Positions 1-40,172 of a stretch of 40,172 bases of DNA are shown one piece after another. The notes under the pieces are model-generated. The model was given only the letters and a program-made list of their open reading frames with translations, made no database searches and was not told the origin of the DNA. The first letter of the stretch is position 1. The number at the start of each line of letters is the position of its first letter. The stretch is from Microgenomates group bacterium GW2011_GWC1_46_15 (GTDB taxonomy: Bacteria > Patescibacteriota > Microgenomatia > UBA1400 > UBA12028): positions 380,895 through 421,066 of the forward strand of contig LCLX01000001.1 of assembly GCA_001002285.1 (NCBI GenBank), in the 5' to 3' direction. The position numbers were made by a program, and so were the translations under genes.

Positions 1-2
1 GC

Positions 3-797
3 CACCCAACAGATAAACAGCATATCCAGCACATTTCTCTCGACTTATTAGATCAAAAAAACATTGTACAAACGCTTCGGCAGGTTCATCCCGACGTTAT
101 CATTCATATGGCGGCAATGACACACATTGACGCGTGTGAACTCGACAAACAACAAGGAAAAGCTGGGGCGGTGTGGAAGATAAATGTAGATGCGACGCGG
201 GCAATTGGAACATACGCGGCTGAAACAGGAGCCCACGTTGTGTATTTATCAACAGAATGCGTGTTCGATGGCGAAAAGGATATGTACAAAGAACATGAAG
301 AAAAACACCCTAAGAATTGGTATGGAGAAACAAAAAGCGAGGGTGAAAACGCGCTTCTTTCACTTGGAATAGATCTTTCAATTATCCGTTCTGTTATCGC
401 GTACCGCCCCATGGACTCTACAACCGTATTTGGAAAAATTGTTGATGCATATAAAAAAGGTATTAAATTTCCCGCTGTTTCTAATCAATTCTTTATGCCA
501 ACACATGCGGAAGACATTATTAGTGCAATAGAACATATCACCCACAATCATCTTTTTGGTACATTCCATATTGTCCCGCCGGAACATATCACGCCATTAT
601 CGTTTGCGCTCGAAATAGGAACGCATTTCGGGTATGATACTTCTTTGGTTTACGGGCAAACGCTTGAGGAATATTTTGGTATAGAAAGAGCAAAATTGCG
701 GTTGAAACACGCGTGTCTTGATGCAGCGCTCTCCCAGAAAGTCCTAGGAAAATCTGCACGCATAGTGCGGGAAGTATTGAGAAAGTTATCGAAATGA
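3..797 (+). CDS. RmlD/RfbD-like sugar-nucleotide reductase (extended SDR), 5' truncated by window edge
   Basis: Frame is open from base 3 (HPTDKQHIQHISLDLLDQ...HPDVIIHMAAMTHIDACE), upstream of the listed ATG at 108; YxxxK motif in NWYGETKSEGE; STECVFDG and RmlD-like substrate-binding region. Confidence 0.85.
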   Translation, partial: HPTDKQHIQHISLDLLDQKNIVQTLRQVHPDVIIHMAAMTHIDACELDKQQGKAGAVWKINVDATRAIGTYAAETGAHVVYLSTECVFDGEKDMYKEHEEKHPKNWYGETKSEGENALLSLGIDLSIIRSVIAYRPMDSTTVFGKIVDAYKKGIKFPAVSNQFFMPTHAEDIISAIEHITHNHLFGTFHIVPPEHITPLSFALEIGTHFGYDTSLVYGQTLEEYFGIERAKLRLKHACLDAALSQKVLGKSARIVREVLRKLSK

Positions 798-1969
798 ACA
801 TTCTCCAACTTGTTCCATATTTTTATCCTGCGTGGGCATACGGCGGTCCGGCGAAGCTGGTATACGACACAAGCGAGTACTTCGCAACACACGGGGATAG
901 GGTGACTGTTTACACGTCAGACGCGTATGACAAACACCACCGCATGCCAGCAGATAAACGACTACCACAGACTCCGAACTTCCGCGTGAAGTACTTTAGG
1001 CATATCAATAACGCATCAGCATATATATACAACATATTCTTTACGCCGGGATTGTACCTCACCGCATTATTTGAAGTTTCCCGTTTTGATGTGATCCATC
1101 TTCATGATTTTTATACTCCGCAAAATGTGTGGATTGGATTTCTTGCGAGAGTGTTCCGTAAACCATATATCTTGAGTGTGCACGGATGTCTTGAGGAAAA
1201 GAGGGTTGCGCAACGGAGCATCTTTAAGCGGATATTCCTTTTCTTTTTTGGAATGTCCCTTCTTCATCACGCGGATAGAGTCATTGCGTCTTCACCCAAT
1301 GAAGTTCGGGCATATTTGGCATATGGTGTAGCAAAGGAACGCATTGTTTCTTTAGGTCACGGCGTTGATCCGAAAGAGTTTAAAACATCGGTAGCGCGCG
1401 TAGCGTGCAAAAAACAGTTTGGAATTGATGCCAAGAATATCGTTGTGACATATCTTGGGCGTATTCACAAAATAAAAGGGCTTGATATGCTTGTTGACGC
1501 AGTAGCGATGATAAAAAATACACAGATCACGTTCATTATTGCGGGATCGGATGATGGATATCTCTCTGAGCTAAAGAAACGTATCCGCGAAAAAGGGTTA
1601 ACAAAACGTATCACGCTTCTGGGAACGTGCTACGGGGAGCAAAAAGCGCGGTTATTTAGAGCAACTGATATTTTTGTCTACCCTTCGTACTCTGAAGGAT
1701 TCTCTTTGGGTATTCTAGAAGCAGCTGCTGCAGGATTGCCCCTTGTTATTACAACGGGATGCCATTTTGAAGACGTGCAAACGTATCAAGCTGGAGTGAT
1801 CGTTCAGCCATCAGGGAATGCCATATCTGCTGGTATAATGAGACTTGTTTCGGACCCCGCGCTTCGGAAAAAATGCGGAGAAAATGCCCAGAAACTTATT
1901 GAATCGCGGTACTCTACAGAAAAAATAGGGAGTACGCTTCAAAACATATACAAATCAATCATGCGTTAG
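794..1969 (+). CDS. glycosyltransferase family 4
   Basis: N-term MNILQLVPYFYPAWAYGGPAKLV, GRIHKIKGLDMLVDA, YPSYSEGFSLGILEAAAAGLP (GT4 E-x7-E signature); 4-nt overlap with previous gene. Confidence 0.93.
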   Translation: MNILQLVPYFYPAWAYGGPAKLVYDTSEYFATHGDRVTVYTSDAYDKHHRMPADKRLPQTPNFRVKYFRHINNASAYIYNIFFTPGLYLTALFEVSRFDVIHLHDFYTPQNVWIGFLARVFRKPYILSVHGCLEEKRVAQRSIFKRIFLFFFGMSLLHHADRVIASSPNEVRAYLAYGVAKERIVSLGHGVDPKEFKTSVARVACKKQFGIDAKNIVVTYLGRIHKIKGLDMLVDAVAMIKNTQITFIIAGSDDGYLSELKKRIREKGLTKRITLLGTCYGEQKARLFRATDIFVYPSYSEGFSLGILEAAAAGLPLVITTGCHFEDVQTYQAGVIVQPSGNAISAGIMRLVSDPALRKKCGENAQKLIESRYSTEKIGSTLQNIYKSIMR

Positions 1970-1977
1970 GAATATCT

Positions 1978-2694
1978 ATGTCAAAACAAGTTCAAGATTT
2001 TTATGAGCACATCGCGGATATGAAAATACATCATAAACCGCAATATACAATAGTTAAACTTCTCAACATGACGAAACCATTTTCTCCGGACAGGAACGAA
2101 GTCATTAACAGTCTGATTACCCAAAAAACACGCATGCTTGACATTGGCGCAGGCGAAGGACACCTTCTCCGCACCAACATTGACCGCTTTCGTGAATCAT
2201 ACGGCATAGATATTTCCAAAAAGCGCATTGATCATTTACAAAAGGACTCAGTGTTAAAACGCGTGAAGCTTTCCGTGCAAAATGTGGAAGAAGGAACGAC
2301 ATTTAAAAACAATTTTTTTGATACCATAACAATGGTTGCGGTTCTTGAACACGTGTTTGACCCGCACGCTGCGCTTGATGAAATACACAGGATTTTGCGT
2401 GCTGGCGGAGAACTCATTTTGGAAGTTCCAAACATTGGATGGTTATATCCGCGTATATCATTATTTTTTGGATATTTTCCGGTAACATCAACTGATCCAG
2501 GATTTGATGGAGGCCACCTTCACTATTTTGAGATCCATAACCTTGTTTCGATATTAAAACAACATGAATTTTCTATCGAAAAAATCACATGTTCTGGATT
2601 TTTCTCAAAATGGAGACACATATGGCCATCGCTTCTTGGGGGAGATCTTATTATCCGTGCGGTAAAAAAACGAGTCAGAAAAGAAAAGAAATAA
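1978..2694 (+). CDS. SAM-dependent class I methyltransferase
   Basis: MLDIGAGEGHLL (motif I), AVLEHVFDPHAALDEIHRILRAGGELILEVPN; SD-like AGGA 7 nt upstream of ATG. Confidence 0.9.
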   Translation: MSKQVQDFYEHIADMKIHHKPQYTIVKLLNMTKPFSPDRNEVINSLITQKTRMLDIGAGEGHLLRTNIDRFRESYGIDISKKRIDHLQKDSVLKRVKLSVQNVEEGTTFKNNFFDTITMVAVLEHVFDPHAALDEIHRILRAGGELILEVPNIGWLYPRISLFFGYFPVTSTDPGFDGGHLHYFEIHNLVSILKQHEFSIEKITCSGFFSKWRHIWPSLLGGDLIIRAVKKRVRKEKK

Positions 2695-3788
2695 TGAAAA
2701 ACATTGCGATTGTTATTGGCACGCGGCCCGAACTTATTAAAATGGCTCCTGTTATGCATGAGTTGATGAAAAGAAAAATTCCTTTTTCGTTCATTCACTC
2801 AAATCAACACTATTCCAAGGAGCTTGATGGAAATATCATCCGGAATCTTGACCTTCCGTCCATAGATGAACACCTCGATGTAGGTTCCGGTTTGCATGGT
2901 GCGCAAACGGGGAAAATTATGGAAAGTATAGAGCGCTTGTGGACAAAACACACCCCACACATTGCGATTGTCCACGGTGATACAAACACAACGCTGGGAG
3001 CCGCGTTAGCCGCTGCAAAAATGCATATTCCGGTTTGTCATGTTGAAGCAGGTCTCCGGAGTTTCGACAACGCGATGCCGGAAGAAATTAACAGAATACT
3101 TACGGACAGAATAAGTGACGTACTTTTTACCCCAACAGAAACTTCAAAAGAATATCTTCTCAAAGAAGGAGTAGATCCAGAAAAAATTGTTGTAACGGGA
3201 AACACAGTCGTTGATGCGCTTCTTCAGCACATTGAGATCGCAAGAAAGAAAAGTGCTGTACTTCGTACGTATACACTGGAAAAAAATCACTACGCGTGTG
3301 TCACAATGCACCGTCCGGAAAATGTTGACTCAAAAAAACAGTTAGAGAAAGGGATTGAACTGCTTGTTGTCTTAAGCAAAGAGCTTGGATATCGCCTAGT
3401 ATTCCCCATACATCCGCGGACACAACAGGCGTTGGAAAAATGGCAGATTCATGTTCCGGCACAATATATTACGGTCATTCCCCCTGTAGATTACTTAGAT
3501 ACACTTATTCTTCTTGAGAATGCGGTGCTTGTTATTACGGACTCTGGAGGCATTCAGGAAGAAGCGTATATGCTCAAGCGTCCGCTTATCACAATCCGCA
3601 CATCAACAGAGCGACCCGAAACACTGTCCGCAAACGTTATCGTTGGTCTTGATAAGAAAAAGGCAATCGCTGCTTGGCGAGCCTACAAAAAGGGATGGGG
3701 AAAGTGGGGAAATGAACTCGGCGATGGACACGCGGCGGAAAAAATCGTTGATGTTCTTGAGCGCATGGTAAAAAAAGGAAAAAGATGA
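2694..3788 (+). CDS. wecB: UDP-N-acetylglucosamine 2-epimerase (non-hydrolysing, WecB type)
   Basis: MKNIAIVIGTRPELIKMAPV, HGDTNTTLGAALAA, HVEAGLRSFDNAMPEEINR, TDSGGIQEEA. Start set at 2694 (TAATG overlap) rather than the longer ORF start at 2589. Confidence 0.95.
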   Translation: MKNIAIVIGTRPELIKMAPVMHELMKRKIPFSFIHSNQHYSKELDGNIIRNLDLPSIDEHLDVGSGLHGAQTGKIMESIERLWTKHTPHIAIVHGDTNTTLGAALAAAKMHIPVCHVEAGLRSFDNAMPEEINRILTDRISDVLFTPTETSKEYLLKEGVDPEKIVVTGNTVVDALLQHIEIARKKSAVLRTYTLEKNHYACVTMHRPENVDSKKQLEKGIELLVVLSKELGYRLVFPIHPRTQQALEKWQIHVPAQYITVIPPVDYLDTLILLENAVLVITDSGGIQEEAYMLKRPLITIRTSTERPETLSANVIVGLDKKKAIAAWRAYKKGWGKWGNELGDGHAAEKIVDVLERMVKKGKR

Positions 3789-5011
3789 ATATCACAATCA
3801 TTGGCCTGGGGTATATCGGCCTTCCCACCGCGTGTTTGTTGGCGCAGGCCGGGCATACTGTATATGGGTACGATGTTGATGCAAAGAAAATCGCCTCACT
3901 TCAACAAGGAAAAGCTCCGTTCGAAGAACGCGGCATCCAGACTCTTCTTCAAGACGTGCACAAACAAGGAAGTTTCACCGTAGGAACAACGTTGAAAAAA
4001 GGCGATGTTTTCCTTATTGCCGTTCCAACTCCGGACATCAATCATAAGGCGGACCTCAAGTTTGTATTTCAAGCGATTGATGCGATTACGCCCCTGCTTG
4101 AAGACGGGACGTTGGTCATTATCGAGTCCACCATTGCCCCACGGGCAAGTGTTGATGAAATTCTTCCAAGATTAGCAACGGTAGGTAAAAACATTCTTCT
4201 TGCACACTGTCCGGAAAGGGCAATACCCGGGAACACGCTGGAAGAAATGGTAAAAAACGACAGAATCGTTGGTGGCGCGACACAAGAAGCGGCGAAGCGG
4301 ACTGCTGAGCTCTACGCATCGTTCGTGCGGGGAAACATTTACCAAACCGACATTACAACCGCCGAGTGCTGCAAAGTCATGGAGAATACATTCCGCGACG
4401 TAAACATTGCGTTGGCAAATGAGTTCTGCAAAATTTCAGAAGAGGTTGGTATTAATGTGTGGGAAGCGATTACACTGGCAAACAAACATCCGCGGGTACA
4501 TATTCACCAACCAGGACCGGGAGTGGGTGGTCACTGTATTCCCGTTGACCCTTGGTTTTTTGTTGGGATTTCTAAACAAGCAGAGTTAATACATACGGCA
4601 AGAAATGTTAATGATGGTATGCCCGCGTACGTTGTCAAAAATCTTATGCAGTATGTGCGGAAACATAAGATTAAAAACCCAGTCATCGGTATTCTCGGCG
4701 TTTCATACAAGAAAAATGTTGATGATGCGCGGGAAACACCGGCATCCACAATTATTGAGGCGTTGTGCAAAGAAAAACTCTCATTTTTGGTTCACGACCC
4801 ATATGTGAAAACATTTTCAGTTCCATTGTCTCCTCTCAAAGAATTGGTGGAAAAGGCGGACGCGCTCTTACTCATCACAGACCACGATGAGTATGTCAAA
4901 CTTGTGTTGCCAAAAGATTCTCCTATCAAGTTTATGTATGATACCCGGAATGTTTTACCTCATACGTTCAATGTTCCCGTGTACACGCTTGGAAACGCGA
5001 AAAACATATGA
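3785..5011 (+). CDS. wecC: UDP-N-acetyl-D-mannosamine dehydrogenase (UDP-sugar 6-dehydrogenase family)
   Basis: N-term MNITIIGLGYIGLPTACLLAQAGHTVYGYDV (Rossmann), ECCKVMENTFRDVNIALANEF, GPGVGGHCIPVDPWF (catalytic Cys), adjacent to wecB. Confidence 0.95.
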   Translation: MNITIIGLGYIGLPTACLLAQAGHTVYGYDVDAKKIASLQQGKAPFEERGIQTLLQDVHKQGSFTVGTTLKKGDVFLIAVPTPDINHKADLKFVFQAIDAITPLLEDGTLVIIESTIAPRASVDEILPRLATVGKNILLAHCPERAIPGNTLEEMVKNDRIVGGATQEAAKRTAELYASFVRGNIYQTDITTAECCKVMENTFRDVNIALANEFCKISEEVGINVWEAITLANKHPRVHIHQPGPGVGGHCIPVDPWFFVGISKQAELIHTARNVNDGMPAYVVKNLMQYVRKHKIKNPVIGILGVSYKKNVDDARETPASTIIEALCKEKLSFLVHDPYVKTFSVPLSPLKELVEKADALLLITDHDEYVKLVLPKDSPIKFMYDTRNVLPHTFNVPVYTLGNAKNI

Positions 5012-6183
5012 ACATTGTCCACCTCATTGAGTATTTTTCGCCGGCGTTGGGATATCAGGAAACGTATCTTGCGAAAGAACAACAACGGTTGGGGCACCAT
5101 GTCACGGTAGTGACATCAGACAGGTACTTTCCTTTTCCGGATTATGATGCAACCGTTAAAAAAGTCTTAGGGAATCGGATTGTTGGAACAGGATCTTTTA
5201 CAGAGGAGGGTATTCATGTTATCCGCAAGCCGATTTTATTTGAGTTTTTCTCACGCGCGTGGATTGTTGATCTTCTTCCAGCACTTCGCGCGTTAAAACC
5301 GGACGTTATCCATATTCATAGCACGAGTTCATTGAGTACTGTCCGCGTAGCGCGTGCAAAACACACACTAAAAAACACCATTGTGTTAGTGGATGACCAT
5401 TCGCACCTTTCTGTTGTGGCAAACCACTGGAGTAAAGCATGTTTTTATTGGGTGTTTCGGATGTTATTTGGGAAATATCTTTCATACCGCATTAATACCT
5501 TTGTTGCGATTACAAAAGAAACGGCGGATATTGTGCGCACATACATGGGGATTTCCGCGCCTATTCATATTGTCGAACTGGGGGCGGATACGCGATTATT
5601 CTATCGTTCTCCGCAAAAGCGCTTTAAGATACGCAAGAAATATGGATGGAAAGATCAAGACGTTGTGTTTATCTACACGGGGAAAATCATTTCAGATAAA
5701 GGATGCGATACACTGGTTGATGCATGTTGTGCGCTTCCAGGACACACCGCAAAACTTCTTTTTGTAGGGAGCGGGCCCGAAATGTTTATTGCAGATTTAA
5801 AAAAGCGACTGAAGCAAGCAAAAAAAGAAAACGATGTTGTGTGGGTCCCGATGGTAAAGCCAATAGAGCTACCGGCGTATTATTCGGCAGCTGATGTTGG
5901 TGTTTGGCCAAAACAGGAGTCTATTTCTATGATTGAGGCGGCTGCGTGTTCACTTCCTGTTATCGTCAAGTCATCTCCGAGCATGCAGAAACGGGTGCGG
6001 AATGAAAATGGAGTGATGTATAAAGAGGGAAATGTGCAGGAACTTACCCGCGCAATGCAAAGCATGATGAAAAACAAGGCGGTACGGATTACTATGGGAA
6101 AACGCGGAAAACAGTTGGTAGATCAGGCGTATAGTTGGACATCAATTGCCAAACAGTTTCTCTTGCTATATACGAAAACATAA
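5008..6183 (+). CDS. glycosyltransferase family 4
   Basis: MNIVHLIEYFSPALGYQETYLAKEQQRLGHHVTVVTSD; FIYTGKIISDKGCDTLVDAC; GVWPKQESISMIEAAACSLPVI. Confidence 0.92.
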   Translation: MNIVHLIEYFSPALGYQETYLAKEQQRLGHHVTVVTSDRYFPFPDYDATVKKVLGNRIVGTGSFTEEGIHVIRKPILFEFFSRAWIVDLLPALRALKPDVIHIHSTSSLSTVRVARAKHTLKNTIVLVDDHSHLSVVANHWSKACFYWVFRMLFGKYLSYRINTFVAITKETADIVRTYMGISAPIHIVELGADTRLFYRSPQKRFKIRKKYGWKDQDVVFIYTGKIISDKGCDTLVDACCALPGHTAKLLFVGSGPEMFIADLKKRLKQAKKENDVVWVPMVKPIELPAYYSAADVGVWPKQESISMIEAAACSLPVIVKSSPSMQKRVRNENGVMYKEGNVQELTRAMQSMMKNKAVRITMGKRGKQLVDQAYSWTSIAKQFLLLYTKT

Positions 6184-6192
6184 GGAGTATCT

Positions 6193-6888
6193 ATGAATCT
6201 TCGTCAAATCTATCTTCGATATGTCGATGCACGGTATGGGGAGTACAAAAGCGCCTACGATACATATTTAAAAAACAAGAAACGCGTTTTAGACGTTGGA
6301 TGCGGCATTGGAAATTTTATCGCGTTTGATCCAAAACACATTGAAGGAGTTGATCAGAATGAAACTTCGCTGAAGATTGCAAAAAAACGTGGATATACAG
6401 TGACAAAGGGACAGGTTTATACACTTCCATATAAAAATGATTCTTTTGACGGAATATTTTGCGGACATGTGATTGAACATCTCTATCCGCATGAGGCATT
6501 AAAAATGCTCTCTGAGTTTCATCGTGTTCTCAAACGCGGTGGCGTACTTGTCATGAAAACGCCGCTCATGTATGCGCGGTTTTATAACGATCTTACGCAT
6601 ATCCGTCCGTACCCGCCGGAAGCGATTATGGACTATCTCATGCGTACGCCACAGACGTCCACCCAAAGAACGGCGGATGATTCACGCATGGAGTTCGAAA
6701 TTGTTGATTTGCGGTACCGGTACGATTATCTATACTATCCGCAACTTGAACCATCGCGCTACACAAATATATTTATACGATATCTCATCACAGTGTTCAA
6801 AATCTTTTCTTTGGCGTTGTATCAGCTTGGAATCAGAAATTATTTCGTCAAAAATGGCTACACGATTGTCCTGCAGAAGAAAGCATAA
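6193..6888 (+). CDS. SAM-dependent methyltransferase
   Basis: RVLDVGCGIGNFIAFDP, GHVIEHLYPHEALKMLSEFHRVLKRGGVLVMKTP; SD AAGGAG upstream. Confidence 0.9.
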   Translation: MNLRQIYLRYVDARYGEYKSAYDTYLKNKKRVLDVGCGIGNFIAFDPKHIEGVDQNETSLKIAKKRGYTVTKGQVYTLPYKNDSFDGIFCGHVIEHLYPHEALKMLSEFHRVLKRGGVLVMKTPLMYARFYNDLTHIRPYPPEAIMDYLMRTPQTSTQRTADDSRMEFEIVDLRYRYDYLYYPQLEPSRYTNIFIRYLITVFKIFSLALYQLGIRNYFVKNGYTIVLQKKA

Positions 6889-6890
6889 TC

Positions 6891-8018
6891 ATGGATTTGA
6901 AGAATCTTTTTTTCCGCACAGTGGGTGATGCCGTTGGACGTTCCTATGGGATAGTAGACAATGAGCGATATATCCACGAGGGGCTTCGATGGCTCATGCA
7001 TGCCCAGGATATAGCCGGTGATGGCGGAGTGTCGGCACAGTACTCTCTTTTTCATGGGTGGGATGGATCATATATTGAAACAACGGGATATATTTTGGAA
7101 ACATTTTTTACTGTTGCACAGAAATACCGCAACGCTGAGTATAAAAAACGAGCGGTTCGTATGGCAGATTTTCTTGTCCATGTTCAGCTATCAAGTGGTG
7201 CATTCCAAAGTGGAACACCACAAGACCTTCCAGCTGTTCCCAGAGTGTTTAATACGGGAGAGGATATCCGGGGACTTGTTACGGCGTATGAGAAAACAGG
7301 GAGGAAACAGTACCTTAAGGCGGCACGCAAAGCCGCAGATTGGTTGATTGCCATACAGGAAAAGGATGGGAGTTGGATACAGCATGAGTTTCAACACCGC
7401 AAACACGCGTATCATGCTCGCACGGCGTGGGCGTTGCTTCGAGTATGGCAAGCCACAAAAGAAAAAACCTATCGCCAGGCAGCGGAAAAAAATCTCCGTT
7501 GGGTTCTCAGCAAACAGCAAAAAAACGGATGGTTCTCTGAATGCGATTTCACCACCCCAAAATGGCCGTTTACACATGCGATTGACTACACAATGAGCGG
7601 TTTTTTTGCCTCTTCGCGTATCTTGAAGAACGCGACCTATTGGAAGGCAGGAAAAACGTGTGCGGATGCATTATTACGGTACTATGGTCGCCATGTATTT
7701 ATGCCGGCGACGTTTGATCCAGACTGGAAAAGTGTTAACACATACACATGTTTAACGGGAGATGCACAAATTGCATACACGTGGCTTATGGTATTTCAAG
7801 AGACACACGATCAGAAATACTTGAAATACGCGGTCAAACTTCTCGATGACATAAAAAAAACCGTTGATGTTAGTACAGAAGATTTAAATATCCGCGGTGC
7901 AGTTGCCGGCGCTTTCCCACATTATGGCGGATACAGCAGATGGAACTATCCAAATTGGGCAACGAAGTTTTTTGTTGACGCATGTGTGTTATTAGAAGAA
8001 TGTCAGAAGGAACAATGA
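6891..8018 (+). CDS. alpha/alpha-barrel (six-hairpin/terpene-cyclase-like) carbohydrate-active protein of unknown function
   Basis: Repeating helical units each ending in a Q-x-x-(D/N)G-type turn: WLMHAQDIAGDGGVSA, FLVHVQLSSGAFQSG, AADWLIAIQEKDGSW, NLRWVLSKQQKNGWF. Confidence 0.65.
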   Translation: MDLKNLFFRTVGDAVGRSYGIVDNERYIHEGLRWLMHAQDIAGDGGVSAQYSLFHGWDGSYIETTGYILETFFTVAQKYRNAEYKKRAVRMADFLVHVQLSSGAFQSGTPQDLPAVPRVFNTGEDIRGLVTAYEKTGRKQYLKAARKAADWLIAIQEKDGSWIQHEFQHRKHAYHARTAWALLRVWQATKEKTYRQAAEKNLRWVLSKQQKNGWFSECDFTTPKWPFTHAIDYTMSGFFASSRILKNATYWKAGKTCADALLRYYGRHVFMPATFDPDWKSVNTYTCLTGDAQIAYTWLMVFQETHDQKYLKYAVKLLDDIKKTVDVSTEDLNIRGAVAGAFPHYGGYSRWNYPNWATKFFVDACVLLEECQKEQ

Positions 8019-8719
8019 TTCATCCAACATACACGACAATACTGAATGTTATCAATCGCCGTTTTCCCCAAAAGAAAACGCTGCGGATTCTTGACTACGG
8101 ATGCGGAAGCGGATATTTTCTTGAGGTTTTTGGAAAAACACGCATTGGCGAATACTATGGATATGATCTCAGTGAGAAAAGTATTCAATGTGCAAAAAAA
8201 ACACACCATAATCGTAATGTACATTTTTTTCATATACAAAAAGATAACGCATCTCTTCTCAAAGAAAAGAAAAACATTGATGTTCTTGTCCTCATCGGTG
8301 TTTTACAGTACATGAGTAATAAAGAATTTACTGCCTTGCTTCAAAATGCAAAAAAACTGTTGGCTCCAAATGGGGTGATAATCATAAGCTGTAGTGTAGA
8401 TCATATTGTGTATAGAGCGATGAACGTATTGCAAATATTCTCACCGCACCAGCTGATTCATCGAAAACGCGCTGTAGACATGCTCAAACAGGTTGGATTT
8501 AGGGTTGTACATCAATATGAGCGGGGAATTATCTTGAGTCCCATATTTTCTCAACTCATGATAGTGTTTGATATTTTGGACAAACTCATTTTTTCAACGA
8601 AAGGAACGATTGGCCCGATTGGAAAGACTATGCGAGGCATCACAAACATTCTTTTGTCTCTGGAGTATCGGTTGCCGGTGGATTATGGATATACGTTGTT
8701 TATTGTGGCGGAAAAATGA
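8015..8719 (+). CDS. SAM-dependent methyltransferase
   Basis: RILDYGCGSGYFLEVFGKTRIGEYYGYDLSE, VLIGVLQYMSNKEFTALLQNAKKLLAPNGVIIIS; start at 8015 (ATGA overlap) preferred over 7982. Confidence 0.88.
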   Translation: MIHPTYTTILNVINRRFPQKKTLRILDYGCGSGYFLEVFGKTRIGEYYGYDLSEKSIQCAKKTHHNRNVHFFHIQKDNASLLKEKKNIDVLVLIGVLQYMSNKEFTALLQNAKKLLAPNGVIIISCSVDHIVYRAMNVLQIFSPHQLIHRKRAVDMLKQVGFRVVHQYERGIILSPIFSQLMIVFDILDKLIFSTKGTIGPIGKTMRGITNILLSLEYRLPVDYGYTLFIVAEK

Positions 8720-9978
8720 AGCAAAGAAAAACTGTGAATGAAAAGTTAAGAATAGTACTGATTTGCGATAACAAATATAGAGAATTTGAGTATCTTTTAT
8801 TAGTGAAGAAGGAGCTTCAAAAAACACTTCACGCAGATGTATATATTATTGGTTCTCTTGCAGAACAGCAAAGAATGTTTTTCTTGCTCTATGGAATAAA
8901 ACCCCATTTTGTATTTCTTCAACAAATTGTTGAACAATGTTGTCGGGATATTGCTCAGTATGTTGTTTCCTCCGGAGGAAAAGTAGCCATCCTTCCATCT
9001 GAAGTCACAATGAATACATCTTTGGAAGCCTTATTTATAAATCCCGCACAACGGTATAACGATATGGCACAGTATTTTCTTCTACCTGGGGAGAGAATGG
9101 CAGCGGCGTTTAGAAAAAATGGTATTGATAAAAAGAAAATACACATCGTTGGGGCTCCTAAAATGGATCTGCATTTATTGCACAATGGCATGTCCCGTTA
9201 TGATTTTCAAAAAAAGTATGCTCTTAATATAAAAAAGAAAAATCTTTTTATATTTACATCCTTTTCTGAAAATTCTCAAGATTATATTCACAAAGATTCA
9301 GGTTTTAAAAATTTCAGAAATGAGACAATCGCATACTATGAGCATGTGAAAAAAATGAAACAAGCATATAAAAAAATGCTGACGCAACTCCCCTCAGATT
9401 TTAAGAACTACAATATCATTCTTAAACCCCATCCTTTGGAAAAAGCCCATTTTTATACAGGAATAAAGAAAATTACTCTAGTGCATGAAACTGTTACAGA
9501 CTGTCTAAATTCGATAGATTTGGCAATTCATTGGAACTCGACGGTAGCAGTAGAATGTTGGATAAGGAATATTCGAACAATTCAATATGATCCGAATAAA
9601 AACCATACATGGTTGAGCGAGTTTAAGACAGGAAATCCAGTGTGTTCAACGTACACTGAACTTAGAAAAGCGATAGAAAAATTCTCTGAAAAAGGGTTTT
9701 TCAACACATATGTATCGAAACGAAAAGCGTACATACGCAATAATTTTTATGCTGTTGATGGAAAAAGTCCTGAGAGAATATGCAAAGCCTTAAAAAAAGA
9801 CGTTATTTTCTTTGCATACAATCAATTGCATTATAGGAGAAACTTTAATTACGGAGTATATGTATTTGATATACTGGATCGCATTATTGGAATAACCCTT
9901 TCAAGAAAGATAATAAACATGTTATTTCCAAAATTCAATTCGGTATACGCAACAGAAAATTACACCTATGTTATATAA
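8716..9978 (+). CDS. GT-B surface-carbohydrate transferase, CDP-glycerol/KpsC/polysialyltransferase-like
   Basis: IILKPHPLEKAHFY (KPHP motif), LAIHWNSTVAVECWIRNIRTIQYDP (S/T-x-x-x-E after nucleotide-binding region); 4-nt overlap with upstream gene. Confidence 0.65.
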   Translation: MKQRKTVNEKLRIVLICDNKYREFEYLLLVKKELQKTLHADVYIIGSLAEQQRMFFLLYGIKPHFVFLQQIVEQCCRDIAQYVVSSGGKVAILPSEVTMNTSLEALFINPAQRYNDMAQYFLLPGERMAAAFRKNGIDKKKIHIVGAPKMDLHLLHNGMSRYDFQKKYALNIKKKNLFIFTSFSENSQDYIHKDSGFKNFRNETIAYYEHVKKMKQAYKKMLTQLPSDFKNYNIILKPHPLEKAHFYTGIKKITLVHETVTDCLNSIDLAIHWNSTVAVECWIRNIRTIQYDPNKNHTWLSEFKTGNPVCSTYTELRKAIEKFSEKGFFNTYVSKRKAYIRNNFYAVDGKSPERICKALKKDVIFFAYNQLHYRRNFNYGVYVFDILDRIIGITLSRKIINMLFPKFNSVYATENYTYVI

Positions 9979-10750
9979 ACAGGATAAAAGACAACATTAC
10001 TGGGAAAATAACTATCTCAAGTATTGGAGAGAGAGGGTAAAGTTGCAGAATACACTCTCTAAAAAAGACAGCCTACCTCCGGATATGCGCGTCTATAAGA
10101 AGTTTTATGACAAAATCGTGGTTTCACTGAAGAAAAAAGGAGAAATGTTAGATGTTGGAGTTGGTTTTGGTCGATTTTTAACGACATTCCAAAAAGATTT
10201 TCCCCACAAAGTTTGGGGGACCGATATTTCTCAACAAATGATTGATTATTGCAAAAAAACGTATCCTGGTCTGAAAAAACACCTTTTTGCTGCTCCAGCG
10301 GAAAAACAACCTTTTACCAAAAAAAGCTTTTCGTTTATCAATGTTTGGGCGACATTTGACGCGGTTTATCAGGAAAAAACATTAAGGCATATTCTTGAAC
10401 TTTTGGATGATGAAGGACTAATTCTGCTAACAGGCAAGAACTTCAACTACTATGATACCGACAAGAAGGCATTAGAAGCTGAGATAAACGCAAGAAAGAA
10501 AAAACACCCAAACTATTTCACAAACACAAAGAAACTTATTTCTTTATTAAAACGAAACAATATCGAAATTCTCTATCAATATTTCTTTAAAAGGCGTGGA
10601 GATTTTGCCAAATTTTCACATGTTCGTACGATGCCGAAGAAGTTTTATGAGTACGCCATCATCGTAAAAAAAACAAAAAATAAGGTATATAAAAAATTTC
10701 CAACATTTTCATATAAATACAGTGACACTTTTAAAAGAGTCCACATATGA
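9968..10750 (+). CDS. SAM-dependent methyltransferase
   Basis: EMLDVGVGFGRFLTTFQKDFPHKVWGTDISQQMIDYCKK; FINVWATFDAVYQEKTLRHILELLDDEGLILLTGKN. Confidence 0.87.
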   Translation: MLYKQDKRQHYWENNYLKYWRERVKLQNTLSKKDSLPPDMRVYKKFYDKIVVSLKKKGEMLDVGVGFGRFLTTFQKDFPHKVWGTDISQQMIDYCKKTYPGLKKHLFAAPAEKQPFTKKSFSFINVWATFDAVYQEKTLRHILELLDDEGLILLTGKNFNYYDTDKKALEAEINARKKKHPNYFTNTKKLISLLKRNNIEILYQYFFKRRGDFAKFSHVRTMPKKFYEYAIIVKKTKNKVYKKFPTFSYKYSDTFKRVHI

Positions 10751-11880
10751 AACACACGCTATACTTTGTTTTTTGTATGGACACAGAGGGTCCTGTAACG
10801 GACAATTCTGATCCAACACTATTAGAAAGTTGGAAAAAAGTTGACGTTGCTCTTGGTAAGATTTTTTCTCCTGGAATAAGAAACCTCATCCGCGATGATT
10901 CTGGCAAGTCTTTTAAAATGAGTTGGTTTTTCTTAGATTGGGTTGGTTTTAGGACAAATCCCGTGAAAAGAAAACTTGGGTACCACAAAATCCGCGATCA
11001 CTACACCAAAACGTGGTCTGCGCAGATAAAACAGTTTTCAGATGGCATGTATTGGCACTACCATCATCCTCCCAAAGATGGGGTAGGAAACCATTGGGAA
11101 ACTGATTGGCTTTGGAGCAATCAGCATGAAGATATCATGAACCACTTAATCATTGATAGAAAGTTTTATCCCACTATTTTTAGGGCAGGTGGAACGATTG
11201 AAAATAATGATGCCTCACTTTGGCTGGAGAATCATATTCCTTTTGATTTTTCGAATCGTGCCCCTTTCAAAAATCCATTTTTGGATTGGTCTAGGGCTCC
11301 AAAAAAATGGGGAGTGTATCACCCGTCAAGAACTGATTATCAAAAAATTGGTAATATGAAACGCGCTATAGCCCGCAGTTTAGACTTATCTGGCAGAGAG
11401 TACACAATTCCCGAGGAAGAGGTGGAAGCGGCTTTTTCCCAGGCGATGCAAACAGGAAATGCCATATTTTCGGTTTTTTCACATGACTATAGGGATATTA
11501 GTTCTCAAATAGAGCATTTTTCTCTCATTCTACGTGACATGAGAAAAAAATATCCCCAGGTTAAATTTGTGAACGCAACGGCTCAAGATGCTATAAACAG
11601 GAATTTGTATCCAACAAAAAATATTCCAAAAATAGACCTCAAGATTCAGAAAGGAACGAAAGGATTAACAATAAGATTATTAAGCGCAAAACATATGTTT
11701 TTGAGAGCTCCGTATGTGGCGCTGAAAAGTAAAAATAAAGAGTATTCACGAGTAAAAGTTGCTCGCATGGAGGATAATACCTGGGTAGTAGATCATCATG
11801 CACTGCGCAACGGAGAGAAGATCGGGGTTGCAGTGTGTGATACGCGCGCAAACTTTGCTGTACGAGTTTTAACTCTATGA
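10747..11880 (+). CDS. divergent NodB-like polysaccharide deacetylase-family protein with C-terminal beta-rich region
   Basis: MDTEGPV near N-term, MYWHYHHPP (His motif), TIFRAGGTIENND (R-x-G motif), FSVFSHDYRD; short C-terminal beta-like tail. Confidence 0.55.
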   Translation: MKHTLYFVFCMDTEGPVTDNSDPTLLESWKKVDVALGKIFSPGIRNLIRDDSGKSFKMSWFFLDWVGFRTNPVKRKLGYHKIRDHYTKTWSAQIKQFSDGMYWHYHHPPKDGVGNHWETDWLWSNQHEDIMNHLIIDRKFYPTIFRAGGTIENNDASLWLENHIPFDFSNRAPFKNPFLDWSRAPKKWGVYHPSRTDYQKIGNMKRAIARSLDLSGREYTIPEEEVEAAFSQAMQTGNAIFSVFSHDYRDISSQIEHFSLILRDMRKKYPQVKFVNATAQDAINRNLYPTKNIPKIDLKIQKGTKGLTIRLLSAKHMFLRAPYVALKSKNKEYSRVKVARMEDNTWVVDHHALRNGEKIGVAVCDTRANFAVRVLTL

Positions 11881-12833
11881 GCACACAACAACCAAAAATT
11901 TTAATCATAGGCTATGGTTCAAGTGCGAAAAGATTTATTGAAATCCTCCGGGATTTGGGTTGTGCAGTTACCTTGTTGAAGCATAGAAAAGACTTAGTAG
12001 TTTCAAATAGTATAAAAACGATATATCACTTAAAGGATCTCCAGAAGAAGTTTGACGGAGCAATTGTTTCTTCTCCCACGCATACACACATAAAATACTT
12101 AAGTATTTTAGTCAGGCAAAATATTCCAACTCTCGTTGATAAACCAATTTCCGATACGCTTTCAAAAGTAAAAAACATTATCGATGAAGCAAAAAAGAAA
12201 AACCTTTATATTCAAGTTGGATTTAATCTTCGCTTTTTACCAATAGTCCACGAAATAAAGCGTTATCTCAAGAATATATTGGGGAAACCACTATCAGCAG
12301 ATTTCTATGTCGGACAGTATCTTCCCTTTTGGAGACCGTTGAAAAAATATGATGAAACATACAGTGCTTCTTTTAATCAGGGAGGTGGAGTTGCTCTCGA
12401 TCTTATTCATGAAATGGATCTTGTTCTGCATTTGTTTAAAGGAATAACTTTTAAAACAATATACAAAAATAAACTTAGCTCTTTACACATTGATACAGAA
12501 GACTATGTGGAATTTGTGTCGGTCGGCCAACCAAGGATAAGAATTACGCTTGATTATCTTAATCACAATAAAACACGGCGGTATAGAATTATCGGAGAAA
12601 AGGGATCGATAGAATGTGATATTATTGGGCACACATTTATATATACAGGAATAAATCATATACAAAAAACAGTTATTGGTGAGCGATATTTTGACATGCT
12701 TTCTAGTTATGAAGCTGAACTGAAACAATTTATAAAAAATCTGCACAATAAGAAAAACGATTTGAACGATCGCAATCTGGGAATGGACGCTTTAAGAATG
12801 ACGCTAATCGCAAGGAAACATGTACAAAAATAA
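11877..12833 (+). CDS. Gfo/Idh/MocA-family oxidoreductase
   Basis: ILIIGYGSSAKRFIEILRDLG, VSSPTHTHIKYLSILVRQNIPTLVDKPISD, GGGVALDLIHEMDLVLHLF. Confidence 0.9.
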   Translation: MSTQQPKILIIGYGSSAKRFIEILRDLGCAVTLLKHRKDLVVSNSIKTIYHLKDLQKKFDGAIVSSPTHTHIKYLSILVRQNIPTLVDKPISDTLSKVKNIIDEAKKKNLYIQVGFNLRFLPIVHEIKRYLKNILGKPLSADFYVGQYLPFWRPLKKYDETYSASFNQGGGVALDLIHEMDLVLHLFKGITFKTIYKNKLSSLHIDTEDYVEFVSVGQPRIRITLDYLNHNKTRRYRIIGEKGSIECDIIGHTFIYTGINHIQKTVIGERYFDMLSSYEAELKQFIKNLHNKKNDLNDRNLGMDALRMTLIARKHVQK

Positions 12834-13542
12834 ACGCATTCTTGTCACAATATGTGCACGAGGGGGATCAAAAGGCCTTCCTGGGAAAAATATCAAAGTT
12901 CTGGCGGGAAAGACTTTGTTAGAGCACACGATTAATTCTGTGCGCCACTGTTCCTTGGTTGATAGGATCATACTTTCCACGGATGATGGAAATATCAAAA
13001 AAGTAGGAGAAAGATTGGGCTTAGAAGTTCCTTTTTTACGTGCAAAAGCGCTGGCTACGGATCAAAGCGGAAGGGTGATGGCCGTTATTGATGCTGTCAA
13101 ACGGGCGGAAAAACACTGGAAAGAGGAGTACGACGTGGTTGTAGACATTGGCAATACTGTTCCATTCCGCCAGTCACAGGATATTTCTGCGTGCATTAAA
13201 AAACTCGTTGATACTCCAAAAACAAACCTCGTATTCACCGTCAATGAACCTCATCACAATCCGTATTTCAACATGGTAGAGGTAGATGGAGATGGCAACG
13301 CTCATTTGGTGAAAAGAACCTATGTTCGTTTGAGGCGTCAAGATGTTCCGCCTGTCTACGATATGAATGACGCAGTTTTTGCAATTTGGAAGGATAAACT
13401 TTTTCAATATAAGAGTTTTATTATTCCGCGAAGGAAAATACATGTTATGCCAAAGGAAAGATCAATTGACATTGATTCAATATTTGATTGGAATGTTGCG
13501 GAATATTTTGCATTACATAAAAACAAGGAGAAAAACATATGA
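12820..13542 (+). CDS. neuA: CMP-nonulosonate (acylneuraminate) cytidylyltransferase
   Basis: ILVTICARGGSKGLPGKNIKVLAGKTLLEHTI, ILSTDD, DIGNTVPFRQSQDISACI; adjacent to neuB/neuC-like genes. Confidence 0.93.
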   Translation: MYKNKRILVTICARGGSKGLPGKNIKVLAGKTLLEHTINSVRHCSLVDRIILSTDDGNIKKVGERLGLEVPFLRAKALATDQSGRVMAVIDAVKRAEKHWKEEYDVVVDIGNTVPFRQSQDISACIKKLVDTPKTNLVFTVNEPHHNPYFNMVEVDGDGNAHLVKRTYVRLRRQDVPPVYDMNDAVFAIWKDKLFQYKSFIIPRRKIHVMPKERSIDIDSIFDWNVAEYFALHKNKEKNI

Positions 13543-14327
13543 GTGCATTATTCAGTTTACAGGGGAAAACAATTGTTATCACGGGCGGTGCGGGATTACT
13601 TGGGTCTGAATTTACTCGGGTATGCATCCAACATGGCGCGCGTGTTGTTATTGTTGAATTACATGAAGAAAAAGCAAAAAGTCTTATTGCATCTGTTCGA
13701 AAAGAGATAAAAACTGCAGAAATACTTTTTGTAAAGTGTGATATTACAAAAGAAAAAGATATTCAAAATGTATTGATAAAAACAATAAGAGAATATAAAA
13801 ACATTGATGTTTTAATCAACAATGCATATCCCAGAAATGCCCATTATGGTCGGAACATGGAAGATGTTACGTATGAAGATTTTTGTAACAACCTGAATAT
13901 GCACGCCGGTGGATATTTTTTGATGACGAAAAAAGTTATAGAAGTTATGAGAAAGCAAAAGAAGGGAAACATTATCAATATTGCCTCCATATACGGGATT
14001 CTTGGTCCCGATTTTCGTATCTATAAAAATACACCAATGACGATGCCCATAGAATACGCCGCGATAAAAGGAGCAATTGTTAATATGACAAAATACTTTT
14101 CAACATATGCCGCATCATATGGCATTCGGGTGAATTCTATAAGTCCGGGAGGAATTTTTACCGATCAACCAGCCTCTTTTGTCAAGAAATATTGTGAAAG
14201 AGTTCCTCTCGGGAGAATGGCTAAAACAAAGGATATTGTTGGGGGAGTCATATACTTGGCTTCCGACGCTTCCTCATATATTACAGGACAGAACCTTATG
14301 ATCGATGGTGGATTAAGCGTATGGTGA
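13539..14327 (+). CDS. SDR-family oxidoreductase within the nonulosonic acid cassette (PtmA-like position)
   Basis: GKTIVITGGAGLLGSEFTRVCIQHGARVVIVE, INNAYPRN, YAAIKGAIVNMTKYF (YxxxK), SPGGIF, SSYITGQNLMIDGGLSVW. Confidence 0.93.
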   Translation: MSALFSLQGKTIVITGGAGLLGSEFTRVCIQHGARVVIVELHEEKAKSLIASVRKEIKTAEILFVKCDITKEKDIQNVLIKTIREYKNIDVLINNAYPRNAHYGRNMEDVTYEDFCNNLNMHAGGYFLMTKKVIEVMRKQKKGNIINIASIYGILGPDFRIYKNTPMTMPIEYAAIKGAIVNMTKYFSTYAASYGIRVNSISPGGIFTDQPASFVKKYCERVPLGRMAKTKDIVGGVIYLASDASSYITGQNLMIDGGLSVW

Positions 14328-15394
14328 AAAATACTAAAGTTGTGCACATAGGAAATGTATCCGTAGGAGGAAAACACCCCTGTTTCATTATTGCTGAAGT
14401 CGGAGTGAATCATAACGGTAGCATAGCTATTGCAAAAAAACTGATCAAAGAAGCGAAGAAAGTTGGTGCAGATGTTGTAAAGTTCCAAACATTTGTTGCT
14501 GAAAATATCGTTACGAGATCTGCCTCTACGGCTGAGTATCAAAAGGTGAATACAAAATCACAGCAGTCCCAATTTAATATGTTAAAGAAGTTAGAGCTCT
14601 CAGAAAAAGATTTTCAAAAACTGAAAGCGTATTGTGATAAGGTTGGAATTATATTCATGTCCACTCCGCACTCCAGTGCGAAGGATATTGAAGTTGTTGC
14701 AAAACTTTCTCCAGCAATCAAAATTGCTTCCGGTGATATTACAAACTTTCCTTTCCTCGAGCACATTGCGAAATCAAAAAAACCCATCATCATGAGTACG
14801 GGTATGAGCACGTTAAAGGAAGTAAAAGGCGCTGTTTCGTTTGTGAAGAAATACAATAAGAATCTTATCGTTCTTCACTGTACAACGAATTATCCCACCG
14901 ACACATCTGATGCGAACTTGCGCGCAATGGAAACAATTAGTAAGGCATGCAGAGTTTCTGTGGGATATTCTGACCACACAGCCAACGCGATGACCGCGGC
15001 AGTTGCCGTTGCTATGGGGGCATGTGTTATTGAAAAACACTTTACCTTGGATAAGCGTATGCCTGGCCCGGATCACCGTGCCTCATTGGAGCCGATTGAG
15101 TTTAAAACGATGGTACAGAATATCCGCTTTGTTGAAACACTGATGGGATCTCCTACAAAGAAACCAACGGTCTCCGAACAGAAAACAAAGAAAGTTGCAA
15201 GAAAAAGTATTGTTGTCCGCATAATGATTCGGAAAGGCGAGCGCATTACCCCGCGTAGTTTAATAATTAAAAGACCGGGAACAGGTCTAGCATCAAAGTA
15301 TCTACCTTTGGTTATTGGTAGAAAAGCAGCAAAAGACTTATTACCAGACAGTCTAGTGCCAAAAGAAGCGTTGTATTGGAAAAGAAAGAAATAA
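14321..15394 (+). CDS. neuB: N-acetylneuraminate/legionaminate synthase with C-terminal SAF domain
   Basis: FIIAEVGVNHNGSIAIAKKLI, VKFQTF, IMSTGMST, LHCTTNYPT, VGYSDHT, GACVIEKHFTLDKRMPGPDHRASLEP, SAF-like tail VRIMIRKGERITPRSLIIKRPGTGL. Confidence 0.95.
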   Translation: MVKNTKVVHIGNVSVGGKHPCFIIAEVGVNHNGSIAIAKKLIKEAKKVGADVVKFQTFVAENIVTRSASTAEYQKVNTKSQQSQFNMLKKLELSEKDFQKLKAYCDKVGIIFMSTPHSSAKDIEVVAKLSPAIKIASGDITNFPFLEHIAKSKKPIIMSTGMSTLKEVKGAVSFVKKYNKNLIVLHCTTNYPTDTSDANLRAMETISKACRVSVGYSDHTANAMTAAVAVAMGACVIEKHFTLDKRMPGPDHRASLEPIEFKTMVQNIRFVETLMGSPTKKPTVSEQKTKKVARKSIVVRIMIRKGERITPRSLIIKRPGTGLASKYLPLVIGRKAAKDLLPDSLVPKEALYWKRKK

Positions 15395-15398
15395 GCTC

Positions 15399-16562
15399 AT
15401 GGTGAGAAAAATTGCAATAGTGACTGGTTCAAGGGCGGAGTATGGGTACCTGAAGCCATTAATACAAAGAATTCTCCGTGATGAAAATTTACAGTTACTA
15501 CTGTATGTTGCTGGCATGCATCTCGTAAAATCACACGGAAACACCATAGAAGAAATAAAAAAGGATGGGTTTAAAATACAGGCAACAGTTCCCATGGGCG
15601 AAGAAGAAAATAATTCAACAGACGAAGTCCCTCTTTCTATAGCAAAAGGAATTATTGGGTTTACTAAATCGTTCAAAAAAGACAAGCCCGATGTTGTTGT
15701 CGTGTTGGGTGATCGGGTAGAACCCTTTTCCGCAACTATAAGTGCAGCTTCGCTTAATATTCCCGTGGCCCACATTAACGGTGGCGATGTTTCCGGAAAC
15801 ATCGATGATAGTTTTAGGCACGCAATGACGAAATTATCACATCTCCATTTTCCCGCCAGCGCGTTGAGTATGAAAAGAATATTGAAACTTGGTGAGGAGA
15901 AGTGGAGAGTGCATCAAGTTGGAGCATTATCATTAGATACTATACTGCATGAAAAACTTCGATCATTGAATGAGCTTAGAGCGATATATCATGTTCCAAA
16001 GAAAAAATATATTCTTTTTGTCTATCATGCTGTTACAACAGAATGGAAAGATGCTAAATATCAGATTCACCGAACGCTTCAGGCAATGCAGAAGATAATG
16101 CAAAAACAAGATATGTTTGTCATTATGGTTTATCCCAACACCGATCCTGGAGGAAAAGACATTCTACTAGAAATAACTCAATTTGCTTTAAAAAATTCAC
16201 AGGTATATCTATTCAAAAATCTTCCCTATCAGGATTTTTTATCTTTTATGTCTGCAAGCTCTGTGTTTGTTGGAAACTCAAGCTCTGGAATTATCGAAGC
16301 TCCGTCTTTTGGTATCCCATACGTGTGTGTTGGAACAAGACAAAAAGGTCGAGAAAGAGCGCAGAATGTTATTGACGTGGATTATGATGAAAACAATATT
16401 ATAAAGGGAATAAAAAAAGCGTTGTTTGATGAAGCATTTCTAAAAAAGATACGACGGTGTCATAATCCGTACGGAAACGGAACGGCAAGTCAAAAAATCG
16501 TTAAAATACTCCACACAGTGTCACTTAATGAACGATTATTGAAGAAAAGAATGACATACTAA
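15399..16562 (+). CDS. neuC: hydrolysing UDP-GlcNAc (or UDP-diNAcBac) 2-epimerase, NeuC/LegG type
   Basis: RKIAIVTGSRAEYGYLKPLIQRI, VVVLGDRVEPFSATISAASLNIPVAHINGGDVSGNIDDSFRHAMTKLSHLHFPAS, VGNSSSGIIEAPSFGIPYVCVGTRQKGRERAQNVI. Confidence 0.93.
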   Translation: MVRKIAIVTGSRAEYGYLKPLIQRILRDENLQLLLYVAGMHLVKSHGNTIEEIKKDGFKIQATVPMGEEENNSTDEVPLSIAKGIIGFTKSFKKDKPDVVVVLGDRVEPFSATISAASLNIPVAHINGGDVSGNIDDSFRHAMTKLSHLHFPASALSMKRILKLGEEKWRVHQVGALSLDTILHEKLRSLNELRAIYHVPKKKYILFVYHAVTTEWKDAKYQIHRTLQAMQKIMQKQDMFVIMVYPNTDPGGKDILLEITQFALKNSQVYLFKNLPYQDFLSFMSASSVFVGNSSSGIIEAPSFGIPYVCVGTRQKGRERAQNVIDVDYDENNIIKGIKKALFDEAFLKKIRRCHNPYGNGTASQKIVKILHTVSLNERLLKKRMTY

Positions 16563-16563
16563 T

Positions 16564-16980
16564 ATGAAAATAAAAAAGAACGAAAAAACAAACAAAAGAT
16601 TCACTTCATGGAAGTTTCCCGTGTTTAATAAGAAGAATATAACGCGATGGAACTGGATGTGCCAATACCACAAACATTTAGTTTTAGGAAAAAACACGGA
16701 CATTGGTGCATTCACATACATTAATGCAAAGTACGGGGTGTACATTGGAAAAGATGTACAAATTGGATCCCATTGCAGTATTTATTCAGAATCAACCATT
16801 GATGAAAAAACGGGAAAAGTTGTTATAGAGGACGGAGCAAGAATAGGAACCCATTCAACAATCATGCCGGGAGTCCACATAGGAAAAGAAGCCATTATTG
16901 GTGCATACAGTTTTGTAAAAAGAAATATTCCTGCACATAGCGTAGCATATGGTATTCCTGCTAGAATAGCGAAGCCTTAA
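16564..16980 (+). CDS. left-handed beta-helix (hexapeptide) acyltransferase, short
   Basis: NTDIGAFTYINAKYGVYIGKDVQIGSHCSIYSE...IEDGARIGTHSTIMPGVHIGKEAIIGAYSFVKRNIPAHSVAYGIPARIAKP. Confidence 0.9.
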   Translation: MKIKKNEKTNKRFTSWKFPVFNKKNITRWNWMCQYHKHLVLGKNTDIGAFTYINAKYGVYIGKDVQIGSHCSIYSESTIDEKTGKVVIEDGARIGTHSTIMPGVHIGKEAIIGAYSFVKRNIPAHSVAYGIPARIAKP

Positions 16981-16984
16981 AATT

Positions 16985-18100
16985 ATGGCGACTAAAAAGA
17001 AATTTATACCGGTTGCCCGCCCCTATATTGACTCCCTGGATAAAAAAGGTGTTTTGGAGGTTCTTAACTCCCGCGCGCTTTCCTTAGGACCAAAATACAA
17101 GATATTCGAAAAAAATATTGCATCGTACTGCGGTGCTACATACGCATCTACAGTGTGCAATGGTACAGCGGGTCTTCATTTGACGGTATGTGCGTTGGGA
17201 TTAAAAAAGGGAGATGAAGTTATCACGTCTCCGTTTTCTTTCATCTCTTCATCAAACTGTTTGTTATTTGAGGGAGTGAAACCTGTGTTTGTTGACATAG
17301 AGGATGTGACGTACAACATGGATCCTTCAAAAATCGAAAAAGCTATTACAAAGAGAACAAAAGCTATTCTTGTGGTGCATATTTTTGGTCAAACGGCAGA
17401 TATGGCGGAAATCATGCGTATAGCAAAAAAACACCGTTTATCCGTCATTGAAGACGCATGTGAGAGTTTGGGAGCACGTTTTAAGGGAAAAATGGCTGGA
17501 ACAATAGGGGATGTTGGGGTCTACGCGTTTTATCCAAACAAGCAAATGACAACCGGAGAAGGTGGCATTGTAGTAACAAATAAACGAAAGATTCATATGC
17601 TATGTCAAAGTATGAGAAACCAGGGAAGAAATACCCACGGAGATTGGCTTATTCATGAGCGGTTGGGGTACAACTACCGCATGGATGAGATGAGTGCATC
17701 ATTAGGCGTAACACAGTTACGCAAATTAAACTGGATGATCAAGAAAAGAAGAAAAATTGCAGAGTGGTACAAAAACGAACTTGCCAATATTCCGCAGATT
17801 GTAACTCCAAAGATAGGGAAACAAAGGACTCATTCCTGGTTTGTTTATGTCATTAGAGTTCTCCGTGGGAATCGTAATGCCATCATAAAAAAGTTGGCGA
17901 AAAAACATATTCAAACAAAACCATATCTTCCCGTTATCCACCTTCAAAAGTTCATGCGAGACATGTTTGGATACAAAAAAGGTAACTTCCCCGTTGCGGA
18001 AAACATTACATCACAAACCATTGCTTTACCATTTTATGTTGAGTTGAAAAAAAGCGATGTTGTTTTTATTTGCAAAACTTTAAAAGAAATTTTGGCATGA
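16985..18100 (+). CDS. DegT/DnrJ/EryC1/StrS-family PLP aminotransferase
   Basis: IPVARPYIDSLDKKGVLEVLNS, NGTAGLHLTVCALGLKKGDEVITSPFSFISSSNCLLFEG, VIEDACESLGA, GVYAFYPNKQMTTGEGGIVVT (PLP Lys), LGYNYRMDEMSASLGVTQL. Confidence 0.95.
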   Translation: MATKKKFIPVARPYIDSLDKKGVLEVLNSRALSLGPKYKIFEKNIASYCGATYASTVCNGTAGLHLTVCALGLKKGDEVITSPFSFISSSNCLLFEGVKPVFVDIEDVTYNMDPSKIEKAITKRTKAILVVHIFGQTADMAEIMRIAKKHRLSVIEDACESLGARFKGKMAGTIGDVGVYAFYPNKQMTTGEGGIVVTNKRKIHMLCQSMRNQGRNTHGDWLIHERLGYNYRMDEMSASLGVTQLRKLNWMIKKRRKIAEWYKNELANIPQIVTPKIGKQRTHSWFVYVIRVLRGNRNAIIKKLAKKHIQTKPYLPVIHLQKFMRDMFGYKKGNFPVAENITSQTIALPFYVELKKSDVVFICKTLKEILA

Positions 18101-19056
18101 AAAAGAAGTTCCTCAAATTATTTAAAGGAAAAGTCATTTTAGTGACAGGTGGAACGGGATCCATTGGGAGTGAAATTGTCCGGCAGCTCCTACAATATAA
18201 ACCCAAACAAATTCGGGTATACTCCCGGGACGAATCAAAACATTTCTTTTTACAACATGAACTTGAGCTTTTACACGCACGTGTAGATATTCGTTATTTA
18301 ATCGGCGACATTCGTGACAAAGAACGTCTAGACAAGGCTTTTAACAACGTTGATATTGTTTTTCATGCTGCGGCATTAAAACACGTGCCATTCTGTGAAT
18401 ATAATCCGTTTGAAGCAGTAAAAACAAACGTATATGGAACGCAAAATGTCATTGATGCAGCGTTAAAGTACAATGTGTCAAAAGTTGTGGCGATCTCAAC
18501 CGATAAAGCTGTGTATCCAAACACGATCATGGGCGTTACAAAGCTTCTTATGGAACGCATGATCATCTCATCTATGCATTATGCTGGAGAAGCAAAAACA
18601 AAATTCGCGGTTGTTAGATTTGGGAACGTTCTGAACTCCCGCGGTTCTGTTATTCCCATGTGGGTTGAGCAGATCAAGCGGGGTGGCCCCGTTACTGTGA
18701 CCGACAAACGCATGACCCGCTTCTTTATGAGTATTCCAGAAGCAGTTCATCTTATTTTTCTGGCCGCAATTACCATGAGGGGACAAGAGATTTTTGTGCT
18801 CAAGATGGCTGAACGAAACATGTACGAACTTGCACAAGAAACCATTGCAAAACATGGAAACGGAAAGAAAATCAAAATTCGCATTGTGGGGGCAAGAGAA
18901 CGTGAAAAATTGCGTGAAAAACTTCATACGGAAGAGGAAAATGAGTACTTGAAAGAGAAAAAATCGTTTTTTGTGATATATCCCGATAGGGACTTATATG
19001 AAAAGAGAGAAAAAACGGTATATAAGGTAAAATCTCAAGTAAATGGATCGGGGTAG
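18097..19056 (+). CDS. NAD-dependent UDP-GlcNAc 4,6-dehydratase (PseB/CapD/PglF short form)
   Basis: VILVTGGTGSIGSEIVRQLLQYKPKQIRVYSRDESKHF, VFHAAALKHVPFCEYNPFEAVKTNVYGTQNVIDAAL, ISTDKAVYPNTIMGVTKLLME, FGNVLNSRGSVIPMWVEQI. Start at 18097 (ATGA overlap). Confidence 0.93.
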   Translation: MKKKFLKLFKGKVILVTGGTGSIGSEIVRQLLQYKPKQIRVYSRDESKHFFLQHELELLHARVDIRYLIGDIRDKERLDKAFNNVDIVFHAAALKHVPFCEYNPFEAVKTNVYGTQNVIDAALKYNVSKVVAISTDKAVYPNTIMGVTKLLMERMIISSMHYAGEAKTKFAVVRFGNVLNSRGSVIPMWVEQIKRGGPVTVTDKRMTRFFMSIPEAVHLIFLAAITMRGQEIFVLKMAERNMYELAQETIAKHGNGKKIKIRIVGAREREKLREKLHTEEENEYLKEKKSFFVIYPDRDLYEKREKTVYKVKSQVNGSG

Positions 19057-20567
19057 GGCGGTGGTGTCGGTTTTTCTTTTCTTGCTGAAAGAATAGTATT
19101 AAATATTTTTTGGTTAAACGGTTTACTTACGAGAATAAATCCGAACATGATCCCAGTGTACACTCCTCCAAAGAGTATATATTGATAAAAATTATATGGT
19201 TGGAGATTGAATACGCGCGTAAGTGTGAAAAGAAGTACCGCGAACAATGCAAGCTCTCCATAAAACACGATGGGGTAGCGAAAGGCAATGATGTGTGAAA
19301 TGACCTTACCCAGGAGAAGAACAGAACAGCATTGTATGAGGACAGCGGCAACAACTGCCCCAACAACGCCATATGTATAAATGAGTATAGAGCTTAAAAC
19401 GATATTTATAATGGCAAGAAAAAGCGCAATATGTAGTCTCTTTTTAACAAGGCCGATACCAGCAGCAATCGTTGTAAAATAACTTGATAAAGAAGAAAAG
19501 AATGAAACAACGATCGCAATCATTAATGGAATCGTACCAAGTTCTGTCCACTGTTTACCAAATAAAAGACCAATTGTTTCTTTTGGGAAAAGAAAAACAA
19601 AAATTCCAAAATATGCCGTAACGAGAGGAACAATTTTTAAGATTGATTGCATAAGATATAACATTTGAGCCATTCCGCCTTTTTCTTCAAGATGCGAGAC
19701 AAGGGGAAAGAAAAAAGAGTTGATCGGATATAGAAAAATTCCTGAAATTGCCGCAATGGGCATGACAACGCTGTACACTCCGACTTCCCGGACGGTTTTA
19801 AATAGCGTCAAGAAGAAAATATCTGTTGAGATAATAAATGTATAAATTGATGTTGTAAACAATGTCGGTAGCGCGTACGCGAACATTTTTTTACATAAAC
19901 CCTTGTCCCAGGTTGTCTTTAGTACAACGGAAGCATGTTTTTTATAAAGTATATATGTATATGCTAACGAAGTAATAAGATATGCTCCGGACCACGCTAA
20001 CGCATAATACAAAACGCGTGGAACATCAAAAAACCAAAAGAATAATGAAAAAACGAGTATAGAAAATAGTGAGCTAGTCTGAATTGAAGAATAAATATGT
20101 TCTTTTTGAAGTCCTAAAAACAATTTTTGTATTGATGAAATAAAACTATTTGTAATAAAATATACACAAAAAATATATATAAGGTACTCAGCCATCGGAT
20201 TCTTAAAATACACAAGCGCAAGCCATTTCGCGGAAAAGAAAAGCACGATAGAAAATAACATCGACGTTCCAAATTCAATATACCGGTCATATGCGTGAAT
20301 GTTCCAGACAGACTGTTTGTCTCCTTTTGCAAGAAATTTTGGAATGAAATAGGCCGCGCTTAATCCAAATCCAAGGTCGTTATATGTGATAAGAGTAGCA
20401 AACAGAGCTAATACGGCATAAAACAACCCATACATCTCTATTGAAAGGGTTCTGGACAGCAGGAGCCGGAAAGCGTATCCAAGTGGAGATGCAAGAAAGC
20501 TAAAGAAGAGGACAATCATTCCTCCGCGCAAAACTCGTTGTGTGAGTGGGTGAGTGTATTCTTCCAT
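19035..20567 (-). CDS. oligosaccharide flippase / polysaccharide biosynthesis membrane protein (Wzx/MATE-like)
   Basis: 510 aa, many TM segments, N-term GGMIVLFFSFLASPLGYAFRLLLSRTLSIEMYGLFYAVLALFATL typical of Wzx-type flippases. Confidence 0.9.
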   Translation of the reverse strand: MEEYTHPLTQRVLRGGMIVLFFSFLASPLGYAFRLLLSRTLSIEMYGLFYAVLALFATLITYNDLGFGLSAAYFIPKFLAKGDKQSVWNIHAYDRYIEFGTSMLFSIVLFFSAKWLALVYFKNPMAEYLIYIFCVYFITNSFISSIQKLFLGLQKEHIYSSIQTSSLFSILVFSLFFWFFDVPRVLYYALAWSGAYLITSLAYTYILYKKHASVVLKTTWDKGLCKKMFAYALPTLFTTSIYTFIISTDIFFLTLFKTVREVGVYSVVMPIAAISGIFLYPINSFFFPLVSHLEEKGGMAQMLYLMQSILKIVPLVTAYFGIFVFLFPKETIGLLFGKQWTELGTIPLMIAIVVSFFSSLSSYFTTIAAGIGLVKKRLHIALFLAIINIVLSSILIYTYGVVGAVVAAVLIQCCSVLLLGKVISHIIAFRYPIVFYGELALFAVLLFTLTRVFNLQPYNFYQYILFGGVYTGIMFGFILVSKPFNQKIFNTILSARKEKPTPPPYPDPFT

Positions 20568-21394
20568 TATTTTTCTGCCAAACCCGTTGTTATGGCTCCT
20601 TTATAAAAACAATAAAGTATCCACTTTAAAAGAAATAATTTCGTTCTCCACGGTATGTAACGCAAACCTGGAAAAGATATTTTTCGTAAAATATTCCAAG
20701 CCTCATTGATCTGGCTATCATCTTCGACCCTTGTAGTACACTTGATGTATTGAAAACCCTCTTTTATGAACATATCCTTGAGCGGTTTGGGTGGAAGAAG
20801 CGTAAGGTGTTCCGGTAAAAGCATATACCAAGTATTCCCCATGACTTGAGATTGTACGCTTTCTGGATTTGGAGTTTCAACATATACGATTCCCTGAGGT
20901 TGAAGTACCCTGTGAAACTCCCGAAGCGTTGCTTGAACATCCAGTGGGGAAAGATGCTCCAGTGTTTGCAGGGAGATAATCATGTGAAATGTGTTTTTGG
21001 GGAAAAGTATCTTTGTCAACGACCCCTTAGAAAAAGCAACAGACGGGGGTAAATCTTTCTTTATGGTTTCATCGATATCCATCCCGAATAACTTCATTGG
21101 AATTTTTGTTTTTGTATGAATATCTAATAGCGCTCGTAGCGCAACACCATCTCCACATCCGGCATCTAAAATAAAAAGAGTTTGTTTTGGATAAAGACGA
21201 TGGGTGCGTTGAACAATCGGGAGCAGTATATTGAAAAAAGAGGTGCGCAATATATGTTTACGGTCTGTATAAAATTTTTTCTGTTGCGCATTACGTTTTG
21301 TTGTATACCCCGTATAAGAAATTTTTTGAAGAGGAGTATTCCTTACATAATATCCTTTGTGTTTTGTGAACTGTGAAAATTGATGGTGTTTCAT
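20567..21394 (-). CDS. SAM-dependent methyltransferase
   Basis: LFILDAGCGDGVALRALLD, MIISLQTLEHLSPLDVQATLREFHRVLQPQGIVYVETPNPES. Start ambiguous (21421 or 21394). Confidence 0.88.
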   Translation of the reverse strand: MKHHQFSQFTKHKGYYVRNTPLQKISYTGYTTKRNAQQKKFYTDRKHILRTSFFNILLPIVQRTHRLYPKQTLFILDAGCGDGVALRALLDIHTKTKIPMKLFGMDIDETIKKDLPPSVAFSKGSLTKILFPKNTFHMIISLQTLEHLSPLDVQATLREFHRVLQPQGIVYVETPNPESVQSQVMGNTWYMLLPEHLTLLPPKPLKDMFIKEGFQYIKCTTRVEDDSQINEAWNILRKISFPGLRYIPWRTKLFLLKWILYCFYKGAITTGLAEK

Positions 21395-21398
21395 AAAT

Positions 21399-22964
21399 TT
21401 ATCTGCAAGAAAATACTTCAAACTGCGTATTTCCGAATAAATCAGTTATATCTGTCTGTGTATATTGTGGCACATTCGAGAGAATCTTTCGAAGATTGGA
21501 GTCTGCCAAGGAAAACTTAGCAAGTGACGTTGGCCGTAAAATGATAGGCGCACATACCTTGGTTAATGGAGAGAGAATCTGTTCAATCAACGGATCATTC
21601 TGTTGGTTGGTGACAAAAGCGACTTCATGAATATCAAGTTTGCCGTTAGAAAGGAAGAGAAGTTGTGTTGCTATTCCCCAATCTCCAACAACAATGGGTA
21701 CGTTTTCATGCCTTACACGTTCGTAGAGTGGATAGATTGCACAGGTAAATGACCCCCTTCCACAAGTAGTTTTTCCTAAAGAATCAAAAGAGATATATGT
21801 CGAAAGAAAAATGATGAGATACATAGCAAAAATGCCATACAGGATAGATCGGCGTTTGAGGTGAGAGCAAAAAAGCGCAAGTGCAAGTTGTGGGATGGGA
21901 TAGATAAGTAAGCGGTGGTATGAAAAAATAAGTCCCTTATAACTCATATACACGATGAAAAAAATGAAAAAACTTATACCAATCCACACATGCTTTGATT
22001 GCTTTATTGTTTTATATGCTGATAAAAACCAGAGAAGTATACAAAAAACTGCTAGAACAGATATCATTTTGGGAAAAGTCGGAACTATTTCAAAAACGTA
22101 GGAAAATGTTTCCGGAATCTGGAGTTGGAAAAAGAATCCATGAAGTTTTTCGATGTATGCCGCAAGAGTAAAGCCTTGCAGTTTTTGTGCTGTTGCAAAA
22201 ACGTTTATCCACGCTGAACGAACATAGTAGAGGAGGGGGGAAACCGCTACAAACATTCCCGCAAGAACAGATATTGTATTGCGCAGATTTATTCCATGTA
22301 TAAGTTTAGAAAAATGATGAAGATATATGTGTTGAATAAATAGAGCCAGTGCAATCGAACCTATCCAAAAGACTGCATCGAGTTTTGTATATATGTTTAA
22401 CCCGGCGAAAAAACCAAGAAGAAAGAAAATAATTTTCCCAATCTTTCTTTTTGTGTACAACACATGAAAAAGAAATAAGAGAAATATCGCTTTGAGAAAA
22501 AATGGAAACACGCTTGTCCGATCAAGACGTTGTGTAAGAAGAAACTGCGCGTCAAACACGAGAAAAAATAATGTATAGAGCGCTATTTTTTTACCAAAAA
22601 TCTTCCATATACTTATCGCTAGAATGCAAAGCGACGTTCCAACAAAAAGGATATTCGCCATCCGTATAGCTTGAACGGAGGGCATAAGAAAGGTAAAAAT
22701 GACTCTGGGAATAAACGCCATCGGGGCTCCAATGTATGGAGAAAGCATAATGGGAATGCATCTGTTTCCGATGTGTACTGCATAGGAAAGAAATATGTCC
22801 GGATGCGGGCATCCTAGTGCGGCATTTGCTGTTAGTATTTCGTCGTACTCTAGCCCAACACGAAGATATCCATAGAATGAAAAGGCGAAAAACAACGCAA
22901 GCAAAATTACCGCAATAATGATGGAAAATTTATTAGAATGGTATTTTTGAAGGATATTTTTCAT
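21399..22964 (-). CDS. multi-pass membrane protein, GT-C (GT39-like) glycosyltransferase candidate
   Basis: 521 aa, many TMs, N-terminal YLRVGLEYDEILTANAAL with acidic residues in first extracytoplasmic loop, FDAQFLLTQRLDRTSVFPFF. Confidence 0.65.
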   Translation of the reverse strand: MKNILQKYHSNKFSIIIAVILLALFFAFSFYGYLRVGLEYDEILTANAALGCPHPDIFLSYAVHIGNRCIPIMLSPYIGAPMAFIPRVIFTFLMPSVQAIRMANILFVGTSLCILAISIWKIFGKKIALYTLFFLVFDAQFLLTQRLDRTSVFPFFLKAIFLLFLFHVLYTKRKIGKIIFFLLGFFAGLNIYTKLDAVFWIGSIALALFIQHIYLHHFSKLIHGINLRNTISVLAGMFVAVSPLLYYVRSAWINVFATAQKLQGFTLAAYIEKLHGFFFQLQIPETFSYVFEIVPTFPKMISVLAVFCILLWFLSAYKTIKQSKHVWIGISFFIFFIVYMSYKGLIFSYHRLLIYPIPQLALALFCSHLKRRSILYGIFAMYLIIFLSTYISFDSLGKTTCGRGSFTCAIYPLYERVRHENVPIVVGDWGIATQLLFLSNGKLDIHEVAFVTNQQNDPLIEQILSPLTKVCAPIILRPTSLAKFSLADSNLRKILSNVPQYTQTDITDLFGNTQFEVFSCR

Positions 22965-24808
22965 TGCGTTAATACATACTTCTCATTTTGAAACAGAATA
23001 CGGTGTTTTTGAGTATATTCTTGATACGTGGGTTCGGGTGATGTTGTGTCATAAAGAACGTTATTTGAGGTAGGAAGAGCGGGACAGTCTTTTTCTAACA
23101 GCGTTGGGCAAAGCTGAGCGCACGCGCCTACGGTATTTGCAACAAAGTACGAAGTAGATCGGACATTTGTTGTTACGAGAGTGCATGGAAGATTTTTTTT
23201 AATATGTTGAACGAGTGCACAATCTCCTTCATCTTGAATGACCCAATACCGTTGTATGTTCCATGTATTTGCGGTAAGAAAAAAGTATAACGATGGGATA
23301 ATGCCGGAAAATACTAAAACAACTGAAATCATTTTTATAAAACCGCGTTTTTCCCTAAGGACTCCATAGTATATACAAATGAATGTTGTCCAAAAAAATG
23401 TTGGACGCAAAAGTTTGTTTAGGGCAAGTGAGGATGAGTCTATTTGGCCAAAATATGCTACGGAGAGGAAAGCCAACATAACTGTGAAAAAAAAGATTGA
23501 CCAAATACGATCTTTTCGTTCCATAATAATTTGGCGAATAAGCAGGAATAATGCAAAAGCCCACAATACTCCAATACCACGTATGGTTGAAAAGTTTTGT
23601 ATTGACGCGTATGCGGGCATAAGCGTTGCGTCTTTTGCATACGGAAAACCCCATAATAGTGGTTCACGTATGTGGACAAGTCTGACGATAATGTTTCTAA
23701 CATATTCAGATTGGATGAGTGCGAGCGCAATCAATCCACAAGCAACGACAATCTTAAATATATGGAAATATGTTATATGAAATGTTTTTCTGTTTAAAAG
23801 GAATGACCATCCAAGAAATACCACGATACTCACAACGTATGTTAAAAGAAAAGCCTTATTTATGACATTAAGCGCGGTCGTAGAAAAAAGAAGAAAAAGT
23901 AAGAAGGGCACATGAAACTTCGCTTTTCCTTCCCCATATAAGGTAATGAAAAAGAAAAAATATACGAGAAAGAAAATGAGACCGAACCAAGTTAATCCTG
24001 CCAGTTCATAGAAAATTGGCGTGTACAGTAGTTGGTATGAGGTGTGGAGAAATACATTTGATGAAAAAATATCGAAGAAAAAAAGACTAGGACCGGAAAA
24101 TAAACAAGCAAACGCAATAAGACCAGCCACCCAAAACTTCCGAATGTGAAATATCTGCATAAATATTACCGCAAATAATGGAATAATCGGGAGAAATAAT
24201 GTGAGTTTTGTCAGATCAAGCGCAGATTCTACCGATATGTTGTACATGATCTTCGTAAGAATGACGGGAAAATATAATCCAACATGGTAATACTCATTGA
24301 GTATATTTCTTGGAGAGTACGGATCAATAAACGGATATGTGTTATTTTCCAAAAACAATTGAATAACGGCGTGGTGCTGATACTCATCATGTATTCCGTT
24401 TTTATACGTGAAATTAAAAAGCATGAGTGCGGAAAATATGGTAACGCCTGCTAAAAAAACAAGAGCATTACTCGATTTTCTTAATGGAGCTAAAAGACGG
24501 AATATTTCTTCTTTTCTTTTATAAAGTTGAATGAGTCCGAATACTGTATAACCAGAAAAGGACGCAATAAGCGTTTCGATAGGCTTTGGAGTGATATAGA
24601 GCAGATAGTACGCGGTAACAATAAAAAACCCGATTGAAATGTACGGAAGAAAAAGAAGTTTGAGCAAAGAAAGCCGTTCTTTCCCATAGATCCACAGACA
24701 GCCGCTGGAAATTAAAAGAAGAAATACGCTTGCGCCGAATATATACGGAAGAAACTCTGGAAGTAAAAAAATTGTGTGAGTAAAAATAATCCTAAGAGTT
24801 TCTAGCAT
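22961..24808 (-). CDS. large multi-pass membrane protein, possible GT-C transferase or polymerase
   Basis: 615 aa, many TMs, NGIHDEYQHHAVIQLFLENNTYPFIDPYSPRNILNEYYHVGLYFP loop. Confidence 0.6.
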   Translation of the reverse strand: MLETLRIIFTHTIFLLPEFLPYIFGASVFLLLISSGCLWIYGKERLSLLKLLFLPYISIGFFIVTAYYLLYITPKPIETLIASFSGYTVFGLIQLYKRKEEIFRLLAPLRKSSNALVFLAGVTIFSALMLFNFTYKNGIHDEYQHHAVIQLFLENNTYPFIDPYSPRNILNEYYHVGLYFPVILTKIMYNISVESALDLTKLTLFLPIIPLFAVIFMQIFHIRKFWVAGLIAFACLFSGPSLFFFDIFSSNVFLHTSYQLLYTPIFYELAGLTWFGLIFFLVYFFFFITLYGEGKAKFHVPFLLFLLFSTTALNVINKAFLLTYVVSIVVFLGWSFLLNRKTFHITYFHIFKIVVACGLIALALIQSEYVRNIIVRLVHIREPLLWGFPYAKDATLMPAYASIQNFSTIRGIGVLWAFALFLLIRQIIMERKDRIWSIFFFTVMLAFLSVAYFGQIDSSSLALNKLLRPTFFWTTFICIYYGVLREKRGFIKMISVVLVFSGIIPSLYFFLTANTWNIQRYWVIQDEGDCALVQHIKKNLPCTLVTTNVRSTSYFVANTVGACAQLCPTLLEKDCPALPTSNNVLYDTTSPEPTYQEYTQKHRILFQNEKYVLTQ

Positions 24809-24811
24809 TGG

Positions 24812-25732
24812 TTATGAGTGTAACTTCCTTTGAATTCTCCAATATATATTCAGCGGAAACCTCGAGTGTGTCATCAAATAATGGGCTCTCCAGAAGCGTA
24901 ATTTTTTCCTCATCGTACGTAATCCCGCTGACACCTGTTGAGCAGTATCTTTTTCTTCTGGGAAACCCTCTCGCTCTGCCTGTTTTATTGTAATGAGCAT
25001 ATTGTACATTCCTTGGAGCAAAGAGAGTCCAACGCCCCTCAAGCCTCCATCAATGCCATTTAGACCGAGAAGTCTTCGTTCAAACTCAGAAAAAAAAGAA
25101 TTTATAAGTACTTCCGAAGTAATGTGTTTTTTGGGAGACTGTTCTTGTTCTAAAGTTGTGTATCGATTCATGCGGGAAACAAACTCCTCTACGGTGTTGT
25201 AGTTGGCATGGACGATTGCATACTTTAGCTGTGGAGGAAGAAATACGGTTTTCCCCATCGGTTTGGGGTTTTTGTGAACTTTTCCGCCCCATTCTGCATG
25301 ACCTTGTTTAAAAAGCCTGAGTTGATAATCTGGCCACCACCCCGCGTACTTTACCCAGTCTCCCCAGATGATGTTTTTTCTTGGGAAGTAGTAACAATCT
25401 CCGAGTAATGCTTCTGGAACTTTCCCCATAAGGATAGATTGGATAAAAGAACATGTTTCAGGTTCTAAATACTCATCGGCATCTAGCACAAGAATCCATG
25501 GATGATGCGCTTTCGAAAGGCCAAAATTTCTTGCGGGATCAGCGTATCCAATGTCTTTATATGAAAAAATACTTTTTGTGTACTGTTTCGCAAGAGCAAC
25601 GGTATTATCCGTACTCTGCATATCAACAATAATGATCTCATCGGCAAGATTTTTTACGCTCTCTAACGTTTTCATCAGTGTTGATGCAACGTTTTTCGTA
25701 TGAATAACCAAAGAAAGGGGGGGAAACTTCAT
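24812..25732 (-). CDS. glycosyltransferase family 2 (WaaE/KdtX-like)
   Basis: PLSLVIHTKNVASTLMKTLESVKNLADEIIIVDMQSTDNTVALAKQY, ARNFGLSKAHHPWILVLDADEYL, WGGKVHKNP. Confidence 0.93.
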   Translation of the reverse strand: MKFPPLSLVIHTKNVASTLMKTLESVKNLADEIIIVDMQSTDNTVALAKQYTKSIFSYKDIGYADPARNFGLSKAHHPWILVLDADEYLEPETCSFIQSILMGKVPEALLGDCYYFPRKNIIWGDWVKYAGWWPDYQLRLFKQGHAEWGGKVHKNPKPMGKTVFLPPQLKYAIVHANYNTVEEFVSRMNRYTTLEQEQSPKKHITSEVLINSFFSEFERRLLGLNGIDGGLRGVGLSLLQGMYNMLITIKQAEREGFPEEKDTAQQVSAGLRTMRKKLRFWRAHYLMTHSRFPLNIYWRIQRKLHS

Positions 25733-25738
25733 GCTTTC

Positions 25739-25747
25739 ATTTTAGCA
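25739..25747 (-). promoter_or_regulatory. extended -10 element TGCTAAAAT, 6 nt upstream of the ATG at 25732
   Basis: Reverse complement of attttagca in the 42-nt gap between wzt and the GT2 gene. Confidence 0.45.
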
Positions 25748-25774
25748 TCACAGTTTCTACAATAACCACAACTA

Positions 25775-26503
25775 TCATAATGTATGGTACTCGGAGAGAA
25801 CGGATCGGGGATCCCCATCTTTTATAAGTTTTCCATTTTGTAAAAGGAGTGCTCTCTCACAGAAATCTAAAACGGATTCTTCATTATGGCTTACATAAAT
25901 GATCGTTTTTTTCCGATCTTTTTTTATCGCATGAAGACGGTCAAGACATTTTTTTTGAAATTTAAAATCCCCAACCGCCAGTATTTCATCTATAAGCAGA
26001 ATGTTTGCGTTTGTATGGATCGCGATAGAAAATCCTAATCTCATATACATTCCCGATGAATACTTCTTGACCGGCACATGGATGAACTCTCCGAGTTCGC
26101 TAAACTCTATGATTTGGTCAAGTTCTTTTTCAACTTCTTTTTTATGCATTCCAAGAATTGCTGCATTTAAAAAAATGTTTTCATATCCCGAAAGCTCTGG
26201 ATGGAAGCCCGCTCCAAGTTCAATGAGGGGTGCCACTCTTCCTCGTACAGCGACAGTTCCTTTGGTGGGATATGTTACCCCGGCAATAAGTTTGAGGATT
26301 GTTGATTTTCCTGCGCCATTTTTTCCAATAATGCCAACCGTTTCCCCTTCGCGAATTTCAAAAGAAAGATCGTGGAAAACGGTATATTTTTTTGTTAACG
26401 ATTTTCCTCTTAGAAGGTTTGGAATAACTTCTTTAAATGTCCGGTCTTCCTGTAGGTAAAAATCTTTATGAACATGCTGGAAGGTGATGGCGGGATTTGG
26501 CAT
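25775..26503 (-). CDS. wzt: polysaccharide ABC exporter ATPase (Wzt/TagH-like, no C-terminal carbohydrate-binding domain)
   Basis: Walker A GIIGKNGAGKSTILK, signature KYSSGMYMRLGFSIAIH, Walker B ILLIDEILAVGD, H-loop SHN. Start set at 26503 (SD AAGGA upstream) not 26614. Confidence 0.94.
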   Translation of the reverse strand: MPNPAITFQHVHKDFYLQEDRTFKEVIPNLLRGKSLTKKYTVFHDLSFEIREGETVGIIGKNGAGKSTILKLIAGVTYPTKGTVAVRGRVAPLIELGAGFHPELSGYENIFLNAAILGMHKKEVEKELDQIIEFSELGEFIHVPVKKYSSGMYMRLGFSIAIHTNANILLIDEILAVGDFKFQKKCLDRLHAIKKDRKKTIIYVSHNEESVLDFCERALLLQNGKLIKDGDPRSVLSEYHTL

Positions 26504-26511
26504 AGTGTTCC

Positions 26512-27300
26512 TTAAGCAACATCGGCAAATGTGCGCTCCGCTTTTTTGAATATAAAAAATCCGACAAAGAAAATAACGATGGCGATACCAAGAGACCATA
26601 CAATGATTGTCCACTCAAATGGATCATGAAAAAGGGCTGAACGGTATCCCTCCATAAACCCAACCATGGGATTGAGTTTATAAAGCCATACATATTGAGA
26701 TGGTACTAAGGAAAGCGGGTACACAATAGGCGTCATGTACATCCACAGCATAAGAAGAAGGTTGGCAAGGTATTGAATATCTCTATAAAACAAGTTAGAC
26801 GTGGAGAATATGAAAGAAATACCAACGGTAAAAAGAAGTTGACCTGCTAGTAATGGAACAACCCACAAAGACGTTGTTGAAAAAGGTACGTGAAGAATCA
26901 TCATAAACAATGAAAAAATGATGGCGGAAATAAAAAAGTCAACAAATTTTGCTAACACAATGGCATAAATAATAATTTCTCTGGGAAAAGCGACTTTACG
27001 GAGGAGAGATGAGTTATCAACAAGTCCTTGTGTTGCGGTAAATATGGATCCCTGAAATAAGCCCCAAGGGAGAAGCGCCGCATAGAGGAAAATAATATAG
27101 GGGATATTATTTGTTGAAAATCGGAAAATCACCGAAAATACGAATGAATACACCAACAGCTGTGATAAGGGATTGAGAATAACCCACGCGTATCCAATGA
27201 ATGACTGTTTATATCTCGCCTTGATTTCCCGCTGTGTAAGCTGCAGAAGAAGATATTTGTAATGCGTGAAGGGGAAAACAAGTGTTTTTAGAAAAGTCAT
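26512..27300 (-). CDS. wzm: polysaccharide ABC exporter permease (ABC-2 type, Wzm/TagG-like)
   Basis: LTQREIKARYKQSFIGYAWVILNPLSQLLVYSFVFSVIFRF...; start 27300 or 27327 (27300 preferred because of -10-like element 6 nt upstream). Confidence 0.93.
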   Translation of the reverse strand: MTFLKTLVFPFTHYKYLLLQLTQREIKARYKQSFIGYAWVILNPLSQLLVYSFVFSVIFRFSTNNIPYIIFLYAALLPWGLFQGSIFTATQGLVDNSSLLRKVAFPREIIIYAIVLAKFVDFFISAIIFSLFMMILHVPFSTTSLWVVPLLAGQLLFTVGISFIFSTSNLFYRDIQYLANLLLMLWMYMTPIVYPLSLVPSQYVWLYKLNPMVGFMEGYRSALFHDPFEWTIIVWSLGIAIVIFFVGFFIFKKAERTFADVA

Positions 27301-27306
27301 AGTTTT

Positions 27307-27312
27307 AGTATA
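27307..27312 (-). promoter_or_regulatory. -10-like TATACT, 6 nt upstream of the ATG at 27300
   Basis: Reverse complement of agtata; followed by AAAACT then ATG (wzm). Confidence 0.35.
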
Positions 27313-27331
27313 TAACGGGAACGACATATAT

Positions 27332-29362
27332 TTATTTTTTCTTGTACAAATAACGCGTTTTTTTAAAGAAGAAGATCATCGAGGCGATGTTTATCAGGAA
27401 AAGTACAGAAAGAAATGTTTGAGGTTTATCCCAGTAGTACACATTTTTCAGCCACCAAAAATCAAATGTTTCTTCATAAATTCTTGCCCGCAAGTTCCAG
27501 AGCTGCCATGGGTCTGTTACAGTCTTTCCCCAGTATTGATACGGAATGGAAGTGGTCTTTTCTCCTAATAAGGTTGAAACATCGGGATAATCTAACGATT
27601 GGAGATTGACAGAGTTATTATTTATTGTCATCTTTTTTACATAAAGCGTGTTTTGAGCGGAGGATGTTCCAACGTATGTGACGCGTACATCTAATAAATT
27701 CATACCATTTTGAATGATTCCAGCAGGGGGTGTTATAGAAAAAGAGCCGTCTTTAGAAACAGGAATGACAGAAACATCAGAAAGAATATGTGTATTAAGA
27801 GAACCAGAAATTTGTGCGGAGTACATGCTGGTTGGTTCGTCGGGATTGTTATACAGAAGGAAAGAGATTGATTGAATAGGATTCTCTGCTTTTTGTGTGA
27901 AAGAAAGATGTCCTACACTTTTTATCCCCCGGAACACTCCAATGCCCGTCCGAAGCGGTGTTTCAAAACCATCATAAAACCGGACACCATATAGACCGTG
28001 ATCTATTGTTTTTGGGAAATCATGGATTTTTACAAGAAAGTCCCTCGTCATTGTAATGATAGGCGAGTATCTGGGAATGAAGCTCGCATACTCGTATCGG
28101 GTAATTTCGGTTGTATCAATAAAAAAATGATATGGGAGACCCCGGTATTGGACTTGATATGGTACTGCAACGCCAAGTAATTGAATCAACGCTCCCAAAA
28201 CGAATACAGGCGTAACAATAAATTTTTTCTGCAGAGAAGAAAGTCTTGTGATGATGTGAAAAATAATAAGCATAAGCGGAGGAATAAGCATTGCCATGTA
28301 GCGGGGTCCCCAAACCGCTCCTCCATACCAAATTGGACGAAGCTCCTGCGCTCCGGGAATAGAAATAGTCGCGGAACCATAAGAAAAAACATAAATAGCA
28401 AAGAGGAAAAGAAAACTTAACACTTCCGGAAGCAGACGCTTCTGAATCCGGTGCCAAAAAATAATAAGAAGAACAAGCGGAGGAGAATACAGAAAAATAC
28501 TTTTCCCAGGACTAAAAAGAAGTCCGTATGCCCCTTCAAAAAGAATTTTTGGTTGAATCTGGGAAACAGCGCTTATAATGGACTTAATTTTCCAAAAAAG
28601 AAGAAACGAAAAACATAATAAAATGCCAAGAAGCACGCGTTTTACAGAATGATATTTCGGGTAAAGAAGAAGAACGATGTACAGAAGTAGTGCTGGAATA
28701 GGAAGAATATATGATTCGTTATACGAAAAAATAACAACAAGATATGAAATCAAACTAAAGAGAAGATACCGAAGGTGTTCTGTTTGCGCGTATCTTTTTA
28801 CACAGTAAAACGTACACATTGTGAACGTAATAAATGGCATATGTGCAAATCCAAACTTTGAGAGAGGAAAAATGTTTGTCGCAAACACGGTAGCAAGACT
28901 CAAGAGTAAAGACATCTTATGTGAAAGTTTTAACGTAAGGCCATACTTGAGCATAATAATGCCAAGAAGCGCGGCGAAAAAAGAGTTTGTAAAACTCGCA
29001 AAAAGAAGTACGGACCAGTCTGATTCTAGGGGAAAACGTGTAGGGGGTGGTGCCCCATAATATGTATGAACAAGATCAGAAATTGCCACTGCGGGAACCA
29101 TCACTATAGAATACCCCAACCCTCCAGGCGCGCGCCATGTTCCATCGGGTTGTTTGACGGAGTTCATGTGAACATTTTTTCCCTCGTTAAACTCGTATGG
29201 AGCTGATGTTGCCTGATGGTTGTAGTACAAATTTCTTGCAACGGTCAGATATAAAAGTCCGTCTTCCGACTCAATGAGACCGGAGGAAAAGAAGCTTAAG
29301 ACAGAAAAGAGGAAGAAAAAATAAAAAAAGAAAAACTTCCAACTGAGCTTTGTATCTTTCAT
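27332..29362 (-). CDS. GT-C-like membrane glycosyltransferase with C-terminal extracytoplasmic beta-rich domain between TMs
   Basis: 676 aa; SSGLIESEDGLLYLTVARNLYY first-loop acidic motif; TM-rich first ~400 aa; then GIKSVGHLSFTQKAENPIQSISFLLYNN...NGMNLLDVRVTYVG beta-rich stretch; terminal TM LSVLFLINIASMIFFF and KKTRYLYKKK. Confidence 0.72.
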   Translation of the reverse strand: MKDTKLSWKFFFFYFFFLFSVLSFFSSGLIESEDGLLYLTVARNLYYNHQATSAPYEFNEGKNVHMNSVKQPDGTWRAPGGLGYSIVMVPAVAISDLVHTYYGAPPPTRFPLESDWSVLLFASFTNSFFAALLGIIMLKYGLTLKLSHKMSLLLSLATVFATNIFPLSKFGFAHMPFITFTMCTFYCVKRYAQTEHLRYLLFSLISYLVVIFSYNESYILPIPALLLYIVLLLYPKYHSVKRVLLGILLCFSFLLFWKIKSIISAVSQIQPKILFEGAYGLLFSPGKSIFLYSPPLVLLIIFWHRIQKRLLPEVLSFLFLFAIYVFSYGSATISIPGAQELRPIWYGGAVWGPRYMAMLIPPLMLIIFHIITRLSSLQKKFIVTPVFVLGALIQLLGVAVPYQVQYRGLPYHFFIDTTEITRYEYASFIPRYSPIITMTRDFLVKIHDFPKTIDHGLYGVRFYDGFETPLRTGIGVFRGIKSVGHLSFTQKAENPIQSISFLLYNNPDEPTSMYSAQISGSLNTHILSDVSVIPVSKDGSFSITPPAGIIQNGMNLLDVRVTYVGTSSAQNTLYVKKMTINNNSVNLQSLDYPDVSTLLGEKTTSIPYQYWGKTVTDPWQLWNLRARIYEETFDFWWLKNVYYWDKPQTFLSVLFLINIASMIFFFKKTRYLYKKK

Positions 29363-29365
29363 ACC

Positions 29366-30820
29366 ATGTATTATGATACCTCATACGGGAAAATATACCG
29401 AACGTATATGAGCAACAACATTTTAGCCTCCATTGTTATCGTGAATTATAACGGGAAACATTTTCTTGAACAGTGCTTCTCTTCACTTTTTTCCATGGAC
29501 ACGCCAAAGCATTCGTACGAGATTATACTCGTTGATAATCATTCATGGGATGATTCTGTTGTTTTCACGAAAACACATTTCCCCCAAGTTCGCATTGTTG
29601 AAAATAAAGAAAATCTTGGTTTTTCCGCAGGAAATAACGTGGGAGCAAAAATTGCCCGTGGAAAATATATTGCCTTTTTAAACAACGACACCAAAGTTGA
29701 TAGATTGTGGTTATCTTCATTGATACATAGAATCGAGAAAAATTCTACTATTGCTGCGGTAAGTTCTAAGGCGCTTTTGTATTATCCTTTTTTTAGGCTT
29801 CACGTCCAGTCAGATACATATGCAAAATCAGATTTTATGCGATTTTCCGGCAGAAAACGGGTTGGAGTTTCTCTCGAAAATGTTACCCCCGCTGACATAA
29901 AACTTAAACCATATATCCAATATGGGTGTGGTTTCTATGATGTGGATGATAAGGAGGCCATAGAAAAATGGACTGATGGAGATGCGGAACTTTTAATTCC
30001 ATTCGACCCACTGGCACACGAGGTGCGGTATACAGTGACTCTTAGTACTGACCAACCCTTTTCAGGAATAAATACAGAACTATCTCTTACCATTGAAGAT
30101 AACGTGCTCATTCACGACACGCTTGCTCCACATGAAACAAAACAATACACACTCGTTTTACACGCTGATCAAATAAAAAAGTATGCAAAGTATGCTGTGC
30201 AGAACGCAGGAAATATTGTTTTTAAAGATGGGTATAGTCGGGATAGGGGGGCGGCTGTACGAAAAACGACACAAATATTTGAGTTGGATTGTCCTTTCTA
30301 CGATAAACCAGTTGAAGTTTTAGCGTTTTGTGGAGTCGGAGTGCTTGTACGTGAGGACATTTTTACAAAACTTGGCGGATTTGATGAACTATACTTTATG
30401 TACTACGAAGACATTGATTTAAGTCTAACGATGCGTCGTTATGGATACTCCATTTGGTACGAACCAAAAGCAGTTATGTATCATATTCATGCAGGATCGA
30501 GTAAAGAAGGGTCGCGCTTTTTTGCATCACATGTTGAAAAAGGGCGCCTCATTCTTATCGCAAAACATTTTCCATTGTTTATTGTTTGTATGCAGTTTGG
30601 ATTATATGTACTATCATTTTTATTTGCATGCGTATCCATGATGAAGTGGGGATTGAGAGGGAATTGGCGCCTTTACGAAACGTTGAACGAAAAAGTTGAG
30701 TCGCGTGGCGATATTATGAAGTGGGTTGTGGGTCATATATTTTTCCTAGTAAAGAAACGGTTTGTACTAAAACTTCGACAAAAAAAATCTATGAGTGAAA
30801 TATTTCAGTCATTGTATTAA
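29366..30820 (+). CDS. glycosyltransferase family 2 with internal beta-rich inserted domain
   Basis: ASIVIVNYNGKHFLEQCFSSLF, AFLNNDTKVD, FCGVGVLVREDIFTKLGGFDELYFMYYEDIDLSLTMRRYGY. Real start may be 29408 (MSNNILASIV). Confidence 0.92.
   Translation: MYYDTSYGKIYRTYMSNNILASIVIVNYNGKHFLEQCFSSLFSMDTPKHSYEIILVDNHSWDDSVVFTKTHFPQVRIVENKENLGFSAGNNVGAKIARGKYIAFLNNDTKVDRLWLSSLIHRIEKNSTIAAVSSKALLYYPFFRLHVQSDTYAKSDFMRFSGRKRVGVSLENVTPADIKLKPYIQYGCGFYDVDDKEAIEKWTDGDAELLIPFDPLAHEVRYTVTLSTDQPFSGINTELSLTIEDNVLIHDTLAPHETKQYTLVLHADQIKKYAKYAVQNAGNIVFKDGYSRDRGAAVRKTTQIFELDCPFYDKPVEVLAFCGVGVLVREDIFTKLGGFDELYFMYYEDIDLSLTMRRYGYSIWYEPKAVMYHIHAGSSKEGSRFFASHVEKGRLILIAKHFPLFIVCMQFGLYVLSFLFACVSMMKWGLRGNWRLYETLNEKVESRGDIMKWVVGHIFFLVKKRFVLKLRQKKSMSEIFQSLY
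29921..30199 (+). other. candidate inserted domain inside GT2 (protein-level)
   Basis: YGCGFYDVDDKEAIEKWTDGDAELLIPFDPLAHEVRYTVTLSTDQPFSGINTELSLTIEDNVLIHDTLAPHETKQYTLVLHA lies between NDP-binding half and the catalytic DRGA/ED half of the GT2 fold. Confidence 0.6.
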
Positions 30821-30845
30821 TCATAAAAAAATGAGGAAGTAAAAC

Positions 30846-32402
30846 ATGACTACGAGAAAACATAAACAAATAGCTGCAGTATATGACCGATGGCTTCACA
30901 CGTTAGGCGGTGGCGAACAGGTAGGATTTGCATATGCGGAAACACTTCGCTACCTGGGATATAAAACCGAAATTCTTACACACAAAAAGTTTGATGTAGC
31001 TGAAGCAGAACGGAAAATGCACGTAAACCTTTCCGATATACATGTCCGTTACTTACCAAACCTTCCCGATTACCAGTTAAGTCAATATACGGAGGGGTAT
31101 GACGTATTCGTTTCTAATTCATACCTTGATTACATTCCAAATAGAAGCAAATATGGCATTCTTTCTATTTTTTTCCCATCAAGAATTAAAGTCTCAATAT
31201 ATGAGTATTTAAAACGCGCGCACATTATCCCGTCGCTTCGCAGATTTTTCGTATACCCGTCATTTTTTGAAGGTTTCCGTTATGACGAGTTTATAGAAGG
31301 AAAACTGTACAAATGGTTGGGAAGAGAATCGACAGTATACTTCAATCAGAATTTTTCAACTCTGCAAATAGAGTTGAGAGCAGAATTTCTAGCATTTTCG
31401 TGTCTTGATGACATTCAATTTCGATTGGGAAAACAACATATTGTTCCCGACTCACGCGCAGTAAATCATTCGAAAAATACGATAAAGTATATATTTCAAT
31501 TTAAAAGACCAATAAAAGATATTGGCCTCACCATCATTCTCCCCGATTCCGCATATGCAAAATATATTGCCTTAACGAGTATGAGAATTGTGGACTTCCG
31601 ATACGTTCTCTATAACATGTTTAAAGTATTATTTCCGGTATGGGAAATGCGGCTTCATGGGGGTCCGTCGGCAACAAAGTTTTCTGATATTGATTCATAT
31701 GATCGTGTTGTTGCCATTTCAAAATTTTCGCAAGACTGGATTCGAAGATATTGGGGTGTGAATTCTGATTTACTCTATCCTCCGGTAGACGTGAAAACGT
31801 TCGTTCCAGCGAAGAAAAAAAAGAACATAATTGTGCATGTGGGACGTTTTTTTGTCGGGGGACATTCAAAAAAACAACTTGATATGACGAGGGTATTTAA
31901 ACGGTTAATTGATCAAGGATTAAAAGGTTGGGAACTCCATTTTGTTGGCGGGATAGCTGAGGGAGGGATACATCGGAAGTATGTAGAAACGATTTATGAA
32001 GAAACACAGGAATATCCAATTTTTTTGCATACAAATGCACCATTTGATGAAGTAAGGATGCTTTTGTCTGAGGCAAAGATTTATTGGCACGCGACAGGCT
32101 TAGACGAAGATAATACCAGATATCCTGTTCGCCTTGAACATTTCGGCATCACAACAGTAGAAGCGATGGCTTCTGGATGTGTTCCCGTGGTAATCCATGC
32201 TGGTGGCCAGCCAGAAATTATTACTCCCGCGTGTGGGTATACATGGAAAACGAGAGAAGAATTAATGAAACGCACGCTTGAGTTGATACGCAATTCAAAA
32301 CTTCTTAAAGAAAAAAGTTTTGCCGCGGTAGAAAGAAGTAAAGATTTTAGCAGAGAGCGGTTTAAAAGAGAGCTTATTGAGTTATTGAAAGATGCAAAAT
32401 GA
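30846..32402 (+). CDS. glycosyltransferase family 4 with internal beta-rich insertion
   Basis: VYDRWLHTLGGGEQVGFAYAETLRYLGYKTEILTHKKFD; IVHVGRFFVGGHSKKQLDMTRVFKRLID; HFGITTVEAMASGCVPVVIHAGGQPEII; SD GAGGA upstream of ATG. Confidence 0.93.
   Translation: MTTRKHKQIAAVYDRWLHTLGGGEQVGFAYAETLRYLGYKTEILTHKKFDVAEAERKMHVNLSDIHVRYLPNLPDYQLSQYTEGYDVFVSNSYLDYIPNRSKYGILSIFFPSRIKVSIYEYLKRAHIIPSLRRFFVYPSFFEGFRYDEFIEGKLYKWLGRESTVYFNQNFSTLQIELRAEFLAFSCLDDIQFRLGKQHIVPDSRAVNHSKNTIKYIFQFKRPIKDIGLTIILPDSAYAKYIALTSMRIVDFRYVLYNMFKVLFPVWEMRLHGGPSATKFSDIDSYDRVVAISKFSQDWIRRYWGVNSDLLYPPVDVKTFVPAKKKKNIIVHVGRFFVGGHSKKQLDMTRVFKRLIDQGLKGWELHFVGGIAEGGIHRKYVETIYEETQEYPIFLHTNAPFDEVRMLLSEAKIYWHATGLDEDNTRYPVRLEHFGITTVEAMASGCVPVVIHAGGQPEIITPACGYTWKTREELMKRTLELIRNSKLLKEKSFAAVERSKDFSRERFKRELIELLKDAK
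31272..31680 (+). other. candidate inserted domain inside GT4 (protein-level)
   Basis: GFRYDEFIEGKLYKWLGRESTVYFNQNFSTLQIELRAEFLAFSCLDDIQFRLGKQHI... between the N-terminal lobe and DRVVAISKFSQDWIRRYWG. Confidence 0.55.
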
Positions 32403-34051
32403 TAAACTTGCTCCATAAGTTGCGACAACCATTTTTTGCACACATACTTTTTGTCTCTCTCCTTTTTGTTCTCCTCGCCCGCAATCCATTTTCTTCCCGC
32501 ACGCTTATCCCCAACATGGAGCCGTTCCCCGATACATTCCATTACATTGTCCCAGCACAGTCACTTTTGCGAGGGGAGGGATTTTTCATTTCAAGGGAAG
32601 GAAGAACGATTGTTCCTGCTGTTCCACCGCTATACTCACTTTCATTGGTTCCTGCTTTTTTAGTGAAAAATGACGCACGCATGTTTTATGTTACAAACGT
32701 TATACTTGCGCTCACTGCGTACGCGCTCTTTGTAAACATTCTCCGAAAAACGACAGATAAACCTGCCATTGAAATACTTCTTTCCTTTATGTATGTCACC
32801 AACTTTTACATCTCTTGGTACCCACAATGGGCGATGGCGGAAAACTTGATGCTTCCAGTTGTTCTTTATAGCATACTCCTCTTGCTTCAGCCCGCAACAA
32901 AAAAACACGCGCTCATCGCCGGCGTTATTCCGATCGCACTCTACGGCATTAAGTTTGCAAATGCTCCACTTGTTGTAGTGTTTCTTGCGCTGTATGCCAT
33001 CAAATTTTTCAAGAAATTCTTCATATTATTTATCGCGAGCGTAATATGTTTCACCACGCTCTATATTTTGGGCGATTACGCTATAAGCGGAAGAAACTTG
33101 ATTTTAACAGGGTGGTCTCTTGTATTAAGTCTGGTGAAACAACTTCCCATGTTTGTCTCATCGGGACAACGTGGCAGTACAGCGACCCAAGCATCACTAT
33201 CACCATGGTTTTCCCTCTCTTACCTTCCCGAAAACTTTGCAATGCAGTGGCGCGGCCTCCACGGATATGGGGCAAAGTTTCTGTGGGAACAAACGCCGAT
33301 TCTCTCACACGCTGTTGCCGTTTTTGGATGGGTTGGTTTTGGATGGAGCTTGTTGTACGCACAAAGGCGGTGGTTTTCGCTTGCGCTGGTATTGGTTATT
33401 CTCGCGGAAACACTATTTATGTCCACGTTTTACTCAACCGACATGCGGTATCTCATGTTTGCCATCCCCTTCCTCTTGATCGGCTTTGGATGGGCGGTAG
33501 AGTATTCGGCAAAAACCTTAGGAAAACTGTTTCATGGTTTTTCCAGCATGTGGCTCCTCAACTGTTTGGTGATAGGCATTACAATGGTATATCTTTTTTC
33601 AAACGCCCTCCAGCTTAAGTCCCAAATCATGGTCAATCTCAAGTATGCGGAAACTCCGTGGTGGTACCTTGCGGTGGTGGACATGAACACATATTTTTCT
33701 AAAGTTGAAACCAAGGACGGCAAAAAGCCAATCGTGATTAGTGCAATGCCGCCGTATTTTATTGATTTTTATTCAAATAAGACATATACGCTTTTGCCAC
33801 TTTCTGCCCAGCAGGAGTTCCGCTCGTATCTTGTCGAGGCTTGGGGGCCGAATGATTATTCAGACATGATGAAACTTTACGCGACATACCTTAAAAACGG
33901 CTATGACATATATCTTGAAGAGTACGGATTGGGGAATGAAGGATACCTGCACGAAGCATTTCAAAACGTGTTAAAAAACTTTACTGTAATAAAGGTGCAA
34001 AGCGGGTGCTACAACGTGTGCAACATATACAGCGTGATCACAAAAAATTGA
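32399..34051 (+). CDS. GT-C-like membrane glycosyltransferase (GT39/PMT-like)
   Basis: 550 aa, MEPFPDTFHYIVPAQSLLRGEGFFISREGR first-loop acidic motif, PPLYSLSLVPAF, many TMs, C-terminal soluble part. Confidence 0.7.
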   Translation: MINLLHKLRQPFFAHILFVSLLFVLLARNPFSSRTLIPNMEPFPDTFHYIVPAQSLLRGEGFFISREGRTIVPAVPPLYSLSLVPAFLVKNDARMFYVTNVILALTAYALFVNILRKTTDKPAIEILLSFMYVTNFYISWYPQWAMAENLMLPVVLYSILLLLQPATKKHALIAGVIPIALYGIKFANAPLVVVFLALYAIKFFKKFFILFIASVICFTTLYILGDYAISGRNLILTGWSLVLSLVKQLPMFVSSGQRGSTATQASLSPWFSLSYLPENFAMQWRGLHGYGAKFLWEQTPILSHAVAVFGWVGFGWSLLYAQRRWFSLALVLVILAETLFMSTFYSTDMRYLMFAIPFLLIGFGWAVEYSAKTLGKLFHGFSSMWLLNCLVIGITMVYLFSNALQLKSQIMVNLKYAETPWWYLAVVDMNTYFSKVETKDGKKPIVISAMPPYFIDFYSNKTYTLLPLSAQQEFRSYLVEAWGPNDYSDMMKLYATYLKNGYDIYLEEYGLGNEGYLHEAFQNVLKNFTVIKVQSGCYNVCNIYSVITKN

Positions 34052-34076
34052 CAGGGATAACTTGAGGTGGTATCCT
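34048..34076 (+). promoter_or_regulatory. near-consensus sigma70-type promoter for the surface-protein gene
   Basis: TTGACA (34048-34053), 17-nt spacer, TATCCT (34071-34076); the -35 overlaps the TGA stop of the upstream gene; SD AAAGGGA before the GTG at 34125. Confidence 0.65.
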
Positions 34077-34124
34077 TCGCGCAGATTGTGGAAGTGCTTA
34101 TGATCCTGCCATAAAGGGACTATT

Positions 34125-37100
34125 GTGAAACTACCTCGTTTGGGTTTGGTCCGAAAATTTTTCAAGAAACTCACCGTACTGAGTACAATTGTTGGGCTCC
34201 TTTTTCAATCATTTATTCCCACAGTGTTATTGGCATATCCAGCTCCGGTTGCTGCTATTGAAATGGCCGTTTCTCCTTCTGTTTCTTTACAGTATGACAG
34301 TGGAGCACATACGTTTGCACTTGATGTGTTTGGTGTCTCTAAAACGTCATATACATTGACGTATCAACACGATGGCGGAGTTACAGAGGCGGTTGAGGGG
34401 ACTATTGATGCCTCGAGTGATGTTGCCCATGCTTCACTGTATGCAGGGACATGTTCAACGGGCGGAGTATGTGTTCCACACGATGTACAAAGCGGAACGA
34501 TCCATGTTGATGCACTCTATGGCGATACGCAGTCGTATATGTACGATGAAAACTTCTCGTTCAACAATGGTGTGTTCTGGAATGAACATGACAGAGTGTA
34601 CACCACACCAAAAGTTGAACTTAATAAAACATATGTTGCTCCACAAAACGGCGCGGTTACTGTTACATTTACTTCTTTGCCAACGAACCCCGGAACGCTT
34701 TCCATTCAAGAACTTACGTTAACCGAGGAACAAAAACTTCAGCTTGGTGCGATAAGCGACAAAGCCTACGACATTACTTCAACCATGGCAGATGGAACGT
34801 TTACCTACACACTCACCCTGCCGGTGCCGGATCTTGGAGAAAACAGCGATACGCTCAGCGTAGCGTCCTCCGAAGACGGTCAACGTTTTGAGAACGTTGC
34901 GGAAACCCAGCAAACTTTTCATGAGGAGAAGCAGGAGATTGAGGTTCGCAGTCTTGATCACTTTACAGTTTTTGTGATCCGCGACCCATCGGCTTCTGGA
35001 GTTGACGGAGCGGGAGGGTCCTGGGTGAATCCCGGCAATGTCTACGTCTCCGACAACGCGCGGGCCACTGTTCTGCTGAATCTTGGAGCAACCTCGGAAA
35101 ATCTTCTTGCGACGGGGTTTGGGTTGTCTGTCCCAGGAACGGCGGTCATTGAAGGCGTGGAGGTGATGATTGAAAAAAGTGTGAATACATCGAGGACAAA
35201 CGCGAGCAAAGATTCGCTTGTAAACCTTATTGTTGGTGGAGTAGTTGTTGGAAACAACAACGCGGGAGCGAGTTATTTTAACAACACGACCGATGCGGTA
35301 ACAACATACGGATCGTCAAGTGATCTGTGGGGATTAACGCTCACACCAGCGCAAGTAAACTCGGGTGACTTCGGGGTTGCATATGCAGCGCAGCGCCATC
35401 CGTCGGGAAGCAGTGATCAGCGGGTGCGCGTTGATCACATGCAAGTAAAGGTGTACTACAACACACCGCCAACAATAACAATAACATCACCGGATGGCGG
35501 CCAAATCTACCAAGGCGGGTCAGCGCAAGATATTACATGGAACGCAAATGACGTGGATGCAGGGGCATTGTTAAGTGTGGCATTAGAATATACAACGGAT
35601 GGAAGTACATACACACCCATTGTTTCCGGATTGGCGAACGTGGGAAGCTATACATGGACTCTTCCGGGGGAAACTTCACAGACAGTGCGTGTTCGTGCAA
35701 CGGTAAGTGACACAGAAGCTACGGCAAGCGATGATTCAGATGCCGATTTCATTATTGATACTACTGCGCCAACGATGACATACGATGGCCAATCGCCAAT
35801 ATCGAATGCGTATGGGTGGAATAATACTTCGGTTACATTAAGCTGGACATGTTCAGACGCAACGTCAGGCGTCATAAATGGAACAGTAACGGAAACGCTT
35901 TCGGGAGAAGGGGAAGATCAATCGGCAACGGGTGTGTGTACAGACAATGCGGGGAACTCGTCTTCGGATACACAAAACGGCATTGATATTGATTTGACTG
36001 CACCCACAGGCTTGGGGACTCCTACTTCGGACGCCGCCACAAATCCGACAAACATTAACATCATTACGTGGACGTGGGCAGTCCCAGATTCTTCAATCTC
36101 AACTCTTCAAAAATACCTCTGGAATCTCTCGAAAACATTGTTCGGTATCGTCCAGTCTGGTGATACAACGTCCGACAGTGTTACAACAACGATTGTTGAG
36201 GGAGATGGGGAGTACGCGTTCGACGTCCAGGCTGTAGATAAAGCAGACAACACAACTGCCGTACTTACCTCTGATAGTGTCACACTTGACCAAACAGGTC
36301 CGGTCCTTCAATCGTTTTCTTCTCCAGAATCGGATGATATATATGGGCCGGGTTCGAGTATCGCCCTGGAGGCAAGTTATGATGAAACACTTGCCCCTGG
36401 AAGCACGATAACAATGGAGTTAGACAATGGTGTTTCCGTAACACTGGACTCGGTATCTGGAAACACACTGTCTGGTACGTATATTGTTGGCACAACGGGA
36501 AGCGGAGAAGATAGCGCGGATCTCACCGTTTCATCAATCTCTTCGGAGTCGGTGATGGATGCCTTGGGGAACACGCGCACCGACAGCGACTTGCCTGCCA
36601 GTAATATTGAAGACACAAGTGATCTTGAAATTGACACAACTGCGCCAACGAATCCCACACTGGACTCAACCAGTCATAGTATTTCTACATGGTCGAATGA
36701 CTCAACGGTTGATGTAGAATGGGACGGAGCAGGTGACTCGAGTGGTATCAATGGATACTCGTTTGAGTGGGACACGAACGCTTCCACGAATCCTGATACA
36801 ACACTTGAGCCTGCTGGAACGACAACAACGAGTCCGAGTCTCACTGACGGCGATTCGCATTATTTCCACCTGCACACAGAAGATGCTGTTGGAAACTGGT
36901 CAGATAACGCTGATCTTGGTCCGTTCTACATTGATCTCACCAAGCCTACGAGCACAATTTCTGATCCTGCAAACACTGGAACCGGATCTACGACCTACAT
37001 AAACAGCTGGGCCGGCGCATTGGGCGGCTCTTCTGCAGACACGCTCGCGAGTGTGAACTCGGACGTCAATCATGTTGATCTTTCAATCAGGCGCTCTTCA

Positions 37101-38345
37101 GATGGGTTGTACTGGGATGGTGTAGCTTGGGTTGCTGGCACCGAAACTACAACACGCGTAACAACAGCGGGCGCGCCGGACTGGACATACACATTGACCA
37201 GCCTAGTGGAGGATACCTACACAGTGACCTCGCACGCGGTTGATAACGCAACGAATGTTGAAGATTCGTATGTGCTCACGATTGTGTATGACCTTACATT
37301 ACCCACAGTTTCTTCGAGTATTTCACCCGCGACTCCAGATGGAGCAAATGATTGGTATCTGACTGAGCCAACAATTACTATTACTGGCGCGGATGACATT
37401 CTCTTAAATCATCTAGAGTATCAGTGGAACGGCACAAGTGGAGCATGGACAACGTATTCGGTACCGTTTACAACATTTGGCGAAGGCGGATACACCGTGT
37501 ACTTCCGTGCATTTGACGAAGCAGGAAATGTAAGTCTCGTTGGATCACGGTTGGTAAAGTATGACAAAACCGAGTTGGACAATGGACCGTTGAATGTAAG
37601 CATTAGTCCAAATCCAACCGGCGGTTCCACGGCAACCGTAAAATGGGATGCGGCAAAAGACAACGTTGGCATTTCCAAGTATGAAGTTCAGTGGACGTTG
37701 AATGGCAGTTCGACAGGATACACAGATACGGTAGGATCGAATATCCGCGAGCATGTGATTACCAACTTAACAGAAGGCACATGGACCGTCCGCGTGCGCG
37801 CGTTTGATGACGCCGGACACAATAAAGACGCGACGATCAATGAAGTTGTTGACCGCACCGCCCCCGTAGCCCCAACCCTGAGTTTGACAGGAACGGGTAC
37901 GGGAACAGCAAGCCTCGCATGGAATACAGTTGCGGACGCAACGGACTACATTATCTGGTACGGCGTGACCACGGGAACGTATATTTATGGCGCACGTGTT
38001 GGTAACGTGTCATCGTATACAGTCCAAGGTCTTGGCGCGGGAAGCTACTTCTTTATCGTCCGCGCGGTTGATGCTTCAAATAACCAGAGTGCAAACTCAA
38101 ACGAAGTTTCAACGGGAGCGATTGCAGGGGCGCCTGGAGTTCAGCCTGGAGCGCCAGCGCAGGGATTTGCGCCTGAGGTGCTTGGTAAGACAACAACAGA
38201 AGAGGCAACACCATCACCCTCGCCGACTCAGCTAGGCTCAATTGAAGGTGCACAGACAAACGATTGGGAATGGCTCTGGTGGCTGACACTCACGCTTCCG
38301 GTTGGCGGGGCTCTCTACTTCCTTCTCCGCAGACGAGTGATATAA
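34125..38345 (+). CDS. large secreted multi-Ig-like/FN3-like surface protein with C-terminal membrane anchor
   Basis: GTG start; signal peptide KFFKKLTVLSTIVGLLFQSFIPTVLLAYPAPVAA; module linkers DTTAPT, DLTAPT, DQTGPV, DTTAPT, DLTKPT, DLTLPT, DRTAPV; C-term WEWLWWLTLTLPVGGALYFLLRRRVI. Confidence 0.92.
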   Translation: MKLPRLGLVRKFFKKLTVLSTIVGLLFQSFIPTVLLAYPAPVAAIEMAVSPSVSLQYDSGAHTFALDVFGVSKTSYTLTYQHDGGVTEAVEGTIDASSDVAHASLYAGTCSTGGVCVPHDVQSGTIHVDALYGDTQSYMYDENFSFNNGVFWNEHDRVYTTPKVELNKTYVAPQNGAVTVTFTSLPTNPGTLSIQELTLTEEQKLQLGAISDKAYDITSTMADGTFTYTLTLPVPDLGENSDTLSVASSEDGQRFENVAETQQTFHEEKQEIEVRSLDHFTVFVIRDPSASGVDGAGGSWVNPGNVYVSDNARATVLLNLGATSENLLATGFGLSVPGTAVIEGVEVMIEKSVNTSRTNASKDSLVNLIVGGVVVGNNNAGASYFNNTTDAVTTYGSSSDLWGLTLTPAQVNSGDFGVAYAAQRHPSGSSDQRVRVDHMQVKVYYNTPPTITITSPDGGQIYQGGSAQDITWNANDVDAGALLSVALEYTTDGSTYTPIVSGLANVGSYTWTLPGETSQTVRVRATVSDTEATASDDSDADFIIDTTAPTMTYDGQSPISNAYGWNNTSVTLSWTCSDATSGVINGTVTETLSGEGEDQSATGVCTDNAGNSSSDTQNGIDIDLTAPTGLGTPTSDAATNPTNINIITWTWAVPDSSISTLQKYLWNLSKTLFGIVQSGDTTSDSVTTTIVEGDGEYAFDVQAVDKADNTTAVLTSDSVTLDQTGPVLQSFSSPESDDIYGPGSSIALEASYDETLAPGSTITMELDNGVSVTLDSVSGNTLSGTYIVGTTGSGEDSADLTVSSISSESVMDALGNTRTDSDLPASNIEDTSDLEIDTTAPTNPTLDSTSHSISTWSNDSTVDVEWDGAGDSSGINGYSFEWDTNASTNPDTTLEPAGTTTTSPSLTDGDSHYFHLHTEDAVGNWSDNADLGPFYIDLTKPTSTISDPANTGTGSTTYINSWAGALGGSSADTLASVNSDVNHVDLSIRRSSDGLYWDGVAWVAGTETTTRVTTAGAPDWTYTLTSLVEDTYTVTSHAVDNATNVEDSYVLTIVYDLTLPTVSSSISPATPDGANDWYLTEPTITITGADDILLNHLEYQWNGTSGAWTTYSVPFTTFGEGGYTVYFRAFDEAGNVSLVGSRLVKYDKTELDNGPLNVSISPNPTGGSTATVKWDAAKDNVGISKYEVQWTLNGSSTGYTDTVGSNIREHVITNLTEGTWTVRVRAFDDAGHNKDATINEVVDRTAPVAPTLSLTGTGTGTASLAWNTVADATDYIIWYGVTTGTYIYGARVGNVSSYTVQGLGAGSYFFIVRAVDASNNQSANSNEVSTGAIAGAPGVQPGAPAQGFAPEVLGKTTTEEATPSPSPTQLGSIEGAQTNDWEWLWWLTLTLPVGGALYFLLRRRVI
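35740..37870 (+). repeat. degenerate tandem Ig-like/FN3-like modules (protein-level repeats)
   Basis: Recurring (I/V)D-x-T-x-P-(T/V) linker about every 230-350 nt within the 1406-aa protein; DNA repeat conserved only locally (ctgcgccaacga at about 35764 and 36642). Confidence 0.75.
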
Positions 38346-38359
38346 CACGAACTACAATG

Positions 38360-39334
38360 CTAAGTATTTAAAAAACGTTTGTAATACTCAATTGTCTTTT
38401 TTAATCCCTCTTCGAATGAAATTTTTGGTTCCCAGCCTAATATCGTTTTTGCCTTCGTAATATCTGGCTTCCTTCGCACTGGATCATCGCCGGGCATAGG
38501 CGTAAACACGTACTCGCTTGTTGCGCCGGTAATCTTTTTTACAGCCTCTGCAAGCTCAAGCACGGTTGTTTCATTCGGATTCCCGAGATTGACTGTTTCA
38601 CCTTTTGCCCTGTCAACAGAACCCAGAAGCAAGAATCCGCGAATTAAATCATCAACGTAGCAGAACGACCGCGTTTGTTTGCCGTCGCCATAAATCGTCA
38701 TCGGTTGATTTTTGATTGCCTGTTGGAAAAAGTTGATGGTGACGCGCCCATCTCCAAGACTCATCCGCGGACCATGCGTATTAAAAATGCGGGCGATACG
38801 GACATTCATACCGAAATTGCGGGCATGTACGCCGCAGATCGTTTCACCAAACCGTTTGCCTTCGTCGTAGCATGAACGGACACCATTCGGATTGACGTTT
38901 CCCCAGTAACTCTCTTTTTGCGGATGCTCCAGCGGATTTCCATATGTTTCAGAGGATGAAGCATAGATGAATCGTGCGGATGGCGCGTGAGCTACAAGAT
39001 ACTGCAGAATATTGTGCGTTCCCATTGAGTTCACGAGGTATGTTTCTACGGGGTGTTTTTGATAGTGTGGCGGGCTTGCGGGAGAAGCAAGATGGAACAC
39101 AGCATCGGGAAGAAATCCGCTTGGCAAGTATGCCTCCGGCGAAGTAATCGCATCGGCTTCCACAAACGTAAACTGCTGATTTTTGCGCGCATCAGAAAGA
39201 TTTTCTTTGTTTCCGGTGATGAAGTTATCTACGCCAAGCACCGTTGCGCCAGCTTGAAGAAGCGCATCACAGAGATGGGAGCCTAAGAACCCGGCGGCAC
39301 CGGTCACAAGAACGCGGAGGTTGGTGTATTCCAT
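38360..39334 (-). CDS. UDP-glucuronate decarboxylase-like NAD-dependent epimerase/dehydratase
   Basis: RVLVTGAAGFLGSHLCDALLQAGATVLGVDNFITGNKENL, FIYASSSETYGNPLEHPQKESYWGNVNPNGVRSCYDEGKRFGE, IARIFNTHGPRMSLGDGRVTINFFQQAI. Confidence 0.92.
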   Translation of the reverse strand: MEYTNLRVLVTGAAGFLGSHLCDALLQAGATVLGVDNFITGNKENLSDARKNQQFTFVEADAITSPEAYLPSGFLPDAVFHLASPASPPHYQKHPVETYLVNSMGTHNILQYLVAHAPSARFIYASSSETYGNPLEHPQKESYWGNVNPNGVRSCYDEGKRFGETICGVHARNFGMNVRIARIFNTHGPRMSLGDGRVTINFFQQAIKNQPMTIYGDGKQTRSFCYVDDLIRGFLLLGSVDRAKGETVNLGNPNETTVLELAEAVKKITGATSEYVFTPMPGDDPVRRKPDITKAKTILGWEPKISFEEGLKKTIEYYKRFLNT

Positions 39335-39340
39335 GGGGAT

Positions 39341-39349
39341 ATCTTAGCA
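39341..39349 (-). promoter_or_regulatory. extended -10 element TGCTAAGAT, 6 nt upstream of the ATG at 39334
   Basis: Reverse complement of atcttagca; no Shine-Dalgarno between it and the ATG. Confidence 0.45.
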
Positions 39350-39366
39350 TGAAACCTGTGTTTCAT
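39349..39366. repeat. perfect 7-bp inverted repeat ATGAAAC-CTGT-GTTTCAT
   Basis: Read directly; lies in the 58-nt gap between the NUDIX stop and the epimerase start. Confidence 0.8.
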
Positions 39367-39392
39367 ACCTCAGTGATTCAATGAATTTAAAA

Positions 39393-39902
39393 TCATCCCA
39401 CAAGAAAATCCTCAACATATTTCTTGAGCGTAGCGTACTGTAATGAGAAAACTTTATTGGGGTATCTATCCAAAAAATCCTTCAACTCAGTCAAATCTAG
39501 CCACCGTGGATCCCGAGCCTCTTTGATATTCATCTTTACCTCACCCACCACCTCACATCGAAATACAAACCCATACCAAGGTAAACCGCCATTCGTAGAC
39601 AAAACCTGCTGACACAAGTAGGGACGAAAAGCGAGCGATCGATCTCCTTTCCGATTTTCCATCACATCAGTTATAACATCGTCTAGAATATGCACAACCC
39701 GTAAACCAGTTTCTTCAAAAACCTCTCTTTTTAGAGCATCATACACATTTTCATAAGATTCTATCCCACCCGCTGGTATCTCAAGTGTGTCTACATAATA
39801 AGGAGAACTGGTAGGTTTATTTCGTGTTTGAACAAACACCTGCCTTTTCCCATTATGGGTGCGCTCCAACAAGGCTGACACAACTATTCGAGGTTGATTC
39901 AT
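39393..39902 (-). CDS. NUDIX hydrolase
   Basis: Full Nudix box GGIESYENVYDALKREVFEETGL (G-x5-E-x7-R-E-x2-E-E-x-G). Start at 39902 with SD AAGGGA preferred over 39923. Confidence 0.93.
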   Translation of the reverse strand: MNQPRIVVSALLERTHNGKRQVFVQTRNKPTSSPYYVDTLEIPAGGIESYENVYDALKREVFEETGLRVVHILDDVITDVMENRKGDRSLAFRPYLCQQVLSTNGGLPWYGFVFRCEVVGEVKMNIKEARDPRWLDLTELKDFLDRYPNKVFSLQYATLKKYVEDFLVG

Positions 39903-39903
39903 T

Positions 39904-40077
39904 TCAATATCCCTTTTGTGCAAGCAATCTCATAAATGTTGCAGGCACACCATTCCACTTCTCCTGCCTATCTTGCAAGTTCAGTATACCCCACCGCATC
40001 GTTTCACAAAGCTGTTTCGCAAACCGACAAGTCCAAACACGCCGCAAATGCCCCTCTTCCTCTTCATCAATGACCAA
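39904..40077 (-). CDS. small ORF of unknown function (about 57 aa, TTG start assumed), upstream-adjacent to NUDIX gene
   Basis: Open frame LVIDEEEEGHLRRVWTCRFAKQLCETMRWGILNLQDRQEKWNGVPATFMRLLAQKGY*, with its stop directly upstream of the NUDIX ATG (TGAAATG). Below the length cutoff of the ORF track; start codon uncertain. Confidence 0.35.
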   Translation of the reverse strand: MVIDEEEEGHLRRVWTCRFAKQLCETMRWGILNLQDRQEKWNGVPATFMRLLAQKGY

Positions 40078-40113
40078 GGGGCTAGTAAACTTAAAGCGGT
40101 ATAATAAGCCGCA

Positions 40114-40172
40114 ATGTCTTCATTAATCAATCTAAATAAGTATTACAAACATTCTCACATTTCGAAAGCTAA
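40114..40172 (+). CDS. start of a CDS running off the window (MSSLINLNKYYKHSHISKA...)
   Basis: ATG at 40114 preceded by TATAAT at 40100-40105; frame open to window end; only 19 codons visible. Confidence 0.4.
   Translation, partial: MSSLINLNKYYKHSHISKA

What the first reader, a model, noticed from the sequence alone, without database searches (positions are those of the whole stretch)
29921..31680. Two adjacent glycosyltransferases of different folds (GT2 and GT4) carry a similar-looking inserted beta-rich domain
Seen in sequence: the GT2 (29366-30820) is interrupted by GFYDVDDKEAIEKWTDGDAELLIPFDPLAHEVRYTVTL..., and the next gene, a GT4 (30846-32402), is interrupted by GFRYDEFIEGKLYKWLGRESTVYFNQNFSTLQIELRAEFL.... 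Both inserts open with GF-x(11-12)-W-x-x-(G/R)-(D/E)-(A/S)-(E/T)-(L/V) and continue as alternating hydrophobic strands. Inference: one mobile accessory domain (a possible carbohydrate-binding or scaffold sandwich) was inserted into GT-A and GT-B enzymes of the same pathway. The shared motif is short, so convergence is possible.
Basis: partly seen in the sequence, partly recalled or inferred. Interest (0 to 1): 0.72.

Follow-up and report, generated by a model that had tools for sequence, protein, structure and literature searches.

The report
Circularly permuted module shared by glycosyltransferases
Two neighbouring sugar-adding enzymes of unrelated shape really do carry copies of one unnamed, probably sugar-binding, add-on domain, and in one of them the copy is spliced in "rotated", with its end piece placed first; relatives elsewhere carry the same domain on the exporter and the methylating enzyme of the same gene cluster.

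Summary
The motif match is present at the stated places and occurs nowhere else in the window. The inserts are GT2 residues ~140-277 and GT4 ~143-250. Within the window's own lineage the GT2 and GT4 inserts are barely similar (hhalign E 0.67 to 0.002). Chloroflexota relatives settle it. A profile of GT2 inserts alone finds a Thermoflexales GT4 insert as its only hit in 4.4 Mb (E 1.4e-4). GT2 inserts and Chloroflexota-type GT4 inserts match at E 5e-19.

(1) The GT2 copy is circularly permuted: its first ~40 residues match the domain's C-terminal end and the rest its N-terminal part (E 8e-8 and 1e-14). Rotated, it aligns as one piece at E 9e-22. (2) The same domain lies at the C-terminus of Wzt-like export ATPases and methyltransferases, and on membrane glycosyltransferases, often in consecutive genes; a version is probable in the window's own 27332-29362.

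No Pfam or NCBIfam model covers it. The GT4 insert model is a beta sandwich resembling carbohydrate-binding modules. Best reading: a glycan-binding module holding the growing chain (inferred). The rival is an enzyme-docking module.

The parts
29366..30820 (+). GT2 glycosyltransferase (GT-A), 484 aa, interrupted by the module
   Evidence: PF00535 E 4.4e-23 at residues 22-132; catalytic half resumes at ~264-392 (PF13641, PF10111)
29783..30196 (+). Whole insert in the GT2 (residues ~140-277)
   Evidence: absent from four shorter GT2 relatives; AF2 insert-only model pLDDT 80.8, pTM 0.77, all-beta
29789..29884 (+). [quoted passage not shown]
   Evidence: family level: piece alone vs 63 canonical domains E 2.5e-9, score 46.9 vs shuffle maximum 13.5; not significant for this single sequence (10 of 200 shuffles as good)
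29915..30172 (+). Permuted segment 2 (residues 184-269, IQYGCGFYDVDD...KQYTLVLHADQ): corresponds to the N-terminal ~90 positions of the canonical domain
   Evidence: model without any GT2 matches 8-91 at residues 185-270, i-E 0.0019 for this sequence; family E 1e-14
30846..32402 (+). GT4 glycosyltransferase (GT-B), 518 aa, interrupted by the module
   Evidence: PF00534 E 5.1e-14 at residues 321-488; adjacent to the GT2 in CPR and Chloroflexota loci
31272..31595 (+). Insert in the GT4 (residues 143-250), canonical strand order
   Evidence: AF2 insert-only pLDDT 90.2, pTM 0.85, about eight strands; Foldseek PDB best hit beta-sandwich region of GH146, E 1.6e-4, then CBM32/CBM6/CBM35/CBM86; hhalign to canonical domain E 2.2e-4 to 0.03, in register
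27653..28003 (-). Probable third copy: C-terminal part of the 676-aa membrane protein 27332-29362(-), DGFETP...VFRG
   Evidence: three orthologs vs canonical profile: hhalign E 6.8e-5, score 32.1 vs 100 column-shuffle maximum 16.2, in register; tested after seeing it by eye
26512..27327 (-). Wzm-like ABC-2 permease of the same cluster
   Evidence: PF01061 E 1.5e-16
25775..26614 (-). Wzt-like ATPase, without any C-terminal binding domain
   Evidence: PF00005 E 6.9e-22, no Wzt_C match

Best explanation
SHOWN: the GT2 and GT4 inserts belong to one family of ~110-130-residue beta-sandwich domains with no Pfam or NCBIfam entry (motif G-[FW]-[YF]-x-x-E ... [FYV]-R-[WY]-[TS] ... D-x-R-x-[LIV]-G). In the GT4 it is inserted in canonical strand order. 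In the GT2 it is inserted as a circular permutant: the two C-terminal strands come first, a short linker joins them to the original N-terminus, and the chain leaves through the opened loop between strands 6 and 7. In Chloroflexota the same domain also ends the Wzt-like export ATPase and a methyltransferase that flank the GT2-GT4 pair. INFERRED: it is a non-catalytic glycan-binding module of an ABC-exporter (Wzm/Wzt) polysaccharide pathway. It grips the growing lipid-linked chain next to the GT2 and GT4 active sites (and, in Chloroflexota, at the modifying methyltransferase and the exporter), so that enzymes acting on one chain share one recognition element and can elongate it processively or hand it on. 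Insertion as a permutant probably reflects that the loop between strands 6 and 7, rather than the natural ends, suits the GT2 surface.
For: Cross-family homology: GT2-insert-only profile A5 finds the Thermoflexales GT4 insert as its only hit in that genome, E 1.4e-4. GT2-insert plus membrane-GT profile (no GT4 in it) matches Chloroflexota GT4 inserts over positions ~11-123, E 1e-4 to 1.5e-12. GT2 (rotated) vs Chloroflexota-type GT4 inserts E 5.3e-19; GT4 inserts vs copies from neither GT2 nor GT4 E 2.2e-21. Permutation: model of 63 canonical copies without any GT2; 16 distinct GT2 proteins show positions ~93-129 before ~3-93. Profile pieces swapped, E 1e-14 and 8e-8; rotated, one piece, E 9.4e-22. 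Seen within the CPR set alone: rotated 1.1e-13; second piece 0.0018. Company: Wzt-GT2-GT4(-methyltransferase) consecutive genes all carrying the domain; Wzm/Wzt genes beside the pair in the window and in L061, L068, L069, L070. Fold: GT4 insert resembles the beta-sandwich of GH146 and CBM32/6/35/86. Wzt C-terminal CBDs are jelly rolls that bind the chain cap (PMC9445017). Inserts vary together: all 8 loci with a motif-bearing GT2 insert (one only partial) have a motif-bearing GT4 insert; the other 6 have it in 2 (not independent lineages).
Against: No binding data. Foldseek hits are weak in TM (0.41-0.50) and the GT2 model hits nothing at E < 0.001, which a permutation would explain but which is also what an unrelated fold would give. 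CPR GT4 inserts have lost the D-x-R-x-LG motif and match the canonical profile only at E 2e-4 to 0.03; their membership rests largely on the equivalent position in the same GT4 family. In the CPR loci examined the Wzt proteins lack the module, so a hand-over to the exporter cannot work there in the same way. The strongest conserved residues (G, R, D-x-R-x-x-G) could be structural rather than ligand-binding.
Confidence: 0.58

Rival explanations
1. The module is a docking domain: copies on GT2, GT4, Wzt, methyltransferase and membrane GTs bind one another (or a common scaffold) and hold the pathway enzymes in one complex; it does not touch sugar.
For: Consecutive genes share it; GT2 and GT4 inserts appear to be kept or lost together; GT2-GT4 natural fusion of 1010 aa in which only the GT4 part keeps the module (L163).
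Against: Fold neighbours in PDB are largely glycan-associated modules and glycoside-hydrolase beta-sandwich regions; the domain also occurs on single membrane GTs.
Confidence: 0.28
2. The GT2 and GT4 inserts are unrelated and the shared GF...W motif is convergence.
For: Direct comparison of the closest GT2 and GT4 insert sets gives E 0.67 with the wrong register; with more CPR sequences only 0.026-0.21.
Against: Bridging Chloroflexota sequences give E 1e-4 to 5e-19 in the correct register, with models that exclude the family being tested.
Confidence: 0.05
3. Same domain, but no permutation: the first ~40 residues of the GT2 insert are an unrelated strand pair and the GT2 copy is a C-terminally truncated domain.
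For: In the window's own protein the first segment alone is not significant (10 of 200 shuffles score as well).
Against: Family-level piece E 2.5e-9, score 46.9 vs 100-shuffle maximum 13.5; rotated profile gains from 1e-14 to 9e-22; the piece lies before the rest in all 16 GT2s where both pieces were found; the two strands of the AF2 model lie where the permutation needs them.
Confidence: 0.05
4. The insert is only a spacer or membrane-apposed stabiliser, kept for geometry.
For: Lost at least twice and probably more often in the GT2 subfamily without loss of the conserved GT2 motifs.
Against: Conserved G, R, D-x-R-x-x-G motif across very different host proteins.
Confidence: 0.09

Closest known systems
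Wzt C-terminal carbohydrate-binding domain (PF14524 Wzt_C; E. coli O9a, Raoultella terrigena, Aquifex aeolicus)
   Same: beta-sandwich / jelly-roll module fused to the C-terminus of the export ATPase of an ABC-dependent glycan pathway; in Chloroflexota our domain sits in that same kind of protein
   Different: distinct family: in Chloroflexota Wzt both occur side by side (Wzt_C at 266-383, our domain at 447-566); profiles do not match in register (E 0.016); ours is also inserted in GT2 and GT4
CBM-like domain in the K. pneumoniae O7 terminator ORF6 (PMC11231755)
   Same: a predicted binding module on an enzyme (methyltransferase-kinase) that acts on the exported chain
   Different: an immunoglobulin-like fold in an AlphaFold model, function not pursued; the authors state that CBMs were not identified in other terminators
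CBM6/CBM32/CBM35/CBM86 and the GH146 beta-sandwich region
   Same: nearest solved folds of the GT4 insert
   Different: no sequence similarity in the PDB search; TM about 0.41-0.50
DUF7024 (PF22895)
   Same: one of 15 members matches at E 0.029; from memory it is a C-terminal sandwich of membrane glycosyltransferases
   Different: below the curated cut-off; no DUF7024 match in five genomes that were searched, including carriers

Membership tests
Wzt_C carbohydrate-binding domain (PF14524) | match to the PF14524 profile | tested here: not met
   no PF14524 match in 15 isolated domains at E<=0.1; it matches a separate region of the same Wzt protein
Wzt_C carbohydrate-binding domain (PF14524) | fused to the C-terminus of the Wzt ATPase | tested here: met
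   C-terminal in 15 Chloroflexota proteins tallied as Wzt-like by their ATPase motif; not in the window, whose Wzt has no extra domain
Wzt_C carbohydrate-binding domain (PF14524) | binds the modified non-reducing end of the exported glycan | not testable with these tools
   needs glycan binding assays
CBM-type beta-sandwich (CBM6/32/35 group) | jelly-roll fold | tested here: inconclusive
   GT4 insert: Foldseek E 1.6e-4 to GH146, CBM32/6/35 at 0.03-0.1, TM 0.41-0.50; GT2 insert: no hit at E < 0.001
DUF7024 (PF22895) | score above the curated cut-off | tested here: not met
GT2 (Pfam Glycos_transf_2) host | GT2 profile, both halves around the insert | tested here: met
GT4 (Pfam Glycos_transf_1) host | Glycos_transf_1 profile in the C-terminal domain | tested here: met
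circular permutation | two segments homologous to the canonical domain in swapped order, rejoining as one alignment when rotated | tested here: met

The most novel reading that the evidence does not exclude
An undescribed glycan-recognition module is the common currency of an ABC-exporter polysaccharide pathway: elongating GT2 and GT4, membrane GT, methyltransferase and export ATPase each carry a copy that binds the same chain end, so the chain is passed along by one recognition code. In the GT2 the module was circularly permuted so that it could be spliced into the catalytic fold.
Probability: 0.38. Interest if true: 0.78.

Novelty: new variant of a known kind. Interest (0 to 1): 0.62.

Why it matters
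Binding modules on glycan exporters (Wzt) are known, but in a study of K. pneumoniae termination the authors could name none on other terminator enzymes (PMC11231755). Here one unannotated module is shared by two polymerising-type GTs, a methyltransferase, membrane GTs and the exporter, often in consecutive genes, across Chloroflexota and Patescibacteria. That would make 'how do the enzymes of a pathway find the same chain?' testable with one domain. A naturally inserted and circularly permuted domain next to its unpermuted sister in the neighbouring gene is also a clean case for studying how domains become insertable. Ordinary annotation misses it: no Pfam or NCBIfam model covers it, and sequential searches hide the permuted copy.

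Tried and rejected
Direct hhalign of window-lineage GT2 vs GT4 inserts: nearly blank. Using the GF...W motif as the family hallmark: rejected, since several orthologous GT4 inserts lack it. Pfam, NCBIfam and PDB sequence searches for the domain: no family. DUF7024 as the family name: not supported. Equating it with Wzt_C: rejected. A5 hit in an isoleucyl-tRNA-synthetase-like frame (L078, E 7e-4 among 380 genomes): chance. Foldseek of the GT2 insert: no significant hit, as expected for a permutant under a sequential aligner. Native versus rotated whole-sequence HMMER scores do not separate the two, because HMMER sums local pieces; replaced by single-alignment hhalign. Plasmid tblastn with two domain copies: nothing, and one marginal Rhizobium hit. 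One single origin of the insert among the GT2s sampled, with no later loss: rejected by the AU test (p 1e-4); the tree rather suggests an old insert with several losses.

Full report
WHAT IS THERE. The window lies in a 0.91 Mb genome of the candidate phyla radiation; relatives that came up are Patescibacteria MAGs such as Daviesbacteria, Pacebacteria and Woesebacteria. It holds a glycan cluster: a Wzt-like ATPase (25775-26614, minus), a Wzm-like permease (26512-27327, minus), a 676-aa membrane protein (27332-29362, minus), then on the plus strand a GT2 (29366-30820), a GT4 (30846-32402) and another 550-aa membrane protein (32399-34051). The GT2 and GT4 are interrupted by ~137 and ~110 residues. 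Pfam and NCBIfam see the catalytic parts and nothing in the inserts.

THE OBSERVATION. Comparison with relatives defines the inserts. Four related GT2s of 306-342 aa jump from KALLYY directly to VQNAG. All twelve aligned GT4s paired with such GT2s carry the GT4 insert, whereas ordinary GT4 hits in the same genomes do not match that region.

ARE THE TWO INSERTS THE SAME DOMAIN? Within the window's lineage the answer is weak. Profiles of the closest sequences give E 0.67 with no sensible register; larger sets give 0.026-0.002 in register and beat 100 of 100 column shuffles. The answer comes from outside. The one Chloroflexota GT4 found by the search for related loci (Thermoflexales, L074) reads GFYGAEASDGHLIRWTDGHGVLRLP, against GFYKKTKGNYSSRWTDGHGVVLLP in a CPR GT2 insert. 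A profile made only from GT2 inserts finds that GT4 insert as its single hit in a 4.4 Mb genome, E 1.4e-4. The same profile finds N- or C-terminal domains of membrane glycosyltransferases (GT39/PMT-like and GT87) in Chloroflexota, E 2e-4 to 4e-3. Those sequences were not chosen by any GT4, yet they align with the GT4 inserts over nearly the whole domain (E 1.3e-4 with L074 included, 0.008 for CPR GT4 only). A search for the GT4 subfamily then found it in 38 of 301 Chloroflexota genomes. In the 32 regions fetched (most of them Chloroflexota, chosen by these searches), a profile without any GT4 hits many Chloroflexota GT4 inserts over positions ~11-123 with E down to 1.5e-12. Chloroflexota-type GT4 inserts versus copies from neither GT2 nor GT4: E 2.2e-21; versus GT2 inserts: E 5.3e-19. 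Homology is therefore secure at family level. For the CPR GT4 inserts by themselves it is weaker (E 2.2e-4 to 0.03) and is carried also by the equivalent insertion point in the same GT4 family.

CIRCULAR PERMUTATION. The profile hits in GT2s came in two pieces in the wrong order. I rebuilt the model from 63 copies in canonical order with every GT2 excluded and searched the GT2s. In 16 distinct GT2 proteins positions ~93-129 of the domain lie at residues ~125-173 and positions ~3-93 follow at ~160-265; the opposite order was not seen. At profile level (27 GT2 inserts) the two pieces match at E 8e-8 and 1e-14, and after rotation the alignment is a single one from end to end at E 9.4e-22. The first piece alone reaches score 46.9 against a maximum of 13.5 in 100 column shuffles. 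The CPR subset alone shows the same (rotated E 1.1e-13, second piece 0.0018). For the window's protein taken singly the first piece is not significant, so the permutation there is inferred from its family. Secondary structure agrees. The GT2 insert model begins with two strands (7-17 and 34-40 of the model) before the GF...W region, while the GT4 model ends with two strands (100-104, 114-121) after it.

WHO ELSE CARRIES IT. In the Chloroflexota loci, three or four consecutive genes carry the domain: a Wzt-like export ATPase (ATPase, then Wzt_C, then this domain), the GT2 (permuted insert), the GT4 (insert), and sometimes a SAM methyltransferase with the domain at its C-terminus. Tally in the fetched regions: 25 GT4, 25 GT2, 15 Wzt-like, 1 GT2-GT4 fusion and 15 others, which include further Wzt-like proteins, methyltransferases and membrane proteins. 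These regions were chosen by the searches and are not a random sample. In the window, three orthologs of the 676-aa membrane protein next door give E 6.8e-5 against the canonical profile for their C-terminal region, beating all 100 shuffles, so three adjacent genes may carry it. No Pfam or NCBIfam model covers the domain and no solved homologue is found by sequence.

AGE. In a tree of the GT2 catalytic core with the insert columns removed, insert-bearing GT2s fall on both sides of the tree (Chloroflexota and CPR). At least three changes are forced by well-supported branches, and one clade of all insert-bearing rows is rejected (AU p 1e-4). The simplest reading is an old insertion with later losses; gains were not excluded. 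Where the GT2 insert is absent, or has lost its motif, the GT4 insert has usually lost its GF...W motif too (8 of 8 against 2 of 6; the lineages are not independent, and one of the 8 GT2 motifs is partial).

WHAT IT DOES. The GT4 insert model resembles the beta-sandwich region of GH146 and CBM32, 6, 35 and 86 (TM 0.41-0.50). Together with its place on elongating transferases, a methyltransferase and the exporter of an ABC-dependent pathway, this favours a glycan-binding module. The known analogue is the unrelated Wzt_C domain, a jelly roll that recognises the chain cap for export (PMC9445017). In a study of K. pneumoniae termination the authors reported a CBM-like domain on one terminator enzyme and none on others (PMC11231755). 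Binding is inferred, not shown; a docking role between enzymes remains a serious rival. In CPR the Wzt lacks the module, so there it can act only at the transferases.

VERDICT.

Noticed in passing
window 27653-28003 (-), in ORF 27332-29362: C-terminal part of the neighbouring 676-aa membrane protein matches the same domain profile (E 6.8e-5), which would make three adjacent genes with it.
   Followed up: partly
L163:2334-5366 (+); similar 973-1014 aa frames in G599 and G567: Natural GT2-GT4 fusion protein; in L163 the GT2 half lacks the insert and the GT4 half keeps the domain.
   Followed up: partly
L158:3540-5768 and 5774-8041 (-): Two consecutive ~742 and ~755 aa membrane proteins of the same order as the window, both ending in the domain.
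   Followed up: no
L149:6317-7960 (-): A different GT2 carrying the domain in canonical order at residues 343-459, i.e. after the catalytic part and not inserted.
   Followed up: no
G039, G002, G003 (L061-L063): GT2s without the insert are paired with GT4s whose insert lacks the GF...W motif; possible coupled loss.
   Followed up: partly
window 29366: The GT2 start is probably ~14 codons downstream (MSNNILAS...), since most orthologs start there.
   Followed up: no
window 34125-38345 (+): 1406-aa secreted-looking protein with Ig-like and fn3 repeats and a C-terminal transmembrane segment followed by RRRVI, beside the glycan cluster; possibly the glycosylated surface protein.
   Followed up: no
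window 32399-34051 (+) and homologs in L061-L063, L068-L070: 550-aa multipass protein usually in the same cluster, next to the GT4 or near it; no Pfam match; likely a membrane glycosyltransferase.
   Followed up: no
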